From positions 51,982,761 through 52,046,760 of the forward strand of contig OZ024869.1 in the NCBI GenBank assembly GCA_964017185.1: a stretch of 64,000 bases of DNA, given 5' to 3'. The DNA is from Rugalucina vietnamica (Eukaryota; Mollusca; Bivalvia; Lucinida; Lucinidae). The notes beneath the pieces were generated by a model that did not search any database, had not been told where the DNA came from, and saw only the letters and a program-made list of their open reading frames with translations. This document shows positions 1 through 64,000 of the stretch, piece by piece (within the stretch, counting starts at the first letter, position 1; each line of letters starts with the position of its first letter). The translations under genes and the position numbers were made by a program.

Positions 1-677
1 TGAATAGATTCTGATTATATTTCAAGATGTGCTGAAAATTCTTTTTCTGAAAAAAAAAAGAGTAAAAGAAAAAAACAAAATAAATTCATATCTTATATTA
101 TGTTCACAACAGGAATTATTTGACTTTCAAGAATTGTTGATATATCAAATGGGAATTCTGATACAGTAACAGACCAGGCTGTGTACATTTGTCATTATTT
201 TTGTCATTATTTTTGGCTTCTAACTCTAAATGTCAAAAAAGCATTTTCTTTATTGATGTAATAAAGAAGATCTATGGCCAAGATGTAAAAAGTCCCTAAA
301 TCACAGATTTGGGAGGACAAATTTTTCAAGTTATGATTTTGTGACTGAATTTAGCATTTACAGGAAGAGAAATTTATACGCTTTTGTTAACAAAACAGTT
401 TGGCTGATTTAAAAGAATCCAGATGATGCAACTGACTAATTTCCCAACCCACCCCATCTTTGTCCAAAATGAACCATAGGACTTTGGACTGATTCGCAGT
501 TGTTTGTCAACAGCACTTTTCAAGGAAACAAAAATGGGCTTGTTTGCCATATGAATACTGAATAATATCCACACATTGATTGTTAATTATTTTGTATTTT
601 GAAGTTTATTTTGAACGAAATGTACGCATATTGCATAAGATCTTTAATTTACAATCGTATAGTTTATTTCTAGGTAC
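1..677. other. AT-rich intergenic, no gene seen
   Basis: No open frame with recognisable protein features and no clear repeat structure on either strand. The sequence is AT-rich with short A and T runs. Confidence 0.6.
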
Positions 678-774
678 GTTCCCCCCCTAGACCCAGCATG
701 TCCTTTCGACAGTATATGTGTTTTTCACATATACACATCATATCAAAGTGGCATCCTGGGTCTAGGGGGGGAAC
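678..774. repeat. Hairpin (MITE-like)
   Basis: The arms GTTCCCCCCCTAGACCCAG and CTGGGTCTAGGGGGGGAAC are inverted copies about 58 bp apart, giving a strong C/G-rich stem in AT-rich surroundings. This looks like a small foldback element. No target duplication was established. Confidence 0.6.
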
Positions 775-1295
775 AGGGTCAGCAACACGAAAATGGATAA
801 TTTTCTGAAATTTTCCGTGAACAAAATCAAGCACTGTTTTTATGGACAATTTTAAAGACATCAACTGTAGAATTGTAAATATTCATGGCCGTATTTCTTG
901 TCAAACCAGTGTCAGGGTGTGTATATTTAGTTTATGTATATGTATAAATAGATATACAGTACATGTTCAAAAGTAAATTTGCTTTCAATCTATGGTTATT
1001 GCACAATGCTTAGAAGTTCAAATTCCCTAAAAAATGTTAAAACCAACATAAATAGTATCACTGACTTTCAAAATATGCCAGAATACACTAACAACAACGA
1101 GCCAGGTCTTTGCGTCTTTTAAAGTGACATATCTATCAATTAGGGAGAACTCCCATTTAATCCATAGATGTCCTTGGTCAGTTATATGGAACAGACTATG
1201 GTTTCAATGACATGGGCACATAATAAAGTTATTCATGCATACCGGTCAACAAATTTAACATTATTATATATTTTCTTGTCCTCTTTGGGTTTTTA
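775..1295. other. Intergenic, nothing recognised
   Basis: AT-rich sequence without supported coding potential or obvious repeats. Confidence 0.5.
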
Positions 1296-2075
1296 GCTCG
1301 ACTGCACGAAGTGCATTGAGCTATTGCAGTCACCCCGGTCGTCCACGTTCTCGTTCGTGTGCGTTCCCGTTCCCGTGCGCGTCACACTTGCGTTAACGTT
1401 TTCTAAAAGTCCATATCTTGACAACCACTCATCAGAAAGCATTCATACTTGGACCATAGATACCCTGTAGGGTTAGCTTTCATTCCATGGCATCTGGCCC
1501 CTGCGTCCAGGCCAGGGGGTGGGGCTGGAGGTTAAAATCTAGAACACCTTTAAAAATGGCAATTCTTGTGTTAAAGTTTTCTAGAAGTCCATATCTTGAC
1601 AACCACTCATCAGAAAGCATTGATACTTGGGCCATTGACACCCTGTAGGGTCGGCTTTCATTCCATGGCATCAGACCCCTGGGTCCATGCCAGGGGGTGG
1701 GGCTATAGGTTAAAATCTAGAACACCATTAATAATAATGGCTTTTCTGTGATATAGTATTCTAGAAGTCTATATCTTGAAAACTTTTTATCAGAGGGCTT
1801 TCATACTCGGACCATAGGTACCCTGTAGGGTTGAGTTTCGTTTCATGGCATCGGATCTCTGGGTCCATGCCTGGGGGGTGGGGTTGGAGGTTAAAAACTA
1901 GAACACTGTAAAAATAGATGTACTGCTGTGTAACTTTTACAAGGAGTCCATATCTTGACAACAATTTATCATAAAGCATTCATACTTCATACACTATAGG
2001 TTCCATGACATCGGACCTCTGGGTCGGAGTGAGGGGGGCGTGGCTAGAGGTCAAAATCTAGAACTCCCCGAATTT
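1296..2075. repeat. Tandem repeat, about 4 units of ~175-180 bp
   Basis: After a head with the words CTCGACTGCACGAAGTGCA and GAGCTATTGCAGTCACCCC, a unit containing AGTCCATATCTTGACAAC, then CCCTGTAGGGT, then CATGGCATC recurs about four times (near 1400, 1570, 1755 and 1930) with increasing divergence. The whole resembles the internally repeated non-coding elements common in bivalves. It has no coding potential. Confidence 0.7.
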
Positions 2076-2084
2076 TTTTTTCTT

Positions 2085-3200
2085 TTTATTTCTTAATAGA
2101 AACAACTTAGGAAGATGGTTGGTCATTCATCTTTTGACTTTGTGACACTGACTTGTGTGTCATGACGGTAAGGGTCGTTTGACCTACTTTCCATGGTTCA
2201 GTGATTTTGCCTTATATCTTGACACTCAATTAGTATATTTTCATACTTTTTCAGATTATGAGTGAGTATGACCAGACCTTTGACCCCAATATACTTATAG
2301 GTCACTGTGACCTAATTTCACGGTTCAGTGATTTTGCCTTATATCTCGGTACTCAAATGGTTTATGAACAAACTTCTTTCAAAGTATGTTTGCGTATGAC
2401 AAGACCTTTGACCCTGAAGTAGTCCTAGGTCACTGTGACCTAATTTCACGGTTCAGTGATTTTGCCTTATATCTTGACACTCAATTAGTATATTTTCATA
2501 CTTTTTTCAGATTATGAGTGAGTATGACCAGACCTTTGACCCCAATATACTTATAGGTCACTGTGACCTAATTTCACGGTTCAGTGACTTTGCCATATAT
2601 CTCAGCACTCAGGTGGTTTATGAACATACTTCTTTCACACTATGTTTGCGTATGACAAGACCTTTGACCCTAAAGTAGTCCTAGGTCACTGTGACCTAAT
2701 TTCACAGTTCAGTGATTTTCCTTTATATCTCGGCACCCAATTGGTATATGGACATACTTCTTGCACGATATGTATGAGTATGACAAGACCTTTGACCGTA
2801 AAGTATTCCTGGGTCACTGTGACCTAATTTCATGGTTCAGTGATTTTGCCTTATTTCTCGACACTCAGTTGGTATTTTTTCATACTTCTTTCTGATTATG
2901 AATGAGTATGACCAGACCTTTAACCCAAACTTACTTATAGGTCACTATGACCTAATTTCATGGTTCAGTGATTTTGCTTTATATCTCAACACTGAATGGG
3001 TATATGATCATATTTCTTTCACATTATGAGTAAGTATCACTAGACCTTATAGGTCAGTGTGACCTTATTTCTCGGTTCAGTGATTTTGCCTTGTGTCTTG
3101 GCACTCAGTTGGTATATGAACAATATGAGTGAGACCTCTAAATCTTAGGTAGTTATAGTTAACTTTCATAGTTCAGTGATTTTGCCTTATTGCATCAAGG
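2085..3200. repeat. 128-bp satellite with palindromic hormone-response-like core
   Basis: A unit repeats with an exact 128-bp step. The 15-bp core AGGTCActgTGACCT or a close variant starts at 2299, 2427, 2555, 2683, 2811, 2939 and 3051 (last step 112), and a degenerate core lies at 2171. Each unit also carries GGTTCAGTGATTTTGCC. GGTCAnnnTGACC is the consensus palindrome for estrogen-receptor-type nuclear receptors. The core is kept at all seven later positions although the rest of the unit drifts. No protein is encoded. Confidence 0.85.
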
Positions 3201-3359
3201 CAAAAAGATGTATGAGCATAATGCTTTGGGTTACTGGTCGGGTTTGACCTTATGTTTGACAAAGGTCAGAAGCAGTCGAGCACGCTGTCCTGCGACAGCT
3301 CTTATTTTTATCGAAATTCTCTCTGACAATTTTCAAATCATTTCAGGACCCTTCTTACA

Positions 3360-4175
3360 AAGAGGTACAAGTAGGCAAAGATCAGGAAAAGGCGCAATCA
3401 GAAAGAGATTCCCACTTCAAAAACCGAGGTGGGAAAAAACCAAACTAACAATCAGGCACTTATACCATGAAACATATCGTAAGCCAAATGAGCAGCTATT
3501 TTCCCAATAGGTGGCCACTCAGTTACCTTAACTTAATTAAAAATATGAAAACATACATAAGGCGCCAACAGCACAAAAAATTTTAAACACCAAGACATAA
3601 AACAAAAAGAACCACCACAGAAGTATCGCCTTGGAACGATCAGTAACACAAAGTTACTGGCGGGCTTAAACCGTTTTTACAGGATCCTAACCCCACCCTC
3701 AGCTTCTGCAGTGGTTCATAACATTTAGTAAGTTCTTCGGTCCTCGTGGTGAATCTCTAACTAGTCAATGAATCATCAAGAACAAACAAATAAATTATGA
3801 TAAACATCCTGATGAATCAAAAACAAGGACTCACAGATTGAGTATGCTGCCCAACGAAGGAGATCCCTGGGCGCCGAATAACCTACTAACTCCGGAGCAA
3901 AAGAAAAACACCAGTTGGACCCCGGTGGGCCAAGCAACAGACAAGAAGCTCCGGCCCCAACCAACTAAAATGAATAGCTTTAAGTCGGGGCCATCATAGA
4001 GTCTGACGCCCGACCCACCGGCGTGCAATTTAAGAAGGCAGCATAGTTATCAACCATGATTGGGTTAAAAACTAAGCATGCAGACTGTCGCATAACATTC
4101 AAGTTATAACCTATATGTCTGTAACGTGTTATGATTTTTCTGAACTGAAAAGAAAAATCTTCAAACACTTCTTCT
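3360..4175 (+). repeat. Dispersed repeat family X, long copy
   Basis: The ~800-bp element opens with GGTACAAGTAGGCAA-like sequence followed by GATCAGGAAAAGGCGCAATC. It contains CATATCGTAAGCC, TGGCCACTCAGTTACC, GTGGTTCATAACATTTAGT and AGAAGCTCCGGCCCCAACC, and ends in GAACTGAAAAGAAAAATC. Related copies lie near 14769, 23138, 27098, 28949 and 36539, with inverted copies near 16290 and 21140. No long open frame is conserved, so it is probably non-autonomous. I cannot assign a class. Confidence 0.75.
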
Positions 4176-5060
4176 TTGACCTCAGTGACCATGCTTATAA
4201 ACATAGAATTGACCTCATTCTAAATAGGCTTTGAAACCTATTGCAAAAGTTCAAACCTATTCTTACCTGGTCACATCTTTACAGATTAACTAATAAACAG
4301 GTGTCATATGGGTTGTGTTGTCAAAACACCCTGGAACAAGTTGGTGACAATAAACAAAAGATTAAGGGAATCGATCTCCCCCTATCTGTAGAGAGGCCAT
4401 GACAGAATCAACAACTTTGAGAGTGATATTACCAAATTCAGTGATGTCAAAACATAATTTTAGATCTCATGATGCTGTGTGTGTGTGTTTATAATTTGGG
4501 TAACAACTCCAAATTAGATAAAAAAAAAATGCCAATTGATTAGAGTGTTGCAGTAATTTTGATCAATCAATCTTAAGATAAAGTGCCCAATACACCTAGA
4601 TGATTCTTATATGCCAATATAATACCATATACAGTTAAATCATAACTGCTTAATTCAAGACTGGCTAGATTATGAATGCAAAACTAATCGATTGATTATT
4701 CGATTACATTTGCAAATCAATTGTTATTGTTATCGATTAAATTCAGGAAAAAATATTTTTAATCGTAATCGTTAATCGTAAGATTGAAATTAATTGTAAT
4801 CGTTAGTGATTAACTTTGAAAGTATTCGATAACAGGTCTGGTGGACAAAATGGCGGGGTAAACTAAACTGGTACCCTGAGAGCTCGGGACTAATCCCCTC
4901 CGGTCAAGCCCCATCCCCCTGGTGTGGTATTGTCAGGTTGACGTTTCACCAATATACTATATTCTGATTCTGATGTCGTGGCAAATGTCAGATTGGTTCC
5001 GTTAACTAAAAAAAGTTAAAACGGGTTTCAGTCGGTCATGGGGAGGTGACAACAAACAAT
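4176..5060. other. Intergenic, low-complexity AATCG tract
   Basis: No gene seen. Around 4680-4830 there is a run rich in ATCGATT/AATCG words (simple-sequence drift). Confidence 0.5.
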
Positions 5061-5597
5061 GCAAGGATTATACCAACCAGAGGACCAATTGTCCTGTAAA
5101 CGCTCACCTGAGATCTGGGATATATACCAATAAACTTGGCAGACAACCACCGTGGGATATTTTTTTACATACGCATAAATCTTCTGTCCATTTGCTCATT
5201 TCAAGCAAGTTTCCTGCCATTAAATGACATTTTCCCACTTTTACCCATTCAAATGCATAGGCATCCTAAGTTGACCTTGCCGTGAAGGGTCAATGTCACC
5301 ACAGGGTCATAATTCATAAAAAAAATTGTAGAGCTCAATTCACTGATGCTTCAATGCAAGTTTCAAAATCATAGGCCTTAGAATATTTTTTAAAGGAATT
5401 TGCTATTTATAGCCATGATGGGTCATCTTGGCCATGCGACCTAGACCATTTATGCAAACTTTCATTCCTCCTTCCTAACGATGCTTCAAATAAAGTTTGG
5501 CTTTGATTGGCCAAGCGGTTTTAGAGAAGAAGATCATAACGAAAACGTGTTCATGCAATAGGCTTTAAAAATTGAAAATTTTCAGCTGAATAAATTT

Positions 5598-5716
5598 CAT
5601 ATTTTTCTAATTTTGCTCAAAACATAGAATGTGGATACACTATAGAACCGTCTCGCTGAGTCGGTTCTAACGAGTTCTCGCAATCTATGCTTTGGAGCAA
5701 AAATAAGAAAAATAGG
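5598..5716. repeat. Foldback palindrome, copy 1 (diverged)
   Basis: The two arms, TTTTGCTCAAAACATAGA... and its inverse ...TCTATGCTTTGGAGCAAAA, flank a centre CGTCTCGCTGAGTCGG. It is the same family as 5800-5915, 17692-17810 and 39770-39885, but the centre is the most degraded of the four. Confidence 0.7.
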
Positions 5717-5799
5717 TACATTACGAAACTTTGCCCATGCAATACACAGAGATTTTTTTCAGTCGTAAAAAATGAAAATTTCTTCAGAAAAATCTTGAT

Positions 5800-5915
5800 A
5801 TTTTTGCTCAAAACGTAGATTGTGGGTACGCGTTAGAACCGCCTCGACGAGGCGGTTCTAATGAGTACCCACAATCTATGTTTTGGAGCAAAAATAAGAA
5901 AAATAGGTATACCCC
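5800..5915. repeat. Foldback palindrome, copy 2
   Basis: Near-perfect inverted arms of about 57 bp meet at CCGCCTCGACGAGGCGG and are followed by AGGTATACCCCTGCATACCC. It lies about 85 bp after copy 1 in the same orientation. Confidence 0.8.
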
Positions 5916-6430
5916 TGCATACCCCAGTTTCACTATGTAAAAGTGGGGTTTGAGGGGGTATACTTTACACGGACTTGTTTTCCTGATGTACCCATGCATA
6001 CGCCAGTTTTGCATTATAATAAAAGTGGGGTTTAAGGGGGCATAAATTGCATGGACATGTTTGCCTGATGTGTTTGAGACGGACGCCGGAGCATGGGTAT
6101 ACTGTAACTTCGGCTCAGGTGAGCTGAAAAGGGCGTTTTTAAACATTGCGTCAGCACATCAATGACACACATAAAAAATTCAAGGTTACATGCGATTTGC
6201 ATAAATATTACATCAGTTTTATGTCCCCAAGGTCGAATTCAAATCATGTCAGAAACATGATATCTGTCACGTACCAACATCAAAAAGCCAGATGTAAGTT
6301 AATCAATAAACCCACGATGATTGTTTTCCGCGAAAGTCATCCGAATTAAAGAGTATTTCTTCGATTGGTTAGCTAAGAGATCATCAAACTCCTCTGCAAG
6401 AGATCATCTATTGCCATTTTTCTATTCTTC

Positions 6431-6838
6431 AAGTTAAAATTTTCGAGTTTCCAGTCAAAATTCTCGAGTTTCGAGTTACAATTTTCGAGTTTCCAGTCAA
6501 AATTTTCGAGTTTCGAGTTAATATTTTCGAGTTTCGAGTCAATATTTTCGAGTTTCGAGTCAAAATGTTCGAGTTTCGAGTTACAATTTTCGAGTTTCGA
6601 GTTAAAATTTTCGAGTTTCGAGTTAAATTTTCGAGTTTCGAGTCAAAATTTTCGAGTTTCGAGTTACTATTTTCGAGTTTCGAGTTACAAATTTCGAGTT
6701 TCGAGTCAACATTTTCGAGTTTCGAGTTAAAATTTTCGAGTTTCGAGTCAAAATTTTCGAGTTTCGAGTTACTATTTTCGAGTTTCGAGTAAATATTTTC
6801 GAGTTTCGAGTTAAAATTTTCGAGTTTCGAGTTAAAAA
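6431..6838 (+). repeat. 21-bp minisatellite
   Basis: About 20 tandem units of GAGTTTCGAGTTAAAATTTTC with small variants (GAGTC, ACAAT, ATATT). An open frame through it encodes only a period-7 peptide and is an artefact of the repeat. Confidence 0.95.
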
Positions 6839-7494
6839 ATTCAGTTTCTATAGGGTGCCGTTTTACTATTTATTCATCATTTTAGGATATCCATAATTCA
6901 AAATCATTTAATCAAGCTGAATTACGGAAATTTAGGATATCCATAAATCGAATTTTGGATATGAATTTTGGAAATCCAAAATTTGACTTATGGACATCCA
7001 TAATACGATTTATGAATATCCATGATTTGACTTATTCATATCATTAAATCAGTTTGATTTATGGGTATCTATAAATACAATTATGGATATTATAAGTTGA
7101 TGGATAGCAACAAATCAATGCAAATCTTCACGCATATTTGGAAACTTTCATACTTCAAATTGGCTTTATTATGTACATTGATGTCGGTCAAGGATGATAG
7201 TTTATTAACGATTATTTACTCAAAACAGAAGGGCTACTTATATTAAGCGAAATCCATTAACCAGTTTATGGTGAATGGACTTTCCCATCGTTATCATTTG
7301 GGTAAGTACACTGTCATTTTGAGGGGAATCGGTTTTGATTTTTATGTTTTATTTCATTTTTCAATGACATTTTCTTTCAGCAAACAGAAAAGCCCCAGAT
7401 GTGTGCGTGTGTATGGTTGCGAGGAGTGGACCTTTTTTCAATGCTACGTAATGAAATATTACTTAAACCAGTTTTTGGATTTTTTTAAAAAAAT
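6839..7494. other. AT-rich spacer between inverted minisatellites
   Basis: It holds many variants of TTATGGATATCCATAA-like words between 6880 and 7100, then ordinary AT-rich sequence. No coding support. Confidence 0.6.
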
Positions 7495-7872
7495 AAGCCA
7501 CTTTTTAACTCGAAACTCACTTTTTTTAACTCGAAACTCACTTTTTAACTCGAAACTCGCTTTTTTAACTCGAAACTCACCTTTTTAACTCGAAACTCAC
7601 TTTTTTAACTAGAAACTCGCTTTTTTAACTCGAAACTCACCTTTTTAACTCGAAACTCACTTTTTTAACTTGAAACTCGCTTTTCTAACTCGAAACTCAC
7701 TTTTTCAACTCGAAACTCGCTTTTTTTAACTCGAAACTCGCTTTTTTAACTCGAAACTCGAAACTCACTTTTTTAACTCGAAACTCACTTTTTTGACTCG
7801 AAACTCACTTTTTTGACTCGAAACTCACTTTTCTAACTCGAAACTCGCTTTTGTTACTCGAAACTCACTACT
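7495..7872 (-). repeat. 20-bp minisatellite, inverted relative to 6431-6838
   Basis: About 18 units of AACTCGAAACTCACTTTTTT. Read on the minus strand the unit is GAGTTTCGAGTTAAAAAAGT, which shares GAGTTTCGAGTTAAAA with the 21-bp array, so the two arrays form an inverted pair about 650 bp apart. Confidence 0.95.
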
Positions 7873-8180
7873 CGAAAAAAAGAACTCCTCCATTACAACT
7901 TCCTCTAAAAATTGATTGTAACCCAGTTCTAACTAAGGTGCCTTTCATATAAAAATGCAACAACTTTTTACTTAAATATTGGGATGCATTTCAGTGCTTT
8001 TGCTACGCACAAAATTTACCAGCTGACTCTCAAGTTTTAGAACAATCGTGGAAGCTACTAAGCAGATTAAAAAAGCTGGAGAATTCAGCAAGACTTCATG
8101 CATTTTATAGGAGATATTTTTATTTGGTCCGTCCGTTCGAGAAAAGAAAGCTTCTGTTCTTTAAAAAAAGAACCTTGTGT

Positions 8181-8185
<5 letters not shown>

Positions 8186-8220
<35 letters not shown>
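8186..8220. repeat. Poly(A) tract
   Basis: An uninterrupted run of about 35 A. The neighbouring open frames rich in lysine or phenylalanine are artefacts of it. Confidence 0.95.
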
Positions 8221-8222
<2 letters not shown>

Positions 8223-9145
8223 GTATTTGTTGGTTTTGATTTTACAAACACACCAATTTTCTTGTGTAGGACGTATTGGAAATTTAGATCCTTGAAAAAA
8301 AAAAAACTGTTCGAGCAATTTTTAGGGACCATTTCCAAGATAATTTTTGGTGTGCGAACTGCTAGGGTGTTCGAACTAATTGGTCATTTACCGTAAGTTC
8401 CGCCTCGTGAGAAAACCTGTCTTGGGGATGTACAGATACAGAAGATGGTCAGTGGCTTAAACTGTGATAGATCTGTAGGTCTAGCGTATACCGTGAAGAT
8501 CTCTTTGATATGTCTGGCTGCACATGATAAGGATCAAAATCATCCAGATAAAGTTACGTGAACTAACAGTTTGATCTTGTGTTGCTGCTCATGTTGATCC
8601 GGACAAGTTTTTGCGAATTAGCTTATGGTCTGGTATGAACGCAGAAAAACGCTTACTATGTGTGGTATCTAGTCACAGACATTTCACCATCCCAGAATAT
8701 TATGCTTACACTGCGGTGACCACACCGGTTTTCCAGAGACATCATTCAACGCGACTGGGAACAAACACCAACGCCAATGAAATCAATAAGCGACATTAGG
8801 AGGCATTCCTGCCAGGAAACATTTTTTTTTTTACCACGGATCAACATGATACCACGGATCAACATGATTTGTGGTAAATTGTTCCCAGACAGGTATTTAC
8901 ACACTACAAACTTATATTGACTTAAACTGCGTTAGTTGTTCTTAATCGCATTGGTTGCCTCTGGCGTGTAATCATCCTTTGTTGTGTGTGAAAACCCCGG
9001 ATGCCAGACCGGAAGCGATTCAGTAACGTTACCATTCATGTTGTTCCCTGACGTCCCCTTAATTAATGTCGCTACTATTCGACCACCTCACCGCTGTGGC
9101 AAATTACTGGTTGGTTGAATCCCCACACGGTGCTACATGAGTATG
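8221..9145. other. Intergenic, nothing coding recognised
   Basis: Only a short 18-bp tandem duplication (ATACCACGGATCAACATG region, 8834-8872) stands out. Confidence 0.5.
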
Positions 9146-9149
9146 GTGA

Positions 9150-9660
9150 GGGACACAAGTCACACACACTCAAAAGCAGCGAAACGTACATAGCACATAC
9201 GTAGCACATACGCCGTTGATACGCGAGATACGCCACACGTACGTCGCTGATATGCCGTAGAAACGGAAAGAGAGTCGAGGATACGCCACACATACGTCAC
9301 ACATACGCCACACATACGTAGCAGATATGAAAGGTACGTGGTACATAATGCCACGGTTACGTGGCATGTTGACCGCTACGTATGTGAGGCGTATGAGCAG
9401 TATGAGCTACGTATCTATGGCGTACCTGCCACGTTGCTTTCGTATGCGTGACGTATGTACGGCGTATTGGACCTGCCACTTAATTGCTACGAAGTGCATA
9501 CATGAAAAACGTAGCACCTCGGCGTATGATAGTATGAGCTACGTATTGATGCGTATGTGCTATGTGTGTTCGCGTATGTACGACGTACGTGCGACGTACC
9601 ATTCGTATCTTGACAAGCTGTTGATTCGCGAGTCGATTCGCAATAGTGTGACAGCCCTAT
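9150..9660. repeat. MITE-like element saturated with TACGT/ACGTA words
   Basis: The left half (9180-9330) has repeats of CACATACGTAGCACATACG and the right half (9360-9600) has the inverted words (CGTATGTGCTATGTG, CGACGTACGTGCGACGTA). The outer ends both contain GTCACAC facing inwards. Open frames across it exist only because TACGT words avoid stops. It resembles the element at 49584-50243 in design, not in sequence. Confidence 0.6.
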
Positions 9661-9835
9661 AAATCTACAACGTAGATATATTCTGTCCTTTGACTAAAGG
9701 TCATCACTTGTAAAAACACCTGGCCACTCAGCAGATTTTAAGTTTTAAGATGTTAGCTTCCTCGATTGGGCCTGTGATAATCGTCGGCTTTAATAATTTG
9801 TCATTAAATAGGATTACAAGTCATACTTGGAATCG

Positions 9836-9838
<3 letters not shown>

Positions 9839-9878
<40 letters not shown>
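9839..9878. repeat. Poly(T) tract
   Basis: A run of about 40 T, flanked by sequence without a recognisable gene. Confidence 0.95.
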
Positions 9879-9883
<5 letters not shown>

Positions 9884-10250
9884 CGGATGCTTGCCCGAAC
9901 AAAAAGATAGCAAATGCAACAGAGATTATGCTTGGTAAAGCTATCGGTGACAAACTAAGATTACTATTTGTTAGTGTATCACATAATTGATGTTAGGAGC
10001 GATGCAGAAAATGAGAAAAATCATGAAGTACATTCCTTTTGGTGTTTTGTCTCGAGAAGCGAACGTTTTGTCAAATCAGGCGGCCAAGATAATCTAAGAT
10101 CTTTTAACATGAAATGAGAAGCGTTGCCCCTTGACCATAAGAGGGTTACAGGGTGACCACAAATATAGGAGCAGGATAATTTTAATTTTCTGAACGCAAA
10201 GCAAGTAAAATTGAAAACATCAACAAAAGATAATTCAGTAAGCAGCTGTC
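9879..10250. other. Intergenic, nothing seen
   Basis: No supported coding or repeat features. Confidence 0.5.
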
Positions 10251-10254
10251 TAGG

Positions 10255-10411
10255 ACTTGCCAGATTAAGTGATGGTCAATAACCATCGAAGTTTTAAGGA
10301 TTAAGTGATGGTCAATAACCATCGAAGTGATGGTCAATAACCATCGGATTAAGTGATGGTCAATGAACATCGAAGTTTGTTTTACCGTATCACGCACAGC
10401 GGCGTAAAAAA
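10255..10411. repeat. Tandem mini-hairpins GATGGTCAATAACCATC
   Basis: Four copies of GATGGTcaataACCATC (6-bp stem, 5-bp loop) separated by GAAGT/GGATTAAGT, followed by TTTGTTTTACCGTATCACGC and AGCGGCGTAAAAA. The last ~65 bp recur at 10970-11034. Confidence 0.8.
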
Positions 10412-10574
10412 CGGACACTGTCGTGACCACCAATTAGGAAAGATGGTCGGTCGCAACTTTAACCTTCATGAACGTTCTTAAATTCTAAAACGATGAATAC
10501 ATAACTAAAGTCTCTATCAGACATGACATTTTTATATCATTATTGTATATACGTGTATCGGTGGCGATTTAAAG

Positions 10575-10762
10575 GATTGCAGTTGCCTAGTGGTTATCCC
10601 GTCGAACTCCACATCAAGACGTCGTAGTTTCGATCACCACTGAAACCGGATTATGTCATTGAACATTAACTTCCAATGATTGATACTGGTTAGAATACCC
10701 TAGAAGCGATGTCTCTGTCCAGACATGACTGAAGAAACGTTGACTAGGACGTTTAACCAGAA
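10575..10762 (+). repeat. tRNA-derived SINE-like element
   Basis: Pol III box A-like TTGCCTAGTGG (10583-10593) and degenerate box B-like AGTTTCGATCA (10626-10636) are 43 bp apart. They are followed by a body ending in GTTGACTAGGACGTTTAACC, a tail type also seen at 16040 and 21010. Confidence 0.6.
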
Positions 10763-10969
10763 ACTGACAAACTGACAATTTTCTGCACAGACCACGTAAC
10801 CAACTCTTTGACGCCACTTTAAACACCGGAATAAGTGACGTTACTAGGAAGGAACGATGTCGTCATGTGACTGAATTTTCATGATAATATCAAATTCGCA
10901 CCAAAATATCTTTGGGGGGGGTATTAAACCTTTCAAAATTTGCATTTGGTGACGTATATCATCACGGTC

Positions 10970-11034
10970 GGATTAAGTGATGGTTAATAACCATCGAAGT
11001 TTGTTTTACCGTATCACGCACAGCGGCGTAAAAA
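10970..11034 (+). repeat. Second copy of 65-bp direct repeat
   Basis: Matches 10347-10411 over GGATTAAGTGATGGTTAATA, the hairpin, TTTGTTTTACCGTATCACGC and AGCGGCGTAAAAA with a few substitutions. The two copies bracket the SINE. Confidence 0.85.
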
Positions 11035-11039
11035 GGAAA

Positions 11040-11233
11040 TGAGCCTTCTCAGGAGAAAACCAACAATGTTGTTTCCGATCAGGTTGGACACAAATCAGGC
11101 TGTAGTCACAGAAAAGAGCTAGAAGCGGGAAATTTCGGATTTAAGAAGAACAGCTGTACTATCCGTCGAGCTAAAACAAAGTCGCTGATCAGTTCGCATA
11201 TGCAGATTGTTTGTTTTCTCATGAGGCGGCTCA
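11040..11233. repeat. TGAGCC-type MITE, copy
   Basis: The ends TGAGCCTTCTCAGGAGAAAA and TTTTCTCATGAGGCGGCTCA are inverted. The interior (TTTCCGATCAGGTTGGACAC, GAAATTTCGGATTTAAGAAG) is shared with copies at 30813, 35845, 46099, 60626 and 61010. Confidence 0.8.
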
Positions 11234-11235
11234 AA

Positions 11236-11581
11236 TGTGGCTTTGAATTTGCTCATCGGGTTATCTTTTACGCCTAAATTTTTGACGACATTAAGCCTCT
11301 TCAAACAAAACACTTTGAATACAAAGCTAATCATTTAAGCAGAAAGGCATTTGCTGTGATTGTATTAAAGTTCCTTTCTTGTCTTCACCTGAACAAGGGT
11401 AATGAGCGATTTCGAACCAGCTGGCTCCTCGTAACATATCTCGTCAATATCAAAATGTAAATTCTATCATTAGACATGCTACTGGGCAGAGATCAACAAA
11501 GCCCTATAGATGTTTCGTTTAGGCATAGTTTCCCATTTTGTTAAGAACTTCTAAAGCTGAATATAAACCTTCAGTAAACAC

Positions 11582-11583
<2 letters not shown>
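11236..11583. other. Intergenic, nothing seen
   Basis: No supported gene or repeat. Confidence 0.5.
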
Positions 11584-11677
<94 letters not shown>

Positions 11678-11678
11678 G
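11584..11678. repeat. Compound (CT)n(CA)n microsatellite
   Basis: About 24 CT dinucleotides run directly into about 21 CA dinucleotides. All overlapping open frames are artefacts. Confidence 0.98.
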
Positions 11679-12745
11679 CCCGCGTGCACGCACGTATGCA
11701 CACACGAAAACACGCATGCCTATACGCACGCACGCAGGTCTGCGAACACGCAGATGCAAACACCCACGTTGCTGCCAAAGAGTCGGCACAACTTATTTTC
11801 CCTGGAATAATAACATGACCTTAGTCAATTAATTTATTTTGCGCTCACACACACACATGCACGCACACTAAAATTTACGCAACTAATTGTAAGGATATCC
11901 TGTCTCCGTATCAAACATCAAATCATCTGCGAATCCAGGTGTAAATCTGACCATATCTCCTAAAATAGATTTTATCTGTGTGCATCTAAAAATAGAGCTC
12001 AATGAGTGTATTTAGGTAGTTTGTTTAATCAATACGACATCGCCTTTCAGCGATTGATAAAACCACAGAGTTTGCCCACACAATAGAAACTTTTCCCAGA
12101 CAATAGAAAACAGCTATATCATTATACAGTTATTTCAAGCTTCAGCATGCAGTAGTGCAAAATAGTTCCCTGGGGTGCAGGTACCGACATGACATGCCAT
12201 TGCCCGAGGCGAATCTTACAGCTTCTGACAACATCAGATCATCCACAGAACGTTTTGACTGTTGCGCAGAAAAATAAAATGCCTTCTATACTATTGCCTG
12301 GAACTATTTCATGGACGCGTTATCAATAATAGTTGAACAAATAGTCGTTTCCACACAATTTTTGATGTAATCAGGTAATGAAATTCATTTTTTTTTTCGC
12401 TCTGATAACCGTGTTTGTAATAAACCGGCAAAATTCTGTTGCCAGCATAGTCCATTGACAATCCGCATGTGTGTATTTCTGTTGCTGGATGGACCAAAAG
12501 TGTTCAAGAGTAGGTCGCTTTACGACACATATATCCCAGTTGCTACCGATCAAGCGCCTTCTGCAGCTGAGGCCCCAACCAGGGAGCTCGTCTACAGCAT
12601 GGGCCTGATCGGCAACAACTGATTTGATCCTTGCTGCAGTAAAATATAAAATGTGCACCTTTAAAAGTACATATATGTACGATGTAAAAACAATCAAAGA
12701 AAATGATGTGAAGTGTAGTGTTAATACGCGTCAGTGAAAGATCAG
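11679..12745. other. Intergenic, no gene recognised
   Basis: Moderately AT-rich. Short frames exist on the minus strand (12309-12697) but show no domain, codon or splice support. Confidence 0.5.
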
Positions 12746-13079
12746 CAATTTCTCACCCACTAGACAAGCATTTCCCACCCACCAGACAAGCATATCCCTT
12801 TGTGTGCCTGTCTGAGATATTTCTGTCTCAGTACTAGTACAATTTTAGCTGTCTCAAAATGTCAATCATTTTTATTACCCAACATACTATATAAAGAGTA
12901 ATTAAACATTTTGGACTGTTTTAAAGCGATTTCAGTAAATGCCAGTTTAAACCAGTTTCATTGAACTGTTTCAAGTCATGTGACGAACTGTTTCATGTGC
13001 AACAGTTTTGACTGTTTCCCAGTCATGTGACATGTTTTGCATGTTTTTTATACTGCCTCATTATACTTGCAAAAATTGT

Positions 13080-13450
13080 CAAACAAAAAGTAATAAAAAA
13101 CAACCAACCAAACAAATGAACCAAGCAAACAAGAAAACATATTACCAAACAAACAAAACCAAACAAACAAAACCAAACAAACAAAACATTAATCACAAAT
13201 AAGCAAATAAAATAAATCTCAGAAAACAGATCAAAGCTAAACAAAATACAATAAATTAAAACAAAAACAAAACAAAAAAAAAAAAAACAACAAACAAACA
13301 TGCAAAACAAGCTAAAACATTATCAAACATAACAGACAAACAAAAACTGAACCAAACAAACAACTAAAGAACCAAAAACAAACAAACAGAACAAATAAAA
13401 CTAAGAAATTGTAAAATAAACAAGGAAATTAAAATAAAACAAACAAACAA
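13080..13450. repeat. AAACA-rich low-complexity tract
   Basis: Irregular repeats of AAACAAAC/CCAAACAAAC. The Asn/Lys-rich or Phe/Cys-rich open frames here are not genes. Confidence 0.95.
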
Positions 13451-13468
13451 ATGATCTGTACAGTCAAG

Positions 13469-13571
13469 CTATCACCCCTTGGAGCTATGGATGACCCGAT
13501 GAACTGTTGCCCTCGGCCTTCGGCCTCGGGCAACAGTTCATCGGGTCATCCACAGCACCTCGGGGTGATAG
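13469..13571. repeat. ~100-bp hairpin
   Basis: CTATCACCCC...GATGACCCGATGAACTGTTG is followed by CCCTCGGCCTTCGGCCTCGGG and then the inverse arm CAACAGTTCATCGGGTCATC...GGGGTGATAG. It is a near-perfect foldback of about 45-bp arms inside the insert of copy A. Confidence 0.9.
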
Positions 13572-14131
13572 TTTTGACTGTCACACAGGAAGGTATGAAA
13601 TAGTTGTATACTGTATTTAGCTAATAGAAATGTACACCTCATGCTTACTTCCATATAAGGAAGTGATAAGCTAGGTGTCAACTGTCAGAGACAAAAATAG
13701 CCAAGCAGGTGTTAATTTCAGGAAGATATCAAGAGTAATTGTAGTCTGCTGCTCTCATAAAAATCTAGAAATTTAATTTTGCCGGGAATTTTGTGAATAA
13801 AACAAAATGATGATTTAATTTTTTTGTAAGGTGAGTGCAAATACAAAATTATTTTTATTTGTTTCACTGGCTAATTTGCATATTGTTTTATGTCCAAACA
13901 AAATGGCTGCCTGTACAGTACTTGAAGCCTATTCAGAGTCCAAATGTTTTAAAAGGTGGGTGAGAAAAATAATCAATGATGGTGTTGAAGCCTCAACAAG
14001 GAAATCTCAGGCTCGTTTTCAGATTATTCGAGTCTCATCCTCGGCAGAGCCTCGGATGAGACTTGAATAATCTGAAAACTTGCCTGAGATTTCCTTGTCT
14101 CGGCCTCAACCCCATCATAGATTCTTTTAAT

Positions 14132-14725
14132 CCCTTTGTGTGCCTGTCTGGGATATTTCTGTCTCAGTACTAGTACAATTTTAGCTGTCTCAAAATGTCA
14201 ATCATTTCTGTATTTAGCTAATTGAAATGTACACCTATGCTTACTTCCATATAAGGAAGTGATGAGCTAGGTGTCAACTGTCAGAGACAAAAATAGCCTA
14301 GCAGGTGTTAATTTCAGGAAGATATCAAGAGTAATTGTAGTCTGCTGCTCTCATAAAAATCTAAAAATCTAATTTTGCCGGGAATTTTGTGAATAAAACA
14401 AAATGATTATTTAATATTTTTGTAAGGTGAGTGCAAATACAAAATTATTTTATTTGTTTCACTGGCTAATTTGCATATTGTTTTATGTTCAAACAAAATG
14501 GCTGCCTGAACAGAACTTGAAGCCTATTCAGAGTCCAAATGTTTTAAAAGGTGGGTGAGAAAAATAATCAATGATGGTGTTGAAACCTCAACAAGGAAAT
14601 CTCAGGCTCGTTTTCAGATTATTCAAGTCTCATCCTCGGCAGAGCCTCGGATGAGACTTGAATAATCTGAAAACTTGCCTGAGATTTCCTTGTCTCGGCC
14701 TCAACCCCATCATAGATTCTTTTAG
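14132..14725 (+). repeat. Hairpin-ended repeat, copy B
   Basis: Tandem, same orientation as copy A and highly similar, but uninterrupted: CAATCATTT joins directly to CTGTATTTAGCTAAT. It ends in the same palindrome (about 14580-14715). Confidence 0.85.
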
Positions 14726-14768
14726 TCCCGGTCCTGGTACAGGGAAGAAAAACTATATTTATATAAAA

Positions 14769-15165
14769 AGGTACAAATAAGCAATGATGATCGGGAACTG
14801 GTGCAATTAAACCAAAGTTTCGACCTAAAACTGACTGGGGGGAGGGGGGGGGGGGAGAAACTACTGACGATATCAGATACTAATACAAAGACAGTATATC
14901 GCTATTTTATTAATGAGTATCTATTTCCCTAAAGGTGATCACTCAGTTACCCCAACTTTACAAAATATGTGAATACGCACATAAGACGCCAACAGCACGA
15001 AAACTAGATACCAAACACAAAACAAATAGAACCACTACCAAAGTGCCACCTTGGAACAGTCATTTATATAAAGTTATAAAAAGTTATAAAAAAGTTACTT
15101 GGGACTCAAAACATTCAATTACATGCTAACTAGTCAATGAATCATCACGAAATAAATCACAAAAA
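14769..15165 (+). repeat. Family X, partial copy
   Basis: AGGTACAAATAAGCAATGAT, GATCACTCAGTTACC, CAACAGCACGAAAAC and AACCACTACCAAAGT match family X in order, with divergence. The sequence then passes to AT-rich DNA. Confidence 0.65.
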
Positions 15166-15239
15166 CGACACTGTTTTGAAAGCAAAATAATTCTTTAAAT
15201 TTTAAATTTTAAATTTTTTTAACCTACAACTGTGGAGAT

Positions 15240-15985
15240 TTAAAGAATCTATGAAGGGGTTGAGGCCTCAACACGGAAATCTCAGGCAAGCTTTCAGATT
15301 ATTCATTCGGCAGAGCCTCTGATGAGACTAGAATAAACTGAAAACGAGCCTGAAATTTCGTGTTGAGGCCTCAACACCACCATTGATTATTTTTCTCACC
15401 CATCTCTTAAACATTTTGACTTTGAATATGCTTCAAATTCTATTCAGGCAGCCATTTTGTTTGCAAATGAAACAATATGCAAATTAACCAGTGAAAACAC
15501 TAAAATAATTTTTTGTATTTGCACTCACCTAACAATGTTTTAATCAGTAATTTGTTTTGCACATAACATTCTCAGAAAAATCAAATTTTGAAATTTTCAT
15601 CAAAGCAGCACACTACACAATTACACTTGATAATATCCTGAAATTAACACCTGCAAGGATATTTTTGGCTCTGACAGTTCACACCTAGCCCATCACTTCA
15701 TTATAAGGATTAACACCTGCAAGGATATTTTTGGCTCTGACAGTTCACACCTAGCTCATCACTTCCTTATAAGGATTAACACCTGTACGGATATTTTTGG
15801 TTCTGGCAGTTCACACCTAGCTCATCACTTCCGTATAAGGAAGTAAACATAAGGTGTACATTTCACAGTATTACTTGAATAGAAATCATTGGCATTTTGA
15901 GACAGATAAAAATGTACTATTACTGAGATAGAAATATCTCAGACACACAATGGGATATGCTTGTCTGATGGGTGAGAAACAATTA
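15240..15985 (-). repeat. Hairpin-ended repeat, inverted copy C
   Basis: Reverse-complement relative of copies A and B, ending at ATGCTTGTCTGATGGGTGAG. Inside it, a ~67-bp piece (AGTGATGAGCTAGGTGTGAA ... AATATCC on the minus strand) is tandemly triplicated at 15655-15840. With copy A it makes a large inverted repeat spanning about 3.2 kb. Confidence 0.85.
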
Positions 15986-16289
15986 TACATCCTCGCTACA
16001 ACTAGTGATTTAGTTTGCATGATCATGACAGGACGTTAAACCCAGCTCGCTTCAAACTAACTAAACGGAATTATAATACACTTAAATAAAATGTCCACCC
16101 AGAAACCAGATGGGAAAAGAAAGGACACCAAACCGCACGTCTTGGCACAGTCAGCGAAGAAATTACTGGAGGGTCTAAATAGATTCAACGTGGCCATAAT
16201 CCAAAACCCTTAGATCGCTGTGATTTAACGACCAAAATTTGCTCGTATTAATTTATTCTTTGCAACCCTGCCGTCTCCAGAACATATTA

Positions 16290-16850
16290 ATCTGGAATTT
16301 TAGCCACTTTATTCTGAACAAATTGGGGCCGGAGCTTCTTGTCTGTTGCTTTGCTCACCGCGGTTCAACCGGTGTTTTTCTTTTGCTCCAGATTTTCAGT
16401 AATGCTGTTTGGCGCCCAGGCTCTCCATTGCCGGACAGTATGTCCTCGTTTTTGATTCATCATTGGTGTTTATTATAAACTATTTATTTTCCTTGATGAT
16501 TCACTGACTTGTTAAAGGTTCACCACGAGGATCGAACAACTAACTAAATGTTGTGAACCACTGGAGAAGCTAAGGGCGAGGTTAGGCGCCTGTAAAACTA
16601 GTTTAAGCCCGCCAGTAATTTTATATTACTGATGACACTGATCGTTCGACATTTCTGTAGTGATTCTATTTGTTTTATTATGATTTGGTGTTGAGTTTTG
16701 CACCTTGCACCTTATGTACGCTCACATCTTTTTAGTTTAGTTTGGGTAACTGAGTGGCCACCTACTGGGAAATAGCGGTTTACGATATGTTTTCTTACTA
16801 TAAGTACCTGATTCTTAATTTAGTATTTTCCCACCTCGTGTTTTTGGAGC
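16290..16850 (-). repeat. Family X, inverted copy
   Basis: Contains GGGGCCGGAGCTTCTTGTCT, GTTCAACCGGTGTTTTTCTT, CCACGAGGATCGAACAACTA and AACTGAGTGGCCACCTA, the reverse complement of family X. Confidence 0.8.
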
Positions 16851-16944
16851 TGGAATATTTTTCTGGAAACATCATTCTGAAACAATCCGCATCACTGCAT
16901 GCGCGGACAGCCAAACTTTGTCCATGATACTATTTTAGTCATCG

Positions 16945-17168
16945 TTAAGCCTAGGTTACCTTTGCCCCGATCATCGTACGATTTTTCGGTCTGCGATTTT
17001 CTCTACGATTTTAGACATCGTAGGAGATCGTGGGCTACGACGTATGTATTTACAATTCATACGGGCATCGTTCTATTTTTTGATCTGCCATTTGTCGACG
17101 TTCTCATACAAAAAACGCAAGGCGATCGCACGGTCGTCGTATGTCTCCGCAGATAGTACGTAGATACA
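16945..17168 (+). repeat. CGTACG-rich repeat, 5' part
   Basis: GGTTACATTTGCCCCGATCA, CGTACGATTTTTCGGTC and TTTACAATTCATACGGGCAT recur near 18833, 19760 and 20390. The piece stops at 17168 where another element begins. Confidence 0.65.
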
Positions 17169-17691
17169 GAGCCGTCGTCGGCTTTTGAAAAGTGGTCCGG
17201 CCATGAAAGGTCAAAGACGTTTCACGAGTGCCGAAAGCACGAGTAGGGGGAGAGCACGAGAGGGGGCATTCCCCCTCTCGTAAGGGGGGTTCGGGGGATC
17301 TCCCCCGAGAAAATTTTATATTTCCGGACGTCCGTAGAAATGATTTTAATGCACTCTGAGACAATTTTTGAGACATGATGAAGCCATGTACTGGTCGAAA
17401 ACTATGAGGCCTGAAATCTCATACTCACAGGATTCCCCTTGCCTAAGGAACGCTCAGGGAATTCGAAAGACGTCAGTTGATTAGGAACCGGCGGTATATG
17501 TTCCATGATATAATAATAACATGCACGTTTTAACAAATTTTGGAATATGAAGAAAAATAACATTGCCAAAATTTTATACGTAAAATATTTTTTCGGCATT
17601 GTTGATTTAATACAATAATAACATTACGAAAACACGCCCATGCAATATACAGAAAAAAATTTTGAATGAAAAAATTCACTGGAAAAAAAAT

Positions 17692-17810
17692 GATATTTTT
17701 CTTATTTTTGCTCAAAACATAGACTGTGTGTACACATTAGAGCCGCCTCGGCGAGGCGGTTCAAACGAGTACCCACAATCTATGTTTTAGAGCAAAAATA
17801 AGAAAAATAG
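17692..17810. repeat. Foldback palindrome, copy 3
   Basis: Arms with TTTTTGCTCAAAACATAGAC and its inverse meet at GAGCCGCCTCGGCGAGGCGG. It is followed by AGGTTTACCCCTGCACACCC, as in the other copies. Confidence 0.85.
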
Positions 17811-18180
17811 GTTTACCCCTGCACACCCCAGTTTTTCTATTTAAAAATGGGGTATAAGGGGGTATACATTTCACGGACATGTTTTCCTGATGAACAGTGA
17901 TTGGGTTACTGATAAGTAGACTTTTCAACTGTGGAATACAGCTGAACACTTTAAAAAATATTCCAAGATCACAGAGAATCGGTTTTATTCACAATGAATT
18001 AAAGAACACTTTAATGCACCTTCTCTTCAAACGATAATCCGTCAAAATCCAATAACATGACAATACCAGTCTTTAATACAGGTATCATTTTCGTGATTGT
18101 TTTTATAACGACCGTCTTTCACACCCTCGGGCAGATTCACTGAGCACGCTTAATATCAATGAATTGGGCCACCGCACTTC

Positions 18181-18185
18181 AAAAA

Positions 18186-18236
<51 letters not shown>
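18181..18236. repeat. Poly(A) tract
   Basis: About 55 nt of A interrupted once by G. Confidence 0.97.
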
Positions 18237-18238
<2 letters not shown>

Positions 18239-18357
18239 AACAGGCAAACACGTTTTCGGCCGAATAATCGAAAATTGTGGTCCGGCCGAAACCATTTTCG
18301 GCCAAAAAAAGTGGTCCGGCCATGGCCGGACCGGCCGGACCGCCGACGACGGCCTTG

Positions 18358-18899
18358 AGATATCGTATTGATCCCGTGCGTTGTCCGTACGGAGTCCCTA
18401 TACGTTTTGATACAAAACGCAAGGAGGCCGCACGGTAGTCGTAGGGTCTCCGCAGACTGTTAGTGGATATCGTACGGAATCCCTTGGATTTCTGACTGAT
18501 GCCTCGGTTACATTTGGCCTACGATTAGCTTGCGATGATCGTACGATGCCATTTTTTGCATTTTCGTGCGGCCTCCGCAGGGTGACCTTACGATGTCCCC
18601 ACGATTCTACGACCTCCTACGATCTCCGTAGCCTCTACGATCTTGTAATAGTCTGTACAATTACAAATTTTAAAATCGTAAGACCGTAGCCCCTAGACAC
18701 GTCGTAGGGCATCATACGGGCACCGTTCGGATACCCTGCGATAATCGAGCGGTCACCGCACGGTTTTTTTTTATGATAATTTGGGAACAAAAATCGTACA
18801 GCGATCGTAGGGAGGCCGCAAGGGGTCATGCCTAGTAGGTTACATTTGCCCCGATCATTGTACGATTTTTCGGTCCGCGATTTCCCCACGATTTTTTAG
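18358..18899 (+). repeat. CGTACG-rich repeat, continuation
   Basis: Dense in CGTACG, CTACGAT, ACGGTC and TCCGCAG words. It includes a second GTTACATTTGCCCCGATCAT head at about 18839 and is cut at TTTTTTAG (18892-18899) by the LTR. Confidence 0.65.
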
Positions 18900-19302
18900 T
18901 GTTACGTGCCAGGCGTAACTAGAAGATTAAGGAAACCAACAAGTTGGTTAGCGAGCAACAAGCTTTGTTTAAAATTTAACAAATCTATTTAGAAGTGATT
19001 TAACCAGTAATTACATGTGAAACAATCAAAAGCATATATACAATCAAACAAATGAATGTACAATACCTTTCAAGATGTTAATTCCCTTAAAGAATGTCTG
19101 AATGTCCCTCAGAATTTTTTAACACAAGTCTGTATCAGTTTCTGATCCCAAGAATTAAAGTTTGTTTCAAAATAGCACTATGTCCCAATCCAGAATCGAA
19201 TATCACAAAGTAATCCAAGAATAAGTTTAAATTCCAGTAAGATAGATTTTGACTTCTTAATAGTAACAGTACCCAAAGATTGTCCTTATGAAAATTTGTA
19301 GC

Positions 19303-19312
19303 CCTTATATAG
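19303..19312 (-). promoter_or_regulatory. TATA box in LTR
   Basis: The minus strand reads GCTATATAAGGGC over 19301-19313, about 22 bp downstream of the nearest heat-shock element. Initiation would be expected near 19280. Confidence 0.6.
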
Positions 19313-19334
19313 CACTGAGGAACATTCAGGATTC

Positions 19335-19553
19335 TTCCAGCAAATTCTATGATATCATATACTAAAAATAACAAGTTGTTTACCAAAATTTAATGTTCTG
19401 GAATATTCTAGAGAGGCCATTATCCTTCCAGAAAATTCCACAATATTCTTTTGACATAAAAAAAGATTTTTCTAGAAGATTCTACATCTTTGGTTCTTCC
19501 AGATTTTTCCGGACTTTTCCGTCAAAGAACAATTTGAAATTTCTAGAAAATTC
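19335..19553 (-). promoter_or_regulatory. Cluster of five heat-shock elements
   Basis: HSF sites are alternating NTTCN/NGAAN pentamers. Perfect three-pentamer sites: TTCCAGAAAATTC (19426-19438), TTCTAGAAGATTC (19470-19482) and TTCTAGAAAATTC (19541-19553). A four-pentamer site TTCTGGAATATTCTAGAG (19396-19413) has only its last base off. TTCCAGCAAATTC (19335-19347) has one mismatch. HSEs are symmetric, so strand is set by the TATA box. Confidence 0.75.
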
Positions 19554-19739
19554 TGAAGTAAACAACCTGTTTATGTCCAATATCTGGGACACTAAAAGTA
19601 AATAATTGCTAAGGACAACAAGTAAACATCATATGTATAACATCATACTTTCCTGGGCATACTCCCTTGGGAAGTTTACCAGTACTGAATGCACATCTTT
19701 CAACAAGTAACTGTCATACATAACATTAGACATCGAATG

Positions 19740-20000
19740 TGATCATGGTTTACGACGTAGGTGTTTACAATTCATACGGGCATCGTTCGATTTCTTGTTC
19801 TAGCTTTCTTCGATGTTCTGAGTCGGAACCGTTTGGAGATCGTAGGGAAATCAAAGGGTCTCCGCACACTTTAAGTTGAAATCGTACGGAGCCCGTGCGA
19901 TGTCCGTGAGGAGTCCTTACGATTTCTTGCGGTCTCCCTACAATAGCCGTATGATGTTAGGTGTCCGTCCGTCTTTTGTGTAAGTTACCAAACGTGTACA
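19740..20000 (+). repeat. CGTACG-rich repeat, continuation after LTR
   Basis: Resumes with ACATCGAATGTG and TTTACAATTCATACGGGCAT, as expected if the LTR interrupts one repeat copy. It then has GTCTCCGCACAC and CGTACGGAGCCCG. Confidence 0.65.
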
Positions 20001-20369
20001 ACCCCAAAGGAAAAGGAAAGCTTTCAAAAAAGACAAACCTGGAGAGAAACAAGCCGCATGCGCTGAACGACAGAATCGTGCAGTTTTTCGGCCTCACTTC
20101 TACGATATATGTTTGTTAAGTCGAACAATTCCGGTACCGGTTGGGAACGGGACTGATTTTTCCGCTTCATGTGCCCCTTTAAAGACACACTCGGATCACG
20201 AAATAGTGTTGCTGATGGTGTTTCCGTATAGCGGGACATACTTTTGAATTTACGTAGGAAACACGCAGATAGTTTTATTTTTAATCTGCTCAGACGATCG
20301 TTTTCAATGAGGCTTGTGGCGCCTATTGAAACCTAATGGTGAAATGCAACCATATCCCATAAAAAATGC
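20001..20369. other. Unclassified insert between CGTACG-rich pieces
   Basis: Different base style from its flanks (no CGTACG words). Possibly another insertion. The minus-strand frame 20024-20239 has no support. Confidence 0.4.
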
Positions 20370-20740
20370 ACAGCAATCACAGGCGGCCGCACGATAAACG
20401 TGCGGACGCCGTAGTATGTCCGTATGATGACCGCACGATTTTAATAAATTTGCGATATAACCGTACGGAAGCCGTACGATCACCCTAAAGGTCTACGATT
20501 ATCTGACTATTTTAGTCCCAAAGTTATCATGACCGCACGATCATCGCAGGGTTTCCGTAAGGCGCCCGTACGATGATGCTACCTACGACGTGTCTACGGG
20601 CTACGGTCTTACGATTTTTAAAGTTTGTAAAAGTGCATACTACTACAAAATCGTAGAGGCTACGGATATCGTAGGTTGCCGTAGAAAGTCGTAGGAAGCC
20701 GTAGAATCGTAGGGGCATCTGTTTGCTTACACCGAGTAAA
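20370..20740 (-). repeat. CGTACG-rich repeat, distal part
   Basis: Rich in GTACGATG, CGTAGG and CCGTACG words in the orientation opposite to 16945, ending near TTACACCGAG. It may be the inverted end of the element that starts with CTCGGTTACATTTGG at 18505. Confidence 0.5.
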
Positions 20741-20844
20741 ATTTACAAGGGCCCCGCCCAATGGAGCAAAAAGAAATAGATGGGCTGCTTGTGCAAAGTT
20801 TCTACAATACTTGCTGACCATTTAATTACTGGTCAACCGCTCAG

Positions 20845-21045
20845 GTCTAAACCTTTCCAGGAAAAGTAGTTCAAGCCGAACCATCCATACTTATAAGCCT
20901 TATTGGCTTAGTTGGGTGGTTATGTTTGAAGCTTTTTGTTTGGACGTCCTTATTTTGGGTAAAAGTCCCATAAAATGGAGCAACGTCCCGACATGACCAT
21001 AGCTGTTGACTGGGACGTTAAGTATTAATTCGAACAAACAAATAA
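20845..21045 (+). repeat. SINE-like repeat, uninterrupted copy
   Basis: Contains CAGGAAAAGTAGTTCAAGCC, TTATTGGCTTAGTTGGGTGG, AAAGTCCCATAAAATGGAGC and the tail GTTGACTGGGACGTTAAG. The same repeat lies inverted at 49455-50335, where it is split by a MITE. Confidence 0.75.
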
Positions 21046-21139
21046 AAAATACCTACCGAAGCTAATTGACACGCGTGTAAAGGCGCATGCGAATTGAGTT
21101 TAACGTTTAACCAGCAGTATTTTTATAATTGCACGCAGG

Positions 21140-21650
21140 TGGGTCGGGTGTCGGCCTCATTTTAGTTGGTTGGGGCCGGAGCTTCTTGTCTGTTGTTTGG
21201 CCCACCGGGGTTCAACTGGTGTTTTTCTTTTGCTCCGGAGTTAGTAAGTTATTTGGCGCTCAGGGATCTCCATCGTCGGGCAGCTCACTCAAACTGTGAG
21301 TCCTCATGTTGGTTATCATGATTTATTTGTTTGTCCGTGGTGATTCGCCACGAGGACCGAACAGCTACCTAAATGTCGTAAATCTCTGCTGAAGCTGAGG
21401 GTGAGGTTAGGTACCTCTAAAATCGATTTAAGCCCGCCAGTAATTTTATATTATCGATCGTACCAAGGCGATACTTCTGTGGTGGTTCTTCTTGTTTTAT
21501 GTCTTTGTGTTAAAACTTTTTGTACTGTTTGCGCCTTATGTATTTTTTCATATTTTTAGTTAAGTGTATGTAACTGAGTGGCCACCTATTGGGAAAATAG
21601 CTGCTCATTCGGCTTACGATATGTTTTCATGGCATAAGTGCCTGATTGTT
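21140..21650 (-). repeat. Family X, inverted copy
   Basis: GGTTGGGGCCGGAGCTTCTT, GGTGATTCGCCACGAGGACC and TAACTGAGTGGCCACCTATT match family X inverted. Confidence 0.85.
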
Positions 21651-22495
21651 ATGCCCCCAACTTTGGAAAAGTTGGAAGGGCATATTGCTTTTGGCTTGTC
21701 TGTCTGTCTGTGTGTGTGTGCGTCCGTTAACTTTTGAACGGTGAATGGTAGGGTTTTGAAATTTCATGTGTGTATTCCTCATGAAAAAATAGTTGACCCG
21801 TATTTTTTTTCATGGCCGAGTTATGCCCCTTTTCTGAGTTATGTCCCTTTGAAAACAAAATTTGAAAATCTTGTGTGCAAGATATCTCAAAAAGTATTTG
21901 AGCTAGAGCCTTCATATTAGGTATACTGATTGAGGCTGAGGAGTAGATGACCTGATTAAGTTTTGAGAACTTTCCGTCAAATTTTGACAAAAATGCGGAA
22001 TTTTGAAATTTTGATTGATTTTTCCACTTTTCGGTGAAATTTGAAACTTTTGAAAGGTGAATGTTAGGGTTTTAAAATTTCATATACAGATTTCTCATGA
22101 AAAAATAGTTGACCCATATTTTTTTTCATGTCCGAGTTATGCCCCTGTTTGGAGTTATGCCCCTTTCAAAACAAAATTTGAAAATCTTGTGTACAAGATA
22201 TCTCAAAAAGTATTAAAGCTAGAGCCTTCATATTTGGTATACTGGTTGGGGCCGAGAAGATGATCACCTGATTAACTTTTGAGGACTTTCCGTCAAACTT
22301 TGACAAAATTACTCGATTTTGAAATTTTCACTCCATTTCTAACTTGTATGTAAAAAGCTTACATTCTGTTTCTGGATCGAGGTCAAAACAGAGGCAACCG
22401 AACAGCTTCCTCAGGAAATTAAATTTCACTTCATTCGAATGAAATGAATCATACAAGCTGCCAGTTTAGGGGCAAGCATACTGTTGGGGGCATAG
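21651..22495. repeat. TIR element enclosing two ~300-bp tandem units
   Basis: The ends TATGCCCCCAAC and GTTGGGGGCATA are inverted. Inside, a unit with AACTTTTGAA, GGTGAATG, TAGGGTTTTGAAATTTCAT, AAAAAATAGTTGACCC and GATATCTCAAAAAGTATT occurs twice (about 21727-22030 and 22045-22330). It is non-coding. Confidence 0.7.
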
Positions 22496-23137
22496 TGTTT
22501 TACAAACACGCATTTCTAGTTACTTTAGTTTTTTCCATCTCGTTTTCTTGGAGAGGGATTCTCTTTCTGATTGTGCCTTTCCATGATCGTTGCCTACTAG
22601 TACCTTTTTCTCATGGAGTAATGCCTACGCCAAAGGTCATTGGCTTGCTTTATTGTAACATTTAAACGGTCGATCATATTAAGTGGCGTCAACAAATCTA
22701 CAGTATTTTGTATGATTTTTAGTTTGACCAGAACAGATTATAATCACACTGTAACATTGTTTCTGATGGGCATCAATATCATTTGAAACAAATGATCAGG
22801 CATTGCATTCATAGAACATCCTTATTCAACTAAATCAAACTTAAAACTTCCTTCCTCTGACAATCCTTTGTGTGTGTTTATGCGTCCTCGTCTGTTGTCC
22901 ATTTAATTTCACATCGTAGCTCATTTTATTTGCTGTAAATGTCAGAGCACAAAAACCTTTGCTTTAAAGGTTACACGTATTTTGTGCTTCTCATTTTCGA
23001 TATTAAATGGTATATATTTGAGAGGTATGTGGTGTTATGTATTATTTTTAAATCTAAATGACTTTCTTCGGGCTTCTAATTATTTAATTACAACGTTGAA
23101 CGTCGTGTATACTTTGCTTTACGACGTTGTTGATTTT
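22496..23137. other. Upstream of kinase gene, nothing recognised
   Basis: No repeat or exon I can support. Any upstream exons of the kinase gene would have to lie here or beyond. Confidence 0.5.
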
Positions 23138-23335
23138 ACAAGTAGGCAACGATCAGGAAAAGGCGCAATGATCAGAAAGAGATCCCCACTCCTCCAAAAA
23201 CCGAGGCTGGAAATAACTTAATTAACAATCAGGTACTTATACCACGAAAACATATCGTAAACCGAATGAGCAGCTAATTTCCCACAAGGTGGTCACTCAG
23301 TTACCTAAACCTAACTAAAAATATGAAAACATAAA
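23138..23335 (+). repeat. Family X fragment abutting the kinase
   Basis: ACAAGTAGGCAACGATCAGG, AACCGAGGCTGG, AAAACATATCGTAAACCGAA and TGGTCACTCAGTTACC match the first ~200 bp of family X. It ends about 45 bp before the kinase start codon. Confidence 0.8.
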
Positions 23336-23378
23336 ACGTCTTTTCAGATATGGGAGTTCCAAAAGCCGGCTAAACACC

Positions 23379-26369
23379 ATGGCCACACAGTTAACTTCAG
23401 ACTATTTTGGCACCATCAGTTCAGGTACATTCCAAAACGACTATACCTTTATTGAAACAGTCGGCAAAGGAGGATACGGAGAGGTCTACAAAGTTGTGTC
23501 GAAGAAAGACTTTCATACTTATGCGGTGAAGAAGATCCGAATTGACAAACACAGGCAGAAGGAAAACTTAAATTTCATCAAAAGAGAACTGATAAATAAT
23601 GCGAAGCTTTCACATGAGAACATTGTCAGGTACTATGATTCTTGGGTTGAACTCAGTGATGATCAGCACTCAGGCGGTTATGGTCTTTCTGGGGACAGAG
23701 AATCGTCAAGTGAAAGTGATATTACAGAAAAATTACCCAACGCAGCCTCTTTCGATGAATGTCACGGTTCTTGTGAGCCTTGGGCAATGCAAGAGGCATC
23801 CATTTCACATGAAGATTTTACTGAAGAAGATGTAATAGATGATGAGGAGTTCACCCCACAAACAACGAACTCCAATTTAAATCAAAATACGATATGTGAC
23901 TTAGGTTGTACCACAGGGAGCAATGTTTGTACTCTATATAGTGAACCGTTTTCAGACACACTTATAGACTACAAACTAAACGAACCAGGACCAAGTGAAA
24001 AACTTGATAAAAGTTGTTTGGATCCAGATATCGATATTGTATTTACGGACGACACAGACATAGAGGTTAAAGACCTTGGTAATAGTAGTTACTGTTTGCG
24101 CTTCGAATATATTGAGGACATGTGTATGGAACAGCAAAGCGCACACAATCACGTGAATGAATTGCCTTTTACAGATTTCAGCCAGTTTATTCTTGGGACT
24201 GGAAGCTCATCGGATCTATTCAAAGGAGAATCCCATTGTTTCATGCCATCGGAAGATAATGAAAGTCCGATGGCTTTGAACTTGTATATTAAGATGGAAC
24301 TTTGTGAAAGCACTCTCAGACAAGCTATAGACAATGGTATGTTTATTGAAAACGACGAACTCTGCTGGAATTACTTAAGACAAATTGTTACAGGTCTAAA
24401 CTACATACACAGCAAAGGGATAATACATAGAGACCTGAAACCAAATAATATCTTTATTACAAATGAAAATCTTGTCAAAATCGGTGATTTTGGGCTGTCG
24501 AGATGGCAGCCGGGGTCAGATCTTCATAACGGTGCCGATGGAACAAATAATATCAGACAAGTGGATGATTTAACAGGTGGGAGAGGAACTTTTTGGTATA
24601 GCGCCCCTGAAATGTTGCATGCATCGAATTGCAATTATGGTCAAGAAGTGGACATGTTCAGTCTGGGATTGATATTCTTTGAGATGTGTTATGAAATAAT
24701 GAAGACTTCGCAAGAAAAGGCTATGATATTCGAAAGATTACGCAAGGAAAGAAAATTTCCAGACAATTTTGATAGAAATGCCAAAGCAAAGCATGCACAG
24801 ATAATTGAGACCTTACTAGCCCCTAATCCGAAAGAAAGAACCACGCTGCGAGAGATTTTACACTTAATTGATGGTGGTGACAACGCAAGGCTGTTAACGC
24901 AGGCTGAAACATTGATTGGACACATTGTCGACACCCAATGTAATGAACTCTACCGTTCGCTGATTGAAAAACTCTTCGATCGAAAAACAGGGCATTGTGT
25001 TCCTATTTACCAAAGTTGTACTTCGTCTGAACAGACACTGGCTACAAAGCTTGCGTTCATAAATGTGGTCAAAAGTCATGGTGCGAAAGATATATGCCTA
25101 CCACTTTTCTTGCCCATACCAGATACCGAAAATAGTCGTAGTGGAGACGAGACAGTACTTATAGACGCAGAAGGCAACCCCGTATATATTACCGACAGCG
25201 CTCTGCGATCATTTATACACACTCTTGAAAAAAGAAAGATATCACCGATGGGTGCCTTCTACTACGCACAAACTATGAGCTTGGTACATGATATCTGCGA
25301 GGAGAAACGTTCCGTTAGCTCACCAGAGCTTTGGTATTTTTCGTTCTCTGCAAGCGATGATATGTTGTCCATTGCTAAATCATTACTGATTCTACAGAAA
25401 ACGCTTACGAAGATGGGGCACTGTACAGCTGATTTTGAAATTTGCATTACCCACACGGATTTGGAAAATGGCTTGATAGCGTTTTACAACCTGGGCGAAA
25501 CAGATAAAGGCGTTTTATGTAGAATCAACGACCTTGTAGTAGGAAGAAATGCTAGAAAAAGAGTACTAAAACGAGTGAATGAAAGTGGCATGTCCATCCC
25601 TGAAATTCTTGTTATGTCGGGAGGATACAAAATGATGATTGAAAAACTCAAGAAAATTCTAGGAAACCTACAAAGGCCGCTTCGTGGAACAGAGACTCAT
25701 GACTTTGAGAAGCTACATAACGTACTTGATTTTCTGACACATCTTAAGGAGGTCATTGACGCTATTGGTGTAACCATAGACACCAAACTCGAGTTATTAA
25801 TGACAGACCAGAATGGAATATCAAAAGAGTCGGGAATCAAATTTCGACTACGGAAAAGGCATACGTTGACTATTGTGGCAAAAGGTGGACAGTCAGAAAC
25901 AGACATGAATTTGGACAGTGATGTAACGGAGAATCAGTTTATCTGGGTTCAGTTGGACCCATTACAGTTGGAAGATGACACTGAGACCCTATCAGCGCCG
26001 GATGTCACAATAGTGTATGATAAAACAAATCCTGAGGAGGTAAAAGGTACATCGTATTTGTGTGGCCAATTAACAAACCTCGGCCTAACTGTAACCGAAA
26101 TTGAACTCAAAAGAGAATTCTCAGGCGCAATTTCTATCTCGCCACACTGTAAATTTCTTGTTAACTTCGTTTCATCAGTCTTGGAGGAGAGAGATACAAA
26201 GCTTCAAAAGATTCCTGTAAATATCCAAACAATTGTGAATCATATCAAACAAAGGAGACACTTTCACTGTATGAAATACACACTGAATTATAGGATACAT
26301 TATCATAAGGCAAGGATAATTAGGATTTTGATATATAGGGTGCGTTTGACCAATCACAGCTCTCAATAA
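23379..26369 (+). CDS. GCN2-like eIF2alpha kinase, single exon
   Basis: The 996-aa protein has an eIF2-kinase domain followed by a histidyl-tRNA-synthetase-like region, the hallmark pairing of GCN2/EIF2AK4, which phosphorylates eIF2alpha in the cytosol under amino-acid stress. Visible motifs: Gly-rich loop GKGGYGEV (29-36), ATP lysine K51 in AVKK, an acidic insert of roughly residues 85-300, HRDLKPNN (350-357), DFG (370-372) and APE (409-411). The HisRS-like part covers about 510-860, and an anticodon-binding-like fold about 880-950. Canonical GCN2 is about 1,650 aa with an N-terminal RWD and a pseudokinase domain; both are absent here. The start ATG has a strong context (ACCATGG). The last ~40 residues are basic and Tyr/His-rich and do not look like GCN2. 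All catalytic residues are present. The lack of introns over 3 kb suggests a retrocopy or a lineage-specific paralogue. Confidence 0.9.
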   Translation: MATQLTSDYFGTISSGTFQNDYTFIETVGKGGYGEVYKVVSKKDFHTYAVKKIRIDKHRQKENLNFIKRELINNAKLSHENIVRYYDSWVELSDDQHSGGYGLSGDRESSSESDITEKLPNAASFDECHGSCEPWAMQEASISHEDFTEEDVIDDEEFTPQTTNSNLNQNTICDLGCTTGSNVCTLYSEPFSDTLIDYKLNEPGPSEKLDKSCLDPDIDIVFTDDTDIEVKDLGNSSYCLRFEYIEDMCMEQQSAHNHVNELPFTDFSQFILGTGSSSDLFKGESHCFMPSEDNESPMALNLYIKMELCESTLRQAIDNGMFIENDELCWNYLRQIVTGLNYIHSKGIIHRDLKPNNIFITNENLVKIGDFGLSRWQPGSDLHNGADGTNNIRQVDDLTGGRGTFWYSAPEMLHASNCNYGQEVDMFSLGLIFFEMCYEIMKTSQEKAMIFERLRKERKFPDNFDRNAKAKHAQIIETLLAPNPKERTTLREILHLIDGGDNARLLTQAETLIGHIVDTQCNELYRSLIEKLFDRKTGHCVPIYQSCTSSEQTLATKLAFINVVKSHGAKDICLPLFLPIPDTENSRSGDETVLIDAEGNPVYITDSALRSFIHTLEKRKISPMGAFYYAQTMSLVHDICEEKRSVSSPELWYFSFSASDDMLSIAKSLLILQKTLTKMGHCTADFEICITHTDLENGLIAFYNLGETDKGVLCRINDLVVGRNARKRVLKRVNESGMSIPEILVMSGGYKMMIEKLKKILGNLQRPLRGTETHDFEKLHNVLDFLTHLKEVIDAIGVTIDTKLELLMTDQNGISKESGIKFRLRKRHTLTIVAKGGQSETDMNLDSDVTENQFIWVQLDPLQLEDDTETLSAPDVTIVYDKTNPEEVKGTSYLCGQLTNLGLTVTEIELKREFSGAISISPHCKFLVNFVSSVLEERDTKLQKIPVNIQTIVNHIKQRRHFHCMKYTLNYRIHYHKARIIRILIYRVRLTNHSSQ

Positions 26370-26486
26370 GGAACGCGTAAATGAGGTCGAATGAACAATG
26401 CGCGTATGGGATTAAATTGACTGTCGAAATCAGTAAACTTGGACTCCTACCTTATTTCTGTAGCTTTGTTGGACGGTTTGAGCCAT

Positions 26487-26492
26487 AATAAA
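26487..26492 (+). promoter_or_regulatory. Poly(A) signal after kinase
   Basis: AATAAA lies 118 bp beyond the kinase stop codon, a plausible 3' end signal for this gene. Confidence 0.5.
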
Positions 26493-27095
26493 TAATGATG
26501 GTTCTCTCACGCCGAGCTTACTTTAGCCGTCGGGCTTTGGATATCGTCGAGGGGTGTGCTATCCTTGTGGTGAAAACCAAGCCAGTAGTTGCAAAACCAG
26601 AGCACTACAAGTATAAAATACCATTCATATATAGTTGGAAATATAAATTATAAATATACCATTCACATTATGTCCCCTTTTACAGGCATACTAACAGAAT
26701 TTCATGACATTGATGGATTCTACACCTGCGTCGCCATTCTAGGGCTAAAACTTCTAAAGAAGCATCATTTGAAGCCCTAGCGACTGCAGATATTTTTAAA
26801 AGTTGTACGACTGAATCATGCGGCATCCCTGAGACTCTGAAGAAACAATCTGTTTTGAGTTATGCGCTGACAGACGATACTATGAAACATTCATATGACA
26901 TGTATTGGAAACAAAACTGGTGGATAAGATGACATCTTCGCTATACGATTGTTTTATTTCATAAATCATGAACTGGGACTTCCAGTTTGTTTCGTTAACT
27001 GCAAGGTGGTGTATCCAATAGTAACTAGTATATGTCCTTTTGTTTGAGCATATCATTTAGAAAAACATACCCATGCAATATACAGATATTTTTAA
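26493..27095. other. Intergenic, nothing coding
   Basis: No gene seen. At 27050-27090 there is a short piece (ACATACCCATGCAATATACAG) of the sequence that normally precedes the foldback palindromes. Confidence 0.5.
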
Positions 27096-27097
27096 AA

Positions 27098-27900
27098 AGG
27101 TACAATTAGGCAATGATCAGGAAATGGCGCAATCAGAAAGATAACCCCACTCCATAAACCGGGGGGTGGGAAAATAAAAACTAAAATGACACTTCGGTAC
27201 GTATACCAAGAAAACATATCGTAAGCATATAACATATAGTGAGCAGCTATTCCCCAACAGGCGGTCACTCAGTTACCCGAACTGAAAAATATAAAATCGT
27301 ACATAAGGCACAAACAGCACAAAAATCGACACCAAAACACAAAACAATTAGAACCACAACAGAAGTATCGCCTTGGAACTATCAGTAATATAAAATTATT
27401 GGGGGGGGGGCTTAAACCGGTTTTACAGGCGCCTAACCTCACCCTCATCTTCTGCAGTGGCTCACAACATTTAGTTAGTTGTTCGGTCCTCGTGGTGAAT
27501 GTCTAACTAGTCAGTGAATCATCATGGACAAACGAATAAATCATGATAACCACCCTGGTGAATCAAAAACGAGGACTCAACAGATTCAGTAAGCTGCCCG
27601 ACGATGGAGAATAACTAATGAAACCCGGAGCAAAAGAAAAACACCAGTTGAATCCCGGTGGGCCAAGCAACAGACGAAAAGCTCCGGCCCTAACCAACTA
27701 AAATGAATAGCTTTCTGTCGGGGCCATCATAGAGTCTGACGCCCAATTGCAACCCACCGGCGTGCAATTAAAGAAGGCAGCATAGTTATCAACCATGTTA
27801 AAAACTTAGCATGCAGACTGTCGCATAACATTTAAGTCATAACCTATACGTTTGTAACGTGTTATGATTTTTCTGAACTGAAAAGAAAAATCATTCCTTC
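27098..27900 (+). repeat. Family X, long copy
   Basis: Nearly full-length parallel of 3360-4175, from AGGTACAATTAGGCAATGAT through AACATTTAGTTAGTTGTTCG to GAACTGAAAAGAAAAATC. Confidence 0.85.
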
Positions 27901-28080
27901 CTGTAAGTTTCTTAAATTTGTAAACCAAGTTACCATAAAATTCTGCCCTAACTTAAAATCGTCTTTAGCCCAACATTAAATTTAAAAATCAACTCATCGT
28001 GTCTGCGATAAAATTTAGAAAATGTTTTTCGAAGTGTAGGATACCGATAACCCTGTGCTGTTGCTGGAGAAGTTTGGCTG

Positions 28081-28452
28081 TTAAACGTTGAAGTCCGCTA
28101 CATGATTGCAGACTCTAGCAAACCTAATAAGTTGCGAAATGTACACACCATATGAAGCACGGCGAGGAACGTCACCATCCAAAAACGGAAAAATTGCTAT
28201 ATCAAAATCAAAGTCATCGCGTTTATCATAAATCTTAGAAGAAACAAATCCATTTACAATAGAAAGATGTAAATACAAAAAGGGTGCTTCTGTTGTGTTG
28301 GCTTTATTCAACTGTAGTTCAGGTGGATAAATTTGATTGACCATGCTTTCAAAGTATGGATTGTCAATGTTCAAAAGGTCATCGAGGTACCTAGAAGTCG
28401 AATTAAAGGCCTCGATAACATCAGCTTGATTGTCATTGTTAAGAGAATCCAC
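28081..28452 (-). pseudogene. Reverse-transcriptase-like fragment
   Basis: The 123-aa frame contains YLDDLL (an RT YxDD active-site motif) followed by PYFESMVNQIYP, APFLYLHLSI and ISQLIRFARVC. This layout is familiar from retroelement RT C-terminal parts, possibly Penelope-like. It has no N-terminal fingers region, and the frame ends shortly after DFN where longer relatives continue, so I read it as a truncated relic. The family assignment is from memory of motif style and is tentative. Confidence 0.6.
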
Positions 28453-28494
28453 GAGTTAAAGTTGTAATAAAGAAAAATTCCAGTCACTGTAGAA

Positions 28495-28565
28495 AATGTT
28501 TGATATTTTCTTATTTTTGCTCAAAACATAGATTGTAGGTACACGTTAGAACAGCATCGCATTAA
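28495..28565. repeat. Half of a foldback palindrome
   Basis: TTTTTGCTCAAAACATAGAT, then GTACACGTTAGAACAGC, corresponds to the left arm of the 116-bp palindrome family. The right arm is missing. Confidence 0.6.
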
Positions 28566-28945
28566 TTACAAGTTTTCTTCAAAAAGTCATGCACATTTTA
28601 TTATCTGTTATGATGCTTCATCGAGTCGATCCTATAAGATACCCACGATATATGATTTTATGGATTAATGTTGAAAACTACTGATTTCTCTCATTTTTAC
28701 TATAATGTAAGGTAGCAGTCACACGGAGATGTTTCCGTGAAGCTTACCAGTTTTTTTTTTAAATAACAATGGGTCATTTATTCATTATCAAGTTATATTT
28801 TCGGTAGGGTTTAACAAAGAAAGTAAATTCAAGTCATGATATTTGCAAAATTAATATATATATTTAAACGACAAAAAATCTAAAATTACCTCAAACTGGC
28901 CATCTGACATCATAAAATGATTACAGTACAATACAATGTACGAAG
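28566..28945. other. Intergenic, nothing seen
   Basis: AT-rich, no supported features. Confidence 0.5.
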
Positions 28946-28948
28946 ACG

Positions 28949-29525
28949 GTACAAGTAGGCAATGATCAGGAAAAGGCGCAATCTGAAAGAAATTCCTACT
29001 CCGAAAACAGAGGTGGAAAAAAATTAATTGACAATTAGGTACGTAAGCTAAGAAAATATATCGTAACTCAGTTACCCAAACTTAACGTACATAAGGTTCA
29101 AACAGCACAAACATTCGACCCAAAAACATAAAACAAATAGAACCACAACAGAAGTACCGCCTTGGAACGATCAGCAATATAAAAAGACTGGGGGCTTAGG
29201 CCAGTTTCACAGGGCCTGTGCCTAACCTCACCCTCATCTTCTGCAGTGGTTCACAACATTTAGTTAGTTGTCCGGTCCTCGTGGTGAATCTCTATCTACT
29301 AGTTACTAGTCAATGAATCACCAAGGACAAACAAATAAATCATGATAATCACCATGATTAATCAAAAACGAGGACTCACAGATTCAGTAAGCTGTCGACG
29401 ATGGAGATCCCAGGGCGCCAAATAACGTACTGAAATCCGGAGCAAAAGAAAAACCCCGGTGGGCAAAGCAACAGACAAGAAGCTCCGATCCCAACCAACT
29501 AAAATGAATAACTTCAAGTCGGTAC
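28949..29525 (+). repeat. Family X, medium copy
   Basis: GGTACAAGTAGGCAATGATC, AACATTTAGTTAGTTGTCCG and AGAAGCTCCGATCCCAACC are present in order. It stops at TTCAAGTCGGTACC and lacks the last ~250 bp. Confidence 0.85.
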
Positions 29526-29888
29526 CTTTTTTCTTAGCTGTAGATCCATTTTTGAGTTAAATCAATGATATTTTGTATTTACATACAATGTGTATTATTT
29601 ATATATATACATATACAACATATATATTCTGAATAAGGCACTTGGATTTATCTCCTAGAATTGTGAAGTTAATTGTTTGGAAAAAGAATCATTCACTGCC
29701 ATATGTTATGTCCAAATTTATATAACACGTGTATTATTTGGTTACAGTAATAAAAGTTTCTACTTGATAGGCTGTACTGTCCTTTCAACTTTAACTGACT
29801 TGCAGCTTCTTAACTATCATCTAGATTCAATGCCACACAGCTAACATTGTTCAACATGTTTACAATAACAACAAACTTACGATGTCTT

Positions 29889-32800
29889 TTACCGATTTAC
29901 AAACCATTTCATCGGAAAGTCAATTGTAAAACCGCGGTTATACTGCGTGTGCTCTCCAACTTTCCAGAAGTCCACGGGTACATTTCCCATGGTATCAGCC
30001 AGTACAAATATCCATCGGAGGGGCGTGACGTATTGCTCTTCGAAGGAACCTGAAGGGTTCCGGGCCATGGCTCTCAAGTGGAAGGCGATTGTGTCGTTGG
30101 TAGTCGGGTCTATCTCTAGATTGTCAGCTGTGTAAACCAGGGAGTAGTTTTGATTCGCTCGAAGAGACTCGAGATCCATGATGTAACGTACATCCGCACC
30201 CTGAATAATAGCATCAGCAAGTGTTTGCTTGTCACCAGCCAGAACGGTACCATCCGAGTCAACGCATAGGACATTCTCCCAATCGCGAGTGTCTACAAAC
30301 CACTTCATGGCGCGCTTCACCGGGTTTGGTCCTGCAACTGTAGTCGAGCTCCCGACATTGATCCTTGCAACATTGCATGTGCCCGTTGAGCAGCATATCT
30401 GCCAAAACCAATAGACATCCGTTGGAAAATGTGTCGTGTCTTGCCTCGACAAGTGGTTAACCAACTGAGCACAGACATGACCATTCCTGATCATGATTTC
30501 GTCTGCCTCGCTGGATGTGTGGTCGTCATACAGCACGCGCACCCGGTGACCGGCTTCAAGAGCAGACACCAAATCAGCGAGGTTTCCGTCTGTCGGGTTC
30601 CCATCTTCATCATGACAATAAACGGCTTTCCAACAAGGATCAGCGTACCAGTCCATGTCCACAGTGTCGTTAACCTCGTTGACCTTGTTATGGTCACCGA
30701 ACTCCCAGCTTGAAGTGTGTCTCTCTCCGTTTGATGAATGTAGCATGAACTGCCAGAAAGCGTCGTCCTAATCAAAGAAAACGTCGTGTAAAAATAGATA
30801 TGATATGATAATTGAGCCTGTGCGTGAGAAAATCAACAATTTGGAGTTCCGACCAGGTCCGACACAAACCGGGCTGTACAGTCACAGAAACAGGCTAGAA
30901 GCTTGAAATTTCGGATTTAAGAAGAAGAGGGATTGTACTATCTGTGTAGCGAAAAACAAAGGCGCTGATCAGCTTACCAGTATATGAATAGCCCTAGATT
31001 TCCTGTGTATCAATGACCCATCTTTTCTGGCATCCCTGTATATTGGTATTTGCAAAGATTGGTGTAATTGAGGTGAAATTGCTGGACACCTTTATTATTA
31101 TGTTTGTTTGTTGCTGCTGTTGTTGTTTTTCACCTTGTTTCGAAGCAGCAAATTAGCTACAATTAGTATATGAATGGGTATAAAAATCAAAGGACAGTAT
31201 ATGAATGGGTCTATTTTTCAATGACCAGGTATATGATTGGGGTAGGTTTCAGAAATTTGGGCCACACACCCGTATCACAATTACCCCTTAGTTACCCCCC
31301 CCCCACCCCCACCCCCGGTTTTCGCATATGCAAATTGTTAGTTTTCTCATGCACATGTTCAATTATTATAATTTAATCGCTGTACGTGATTTGTTTAACC
31401 TCGATTATTAGACCCAACGTTTCATGGTGTACATATATGACATCGACTGTGCGTGACAAATCGTGCTTCTGTACAAGCTAGGACTAAAATAAAATACAGG
31501 TTCTTTTTTAACCTGTAGCGAACTAAGCCGGAACACAATTTATTCATTGGACATTATTTCTTTCAACAAAAGAAAGAATCTCATTATTCATGTAAAATTG
31601 ACTTTAACAGGAGTTGTACACGTATATCGTGTTTGGTAATATTGTAATTTAATTTTACTTGGAATTCATATCTGTCTGGGGATGTCACCAATTCTTGTCC
31701 TATATGCCACAATGCCATGGCTCCAACTTCGCTGTCATCTGCAGAAATTTCGACATTGTCGACTGGAAAACTGTAGCCGGCATTTTCTGTGTTACGATAA
31801 ATTATTCTGAAGCTGTGACCGGATCTGATGCTTGTCAGCAACCTGTTGTATATGTTTCTAACGTATCTCGAGTCCGGATTCCTTCCTTCCCTCGTTGAAA
31901 AAACGGGCGGTGTTGGCATACCTCGAGTTCTAAATAAAAGTCAACAAAACATAAACGATCACTCGCGCCATAAACGATCACTCGACGCTCATTTAAAAGT
32001 CGACAAAAGATAAACGATCACTTGGTTATATGTTTATAAATACAAGTCATGTTGTGTCTCGGGTCCTCGACAATATTAACTCATTTAAGCCTGGCGTCCC
32101 CTTTATGGGACATAGGCAAACAGCATAGCCCCAGATGTGATGCCGCAGAACGCGGCGTCCCATCTGGGGCTACTCTGTTTGCTTGGAGGAATTTCATCGA
32201 AAAATGAGATAAAAATTAAAAATCACTCCTGACACCCCTAAAAATGAAAATGCACTCATCCTATTGATAATTTCGTCAAATATGGATTAATCGATTCTAG
32301 TCTCACTGAATTGTGTTTTAAAACTTATTCCTGCCCACATTCCGACAACTTGATGATTATCGGTAGCGTGAACTGTATTTTTATAAGTATGAAAATGGTA
32401 ATTTATAAATAGAAGTTTTCAAAATGCAAATGAGAAATTTAACATTAAAAAGCAGCGGGTATAACTGCGTTGAGATTTTAAACCATTAACTTATTTCCGC
32501 TTTTAATTTGAAAGGAAAAAAGATAAAGGCTTATCTTGACCGACTGAATCGGTATTTGTTCGAGTCAATATTCCAATATTATCCTTGGACTTAATTAAAT
32601 AAGTGGTTTCATTTTGTCATGATTACCATTTCATCTGTCGTCTTTGATAGTTTATTATCCATCCACATCGATGGTGTTTAGCTAAAATTATTAATTATGA
32701 TCAATGTAACTTGTTCAGAGCATGCAGCCAGAGTGACCCCTATACTACTGCTTAACAAAAAATCCATAACACTAAAAGAGTTAGTCCACAATCAAGTTTA

Positions 32801-34438
32801 TGGGTATCGGGATGAGTTTATTTTTCATTTTCATTTTTCGGTGGATTTCTCTAAACAAACAGAACAGCCCTTGATGAGACGCCGCGCTCTTCAGTGGGAT
32901 CACAGCGTTTGCCTGGACACCAGACCACGGGGCCTACCAACCTGACAAACCACGTGAGCCCGACATTTTCCCTCGTCTCGTTGATAAATGTGTGTTCACC
33001 AACCTTCCACCTGGTTGTGTGCCAGTCACCAGTTGTACAGAGGTTGGAAAGTTCCCAAGATCCAGCGCCATCCTGAATAGAATTCAGAATGTTTATCGCA
33101 GTTACGGTATATGTCGTTTAAGTCGTATATGTATAAATTTGGAAATTGTGCAAAATACACTATAAACACTAGTTTTTATCATTTTTACATTAACTTTATT
33201 GTTATTTAAAAAGTATTTGCGTCTCTGTACTTGCCATCATCGTTTTGGTTGATATGATGAATACCTTGCTGAGAAAGATCCAGCTACCTTTTCCTTCATT
33301 CCTGTCTATATTTTCTGTCCATTATGTTTCACGTTTCATTTCTGCCCCTCCTGGTGTCTACCTCATGCGCGGATCCAGAAAATTTTCTCGTGGGGGGGGG
33401 GGGGGGGTCCAAATTCCCAGAAGGGGTCTGGCGGAAAATTTCAACATGGCAAAAAATAATAATCTGGCAATTCCGGGGGGGGGGGGGTCCGGACCCCCTG
33501 TCCCCCCTCTGGATCCGCCCATGTACCTTGCGAATTATTAAAATGCAATTGTTTCTGGCCTGGTTTTCTTATATATGGTATACTTGCACTTTGTAATTTA
33601 AAGTCGACTGAAAGCATATTTTATCGCATTTTAAATTTTTAAATCCACTGTTACAAGGTTTATGGCAGAAAAAAATCAAACCTCGCCGACACCGATCAAG
33701 TCATACTATACCTCAAAGTTATACAAGCCGTCTTTAGAGACACCCATAAGCGCCATAGCACACGTATCATTGCCCGGACCATCGACTGGTGAAATGTTTT
33801 GAATATTGGTCAGAAAGAACGGGGTGCTGGGATAGTCAGACCTAAGGACTCTGACCTCTGCTCCTCGGTTAACAGCGTTCCGGAGTCTTTCTTTACTGCC
33901 AAAGATGGTCGCCCCTTCACTGTCATGTTGGTAAGCTTTTATCCACCGCGTGTCTCCGCAGTGAGCTTGTAAAATATAAGACGCGTACACATACAAACAC
34001 TCATTAAAATGCTGATGCACCGCAAATTTTAAAGCTGAAATCTGAATGCGAACTGACTGGAAATATTACCGGCGTTATAGATTGGGGTATATAACATTCT
34101 TGATTAAAAAGATACGTCAGATGGTTGATGATAGACTTGAGAATTCAGTGATGTGTGGAATGTAGGTCAAGGGCATTGAGTCGTAGTGATTACTATAGCT
34201 AGCCCATGCTCTCGAGACTAGCAACAAGCTATTGCTATTGTTGTTAATGTGATAACTTTGCAGTCTTTATCTTAAACATCTCAATCCGGCTCGACCTTTA
34301 TAAAGTGACCATGGTATACTTACGGCCGTCAGATAGCACAACTCCAGCGAGCAGAAGCCATGACAATATGGTCAATGGTACAGATACCACTGAAAGTACA
34401 GGGAAATAAAAACCATAGTGGTAGAAATCTAAAACCAT
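29889..34438 (-). CDS. Five-exon secreted protein with four ~130-aa repeats
   Basis: CDS = exons 34438-34324, 33965-33712, 33072-32942, 31929-31659 and 30767-29889 (115+254+131+271+879 = 1650 nt, 549 aa plus stop). Every intron is GT...AG and all junction phases match: GTAAGT donor at 34323; acceptor TTTACAAG before 33965; GTATAG at 33711; CTATTCAG before 33072; GTTGGT at 32941; TTATTTAG before 31929; GTAAAA at 31658; TTGATTAG before 30767. Residues ~13-36 are hydrophobic, consistent with a signal peptide. The rest is four degenerate repeats with the pattern W..v...D..G......L..A...G..vR, then a variable stretch, then W..G.H, then WFV. Introns 2 and 4 fall at the same place (YNFE|DG and YEFQ|DD, phase 0). 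I do not recognise a named family. The first exon could begin differently. Confidence 0.8.
30813..31361. repeat. TGAGCC-type MITE in intron 4, itself interrupted
   Basis: The left part, TGAGCCTGTGCGTGAGAAAA to GGCGCTGATCAGCTT (about 30982), and the right part, TTCGCATATGCAAATTG to CTCATGCACATGTTCA (31320-31361), match copy 11040-11233. The ~335 bp between (with three AGTATATGAAT(GGGT) words and a C-run at 31297-31318) is a later insert. Confidence 0.65.
32108..32195. repeat. Hairpin MITE in intron 3
   Basis: GCAAACAGCATAGCCCCAGA and TCTGGGGCTACTCTGTTTGC form inverted arms around GATGCCGCAGAACGCGGCGTC. A diverged relative (GATGAGACGCCGCGCTC) lies at about 32865-32930, next to exon 3. Confidence 0.8.
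33362..33525. repeat. MITE with GGATCCAG termini in intron 2
   Basis: CATGCGCGGATCCAGAAAAT and CCCTCTGGATCCGCCCATG face each other across ~165 bp. The interior has two runs of 13-16 G. Confidence 0.75.
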
Positions 34439-34562
34439 AAGAGTAAAACGTCCCTGCCATGTATCCCAGGGAGGAAATGCTTAAAGTGAGCGTCCATACA
34501 CTCCGAACAGATGGTTCCGCGACACAAAACGGGTCCGAGCTGTATTTGTTAAAAAAGACAGA

Positions 34563-34563
34563 A

Positions 34564-34595
<32 letters not shown>
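34563..34595. repeat. (GAT)n microsatellite
   Basis: About 11 GAT units. The poly-Ser frame on the minus strand is an artefact. Confidence 0.95.
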
Positions 34596-35844
34596 CTCTT
34601 GAGGAGCCTGAAACAGTTAAATTTTGAGTCATTGTTGAGTGCACCTGAGGGGCAAGCAAAAAATACTTTTCCGAGTGGCAGCTTTCGTCCGATTCCATCT
34701 TTCAAGATAAGAAAAAAACGTCATCTAAATCTAATGGCGTCAAAAAAGAAAATACCCATTGCGGATACTGACACACATTTATTACGCTTGTTTAGTGTAA
34801 TAACGTGCATTCTACACAGCTGAATGCTACTTGATTTTAACAGCATACATAACGTCTATGCGCTGAAATGCCGTAACGCCGTCTAACATGGCGCTTTCGA
34901 ATAGAATAGACTGCTCCACTGCGCATGTGTCGGATTTGAAAATCCAATAACACAAGCAGACAGCCGTACGCCAATATTTACATCCAAGCATTCGTGGATG
35001 TACTAATTTTAGCTACGATATCCCAATACTATAATTATACCGCAGATCTATGTTGCCGATGTGTAGCTATGTCGTTATCAATGAAACCATATCAGGTGTT
35101 CATTGTTTCTTTTAGCACAAATCTAAAAGCAGAAAAAATGTCTCGTTAATAACAATAAATAGGCATATGTGTGGTAATTGTTGAATTAATGATTCCACAG
35201 TTGTGCTATGTTACTGCAAATGATGGTATGTTTAAACGTAGCCTGTACATATGAAAGAATCTGGTCATAGAATTATGAAGGGTTTGCAGCATACAACTTT
35301 TAAAAACAAGTTGGATGATCGAACCCGTATCTGAACATATAATTGAGCAGTGCCATGAAAAACCAAACGTTTTGCATATATATGCAAAAGCAAAGACGCA
35401 GATCAGCTTCGCTTTCTTTCCTCAATTTCTATGTCGAAGCTAACAAAAAATAAAAAGTCACTAACATCACACAACTATCAATTGAACATATTAACACAAC
35501 ATGGAGCGTTATTGCCATTTTCTGAAAATCTGATGCGTGTTTAGAATCGGGTAATTAAGAGATGACAGGTTTATGTATTATTTTAATAGACGCTGTGGTT
35601 GCACGACAAGAAACACAGAAAAAAGGGGCATTTGGTCGTATACAAGCCGACGTGTGCCGCAGAATATAAAAGACACAGAAGAATCTTTCGTAGTTCAAAA
35701 GACGAGTGTGCTATTTTTTCAATATGTGGACTATTTCTAGTACTATTGTATTAATTACCGTTAATAAGCAAGCCTGTTTTTCTTTTGCCACGTGCCGCCA
35801 ATGATTTACAAACACATAATTCGCTGTTACAATAGCATCATTAA
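34596..35844. other. Intergenic, no gene
   Basis: No supported gene. A short remnant of the TGAGCC-type MITE core (AAAGACGCAGATCAGCTTCG) is at about 35390. Confidence 0.5.
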
Positions 35845-36089
35845 TGAGCCGCCTCGTGGGAAAACTAACAATCTGCGTAGACTAGGCGTAAACAAAGACG
35901 CAGATCAGCTTCGCGGTAACCGCGAAGCTGATCAGCGCCTTTGTTTTCGCTTCACGGATAGCACAATTCCTCTACTTCTAAAATCCAAAATTTCATGAAT
36001 GCTTCAAGCTGTCTTCTGCGACTGTACAGGCTGGTTTGTGCCGGACCTGTTCGAAAACCACATTATTGGTTTTCCCACGAGGTGGCTCA
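35845..36089. repeat. TGAGCC-type MITE, complete copy
   Basis: Terminal inverted repeats TGAGCCGCCTCGTGGGAAAA and TTTTCCCACGAGGTGGCTCA. A near-perfect internal palindrome (about 35884-35948) is centred on CGCGGTAACCGCG. The interior continues with CGGATAGCACAATTCCTC. No coding function. Confidence 0.9.
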
Positions 36090-36538
36090 ATATCTATGCT
36101 CTGCAGCCGATTCAGTGGGGGAAGCCTTTCTTAAAATAGAAAATCCGATTATCGTAAAGGCTGTGACTCAGGTCATGTAAACAACTTTTGATTGGTTGGC
36201 CCCATGGCAACAGCGTGTAAACAAGTGGCCATTATTGGGCGTTCAGCTGGCGTGTGATTGATAATGAACTCGCTCAGCCTAGCGGGCTATCGTATAGAAT
36301 ATCATAGAAAAGTAACATATGTAACAGTTAAGTACACCTTGAGAACATCGAAATTATGTACATGTATATTGTCTTAGAGATTCTAATAAATAAATTTAAT
36401 TTACAGAACATCATCAACTGTTTAATTTAATTATTTATGTATTTAGACCCAACATTTCGGGTTACAATATGTAAGTGATCAAGTTTACCACTGATTCATA
36501 TGTTTAAAGACCAGCTGCTGACCGCCAAAGCAAATAAA
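36090..36538. other. Intergenic, nothing seen
   Basis: AT-rich without supported features. Confidence 0.5.
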
Positions 36539-36663
36539 AAGGATACAAGTAGGCGACGATCAGGAAAATACGCAATCAGATAAGAGATTCCCACATCTGA
36601 GGTGGGGAATTAACAATCAGGTATTTATACCATGAAAACATATCGTAGGCCGAATGAGCAGCA
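36539..36663 (+). repeat. Family X fragment
   Basis: ATACAAGTAGGCGACGATCA through AACATATCGTAGGCCGAATG; only the first ~125 bp of the family. Confidence 0.8.
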
Positions 36664-37239
36664 ACCAAAATGTCTTTATCAAGATGTCTCCTACGTCGTT
36701 TAATGCAATCAATATAATACCAATTCAAACACCTAAGAACATATGGACAACATTACAACAGTTGTCAAAATATTGATTTTTTATGAGATATCATTTAAGA
36801 AAAGTGATGAAGTTAACAGTTGTCAACATCAACATCTTCAGAACATGGAAATTATGTTAATGGAGTTAAAGGCTCCTTACAGAAGTAACATATGTAACAG
36901 TTGGGTACATCTTGACATCTAAATCATTTGAATCAAAATTCTGTTACACATCTTCAATCTATAAACCCTCATCAGCCTATTCATTTTAATCGCTTTTTGT
37001 GTGACGAAAGCTTTTGCAAAGAAAAATTAAAATCTAAAATCTGTGGACTTTTTAATTTTTAAATTTTATGATCCATGCAGGCCATCGTAGATAAGATGCG
37101 TTCGGATTTTCTCCATTAGCGTGTTCGGATCAAAGGCTCTGCTCAACAGAACGAGTCGTTTCGGTCCAGCGACTCTTAAGGACTCTCGCCGTAAGGACAT
37201 TTGAAAAGCATTTCCTCTCAGCCATGTCTCTGCAAGAGT
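36664..37239. other. Intergenic, nothing seen
   Basis: No gene or clear repeat. Confidence 0.5.
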
Positions 37240-37244
37240 CATAC

Positions 37245-37304
<60 letters not shown>
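37240..37304. repeat. (CTGT)n(CT)n microsatellite
   Basis: About eight CTGT units merge into about 16 CT units. Confidence 0.95.
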
Positions 37305-37306
<2 letters not shown>

Positions 37307-38020
37307 GCATCATGTACCCTATTGCAGAACAGATAATTATTAATCTTCGACAATTATCTTTTTAAAGATGTTTCTTGTTAATGTTATTTTCATGAGATTT
37401 TAAGTTGATTAGAGTGAAAATGCAAGAATAGCGATCAACCATGGTCTGTTTCAGTGTTCAAACATTCGCTGGATCTATTTTTCATTTCATAACAAATTGA
37501 CTTAAATTTACTATTGTTGTAAAGGGAAGTAGATAGGGGGTACTTTAAGGCATGTGTCAGATTTTACAATCGTTGAACAATGGTAAAACAGTTAGAAATC
37601 GCCATTTTATGAGGTAGCCTGTGCGTCCTAAAACGAGTGCTCATGCGTTTCAGATGTTGCCTATGCGTTTACTATGACCAGTGTGGGTGTAAGCGCTTCG
37701 CTACGATTAGCAATTTTGTTGTTGTTGTTCTCCTTATGTACACATACACATGTAATCTTAAAGCAAACACATGTGTGTTTGCTATTAATGTTTGGAAGTG
37801 TGGACGGGTAATAACAAGAAACTCTGTAGAGCTTAACTAGGAACATATGTATAATATATACATATTGAGCTGTGGAAATGTGACTTGCTCAAGGCCACAA
37901 CAGACGACGTCCAGGACAGGGATCGAACCTATCCTATAAGTTTACCATGTGTCTTCGGCTCAGGTGAGCTAAAATAAGTGCAGACTAACATTCACTTTAA
38001 AAAAAAAGTGTAGAAGCCTC
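37305..38020. other. Intergenic with repeat scraps
   Basis: Contains a short tail like that of the Helentron-like elements (TTCGGCTCAGGTGAGCTAAA, 37953-37972). No gene. Confidence 0.5.
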
Positions 38021-38215
38021 CTATCCGTGGCTTAGTGGTTAAATTGATACTCGTCTTGTAAAGGTTCGATCTCGGGCTTCTCGAATCCTTCGGATGAGGC
38101 TATTAACCTCGGCAATTTTTCAGGACAAACTGGTGACAAAGATATACTGTGACGAGTATGGAGACTATGTTGTGCCTAAAGTCCATGTGACCTTGTTTTC
38201 GGGCCTGACTTACAG
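38021..38215 (+). repeat. tRNA-derived SINE
   Basis: Box A TGGCTTAGTGG (38028-38038) and box B GGTTCGATCTC (38063-38073) are at tRNA-like spacing, followed by a ~140-bp non-tRNA body ending before an A-rich run at 38216. A degenerate pol III promoter is retained. Confidence 0.7.
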
Positions 38216-38394
38216 ATAAAAAAAAAATCACTGATGATATACACTTAAGGAAGTGTCTGAAAAATTGTTGTTTTCCCGAGGCTCAAGGACAAATATTTAA
38301 CAAAATATCAATCGCATGTTTCTCTTTACCTCTGACATCTAGTGGATTTACTATTTAATACCATTTTTCGCAAGAACAGACAAATTGTAAGAAG

Positions 38395-39215
38395 TACCTA
38401 CGGACAAACAGGTAAACTGTAATCAGTATCGATGTACGGAAATGTAAACTGTAATGGTAACCAGTACCGATGTACGAACAGGTCAGGTAAACTGTAATTA
38501 GCACCGATGTACAAACAGGTCAGGTAAACTGTAATTAGCACCGATGTACGAACAGATAAACTGTAATTAGCACCGATTTACGAACAGGTAAACTAATTAG
38601 TACCGATGTACGAACAGGAACACTGTAATCAGTACCGATGTACGGACAAGTAAACTGTAATGGTAAGCAGTACCGGTGTACAAAACAGGTAAACTGTAAT
38701 CAGTACCGAGTGTACGAGCAAGTTCATTTTAATCAGTACCGATGCACGAACAGATAAATTGTAATCAGTAACGATGTACGAACAGGTAAACTGTAATCAA
38801 TACCGATGTACGAACAGGTAAACTATGATAAATACTGATGTACGAAGGGGTAAACTGTAATCAGTACCGATGATCGAACAGGTAAACTGTAATAAGTACT
38901 GATGTACGAACAGTTAAATTGTAATCAGTACCGATGTACGAACAGGTATGGTTCCCAGACGATCAGAGAAGGCTTACGTTATACATATTAATGAAATGAA
39001 TGTATTTGACCAATAGGAACAGGCGTGACATTCATATTTATAATGGTAAATCTGTAACGAAAGTCTACTACGATCGTCCGGAATCTATAAACTGTAATCA
39101 GTACCGATCTACGAACAGGTAAGCTCTAGTCAGTACCGATATACGAACAGGTAAAGTGATCAATACTGACGTACGAACACGTAATCTGTAATTAGTACCG
39201 ATGTGTACATCTTCT
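38395..39215 (+). repeat. ~32-bp minisatellite
   Basis: About 20 units of CAGTACCGATGTACGAACAG + GTAAACTGTAAT with drift and small deletions, interrupted at about 38948-39088 by a short element. Confidence 0.9.
38950..39083. mobile_element. Short TIR element inside minisatellite
   Basis: The ends TTCCCAGACGATC and GATCGTCCGGAA are inverted (one mismatch, one gap). The ~134-bp body has no relation to the 32-bp unit. It is a very small MITE. Confidence 0.55.
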
Positions 39216-39690
39216 CTAGCACCTAGCACCTTAAAATATAAAACTTTATGGAATAATACGTCACTTCTATATATGATGACGCTCGCGAAAGAGTTGATTT
39301 TATTTGTGTTTATAAATTCAGAAAATAAAGAATTTAAGAAATTAAAGAATTTATGATCAAAGTTCAATAACCAATGTGTCAGCTTGATGCGTATATTACA
39401 CTACAGGAAGGAAACACTTTTAATTTTAATTTAATGCTTTATTTATTTAACGAGGATTCCTAACAGCCCGAAGGCCACTAGTAGGTCTCCTCACATATAA
39501 CATACAAAGACAAACACATTTATAATACAAAGACAAGGACAAAATAACAGTTATATATACACTTTTACAACTAAAAGACTTTTCATCCGCCGGATAAACT
39601 GACCTCTTGAAAACACTTTTTGGTGAAATCAGAAGAAAATTTGATCAATTTGGTTGTTGTATGTGCATATAGTCTATGAACCTTGAGCTT
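39216..39690. other. Intergenic, nothing certain
   Basis: 39425-39600 (AACGAGGATTCCTAACAGCC, CGAAGGCCACTAGTAGGTCT) looks like a retroelement 3' tail by style, but this is not established. Confidence 0.4.
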
Positions 39691-39769
39691 CATTACGAAA
39701 ACACACCCATGCAATAAACAGAAGTTAGTTTAGCTTTAAAAATTGAAAATTTTCAGCTAAAAAATTTGA

Positions 39770-39885
39770 TATTTTTCTTATTTTTGCTCAAAACATAGAT
39801 TGTGGGTACACGTTAGAACCGCCTCGGCGAGGCGGTTCTAACGAGTACCCACAATCTATGTTTTGGAGCAAAAATAAGAAAAATA
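39770..39885. repeat. Foldback palindrome, copy 4 (best preserved)
   Basis: 58-bp arms (TATTTTTCTTATTTTTGCTC ... GTTAGAACC) meet at GCCTCGGCGAGGC. Only about one mismatch and one indel separate the arms. Preceded by ACACCCATGCAATAAACAGA and followed by AGGTATACCCCTGCATACCC, as in the other copies. Confidence 0.9.
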
Positions 39886-40325
39886 GGTATACCCCTGCAT
39901 ACCCCAGTTTTGCTATATAAAAGTGGGGTTCAAGGGGGTATACATTACACGGACATGTTTTCGTGATGTTTATAAGATCTCGGTGTTCTTCCGGTCCCAT
40001 GAGTGGATATGTCATATAACAACTGTTGAAACTTGACGGCTTTATGGCCCATTGAATAAGAAAAGTGCGATCAGTAAAGGCACGAACCAGTTCGCTTAAT
40101 TCTGCAGTCAGATTTCCACAATTGGTATTCCTAGCCTCTGATGGCAATATTTAAAGTCCTCCTCCAATCCTCCCTCGGTTTTCTATATTTGCACAATACA
40201 GTTTGTATCCTTCTTGGCCAAGAAAAATAAAACTTTTTTTTTCTCGTTCCGTTTCTCCTTTTAAAGAAAAGCCACTTCATTAGAAGGATGTGTTCTCTTG
40301 AAGTACTTATTATGCTGAAGGGTTT

Positions 40326-40336
40326 TATTATATACA
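40326..40336 (+). promoter_or_regulatory. TATA-like box
   Basis: TTATTATATACA lies about 70 bp upstream of the start codon of the next gene. If used, the expected initiation site (~40360) would leave a very short leader; the 5-codon upstream ORF at 40361-40378 may or may not be transcribed. Confidence 0.4.
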
Positions 40337-40400
40337 TAGCGATAAATTGTCAGTATTTAGATGCATTCAAATATATAGACAGTCTGTGTCTGTTGCTAAC

Positions 40401-41276
40401 ATGGAACCTTGGAAAATGTTCTTGGTCTTTTTAATTGTCGGGCTAGTTAACGCACATGAGGAAAACGCGGACAGGCTAGAAACACTCGCAGAAGAAATAG
40501 AGGATACTAAAATTGGTCAGCCGGGTATTTATCTGGCTTTAGATGCATTGGAGAGAAATCTGAACAGATTGGTTGGCGAAAAGACTGGAACCGCTGAAGA
40601 ACAAGCGATAAAAGTCGAGAAATACCGCACTAGACTTAGTGTTCTAGAAGAAAACGTTAACTACATCAAGAGTTTTGTGGAGGAAGAAAAACTCTTAGAT
40701 AAATCTCTAACCGATATTAGCACCAAACAGCTTGGTGTTGCTGATGAAAGGCTAGACGAAATGAAACAATTCACAGAGACTGCCAAAGACGAAGCGAGAG
40801 TTTTACTGGGCAGCGCTGAGGTAGAACTTCAGTCCGTGAAAACTATCGCGGACAAACGGAATTTCAATCTTGGCGGAGCGATATTTTATGGCGGCCATGG
40901 AAGCGCATGCGTAGAAGGAGCAAACGAGTGCCACCTGGCGTCGGGAGAATGCAGGGACGGGCAGTGTCAGTGTAAACCTGGGCTAAGCTACGACAGAAAG
41001 ACTCAGTCGTGCGTCGAAGTGTGCGAGTCTTATGGTGAAGATTTCGAGGTGGTTCCAAACAGGGTTATTCGAGGAAACAACAGCGCCATGTACGAGGACG
41101 TGTCCCTTAAGGAATGCAAGAAAAAATGTGTCGAAGCTTTAGATTTCGAGTGCGTCACATTGGAGTACTTCAACTGGTACCGCGCTTGCTATCTATCCGC
41201 GATAACGATGCTGGAGGCAGAGGAGAGCTGGGAATACAACTCGGCTGGCACCCACTTCCAAAGAAATTGTGACTAA
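40401..41276 (+). CDS. Secreted coiled-coil / EGF-like / PAN-apple protein
   Basis: The 291-aa protein starts at the ATG at 40401, chosen because the next residues MEPWKMFLVFLIVGLVNA form a clear signal peptide. Residues ~20-165 are charged, Leu-rich and heptad-like (coiled coil). Residues ~178-220 hold six cysteines in an EGF-like spacing (GECRDGQCQCKPGLSY). The C-terminal ~70 residues have the Cys pattern of a PAN/apple domain (CKKKC, ECVTLEYF, ACYLS, final NC). PAN and EGF modules bind proteins or glycans, so an extracellular adhesion, mucus or matrix role is likely, but that is inference. Complete in one exon, which is unusual for such modular proteins. Poly(A)-like signal ATTAAA at 41374-41379. 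Confidence 0.8.
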   Translation: MEPWKMFLVFLIVGLVNAHEENADRLETLAEEIEDTKIGQPGIYLALDALERNLNRLVGEKTGTAEEQAIKVEKYRTRLSVLEENVNYIKSFVEEEKLLDKSLTDISTKQLGVADERLDEMKQFTETAKDEARVLLGSAEVELQSVKTIADKRNFNLGGAIFYGGHGSACVEGANECHLASGECRDGQCQCKPGLSYDRKTQSCVEVCESYGEDFEVVPNRVIRGNNSAMYEDVSLKECKKKCVEALDFECVTLEYFNWYRACYLSAITMLEAEESWEYNSAGTHFQRNCD

Positions 41277-41373
41277 ACTGGTTTCTGTGCATTGAAGGCA
41301 ACTTTAATTTTCAATAACTGGCATAACTGTTACTTTCAGGATTAGAAATATGTTGCGTCTCTTACAGTCATTA

Positions 41374-41379
41374 ATTAAA
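41374..41379 (+). promoter_or_regulatory. Possible poly(A) signal
   Basis: ATTAAA about 100 bp downstream of the PAN-domain gene's stop codon. Confidence 0.4.
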
Positions 41380-41514
41380 ACACCTTTTCAAGACTTAAAC
41401 CTAATACGTGTTTAAGAGTTTTACGTATATATAAAACGTTCATTTTAATGGATGCTAAAATATATAAGCAACGTATACTCGTGGAAATGTCCATATGAGA
41501 AATACAAAAGTATT

Positions 41515-41816
41515 GAAGGCCGGGGCGACATGCTAATTAAATTTGCTATTTGCTTATTGCAAAATGCTTATTGCAAAATGTTAAATGATAATTGCAAACT
41601 TTGAAAAGGGTCGATAGATATTCTTAATATCCTTTATCGACCCTTTTCAAAATTTGCAATTACCATTTAACATTTTGCAATAAGCATTTAACAAATAGCA
41701 ATTAGTATGTTGCCCTAGCCAAATATCGACCATTTTCAAAATTTGCAATTACCATTTAACATTTTGCAATAAGCAAAAATTTAGCAAATAGCAAATAGCA
41801 TGTCGCCCCGGCCTTC
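41515..41816. repeat. MITE with GAAGGCCGGGGCGACATG termini
   Basis: The 21-bp terminal inverted repeats GAAGGCCGGGGCGACATGCT(A) are perfect. The interior is made of nested inverted words (TTTGCAATTACCATTTAACA, ATTTTGCAATAAGC, GGGTCGATA/TATCGACCC), so the whole element can fold. No coding capacity. Confidence 0.9.
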
Positions 41817-42190
41817 CATACAAACTTCAGCAAAGCGGTCCAGATACATATGAGCTTCAGCAGCTTGGCACAAAATCATGAAGGCATTTTAAATACGTTA
41901 CCTTTTAATGGCCTTATCCAGATGCAAATCATTGAAGTAAGAAACCCAGTTCGCAAACTATAGCTTGAGGTATTCATTGTCCAATTACGTTTGATGTTCA
42001 TTTGCCTAGACAGCCATTCAAGGACTCACCGACACATACGAACAGCTAATATTTAAAAAAAAATAATAAAGATGATATTTCTCATTACAGACGATAATTA
42101 TAATCAGTCTATCTAAAAATTAGTTTTGGGATGGTAAAGTGGCGACAGACGAGGAAACGTCTGAAACATATATATTGAATTCGTCATCCC
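41817..42190. other. Intergenic, nothing seen
   Basis: No supported features. Confidence 0.5.
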
Positions 42191-42194
42191 TGTT

Positions 42195-44150
42195 CGTCAT
42201 ATAAACCAGAGGACCAACGGTCCTGTAAACGCTCACCTGAGACCCGAGATATATACCAATAAACTTGTTTGACTAGAATGATAATATACTTGTATATAAC
42301 CATATACATGTATTTAACCCCAGGGCAGGTCAGAGCAACCTCTGGAGTCAATTTCTTTTTTAAATCATAAAGATTCAGTCCATTTGCCAATTTATTGCAA
42401 GTTTTGCCCTTCAAATGACATTGTAACAATTTTCCCATTCAAATGCATAGACAACCTACGTTGACCTTGCCGTAAAAAAGGTCAAGGTCATCCCAGGGTC
42501 ATGATTTATACAAACTTTGTAGAGCTCCATTGCCTGATGCTTCATGCCAAGTTTCAAAATCATAGGCCTTCTGGGTCTGGAGAAGAAAAAAATTAAAGGT
42601 TTTTGTTATTTATAGCCATGACGGCCATCTTGGTCATGTGACCCTGACCATTTATACAAACTTTCATTCACTCTTCCTAAGAATGCTTCACATAAAGTTT
42701 GGCTTTGATTGGCCAAGCGGTTTCAGAGAAGAAGACGTTTGAATATTATGGTCATACAAATGTATATAGCCCCGGGGCAGGGGCAGACAACTCTTGGCCC
42801 AAAATATTTTCATAAACATGAATATTCTGTCAATTTGCTCATTCCTAGCAAGTTTTTTTTGCCATTAAATGACATTTTCCTATTTTTTCCCATTCAAATG
42901 CATGGGCGGCCTAAGTTGACCTTGCTGTAAAAAAGGTCAAGGTCATCCCAAGGTCATGATTTATACAAACTTTGTAAAGCCCCATTGCCTGATGCTTCAT
43001 GCCAAGTTTTAAAATCATAGGCCTTCTGGTTCGGGAGAAGAAGATTTTTAAAGGTTTTTGCTATTTATAACCATGGCGGCCATCTTGGTCATGTGACCTT
43101 GATCATGTATACAAACTTTCATTCACTCTTCCTAAGAAAGCTCCACATAAAGTTTGGCTTTGATTGGCCAAGCGGGCGGTTTCGGAGAAGATCTTTGAAT
43201 ATCACTGTAATATACATGTATATTGCCCCGGGGTGGGGGCAGACAGACCCCTGGGCTCCATTTTTTTCAGAATCATCAATCTTAAGTCCATTTGCCCATT
43301 TCCTGCAAGTTTTTCCCTATAAATGACATTTTAACAATTTCCCCCATTCAAATGCATGAGCGACCTATTCTGACCTTGCCGTACAATAGTCAATGTCATC
43401 CCAGGGACATGATTTATATAAACTTTGTAGAGCTCCAGTCACTAATGCTTCACACCAAGTTTCAAAATCATTGGCCTTCTGGTTCTGGAGAAGAAGATTT
43501 TTAAAGTTTTTTTTTTTTTATTTATAGCCATGACGGCCATCTTGGTCATGTAGCCTTGACCATTTATATAAACTTTCTTTCCCCCTTCCCAAGGTTTCAT
43601 TATTATGGAAATATACATGTATATAGCCCCGGGGCAGTGGCAGACAACACCCCAGGGGCTGAAATTTTCCATTAACATTAATCTTCTGTCCATTTGCATA
43701 TTCCCAGTAAGTTTTACCCATTAAATAGCATTTTACCATTTTTTCCCATTCAAATGCATTGGCGACCTAAGTTGATCTTGCCGTAAAATAGGTCAAGGTC
43801 ATCCCTGGGTCATGATTTATATAGACTATGATGGGCCCACGTCCCCGATGCTACATACCAAGTTTCGTGGAAATCGGCCCACTGGTTCTGGAGAAGATTT
43901 TTAAAGGATTTTGCTATTTATAGCCATGGCGGCCATCTTGGTCATGTGACCTGGACCATTTATATTGTGACCTGGACCATTTATATAGACTTTCGTTCCC
44001 CCTTCCTAAGGATGCTCCACATGAAGTTTGGCTTTGATTGGCCAAGCGGTTTCGGAGGACGACGAACGAACGACGACGGACAGACGCCGGAGCATGGGTA
44101 TACTATAAGCTCACGTGTGAGCCTTCGGCTCAGGTGAGCTAATAAATGTT
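42195..44150 (+). mobile_element. Helentron-like non-autonomous element, array 1
   Basis: Head ATAAACCAGAGGACCAACGG and CGCTCACCTGAGA; tail GCCGGAGCATGGGTATACTA followed by a hairpin ending CTCAGGTGAGCT. Between them a ~455-bp unit repeats about four times; each unit has GGCCATCTTGGTCATGTGAC, GGCTTTGATTGGCCAAGCGG, CCCCGGGGCAG and AGGTCAAGGTCA. Short inverted ends, a subterminal 3' hairpin and internal tandem repeats fit Helentron/HINE-type elements, but no Rep-helicase is present and the class is inferred. Confidence 0.65.
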
Positions 44151-44188
44151 TGATCCTTTGGAAGCAGTAAAAACATTCAAAGGACAAG

Positions 44189-44521
44189 TATAGCTCGGCA
44201 AATGGGTCACTGTATGGGCGGCAACTTTAATATTCATATCTGGGCGTGGTCGGCTAGTCCATCTGTTCAAGTAGGGAGATAATAGAAAAGTCGAATTCAG
44301 TCAGCCTAGAGCGCTGTCACATATTTTACCGTTAAAGATCAGCTACCTATTTTGTCCAATCCAGTAAACTAGACAAACTCGGATTTTCATTCTAACGGAC
44401 AACATGTGAGTTGAGTCTTTCAACTGTATACCTTTAGCTTTTACCTAGGTTAAAAGTAGACCATACCCAATAACGTATTCATAAGGTAACGCCCATACAG
44501 TGACCTATTTGCCGAGCTATA
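44189..44521. mobile_element. MITE with TA target duplication
   Basis: 32-bp terminal inverted repeats (TATAGCTCGGCAAAT, then GGTCACTGTATGGGCG) with one mismatch. TA at both borders is consistent with Tc1/mariner-type mobilisation. It separates the two Helentron-like arrays. No transposase. Confidence 0.8.
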
Positions 44522-44534
44522 TTAGCTAGTTGAC

Positions 44535-46055
44535 ATAAACCCAGAGGACCAATGGTCCTGTAAACGCTCACCTGAGATCAGCTGCATATACCAATAAACA
44601 TGTTTGAATATTATGGTATTTAACTCCAGTGCAGGGGCAGATAAGCCCTTGGGCCATTTTCTTTTTTCAGAATCTTCAATATTCTGTCCATTTGCCAATT
44701 TCCTGTTGGCTTTTTCCTTCAAATGACATTTTAACAGTTTTCCCAATTCAGATGCACAGGCAACCCATGTTGACCTTGCCATAAACTTGGTCAAGGTCAT
44801 CACAGGGTCATGATTTATATATACATTGGAGTACTTTAGCCATCGATGCCTCACGCCAAGTTTCCTTGAAATCAGTCTATTGGTTTCAGAGAAGATGATT
44901 TTTGATGGGTTTTTACCATATATGGGCATGGCGGCCATCTTGGTCATGTGACCTAGATTATTTATATACACATTGATTCCCCCATTCTATAGATGCTTCA
45001 CTTAAAATTTGGCTTTGTTTGGCCAAGCGGTTTCAGAGGAGAAGACGTTTGAATATTATGGAAATATACATGTATATTGTCCCGGGGTGGGGGCACATGA
45101 GCCCCTGGGGTCCAATTTTTTTCAGAATCATTAATATCCAGTCCTACTGCCCATTTCCTGCAAGACTTTCACTTTAAAAGACATTTTAAAAGTTTTCCCC
45201 ATTCAAATGCATTGGTGACCTATGTTGACCTTCCCGTAAAATAGGTCAAGGTCATCACAGGGTCATGATTTATATATACATTGTAGTGCTTGAGCCATCG
45301 ATGCTTCGTGCCAAGTTTCGTTGAAATCGGTCAACCGGTTCTGGAGAAGAAGATTTTTGAACGGTTTTTACCATATATGGGCATGGCGGCCATCTTGGTC
45401 ATGTGACCTGGATTTTTTATATACATATTTGTTACCCCTTCCTATTGATGCTTCACATAAAATTTCGCTTTGATTGGCCAAGCGGTTTCAGAGGAGAAGA
45501 TGTTTGAATATTATGGAGATATACATGTATATTGCCCCGGGGTGGGGGCATATGAGCCCCTGGTGCCCTTTTTTTTTCAGAATCATTAATATTCAGTCCT
45601 ACTGCTCATTTTCTGCAAGATTTTTCCTTTAAATGACAATTTAACAATTTTTCCCATTCAAATGCATTCGCGACCTATGTTGACCTTGCCGTAAAATAGG
45701 TCAAGGTCATCATAGGGTCATGATTTATGTACACATTGCTTGAGCCATTAATGCTTCATGCCAAGTTTGGTTGAAATCGGTCCAGTGGTTCCGGAGAAGA
45801 AGATTTTTGAAAGGTTTTTACCATATATGGGCATGGCGGCCATCTTGGTCATGTGACCTGGATTATTTATATACACATTGGTTCCCCCTTCCCATAGATG
45901 CTTCATGTAAAATTTGGCTTTGATTGGCCAAGCAGTTTCAGAGGAGAAGATCTTTGAAAATGGTGGACGACGGACGACGGACGGACGGACGGACGACGGA
46001 GCATGGGTATACTATAAGCTCACCTTGTGAGCCTGACGGCTCAGGTGAGCTAAAA
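44535..46055 (+). mobile_element. Helentron-like non-autonomous element, array 2
   Basis: Same head (CCAGAGGACCAATGGTCCTG) and tail (GGAGCATGGGTATACTATAA, hairpin, CTCAGGTGAGCT) as array 1, with about three units of 455 bp. The AGGTCAAGGTCA core is at 44788, 45243 and 45698, exactly 455 bp apart. Confidence 0.65.
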
Positions 46056-46098
46056 AGTAAGTCAATGAACACCTGAGCTTTCCCCCCGGAAAGCAAAC

Positions 46099-46341
46099 GA
46101 GCCGCCACGTGAGTAAATCGGTCTGCGGGGTTTCCGACCAGGTCTGACACAAACCGGCCTGTAAATCACAGAAGAAGGCTAGAAGTTTGGAATTTCGGAT
46201 TTAAGAAGAAGAGAGGTTGTACTATCTATGTAGCGAAAACAAAGGCGCTGATCTGCTGTGCAGTTACTGCACAACAGAACTCATCTACGCCTTTGTTTTC
46301 GTACCAGTAGGCAAAAATCCGGTTTTCTCATACCGCGGCTC
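46099..46341. repeat. TGAGCC-type MITE, copy
   Basis: GAGCCGCCACGTGAG and CATACCGCGGCTC ends. The interior, GACCAGGTCTGACACAAACC, GAATTTCGGATTTAAGAAGA and AAAACAAAGGCGCTGATC, matches the family. Confidence 0.85.
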
Positions 46342-46660
46342 AAACGGTATAATACCGTAAACAAATGCCACCAAAGTAGAAACGTGTGCAAAGTACAAAG
46401 AGGTACATTAAAGGATATGGACATCAAAAAGATGTAGAACAGCAAATCGTAAAATATTACGAATCCCCAAACGGTACCAAAATTTGATTGAACTTTTATT
46501 TATAAGGAATGTTCTGATGACGTAAACTGAAAAACTTGAACACATTTGACAAATCAAAACATGACGTTTATTACATTCAAATTAATTTAAAATGGGAGGT
46601 TAATGACTTGTACTGTTCAAAAGCTAATGACCAGATTCAAAAGATTCATGTACTAATATT
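46342..46660. other. Intergenic, nothing seen
   Basis: No supported features. Confidence 0.5.
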
Positions 46661-46664
46661 TACA

Positions 46665-47345
46665 TTTCTGATGCAAAGACTTAATGAATCTATAGAACTG
46701 AAATGATTCATAGTTCCATCAACAACATCGCGTCACGCGACGTCACATGATCAAACATGACATCATAAAAACATGGCTCTCATCAATGTAACTGGACGTT
46801 GTAAACGTCATGACGCCATCGATGCCGTTCCGAACACACGCTGTGTGTTAATTTGCTGGTTAATGTGATCGTCTAGCTAATTTTTCAAGAAGCCATAGAA
46901 AGAAATATTTACATTTTTATTGCAATCGCCCCTTCGGGGTTCATTCACTTTGCACGCGACCTACTGTGGTTCATAACTCCATGAACATCAGAAAAATGAA
47001 ATTAATTTTCATTTCTGATGCAAAGTCTTAATGAATCTATAGATCCACGAACAACATCGTGTCACGCGACGTCACATGATCAAATTTGACGTCATAAAAA
47101 CCATGGCTCTTACGAATTGTTCGGCTCAACACTCAATGTGTGCAAATTCTAATTTTGCTTGTAACTGTGATCGCCTTGATAATTTTTCAAAAAGCAATAG
47201 AGAAAAATGAACGTAAATATGAGCAATTTAATTTTTCTGATGATTCATAGAGGATCGCTAGCAAAGCTTCGGGGTTCATTCACTTTGCAAATGTTGCACG
47301 CGAACTACTGTGGTACATAGCTCCATGAACACCATAAAAAATAAA
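46665..47345. repeat. Two tandem ~347-bp units
   Basis: TTTCTGATGCAAAG(A/T)CTTAATG, CAACATCG(C/T)GTCACGCGACG, TCACATGATCAAA and CTTCGGGGTTCATTCACTTT occur in both halves. Non-coding. Confidence 0.8.
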
Positions 47346-48900
47346 TTCATTCCTTGAAATAGATCATCGGCTATTTTCTGTTGTAATTCACTTTTTTTTT
47401 TTTTTTGTTTATGAGATCTTTATAAATAAGAGAAAAATCAACGAAATCTGAAAGGGGTATATACCTACAAGATGACTTCTATCTCGACTGCCAATAGCTG
47501 TAGAGAACTAAAAAATTACATCATTTAATAGCTAAGACAATGTTTTATTGCCATGTATTCAGATATATAAAGCATGCTTGCTGGCAACAAAGATTCAATA
47601 AATTTTGTTGGTGCACAATGTTCAATTTTATGTTTAATATTACAATGTTTCGAACTTTAATGTAACATTCACAAAATTTAAAAACGTGGTTAGGCTATCA
47701 GACTACATGGCATTAGTGCATTGTCCCAGCATTCTTTTGGTGCCATTTTCAGATCTCTACAGAAATTGGGAGCTGAGATATAAGCGATTTCGTTGGTATA
47801 CCCCTTCATTTTTCTTTGATTTCGTTGAAGATCCCACTAATACCCATAATAAAGAACATTGTCCTAGCACTCATTTGATACAAATTATTGCTCTCTAGGT
47901 CTATCAGTAGCCAAGATACATGTGATTTTCTATGTATACGCCTTCATTTCCAGCATTTTTCATCTAAATTCGAAAGGTTTTGATTCAAAATAAAATGACA
48001 TATTATGACGTACAGGATGGTATAAATTTAAGGTTGCCCTAGCAACCATTTGATGCCATGTTGCCGAGATAGAAGTCATTTTGTACGTTTACCTGTTAAA
48101 TTTTTTCACTTTTTCATTCCCATTTCTAAAGTTTTCATTAAAATTCATGAAATTGGAAATCAGATCATTATTATATCAGACTTTAGGGTCAAAGTACATT
48201 GCCATAGCATTCATTTGATACTTCTTTCAACGTCCTGGGTTTGTTAACATCTCTAGTACAAGTAATTTTGTATGTATACCCCCCATTTTTTCCATGGTTT
48301 CACTCTGATTTCTTGTGGGTTTTCTTTTATTAATTGTCACGAATAAGCAAATTCAATGATTTGAATATGTAATAAGGTTAAATTGCTAGGTCCATGCATC
48401 ACTAGCAGACCAATTATAATTCTCTAGAGCAAGCTATTGTTGTTATAAGAGTATGAAGCTATTGTTGTTATAAGAGAATCTTTGTGAGTACACCTTATTC
48501 CTTTGAATCACACCAGGGGTGGGTGTGGAATCTATGTAATGTTACATCGTACAAATGTGTTCGTTGTTGAGGACAATATTTTATGGCATGAAGGAGGTCC
48601 CTCTGACCAAACTGGCAGCCAAGAAAATTGGTTCCAGGGAGCTTATGACCCATCCAAAACATTTCAATGGCTATAGTTTTTCCCTCATTTTTCCCTTGAT
48701 TTTCAACAATTTTATTAGTATTCATGAATATGCAGATCAGACATTTTTCGTTTAGGCCCATGACATCAATAAATTTGTCATATGATAATACTGGTTCACT
48801 AACAAAGTGTCACAATGATAGTTTGGGCCTGAAATTAGTTTATTTGTGGACTTTAACGATTTTCTGCCATTTTTAATGTTTTCATTTAAATTCACGAATA
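47346..48900. repeat. Degenerate ~180-bp tandem repeat region
   Basis: Variants of CATTTGATGCCA / CATTTGATAC, GTATGTATACCCC(C)TTCATTT and TTTTCATT.AAATTCATGAA recur across 47690-48900. Short frames inside lack support. Confidence 0.55.
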
Positions 48901-49454
48901 TTCAAATCAGATAACTTGCATTACTAACCAAAGAATGGACGGGCTATGTCTAATCTTTAAAATGAGACCAGGTTCAGTGGTCTAGGATAAGTAACAGCAG
49001 AGATATTACCAATTTTGTATGTACATCCCATGCTAAAGAATCATATTAACAGTTGCCATGGAAACCATCATTTTTTCATAGTGCAAAAGAGTTTATTGCA
49101 AGATAGGTAAAATTAGCTCCCAGGGTATTATGCCCTCCACAAAAACTTTGCATTTAAGTCTGTCTGTCTGTGTGACAGCACTTCGTTTACGCTCTCTAAT
49201 CTTGAGCTTTCGTTGACCAATCATTTTTCTCAAACTTTGTATAGGAAGAAGTGGTTTGGGATTGCGGGTGGGTGATTTCCGTCAAATAAGTACAGAGTAA
49301 TGGCCCTTGATTTATGTTACAATTTGTTTCCACCGTCTATCTTATACATTTTTTGCCAAATTTCTTCAAACTTCGTTGATATTGAGGAAGAGCATTATGG
49401 GATTGCAGATGGCTAAATTTTGCTCAATATCTTTTGAAGAAATGGATGAATTTT
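48901..49454. repeat. Unclassified bivalve-style repeat
   Basis: From 49105 the text ATTATGCCCTCCACAAAAAC, GTCTGTCTGTGTGACAGCAC and ACAGAGTAATGGCCCTTGAT resembles internally repeated molluscan elements (compare 21651-22495). No gene. Confidence 0.45.
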
Positions 49455-50335
49455 GTTTGTTTGTTTGAATTGATGCTTTACGTCTCAGTCAACAGCAATG
49501 GTCATGTCGGGATGTTGCCTCCATTTTATGGGACTTTTACCCAACATTAGGATGTCATGACACTCAAAATGTGCTTTGTAAAACAGCAGTCACACTGTAG
49601 CGTATAACCCAAACGCGCGCCGGGCGTATGAAAAATCTCAACACGCTGAAGACTTTGGGCGTATAAAAATTAATTTGTTCCTTTAACACGCTTTAGCAGT
49701 CACACATTAGCGCGCAACTGGGGCGTGTGCCGGACGTATAAAAAATCTCAAAGTTTTGGAGAACGGTTGTGATACGTCCCAGACACGCTAAGCACGCGCT
49801 ACATGCGCGCATCGAACGTTCAACGCGCGTTTCACACACGCTTGGGGCACGCTACTGAAGCAACATCTAATAAAATCGGAACGCGCATGGAACGTACACT
49901 GGCGTGCTTCAAACGCGCACCAAACGCGTTCAGAGCGTATTCAACGCGCCAGTAGCGCGCGTGGAACTTATTCGGGACGTATAAGTCACACGCCCGGGAC
50001 ACGCCGAGCTTTTAGAAAATTTTTAAGCATGTTTAAAAATTTTTTTAGCCCAAACGCGCGCGAAACGTGCAGAGACTTTTAGCGACGTACAGCGACGCGC
50101 GCCGGACGTACACCAAGCGTACCCAACGCGCTTGTAGCGAGTTTTGAACGTTTTTCCGACGTGCGTCTGGCGTGTGAGGAATTTTGCTATTTTTTCAACA
50201 CGCCCGGCGCGCGTTTCACTTATACGCTGATGTGTGACTGCTCTTTAATAATATAACCACCCAACTAAGCCAATAAGGCTCATATGTGTGGATGGTTTGA
50301 CTACACCACTTTTCCTGGGCAGGCTCAGACATGAG
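49455..50335 (-). repeat. SINE-like repeat split by a MITE
   Basis: Reverse complement of 20845-21045: the ACGTCTCAGTCAACAGC tail and CCATTTTATGGGACTTTTAC lie on one side of the insert, AACCACCCAACTAAGCCAAT and TTTTCCTGGGCAGG on the other. Confidence 0.75.
49584..50243. mobile_element. MITE rich in ACGCGC words
   Basis: Ends AGCAGTCACACTGTAGCGTA and TACGCTGATGTGTGACTGCT are inverted, and homology continues inward (AAACGCGCGCCGGGCGT both ways). The interior is saturated with ACGCGC/CGTAC words. A second, internal left-end copy (AGCAGTCACACATTAGCGCG) begins at 49692. Confidence 0.85.
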
Positions 50336-50558
50336 TGGAAATTTGATAATTTGTATTGTCAGAAACAGTGACAACTAGGCTTGAATAATACTATTTCGTA
50401 TCTTGTGAATTTCCGAACAGAGTAATTGCCCTTCATTTTTGTAAATCTTTATCTAGTTGGATACATTTTTGTACATATTTTAAAATTTGTGCTTTGATGA
50501 AACAACTGCATTATTTTTTTTTCCAGAAATTTCCAGTGTGAGTTATGGCCCTTGATTT

Positions 50559-50711
50559 GTGGAATTAAACACTTTAATTTTATTTAGACTAAGCACCAGC
50601 CGGCGCTCAAGCGACTATATTGAGCTTTTCGCGGGTTCCTGGGAGTTCCGCCTCGCATATCATTATAGTTTCCAGCGCGCATCTGGAAGGATGGACTTGT
50701 TTTAAAACTTT
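50559..50711 (+). repeat. Left direct repeat of YR element
   Basis: Starts GTGGAATTAAACAC and ends GTTTTAAAACTTT. Contains GCACCAGCCGGCGCTC and TGGGAGTTCCGCCTCGC. Same sequence as 54442-54594. Confidence 0.95.
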
Positions 50712-50748
50712 AGATTTTAGGTTAAATATTGTGCTTGAATAAAACATT

Positions 50749-51705
50749 ATGTCGGACAACGAGGAAACTAATACCGCTCCTCCGGCGTTTAATTTTGACG
50801 ACTGGGCGAGTAGCTTGGGACTAAAACGCCCTGTGACACAGACTCTTCGAAATGAAGAATTAGTCACCAAGGAAGCATTATTGTTGTTAGAGCCTAAGGA
50901 CTTGAAAGAATTGGGGCTGACAATGGGCTCAGTGAAAATCATTATGAACGATATAGATAAGTGGAAATGTGTGACAATAATCGATGAAAAGGATGAGAAT
51001 GCCGAAATTCTGGATGGGGCAGGTAAGACATTTGATCACCTCCTCAGTGACCCGCCTGCCCCTTCCCCCAAGCACACCACCTCGGTTTTCGGCCAGATGG
51101 ACCCGAGGGCTATTCTCACTATTAAGTCCCAGACGCAAAAGGCTATCCATATCACACAGTTTCTAACTGAGAAGAGCAAACGGCGCCGACAAGGCAGGCG
51201 CAAGGAATTCGTTCTAAAGTCCGGCAGTGCGAATGCTGAAACCCTTGTGCTCAAGGCCGACGAGGAACATCCATACTTAGGCATTTTTATGGAGGAATGG
51301 GGTGCCGCGAATATGCGACTCCTCAATCACCTGCTAACCACAAAGAAACTTGCCAGAGAAAATATCGAATTTTACCTGGCATATACCACCAAGATTTATG
51401 AGCTCGCCGAGAAATACGACTGGAACTCTGTGCTCAACTACGATTATGCTTATAGGGAATTGCAGGCAGAACACCAGTTCCAGTGGGGCACCTTTTCTCC
51501 CAGCATGGAGCTTCAACTTCTCGTCCCTAAACGTAATCAACCGCCCTCTAAGTCAGGTTACCAACCTCCGTCAAAAACCGAGGATTGTAAAATATTCAAA
51601 GCGAAAGGGTCATGCCCTTTCGGTACCTCCTGTAAATACCGCCATCCTAAAGTGAATCATACGCCTGAAACACCAAATGATACTTCCGGAATAAAAAACA
51701 TGTAA
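50749..51705 (+). CDS. YR element ORF1: SAM-like and CCCH zinc-finger protein
   Basis: 318 aa. Residues ~13-68 look like a SAM domain (DDWASSLGLKRP, then LEPKDLKELGLTMGS, then the helix ending DIDKW), a protein- or RNA-interaction fold. Residues 280-299 form a canonical CCCH finger, C-x8-C-x5-C-x3-H (CKIF...CPFGTSCKYRH). Such a protein plausibly acts as the Gag-like nucleocapsid of the element. ATG at 50749 follows the left repeat by 37 bp. The frame ends at TAA 51703-51705, six nt after a slippery heptamer. Confidence 0.85.
   Translation: MSDNEETNTAPPAFNFDDWASSLGLKRPVTQTLRNEELVTKEALLLLEPKDLKELGLTMGSVKIIMNDIDKWKCVTIIDEKDENAEILDGAGKTFDHLLSDPPAPSPKHTTSVFGQMDPRAILTIKSQTQKAIHITQFLTEKSKRRRQGRRKEFVLKSGSANAETLVLKADEEHPYLGIFMEEWGAANMRLLNHLLTTKKLARENIEFYLAYTTKIYELAEKYDWNSVLNYDYAYRELQAEHQFQWGTFSPSMELQLLVPKRNQPPSKSGYQPPSKTEDCKIFKAKGSCPFGTSCKYRHPKVNHTPETPNDTSGIKNM
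51693..51699 (+). promoter_or_regulatory. -1 ribosomal frameshift heptamer A AAA AAC
   Basis: In the ORF1 frame the codons are AAA (51694-51696) and AAC (51697-51699) preceded by A, exactly the X XXY YYZ arrangement. Slipping back one base continues into the RT frame, which is open from 51681 to 53231. The ORF1 stop follows at 51703. A downstream pseudoknot could not be evaluated. Confidence 0.7.
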
Positions 51706-53231
51706 ACCGGTCTACAGCACTAAACTATGAGGCATGGGAAAAGGAACTACCTGAAGACTATAAGGATCGTGAATACTTGTTATCTGGAATTCGTGATGGC
51801 TTTCATATTGTCGATTCAGTAAACATTACTAATTACGTTGAAGTGGAAAATTATCGTTCTGCTACCGACGAGAGTTCGCGCGCGCATGTGGAGAGACAAA
51901 TCTTCACCGAAATTGAAAATGGTCGTTACAAAATCGTCAATGAGAAACCCCACATTGTATCTGCACTTGGGGCCATCCCCAAGAAAAACTCACCGGATGT
52001 CAGATTGATTCATGATGCCTCACGGCCTTCTGGATTTGCCCTTAATGACTTTGCCAAAAACAATTCCTTCAAATATCAATCGATTCAAGATGCTGTGGAT
52101 TTTGTAACCCCAGGTTGTTATTTTGCCAAACTGGATCTATCAAACGCATTTCGCTGTGTGAAATCTCATAGATCAAATTTCAAAGCCACTGGACTAAAAT
52201 GGCGTTTCCAAGGTGATAAACATTACACGTACTTAATTGACGAGCGTCTTCCATTCGGTGCTCGTAAGTCCCCAGAGATATTCAATTCGATTACGCAAGC
52301 AGTCAGGGAAATGATGAAACGCAAAGGTTATGACACCATTATCTGTTACCTAGATGATTTCTTGATAGTGGCACAAACTCACAGTGAATGTATTCAGGCG
52401 CTTAATGAACTGTTATGTTTACTTAGACGGCTAGGATTTCAGATCAACTACAAAAAACTTGAGGGACCTACACAGAAAATCACCTTTCTTGGAATAGTGT
52501 TAAATTCGATAACAATGACATTGTCGATACCGGGAGAAAAACTTGAAGACGTCGCATCAACAATGAAGTCATTTATGTCTTGCAGGAAAGTTACGAAACG
52601 TGACATTCAAAGCCTTGTAGGCAAGTTAAATTGGATAACTCAATGTGTTTACGGTGGCCGTTTTCACATGCGCCGACTTATTGATAAGTCTAACACTCTG
52701 AAAAAACCTTGGCATAGAACTCACGTGACGCTTGAAATGAAAAAAGACATTCTGTGGTGGCTGAGTTTTATGCAAACATTTAATGGGACCACGCCTATGA
52801 TAGACTGTAGACCGGCAACGCCATGTAGCATTGACTCTTGTAAACTCGCAGGAGGCGCCTTTTATCAAGGTGACTTTGTACATACTATGTGGAAACCAGA
52901 AATTCAATCTCTTCCAATAAACTATTTAGAAGTTCTCGCTTTAGAACCAGCAGTTACGCGTTGGGCGCCCTTATGGACTAACAAAAAGGTGTTTATTCAC
53001 TCGGACAATCAAGCAGCGTGTAGCATCATAAATCGTGGATCGTGTAGAAATCCAGTTGTCATGGACTCGTTGAGACGAGTATTCTGGTTGTCAGCTGTGT
53101 TTAATTTCCGTCTGAAGGCAGTTTATTACCGGGGCGCGTCCAACTTCTTGGCAGACTGTGCCTCTCGTTTACATGAGCCTGGAAAACTCCAGAATTTACT
53201 TCAAAACATGAATAACATTGGTTACATTTAA
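51699..53231 (+). CDS. YR element ORF2: reverse transcriptase-RNase H
   Basis: The frame is open from 51681 and has no convincing ATG near its start, which fits entry by -1 frameshifting from ORF1. RT motifs: LGAIPKKNSPDVRLIHDASR, YFAKLDLSNAFRCV, LPFGARKSPEIFN and the active site CYLDDFL (Tyr codon at 52347). RNase H follows: SIDSCKLAGGAFY, INYLEVLALEPA, FIHSDNQAACSIINRG and ASNFLADCASRL. No integrase or protease is present, as in DIRS-order elements. It copies element RNA to DNA and removes the RNA strand. Confidence 0.92.
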   Translation, partial: HVNRSTALNYEAWEKELPEDYKDREYLLSGIRDGFHIVDSVNITNYVEVENYRSATDESSRAHVERQIFTEIENGRYKIVNEKPHIVSALGAIPKKNSPDVRLIHDASRPSGFALNDFAKNNSFKYQSIQDAVDFVTPGCYFAKLDLSNAFRCVKSHRSNFKATGLKWRFQGDKHYTYLIDERLPFGARKSPEIFNSITQAVREMMKRKGYDTIICYLDDFLIVAQTHSECIQALNELLCLLRRLGFQINYKKLEGPTQKITFLGIVLNSITMTLSIPGEKLEDVASTMKSFMSCRKVTKRDIQSLVGKLNWITQCVYGGRFHMRRLIDKSNTLKKPWHRTHVTLEMKKDILWWLSFMQTFNGTTPMIDCRPATPCSIDSCKLAGGAFYQGDFVHTMWKPEIQSLPINYLEVLALEPAVTRWAPLWTNKKVFIHSDNQAACSIINRGSCRNPVVMDSLRRVFWLSAVFNFRLKAVYYRGASNFLADCASRLHEPGKLQNLLQNMNNIGYI

Positions 53232-54214
53232 TTCCAGGGAGCGGTGATTCAGAGACTGACTTAGACAGTGCCGCCAGATTTTATATCAGCCAGGCGTTCT
53301 CGGACAACACTAAGAGGGCGTACAGGACACATAGGCAGTCGTACTTCGGCTTCTGCAGTCGCTTCGGATACCAACCTTTCCCGGCTAGCACATCTACCTT
53401 GTGTCGGTATGTGTCCTTTCTGGCAAAGAAACTGAAATTCAATTCGATAAAACAATATTTAAACTATGTGCGTATTCTTCATTGTGAACGGAACTTACCA
53501 AACCCCCTGGAAAATAACTTTCTACTCTCACATACCCTAAAAGGAATTCGCAGATGCTTTGGGGATACGGTAGTGCGCAAGAAGCCAATTACCCCAAACA
53601 TGTTGAAATGTATTCTCAAAAATCTGGATTTAAAGAAACAGTTTGATGCAGCCGTGTGGGCGCTGTGTCTAACCATGTTTTATGGTTTTCTCAGACGTAG
53701 TAATGTTATGGTGCCTTCCGGTACCAGGTTTGACGACTCAAAACTTTTACGCAGACAGGACATTATCTTTTTCCCATGGGGAGTGCTGATTCATATTCGC
53801 TGGAGCAAAGTAATTCAGTTCCAGTCTAGAACCTTTGATGTTCCCTTGCCCCGCCTCCCCGGTAACGTGTTATGCCCTGTTAACGCTTTGGTTAATTACC
53901 TACATCTCACATGCGGTGCCCCTCCTTCAGGCCCCGCCTTTGTTTACTTTGTGAATTCCGCGCCAAAGACTATTACCTCTGAGATCTTTATTGGCCGGGT
54001 GCGGGAGTGCGTATCGTCAGAGACTGTCAATCAATCGGACATATCTACTCACTCTTTTAGACGCGGAGCGGCTCATTTTTCCAACTTAGCCGGTCTTTCT
54101 GCGGACTCGATTAAGCTACTGGGTGACTGGCGCTCCTCGTGTTACTCAAACTATATAGACAATAGTGTCACTACTCGGCTTCAACTAACTCGCCAGTTGC
54201 AATCCCACATTTGA
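53216..54214 (+). CDS. YR element ORF3: tyrosine recombinase
   Basis: The frame is open from 53216, overlapping the end of ORF2 by about 16 nt in the -1 frame. The N-terminal part (FYISQAFSDNTKRAYRTHRQ) is a core-binding SAM-like domain. Catalytic residues of the family are visible: Arg in FYGFLRRSNVM, Lys in RWSKVI, HSFRRGAA (HxxR), LLGDWRSSCY with W at the second His/Trp position, and the likely nucleophile Tyr in SNYI. It would integrate the circular DNA copy. No ATG lies near the frame start, so translation probably needs recoding or reinitiation. Downstream AATAAA is at 54395-54400. Confidence 0.92.
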   Translation, partial: HWLHLIPGSGDSETDLDSAARFYISQAFSDNTKRAYRTHRQSYFGFCSRFGYQPFPASTSTLCRYVSFLAKKLKFNSIKQYLNYVRILHCERNLPNPLENNFLLSHTLKGIRRCFGDTVVRKKPITPNMLKCILKNLDLKKQFDAAVWALCLTMFYGFLRRSNVMVPSGTRFDDSKLLRRQDIIFFPWGVLIHIRWSKVIQFQSRTFDVPLPRLPGNVLCPVNALVNYLHLTCGAPPSGPAFVYFVNSAPKTITSEIFIGRVRECVSSETVNQSDISTHSFRRGAAHFSNLAGLSADSIKLLGDWRSSCYSNYIDNSVTTRLQLTRQLQSHI

Positions 54215-54394
54215 ATACTCAACTACTTACTACATATAACTACATCTACGTTGGAACTTTGGACGATATCTTATTTAGTGCATACAATTTTATTACTGTG
54301 TTGCGCATAAACTATGAATTGCCAATGTGCTTTATCAATTATTGTTGTTTAGATATGCGCGCTTACTTATGTTAGTATTGGAGTGTAGTTAGTT

Positions 54395-54400
54395 AATAAA
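54395..54400 (+). terminator. Poly(A) signal of YR element
   Basis: AATAAA after the recombinase stop and just before the right direct repeat. Confidence 0.6.
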
Positions 54401-54441
54401 GCTCCCAGTTTCCCCCTTATTTGTGTTGGTGTTTTGTTTAA

Positions 54442-54594
54442 GTGGAATTAAACACTTTAATTTTATTTAGACTAAGCACCAGCCGGCGCTCAAGCGACTA
54501 TATTGAGCTTTTCGCGGGTTCCTGGGAGTTCCGCCTCGCATATCATTATAGTTTCCAGCGCGCATCTGGAAGGATGGACTTGTTTTAAAACTTT
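54442..54594 (+). repeat. Right direct repeat of YR element
   Basis: Matches 50559-50711 base for base by eye. The sequences beyond the two copies differ (AGATTTTAGG after the left, CCCACCC after the right). Confidence 0.95.
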
Positions 54595-54639
54595 CCCACC
54601 CAAATGTTTCCCTATCTCTTTTTATACTGCCATACGCCC

Positions 54640-57205
54640 TCACGGACATTCTAGGCAGGCTAGCGCAGCGTCTGTTAGTATCAGACAGAAAAAAGGAGGG
54701 ATTATAGTACAGAGGTTTAAAAGTTTAAAAGTGAAGGATAAAAACAGATGATAGGTTAAAATAGATAAGAATAGCTAAAATCAGATAAAAACAAGCAACT
54801 TGGGATCTATGGGCGTGAGTGCTGCAACTTGCAGACTGCTGCCTTGAAGGCATCAAGGCTGTGCAAGGTTGCAACAGACTCAGGGAGGGAGTTCCACTGT
54901 ACTATGGCCAAGGGGAAGAAGGAGTATTTGTAGTAATCCTTTGATGTGTAGACCTGCCTGAAGGTCATGGAATGGCAGTACCGTGATATTCTGTTTGAAT
55001 ACTGCACGTGATCCGGGAGGGGTACAGCAACTAAACAATGGATTACTTTGTAAAACAAGCAAAGACGGGCATCAGCCCGTCTTTGTGCCAATGTTCTCCA
55101 TCCCAGTTCTTGTATAATCCGAGTTACACTTGCCTGCCTATCGAAGTTACTGACAGTCCAGCGGGCGGCCCTTTTCTGGATTTGTTCAATCTGGTTTATC
55201 CGCCTGTCAGTATGCGGGTCCCATACAGCTGAGGCATACTCAAGCTGTGGCCTGACAAGGGTGTTATATGCAGTTTCACGAACCCTTGACATCTTCGTTT
55301 TGATATTGCGACGGATAAAGCCGAGGGTCCGGTTTGCGTTTCCTGTTATGCGGTCAACATGGAAGTTCCAAGAGAGATCACTGGAAATATCAACCCCAAG
55401 ATACCTGGCACATGTGACAGCCTCCAAGACTTGGCCATGCAATAGGTAGTCTGTTTTAATTGGCTTTTTTAACTTGGAGCCTGTCACATGCACCACCTGA
55501 CACTTCGAGGGGTTGAACTCCATATCCCACCTGGATTCCCATGCCGATAGAATGTCAAGGTCAGACTGGAGTGTGGAGCTGTCATCCTCGCTCTCCAGGG
55601 TGAGGTATAGGGCTGTATCGTCTGCAAACAACCTCACCTGGGAGCGGACCTCATCAGGCAGATCGTTTATATAGACGAGGAAAAGAATCGGGCCCAGGAC
55701 AGAGCCCTGGGGGACACCGGACGTGACAGGTATCGATTCCGATTCCTCCCCGTCAATCACTACCCGCTGGGATCTACTCCCAAGGAAAGCTCGGATCCAG
55801 CTCAACACATGCCCGCGAATGCCATACTGATGCAGCTTCCAAATAAGTTTACTATGGTTGACCTTATCAAATGCTTTTGAGAAGTCTAGGAGTATGATGT
55901 CAGTTTGTCTCCCCGCACCGGCATTCCTCGCGAGGTCCTCAATTAGCATGATGAGCTGGGTCTCACATGACCGTCTCTCCCTAAACCCATGTTGGAGGTC
56001 ATACATGAGGCCCCGCTCATCAAGGTGCTTAACAATGTTTGATGCTAATATGTGTTCAAGAACCTTACAAAGAATGCAAGTGAGGGAGATTGGTCGGTAG
56101 TTTGATGCCAGAGATTTATCGCCTTTCTTAAACACGGGCATGACATTGGCCTTGGTCCAGTCTGCTGGGAGCTTGCCGGTCTGGAGCGATCGTTCATAGA
56201 TGATCTTAAGGATGGGGGCAATCTCTTCCCCAAGCTCTTTCAGCAGAAGGGGTTTTAGACCATCCGGTCCAGCTGCCTTACCCGGTTTAAGATTTTTAAG
56301 TAATTTCAGGAGGCCATTTTCTGAGATGCTTATCTCTGGCATACATTTGGTAGTGTCTTGTTCAGGGTCAGTGTCAGTGTTGGGAGACAAACCACCTGCT
56401 GATTTCAAGTCCTGCACACGCATTTTGGCCAGGCGAGAGAGAGAAAGAGGATCCTTTGGAGTAAAAACAGAGTTGAACTGTTCATTGAATAGGTTGGCTT
56501 TAGTTTTAGTGTCTGAGTGGAGCTTATTTTCATGTTTCAGAGGTGGTGTGCCTTGTTGGTCGCGTCGTGAGTTTTTCAGAAATGAGAAAAGCTTTTTGTT
56601 GTCACATTTATCTTCTTCTTCATTTAGACCCAAGAGATTTTCGAGATATGCCTGGTAAGAGTCCTTTATTTTCCTTTTAATTTTCTGTCGAAGGGTCTGA
56701 AATTGTGTCTTTAAGTCTATTTGTCCGGTCTTTTTGAACTTAGTATAGAGGCTATCCCGTTTGCGTATTAATCGTCTAATCTCTTGGGTTATCCAAGGCA
56801 AGGATGATTTGCCTCGGATAAGTTTAGCAGGTATACATTCGAGAGTCAGTCTGTCAAGGGTAGTAGTAAAGTCTGTCCAGAGTTCTTCTGCAGATTTTCC
56901 GAAATGGTCTGATAAAAAAGTCTGTTGGTAGGATTTCATTTTTGATTTCAGCTTTGGCCAGTCAGCTTTGCGAAAGACCAATGCCTTCCTGGGTTTTTGT
57001 TTATGTTGGGTGGGTTTCAAGAGTGCCTCTGCTGAGACAATCTCATGATCACCAAGGCCGGGGCAGCATTTGACATCTGAAATTAGGGTTGGATTTGTTG
57101 TTAAAAACAAGTCCAGGATGTTTTCTTGTCTAGTGGGCTCTGTTACAACTTGTGTGAAATTCCCTCCCTACAATAGGTCATGAACTTTACAAATATTTCA
57201 TTCAT
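54640..57205 (-). mobile_element. 5'-truncated LINE (CR1/jockey-like)
   Basis: Non-LTR retrotransposon on the minus strand with its 3' region toward the YR element. The endonuclease domain is almost all missing: only its last part (EPTRQENILDLFLTTNPTLI) remains, typical of incomplete reverse transcription. A 3' region rich in AGATAAAAAC-like words lies at about 54725-54800. Exact borders and target duplication are not resolved. Confidence 0.85.
54807..57167 (-). CDS. LINE ORF2 C-terminal part: reverse transcriptase
   Basis: The frame is open from 57167 (TAG at 57170-57168) to the stop at 54807. Residues are numbered from 57110. RT motifs: KAAGPDGLKPLLLKELG, ANVMPVFKKGDKSLASNYRP, GFRERRSCETQL, LLDFSKAFDKVNHS, VTSGVPQGSVLGPILFLVYI, and the catalytic FADD at 495-498. 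After it come ARYLGVDISSDLSW and RPQLEYASAVWDP, the conserved thumb/C-terminal region. Just upstream, a second frame reads KFMTYCREG, which fits the expected endonuclease sequence if one base was lost near 57160, so the copy is both truncated and frameshifted. No genuine start codon. Confidence 0.93.
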   Translation of the reverse strand, partial: GGNFTQVVTEPTRQENILDLFLTTNPTLISDVKCCPGLGDHEIVSAEALLKPTQHKQKPRKALVFRKADWPKLKSKMKSYQQTFLSDHFGKSAEELWTDFTTTLDRLTLECIPAKLIRGKSSLPWITQEIRRLIRKRDSLYTKFKKTGQIDLKTQFQTLRQKIKRKIKDSYQAYLENLLGLNEEEDKCDNKKLFSFLKNSRRDQQGTPPLKHENKLHSDTKTKANLFNEQFNSVFTPKDPLSLSRLAKMRVQDLKSAGGLSPNTDTDPEQDTTKCMPEISISENGLLKLLKNLKPGKAAGPDGLKPLLLKELGEEIAPILKIIYERSLQTGKLPADWTKANVMPVFKKGDKSLASNYRPISLTCILCKVLEHILASNIVKHLDERGLMYDLQHGFRERRSCETQLIMLIEDLARNAGAGRQTDIILLDFSKAFDKVNHSKLIWKLHQYGIRGHVLSWIRAFLGSRSQRVVIDGEESESIPVTSGVPQGSVLGPILFLVYINDLPDEVRSQVRLFADDTALYLTLESEDDSSTLQSDLDILSAWESRWDMEFNPSKCQVVHVTGSKLKKPIKTDYLLHGQVLEAVTCARYLGVDISSDLSWNFHVDRITGNANRTLGFIRRNIKTKMSRVRETAYNTLVRPQLEYASAVWDPHTDRRINQIEQIQKRAARWTVSNFDRQASVTRIIQELGWRTLAQRRADARLCLFYKVIHCLVAVPLPDHVQYSNRISRYCHSMTFRQVYTSKDYYKYSFFPLAIVQWNSLPESVATLHSLDAFKAAVCKLQHSRP

Positions 57206-57289
57206 GGGTTATTAATTACCTTTGAGCTGTACAACAAGTGTGCTTCAAACTAAATTGGGTTATGGATCATATTGTTTGAATTTTGTTAT

Positions 57290-58412
57290 AAAAAAAAAAA
57301 AGCCTGTTAGCTTCCTATAAAAACTGATGTTTTGCAAAATTTCTGGCTGATTAATAATGATAAAATTAAATTTATTTCTCCAATGTTATTTTTATACCAA
57401 TACATATCTAGAAACTGATTTTCAGAATTTTCACCAATTGTTTTCTTGCTTTTGTCTATTAAACCTAATACAAGAAATTAAGACAGAAAGAAGGGGAGTA
57501 CTTGGAGTTATTGTAACAGCTATAGGTACTGCCCATGCAAACATCTCATTCAATAAAAATTCTATAGGCAGATTAATTTCATTGACTGACAATCCAAAAG
57601 TATACTGTTCAACAAAGTAAATGTTCTAAACAATGCATGTAGTTAAAAGTAATCACTTACTTTCATTTAAAAGCTTCAGTGTCATTGTGACAAGTCATCA
57701 GATATACTTTGTCCCAACTGTAGAACCGAGATTTCCTTTTGGATTCTGCTTCAAAATATTTAGATTTTCACAATCACATCCAATTTTTCTCGCACAGTTT
57801 TAGGTGGCATTTCTTTTTTTTTTCTTCTTGGGGAATACAAAATTTTACTCAAGCGAAGATTAACAGTTATACAGTTATTATAAAATGCATTTTGCACATT
57901 ATAGCCATGGCATTTTAAAATCTGTATCATGGTATGTTTTCCCCATGTACACTGCATTGTTTATGACTTATCAGCCTCTACTTACCATCGGTAGGTCGCC
58001 ATGTGACATTGCTGCTCTAATATGCACATATGGTTTAAACAAAATAGACTGCTAAGAGTCTTATCATGGAATAGGTAGTTCTTTGGTTTTACCAAGTGTA
58101 ATTTTTTCCATATGCAGTTTAAAAGTCCAACAAAGGATAGAGGTATTGTGGACAAACAAGCATATTCATAGGCTATTACATAAACAAACTTACTCCCATG
58201 TTCATTACAGCCAAAATGTCCTATAAAAATGGGCATTTTTCAAAAGAAACTTTTTAACCTCAAAGTGTAAAATTTGTTAAAAATATAGATTAGTTATGTA
58301 TAATATAATCATTTAAGGTGCACCATTCCTCATAGTGATTGGTTTTGTCATCTTTAAGATATTTACCAAAACATCAGTTTTTATAGGAAGCTAACAGGCT
58401 ATTTTTTTATAC
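57290..58412. mobile_element. ~1.1-kb element with long terminal inverted repeats
   Basis: GCCTGTTAGCTTCCTATAAA + AACTGATGTTTTG near 57302-57334 is repeated inverted at about 58367-58399, in 33-bp perfect arms, each bounded outwardly by an A/T run and TATA. The interior has no recognisable transposase. Short frames (for example 57357-57620) are unsupported. Confidence 0.65.
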
Positions 58413-58735
58413 ACAGATTACAAGATATTCTGTCCATCTGTATGGTGGCCACATAGTTTATTGTCACCTCCCCATGACCAATATTGGCCCGTTTTAACTG
58501 TTTAGTTAACGGAACAAGGAACCAAAATAACCTTTGCCATGACGTGTTTACAAAATGGCATACTGAATTATTATTTCTAGCAGCTAGGTATCATGCATGT
58601 CTGCAGCACTTTTCTGGGCTACATTAGTTATCTTGACTGCTAGTACAACAGTTTCAACCAAGGTTAAACCAAATAAACAAATAACATATGTTTGATCTAG
58701 CACTTTATTCAATACTGCTGAACACAATATGAGCC
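58413..58735. other. Intergenic, nothing certain
   Basis: 58440-58510 (TGTCACCTCCCCATGACC, GTTAACGGAACAAGGAACC) resembles, inverted, the sequence at 4990-5050 (GGTTCCGTTAACTAAAAAAA, ATGGGGAGGTGACAACA). It is probably a fragment of another repeat. Confidence 0.45.
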
Positions 58736-58739
58736 ATGT

Positions 58740-59465
58740 TGTGAGAAACCCTGCTTTGTCCTGAAACGCTCTCCTGACCCGAGGTCGGTATAAATTGGAG
58801 TTAAATACAATGTAGATCAGGGTCATCCCGGGGTCAGGATATCAGTTAACATAGTAGATCACAATTTCTAATGCTTCAAGTTTCAAGAACATACAATTTC
58901 AGGGGAGAAGATTTCTTAATTTAATGGCCATATACATGTATTTAGCCCCGAGGCAGAACAAGACAAAAATTCATATACATAAACTTTATGTCAATATTCA
59001 TAATCCCAGCAAGTCTTCCACAATTTACTGACATTTTACCAATGAAAGTTTCCTCATTCAAATGTACAGGCAACCTAAGATGACACTGCCATTAAATAGG
59101 ACAAGGTCATCCCAAGGTCACAAATTATACAAACTTTGTAGGGCTTGAGACCCAAATGCTACATGCCATGCTACATGCCAAGTTTCAAGATTATAGGACT
59201 ATGGAATCCGAGAAGATGTTTTAAAATTCTGCTATTTAAAGCCCTGGCTACCATTTTGGTCATGTGACCTGATCTTTTATATATAAACGTGTTCTTTGTT
59301 ATTAAGGATGCTCCACATGAAGCTTGGCTTTGATTGGCCAAGAAGGTTCAGAGAAGATGTTTGAAAAGTGTGAACGACAATGACAACAAAAGCAACAACG
59401 CCAGACGCAAGACAATGCCTATCCTATAAGCTCATCGAGGAGTATTTGGCTCCGGTGAGCTTACA
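58740..59465 (+). mobile_element. Helentron-like element, short diverged copy
   Basis: Head CGCTCTCCTGACCCGAGG and tail TCCTATAAGCTCATCGAGGA, then GGCTCCGGTGAGCTTA, with about 1.5 internal units (GGACAAGGTCATCCCAAGGT, TTGGTCATGTGACCTGATC, GGCTTTGATTGGCCAAG). More diverged than the copies at 42-46 kb. Confidence 0.6.
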
Positions 59466-60160
59466 ATCAAAGGGTAAGGTCAGTTCCTTTATTGTTTCAT
59501 ACATGCACACATGCAGATAGCACAATCCCCACAAGCTACTTGTCATCTTCTTGTGGTGTACAGCCGTGTATAGTTTCTGTAGGATCTGTGTTAGTCCCAA
59601 GACAGATTTTCTTCTGGCATGGCTCATATGAATAAATGTTTTAAACTAGCATATTTTGTCTTAAAGCTTTGTAAAACAAGTGAAAAAGTAAGAATTATGG
59701 ACGGAGAATTTACAATTCAATGAAAGACATTAAAAAGAATGGCAACAAAACAAAATCAATGACCAGGGGCCAGTTTTTCAAAACTTTGTTAGCTTAACGT
59801 CAACGTTAAGACCTCGACTTGTTAAGTAAATGCCAACTACATAAGCAAATACACTGTTATTTTCTGTTGATAAAATGCGAGAATCCTTTGCACTGCAATG
59901 TATTGTCACATTTTATCAACCGAAAATAACATTATACTTGTAATATTCATGTTTGAAATTTTAACAAATTTTTAAGTAACGATGTCATTAATTTTGAACA
60001 GCTGGGCCCAGGTTTCTGCATCCTGTAAATTCAAATTCCAGCCCTAAAGTACCTATGAAGTGATCAGAAAAGTACCATTTCTATATGACCTTAGCTTGTG
60101 AGTGGGATGTATGAATCAACCGCAACAACTGGCATTCGGCTATACTTTTTAACTTCAAAA
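59466..60160. other. Intergenic, nothing coding
   Basis: No supported gene or repeat. Confidence 0.5.
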
Positions 60161-60190
60161 AAGAAATAAAAAAAAAAAAAAAAAAAAAAT
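60161..60190. repeat. Poly(A) tract
   Basis: A-rich run of about 29 nt. Confidence 0.9.
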
Positions 60191-60625
60191 AGTGCAGATG
60201 GAGTAACATCAAAGTAATATACCATTTCCTAAACATATAACAAACATTATTTATAACATAATTATAACATATCACAGTTCAAATAAATGAGATCTTTAGG
60301 TGCATATAAATCAAGAACGTTTGCATGTTTGAAAACATGGGGTGAAACAAAATCGGTATTGGCGGTCATGTTTTGTTGCTGTGTTGTTGTTTTTATTACA
60401 ACAATATATTTCATTTTCCTTAACTTCAAACTATTGCTGAAATATCCCTGATGCCTATAAAACAGCAAAATGGCTAAATAAATACATAACCTTTTTGTTG
60501 AAAAAAAAATGCACACTTAAAAAAATTCTTTAAAGATCTTTTGGGACAAAACCATACGAGAAAATGTCATACAAACTTTATGACAGATTTTTTTTTATTT
60601 TTTCCTTCTTTGTGAGTTGATAATA
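60191..60625. other. Intergenic, nothing seen
   Basis: AT-rich without supported features. Confidence 0.5.
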
Positions 60626-60862
60626 TGAGCCGCATCGTGAGAAAACCGGATTTTTGCCTAGGCGAAAACAAAGGCGCAGATCAGCTTCGCGGTAACCGCG
60701 AAGCTGATCAGCGCCTTTGTTTTCGCTACTCGGATAGTACAATTCCTCTTCTACTTAAATCCGAAATTTCAAGCTTCTAGCTCTTTTCTGAGCTTGTACA
60801 GGCCGGTTTGTGTCGGACCTGGTCGGAAACCCCGAAGACCGGTTTTCTCGCGTCGAGGCTCA
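60626..60862. repeat. TGAGCC-type MITE, complete copy
   Basis: Ends TGAGCCGCATCGTGAGAAAA and TTTTCTCGCGTCGAGGCTCA. A 65-bp internal palindrome with one mismatch (60662-60726) is centred on CGCGGTAACCGCG and shared with the copy at 35845. Apparent proteins across it (for example PVCVGPGRKP) are spurious translations of the repeat. Confidence 0.9.
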
Positions 60863-61009
60863 TATCACTTCTTGTTTGCAGCAGTTCTTTTGCCGACAGC
60901 CAGTTTTCCTGCAGGTAAAGCCCTACTGGCCCTTGCTCTCTCCCTCTCTGCCTTTTGCTGTAAACAGAAAGAGAAATATGAGCTGTGTAACAAAAGAACA
61001 AGTCTTAAG

Positions 61010-61175
61010 GTTTTACGACCAGGTCCAACACAAACCGGTCTGTACAGTCTCAGGAAAAGGCTGGAAGCTTGACATTTCAAATTTATGAAGAAGAGATATT
61101 GTACTGTCCGTGTAGCGAAAACAAAGGTGCTGATCAGCAGTGCAGTTACTGCATGGCTGATATGCATCAGCTAAA
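61010..61175. repeat. TGAGCC-type MITE, truncated copy
   Basis: CGACCAGGTCCAACACAAAC, TGAAGAAGAGATATTGTACT and AAAACAAAGGTGCTGATCAG match the inner part of the family. The ends are lost. Confidence 0.75.
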
Positions 61176-61313
61176 AGGTAAACACACTTTAGATATTCTG
61201 GTTTTTTTTGTGCAAAATAATTATGTTTTTAAGGAGAGAAGTAAAAAATCAGGGAATATTATGAGATGTAATATTGACTTCCACGCTTGTGGTGTAAAAA
61301 TGAGTCTATATAC

Positions 61314-61497
61314 ACCTCAACCTCTTTATAACACTATTGCTGGGGTCCAAGTCAATTTCTATGTTAGCTATCCAATCCGTGTTATAATGCAAGTAACATG
61401 TATAAACATATAGCAAGAATAGTCCAATTGACATCCAACAATAATCAGTCTTATATCCAAAACAGTGCTGTTACGAAACATGTTATAAAGAGGTCCA
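61314..61497. repeat. Short TIR repeat
   Basis: ACCTCAACCTCTTTATAACA and GTTATAAAGAGGTCCAGATG face each other across ~185 bp. A possible MITE; the arms are short and imperfect. Confidence 0.45.
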
Positions 61498-61499
61498 GA

Positions 61500-62070
61500 T
61501 GTACTTCACGCATTTTGGCTACATTCATTTTAAACTATCAACAAGTAGCTAAAAGGCATTGAAAACTAGCAAAAACTGAGGATATATATGTAGCTTATTT
61601 TCTGAAGCCAATTAGAAGTTTATATGATCACCAGGCACAATGGACAGACACATACATGTATATTTGTGAAGGGCATTTCAGCTGGCAATGCAGCATGACC
61701 GAGAAAACCTTGAGACTTTTGGTCAACCATTCAATCTATAAAAATGGCAGTGAAAATGTTTGCCATAAAACATTCTTTATTCCGCCTCCGAAAGTCTGAA
61801 AATGCATTGATTTTCTTTAATTCCTCTTTTCGTTTGGTAGGGACAGAGCCACCGCTTCCTGGGTATTAACCAGTACTATGGGGAATTAATTTGTCTTGGT
61901 CAAGGACACAAGATGGTTGAAGTTGGTATGAAGATACTATGCATGTTGCAAAAAAACAAAGGCGCTGATGTAAGTGTGCAGCTTGTCTGCACCTTCATTT
62001 TTGCATATGCTAAAAAGCAAGCTTTCCGTTGACGCAGAACAAGGAGACTGGAGTCCACTTTGGCACTTAC
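61500..62070. other. Intronic or intergenic, no confirmed exon
   Basis: This lies downstream (in minus-strand sense) of the last exon I can assign. A minus-strand frame at about 61750-61870 (including TKRKEELKKINAFSDFRRRN) is open but lacks a phase-compatible acceptor. Confidence 0.4.
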
Positions 62071-62730
62071 CCTCTCCTGGTATCGTCTCTCATAGTAGTC
62101 CATATCTGACTCTCCTGGCTTTTTCAAAGCGGACATTCTCTCAGCTAGGTCAGCATCAATATCAGCATCTGTGGAACCTAAAGGTAAACATGTGTCAGAA
62201 TTATAACATTATAATCAATGATAATAGTTTTTACTATGTCTTTCATAGTAGTCCATATCTCTCCAGGCCCCGAGGTTATAAAACTTTTTTCATGCTCAAC
62301 TCAGCTGAGACTAAAATTTATCCTGCTCATAAATGTTAAAATGCCAACAATTTATCCTGCTCATAAATGTTAAAATGCCAACAATTGTTGGCATTTTAAC
62401 ATTTATGAGCAGGATAAATTACTAGTTTTTGAGTTTTAAACCTGAATTTTTCTCTAATTTTGACTATTTCAACATCTATGAGCAGTTGAAATTTCATGCT
62501 CAGATGAGCTGAGCTTGAAAAAAGTTTTATAACCTCAAGGCCTGGTCTCCAAGATCAGCATCTGTGGAACCTACATGGTGTCAGAATCAATACCAATGCT
62601 GTAACATCATCCGTAAATAGGACTTTTGCATAGACACAGCAGACAGATAGACAGATGGATGGATGGATGGATGGATAGACGGACGGACGGACGGATGGAT
62701 GGATGGACGGACGGATGGATGGACAGACAG

Positions 62731-62788
<58 letters not shown>

Positions 62789-63882
62789 TTATGTATCCTT
62801 TAGAAAACAAACCCCTATTTCTCTCACTTTTTTCTTGTTTTTGTCTAAGATTCTTTACACACTTACAGGCAAAAAAAAACAAAAAAACAAGCATATAATG
62901 ATGGAACATAGATTTTAATGGAGAAACAGAATCAGAATCAGAATATGGTTTTACAGTACCTTTGGCAGTTATTTGTTTCATCTTATGGGCTTTGATGGAT
63001 TCTACATTAGCTCTGAGGAAAGGGTGATCTGAGGATGTGATAGGCTGTTCTAGAAACTCTTTTGGTGGGGCACCTACAGGGAAAATACATGTAAAGAACA
63101 AAAACTGGAATAGAAATATTAGGTTTATAATAAACATTTATTCACAGGGAGATAACCATAAATTCTCAGTATTTCCTTAACCATAAATTCTCAGTATTTC
63201 CTTAAATCTAAATTAAGTGAATTCCTTTGATGATATTTGAACTACGCGTATCTAGACAATATAACCACATGTACTTGTTCCCCATTTTAAGTTTTACAGA
63301 AAATTTCTATTTAAGCTTGTTTGGCAAAACATTTTTAATTGCAAACTATTTGTAGCAGATTTTAGAACAAAAACATGTGTAAAGGCTAAATTTTGTAATC
63401 AAAATTTGATTCAAATTTTAAATGTTGTGAATTTCTGAAGAATACTATTATTTGTCACCAGAAATGACACATTTCAGTCATTCCAGAAATAACGTGCATT
63501 CTGAGTAATGAAAATGGATCAAAGGTGATGACAACTAATTGTGCCCCTAGTGGTTCATATCATTAGATACATCCATTCAGAAACCAAAATAACTCAAATG
63601 TTTTATTGTTCTTGATTGATTTGATCTATATCAAAAATTTTATGTATGGTCGTGACCCTCAAGTGTCAACTCCGTTACGAACATTTTCTTGTCTAAAAAA
63701 CACTACATGTTAATGAAATACATAAAACAATTTGTTAGGAAATAAGAGTTTACAATTTCTTAATGTACAAATGCAAAAGAAACAATTCCAGATTACTTAA
63801 GAAGCAATTTTTTCACCTTTACAACCACGATTATCAATATTTAGGGAAACTCGGTCAGTTTTGTTGTCCAAAATGGTGATTG
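62071..63882 (-). CDS. Unidentified spliced gene, three internal exons (partial)
   Basis: Exons 63882-63817 (66 nt), 63073-62960 (114 nt) and 62177-62071 (107 nt). All borders are AG/GT: TGTGCAG before 63882, GTGAAA after 63817, CCTGTAG before 63073, GTACTG after 62960, TTTAG before 62177, GTAAGT after 62071. Phases agree at both junctions (AAA G|GT, twice). The readable protein includes [74 protein letters not shown] and [13 protein letters not shown]. It is hydrophilic and Lys/Glu-rich, with no membrane segment. I do not recognise the family. Both ends of the gene lie outside what I can assign. Confidence 0.65.
62240..62577 (-). pseudogene. Duplicated copy of the 62071-62177 exon, split by a MITE
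   Basis: On one side, TTTCATAGTAGTCCATATCT (62240-62260) repeats exon text found at 62088-62112. On the other, ATCAGCATCTGTGGAACCTA (62553-62572) repeats the exon's splice-acceptor end at 62161-62180, and the similarity continues into the intron (GTGTCAGAAT). The ~50 nt expected between them is replaced by the 279-bp MITE. Confidence 0.65.
62265..62543. mobile_element. MITE with AGGCC...GAGGTTATAAAAC termini
   Basis: ~45-bp imperfect terminal inverted repeats (AGGCC, then GAGGTTATAAAACTTTTTTC). In the centre is a 72-bp perfect palindrome (62349-62420, arms AATTTATCCTGCTCATAAAT...CAA), preceded by a tandem extra copy of its left arm (about 62315-62348). Confidence 0.85.
62640..62785. repeat. 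(GGAT/GGAC)n and (CA)n microsatellite
   Basis: Tetranucleotide GATG/GACG units (62650-62725) precede about 29 CA units. Overlapping frames (Pro/Ser- or Cys/Val-repeats) are artefacts. It sits within the intron between 62177 and 62960. Confidence 0.97.
63074..63816. other. Intron of the unidentified gene
   Basis: AT-rich. A 29-bp tandem duplication (ATAACCATAAATTCTCAGTA region, 63151-63205) is the only structure seen. Confidence 0.5.
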
Positions 63883-64000
63883 CTGCACACAAGAAATAAA
63901 TTTAAAGTGGAATTTCGACATTTTGATAATGATTGCATAGTAGAGATAAGAAAATGAAAGCATTTTTATATTTTTAAGTAAGCTATTTTATATTTTTATG
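63883..64000. other. Window end, presumed intron
   Basis: AT-rich sequence upstream of the first assigned exon; nothing recognised. Confidence 0.4.

Follow-up and report, generated by a model that had tools for sequence, protein, structure and literature searches.

An LTR in a stretch of 64,000 nucleotides from the bivalve Rugalucina vietnamica (the window; positions are counted from its first letter unless a contig is named) is probably the HSF-driven, heat-inducible promoter of a Gmr1-type Ty3/gypsy retrotransposon that was active recently. The U3 of this LTR appears to be built as a heat-shock-type promoter, in which six runs of alternating nGAAn and nTTCn pentamers, i.e., heat-shock elements (HSEs), end just upstream of a TATA box (Table 1). 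From this arrangement we infer where transcription starts, that HSF binds and heat induces the LTR, and that such a coupling of transcription to heat helped the family to expand.

Table 1. Features of the solo LTR and its surroundings in the window.
Feature	Position	Strand	Basis
Solo LTR, Gmr1-type Ty3/gypsy family, 826 nt	18900..19725	-	genome matches, target-site duplication, empty site
Target-site duplication TTAG, left	18896..18899	.	sequence
Target-site duplication TTAG, right	19726..19729	.	sequence
Relative of the target without the insertion, compared as empty site	16952..17086	+	86% over 137 bp
Perfect four-pentamer HSE GAANNTTCNNGAANNTTC, contains TTCTAGAA	19536..19553	-	HSE scan
Imperfect five-pentamer HSE run, two mismatches	19497..19519	-	HSE scan
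Four-pentamer HSE with one mismatch, including the perfect three-pentamer HSE 19470-19482 with TTCTAGAA	19465..19482	-	HSE scan
Five-pentamer HSE with one mismatch, including the perfect three-pentamer HSE 19426-19438	19426..19448	-	HSE scan
Five-pentamer HSE run with two mismatches, including the perfect three-pentamer HSE 19396-19408	19391..19413	-	HSE scan
Six-pentamer HSE run, two mismatches, adjoins TATA box	19320..19347	-	HSE scan
TATA box TATATAAGG	19303..19311	-	sequence; in 57/57 non-duplicate LTR copies
Predicted start site	~19275-19281	-	~25-30 bp past TATA box

The insertion and its retrotransposon family

Judged by its termini and flanks, the segment 18900-19725 is a solo LTR, the remnant of a retrotransposon whose two LTRs recombined with each other. 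On the plus strand it ends in TGTTACGTG...CATAACA, which reads TGTTATG...CGTAACA in the sense direction, i.e., on the minus strand. The CGTAACA end adjoins a common PBS-like stretch in many copies of the family, and at the other LTR end the purine tract GAAGAGGGGAAG precedes the 3' LTRs as a polypurine tract (PPT). Because TTAG is found on both flanks and the joined flanks align across the junction with 16952-17086, the segment must have inserted into a repeat, of which an uninterrupted form is present as well. The preliminary description had named the TGTTA...TAACA ends, the TTAG on each side and an uninterrupted relative of the target, placed at 17003-17035; the sequence of the segment and its flanks bears this out, with a longer match to the relative. 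It had also proposed a solo LTR with its promoter on the minus strand, which agrees with the termini, the target-site duplication, the other copies and the layout of array and TATA box. CpG is depleted in this LTR (6 observed vs 20.5 expected), which may weakly hint at methylation and silencing. An Rfam scan of 15-24 kb of the window gave no match.

The genome searched comprises 1.09 Gb in 47 contigs. All 40 scored places, the window copy included, match the LTR over its full length at 99-100%; they were drawn from 1,413 first-look candidates, and the copy count is thus a floor. Most other full copies measure 828 nt. An LTR-specific 32-mer was found at 1,455 sites and a PBS-like 29-mer at 469 sites (both at up to 3 mismatches), compared with 0 sites for either reversed control, and since LTR sites outnumber PBS-like sites to this extent, several hundred LTRs of the family are probably solo. 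Neither PBS nor PPT lies alongside the LTR in seven of 20 loci (L001, L005, L009, L013, L015, L017, L020).

Full-length elements with these LTRs, a PBS-like site and pol, as the proposal of a retrotransposon LTR implied, were found in the genome. The LTR end abuts the PBS-like stretch in all 30 loci examined (27 with a full-length and three with a partial LTR), and TGGGGGCTCGAGTCCGGG, which lies beside the 5' LTR, looks like a PBS; one tRNA-gene pattern matching TGGGGGCTCGAGTCCGGG retrieved 0 genes. Successive LTRs are spaced by ~6,092 bp, which together with LTRs of 828 nt gives a full length of ~6.9 kb. The copies share their termini, with 60 of 63 aligned LTR rows starting with TGTTAT (L012 and a single locus present twice, as L022 and L057, deviate) and 63 of 63 ending with GTAACA. 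Short target duplications of 4-5 bp were seen by eye in seven of eight solo LTRs, L015 being the one without, and in all six LTR pairs that have both outer ends intact.

As read from its copies, the family is young, recently active and abundant. Eight LTR pairs differ by 0-1.1% within the pair, the mean pairwise substitution difference among 57 LTRs is 0.86%, and an open frame of 1646-1673 aa covers 26 of the 63 best-scoring RT matches listed. These 57 LTRs remained of the 63 aligned rows when the duplicate loci L056, L057, L063, L065, L066 and L068 had been dropped; nine of them were found via a perfect HSE itself and 27 via the PBS alone. L050, which is identical to L049, was kept in the counts of variability and HSEs and dropped from the singleton test, and the partial LTRs L032, L036 and L039 were left out of the alignment. 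The element also occurs in a tandem run on contig C3 (33178807-33203189) of at least five units with ~6.1-kb spacing, in which neighbours have LTRs in common, and in other short tandem runs on contigs C5 and C1. A further stretch, C3:4388500-4391600 (L054), was rejected as element interior, lacking an LTR start, a PPT and a long pol frame.

The coding order, put together from pieces of different copies (where the L051 piece ends, it overlaps with the beginning of the L052 piece), is gag of SCAN type, protease, integrase, RT and RNase H. Gag carries a SCAN domain (PF02023, E = 4e-11) and, by eye, a zinc knuckle, and is followed by a protease-like DTGA motif, likewise recognized by eye. The integrase, with H2C2, rve and C-terminal domain, lies upstream of RT and RNase H. 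Matches to Pfam are RVT_1, RT_RNaseH, RT_RNaseH_2, Integrase_H2C2 and rve, a set that marks the element as gypsy and not copia. By its domains the family is of the Gmr1 type of Ty3/gypsy, an assignment resting on two features, the integrase-before-RT order and the SCAN-like Gag. An integrase upstream of RT is described as the mark of the unusual Gmr1 clade (PMC6238403), and a Gmr1-like Gag is given as the source of the SCAN domain of vertebrates (PMC3424704). The family has both features in common with the Gmr1-type elements of the passages drawn on (PMC6238403, PMC3424704) and differs in its HSE-bearing LTR, which was not found for this group among the literature matches listed.

Relatives of the RT are numerous: of 7,982 candidates that were scored, 1,777 proteins reach E <= 1e-30. 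The best 120, which were listed, include contigs named after clam-symbiont bacteria at 82% and 73% as well as a hemichordate, echinoderms and an octocoral at 63-70%, a range consistent with a host among marine invertebrates. The protein queries P0010 and P0084 gave 63 rows at 79-80% and 67 rows at 63-64% identity, near-uniform and in each case the best of ~5,000 candidates, below which rarer sister families may lie. Sister families in the genome were rejected as a reading of these best rows, which with their near-uniform identity read as one family only. A PBS pattern that excludes the base preceding it in the family occurs at six places in the genome. The genome-contig collection contains one relative, L077, which is 59% identical and lies on a contig binned as an archaeal MAG; for this contig we infer animal contamination. 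L077 has the same domain order as the family and an LTR start TGTTAT behind a purine tract, and its 5,472 bases contain no perfect three-pentamer and no near-perfect four-pentamer HSE. L077 is the only relative with a partly readable LTR, and judged by its lack of HSEs the array is not a feature common to the whole group. No relative was found in the viral-contig collection, by single sequence or by alignment query, and the plasmid collection gave distant RT matches only (three records below 60% identity).

The array of heat-shock elements

The six HSE runs occupy ~235 bp of the LTR, from 173 to 406 in the sense direction, and TATATAAGG starts at sense 415. The array noticed in the preliminary description is real and larger than described, with five perfect three-pentamer HSEs (19541-19553, 19536-19548, 19470-19482, 19426-19438, 19396-19408) instead of three. 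The first two overlap to form the perfect four-pentamer HSE 19536-19553, which had gone unlisted; the four-pentamer HSE with a single terminal mismatch is 19396-19413. The distance from the HSEs to TATATAAGG had been given as 22 bp; measured from the run at 19320-19347 it is 8 bp.

Five perfect three-pentamer matches compare with a mean of 0.027 and a maximum of 2 in 1000 dinucleotide shuffles, and seven four-pentamer matches with at most one mismatch compare with a mean of 0.005, overlapping matches being counted alike in real and shuffled sequence. Each of four measures was reached in 0 of 1000 shuffles of the LTR and in 0 of 2000 shuffles of the U3. In the rest of the 64 kb, divided into 1,259 sliding 265-bp segments, the best value was 2, compared with 7 in the array.

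As a positive control, the same scan was applied to seven HSP70 coding matches of this genome, in each case to the 800 bp that lie upstream; of the eight strong HSP70 matches the one on C11, for which no first exon was listed, was left out. The seven stretches contain 0, 3, 5, 5, 4, 1 and 2 perfect three-pentamer HSEs, a perfect four-pentamer HSE occurs in three of them, and in five the HSEs are followed downstream by a TATA motif. With five perfect three-pentamer HSEs and one perfect four-pentamer HSE the LTR equals the best of these hsp70 stretches. The control is not uniform, because one of the seven stretches, that of the only single-exon match of 650 aa, has no HSE within 800 bp.

HSEs were also expected in other copies, and at least two perfect three-pentamer HSEs are indeed present in 57 of 57 LTRs and a perfect four-pentamer HSE in 55. 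Among the 27 LTRs that were found via the PBS alone, 25 retain the four-pentamer HSE and all retain the TATA box. The number of perfect three-pentamer matches per copy is two in one copy, three in five, four in 34 and five in 17, which places the window copy on the rich side of the range. In 31 of the 57 copies an A in place of a G breaks the perfect match within the site 19396-19408.

Throughout the genome the perfect four-pentamer pattern has 1,578 sites, compared with 114 for the reversed control. Among 50 of these sites that were listed, 48 carry the exact 18-mer of the family and one, L055, is a family LTR with one change. Patterns whose middle excludes the TA of the family gave 110 sites for the first base and 114 for the second (controls 84 and 75), meaning that at least 114 and at most 224 sites differ from the family middle. 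Therefore 1,354 to 1,464 of the 1,578 sites (86-93%) carry the family middle, in agreement with the 1,455 LTR sites and the retention of the four-pentamer HSE in 25 of 27 copies. By this sequence count the family supplies about nine tenths of the perfect four-pentamer HSEs of the genome. Two non-family sites fall in hsp70 promoter stretches. For three-pentamer HSEs, with 27,944 sites compared with 9,774 for the control, the family share is a minority, estimated at ~6,000. Apart from the family, an identical three-pentamer HSE, GAACGTTCCGGAA, occurs six times among the first 100 three-pentamer places listed (on contig C1, e.g., 840584, 1416612, 1700959, 2460819, 2722520, 3029510), and this recurrence points to another dispersed repeat that carries an HSE-like site.

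Promoter function and alternative explanations

If the LTR acts as a heat-shock-type promoter, HSF trimers would bind cooperatively to the array under heat or protein-damage stress and recruit Pol II, and transcription would start on the minus strand, ~30 bp past the TATA box. Three matches to the HSF DNA-binding domain in the genome are in keeping with such a promoter. In full-length copies a start at the LTR would yield the genomic RNA, and in solo LTRs heat-induced transcripts would run into the flank; heat induction of DNA near the copies is thereby possible. For COPIA LTRs of Brassicaceae, the passages drawn on describe a correlation between predicted sites and heat induction, which reaches up to thousand-fold with 4P HREs and up to hundred-fold with 3P sites (PMC5059998). 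This correlation makes it reasonable by analogy, short of proof in an animal, to expect heat induction of the LTR.

The strongest alternative, though an unlikely one, is that HSF uses the array mainly for germline, developmental or general-stress expression and that acute heat induction is a side effect. HSF isoforms act in animal gametogenesis, inherited copies are gained only through germline transcription, and three HSF DNA-binding-domain matches were found in the genome, all of which fits such a use. The number and layout of the sites resemble the better hsp70 promoters and suggest acute stress control instead.

Still less probable is the explanation that the array is a by-product of slippage and duplication of a short GAA/TTC repeat in a fast-evolving U3, with little effect because its copies are silenced. 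This explanation draws on the variation among the copies, in which HSE positions are not more conserved than the remaining LTR and, if anything, are less conserved. Variable columns make up 23 of 90 in the HSE core triplets and 91 of 688 outside the HSE spans, and singletons 19 of 90 and 82 of 688, respectively (p = 0.019), giving no sign in either comparison of purifying selection on HSE cores among the LTR copies. Most singletons probably arose after insertion and are neutral, where constraint is unexpected, and since the copies are young and their changes are probably mostly of this kind, the conservation test has little power. Among the changes shared between copies, four break HSE matches and two make them. 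Moreover, two deletions segregate at sense 205-214 and 286-295 (in six and three of the 57 copies); as both are exactly 10 bp, i.e., two pentamers, and keep the HSE phase, turnover of the array seems to proceed in units of two pentamers. A slippage origin with little effect has to be weighed against the retention of at least two perfect three-pentamer HSEs in every copy and of the four-pentamer HSE in nearly all of them, also outside the set found via HSEs (25 of 27), against the position of the array directly at the TATA box and against a family that is young and abundant.

Several factors use TTC/GAA half-sites, which are not exclusive to HSF, and the half-sites of the array might serve one of these, e.g., a STAT-like binder of TTCnnnGAA. 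This is very improbable, as the 5-bp phase and the alternating orientation over four to six units are the arrangement of HSF, from which STAT spacing differs. Finally, a chance match over-read by eye, a concern with an array singled out for looking striking, is refuted to near certainty by the 0 of 1000 shuffles and the genome-wide 1,578 compared with 114 sites.

Known heat-responsive elements and the surroundings of the LTR

LTR retrotransposons driven by HSF have been documented for plants and are suspected for fungi, and the family would be an animal LTR counterpart. Among the literature matches listed, which were open-licence PMC papers only, none described an LTR retrotransposon of an animal that bears an HSE array. 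DIRS-1 of Dictyostelium, reportedly described by Zuker and colleagues in 1983 as a repetitive family induced by heat shock, resembles the family in this induction and differs as a tyrosine-recombinase retroelement of an amoeba. Older work also exists on heat shock and copia of Drosophila.

The comparison with ONSEN made in the preliminary description is apt as an analogy and fails as kinship: ONSEN belongs to Ty1/copia and the family to Gmr1-type Ty3/gypsy, implying that the two arose independently. ONSEN/COPIA78 and the Brassicaceae COPIA elements likewise have LTRs with clustered nGAAn pentamers, including a 4P-type HRE (PMC3907296, PMC5059998), but ONSEN/COPIA78 is a plant Ty1/copia element, whereas the family has gypsy-type domains and an animal host. 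In A. thaliana, the passages drawn on describe eight full-length ONSEN copies with a gap HRE and a 4P HRE, and a 3P HRE in one of them, and give 0 of 16 fragments or solo LTRs as retaining a functional HRE (PMC3907296, PMC5059998). In contrast, the family has six HSE runs per LTR, ~1,455 LTR sites and arrays that are intact in solo LTRs.

Among animals, the Helitrons of Caenorhabditis are mobile elements that hold a large share of the HSEs of the genome in dense clusters (PMC6927752). They are DNA transposons and not LTR promoters, unlike the family with its LTRs, target-site duplications and pol; as far as the passages drawn on go, this enrichment was seen only in Caenorhabditis among the UCSC metazoans examined, in a survey of Helitrons as opposed to LTR elements (PMC6927752). 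In Cryptococcus, the LTRs of the retrotransposons TCN3 and TCN12 carry putative HSEs; mobilization of TCN12 is almost confined to 37 C, and that of TCN3 is higher at 37 C (PMC12810828). They differ from the family in being fungal and in having one or two putative HSEs (PMC12810828). For animals, the available part of this 2026 paper cites only the Caenorhabditis Helitrons (PMC12810828).

An animal LTR family with a promoter of hsp70 grade, hundreds of near-identical copies and the majority of the strongest HSEs of its genome would make heat-driven retrotransposition directly testable, and it would allow the change of a heat-shock network after a transposon burst to be examined. A bolder and only tentative reading is that a heat-shock-driven LTR burst rewired the strongest HSF sites of the host, ~90% of the perfect four-pentamer HSEs in 1.09 Gb. 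If this were true, HSF would load largely onto retrotransposon LTRs under heat, warming would be coupled to transposition, and hundreds of loci, solo LTR sites among them, would gain new heat-inducible promoters or an HSF sink.

In the window, the nearest long ORF among those listed starts at 23379 on the plus strand, 3.65 kb off and on the side that the LTR promoter faces away from. This intronless ORF of 996 aa (23379-26369) matches the protein-kinase domain in two stretches and is eIF2alpha-kinase-like; its named relatives include PKR-like and GCN2 eIF2alpha kinases, unnamed close ones are at 90, 66 and 54%, and from these matches it is possibly a stress kinase. Three consecutive ORFs at 50749-54214 (+) have, by eye, the look of a DIRS/YR-type retroelement, with an RT-RNase H-like part at 51777 and a recombinase-like ORF at 53399, for which a Pfam scan gave no match. 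A 767-aa ORF at 54807-57110 (-) has a reverse transcriptase domain, by eye of the non-LTR type. Tandem repeats are found at 42400-46000 (~455 bp unit), 2249-3060 (~128 bp), 6365-6929 (~21 bp) and 7467-7916 (~20 bp).
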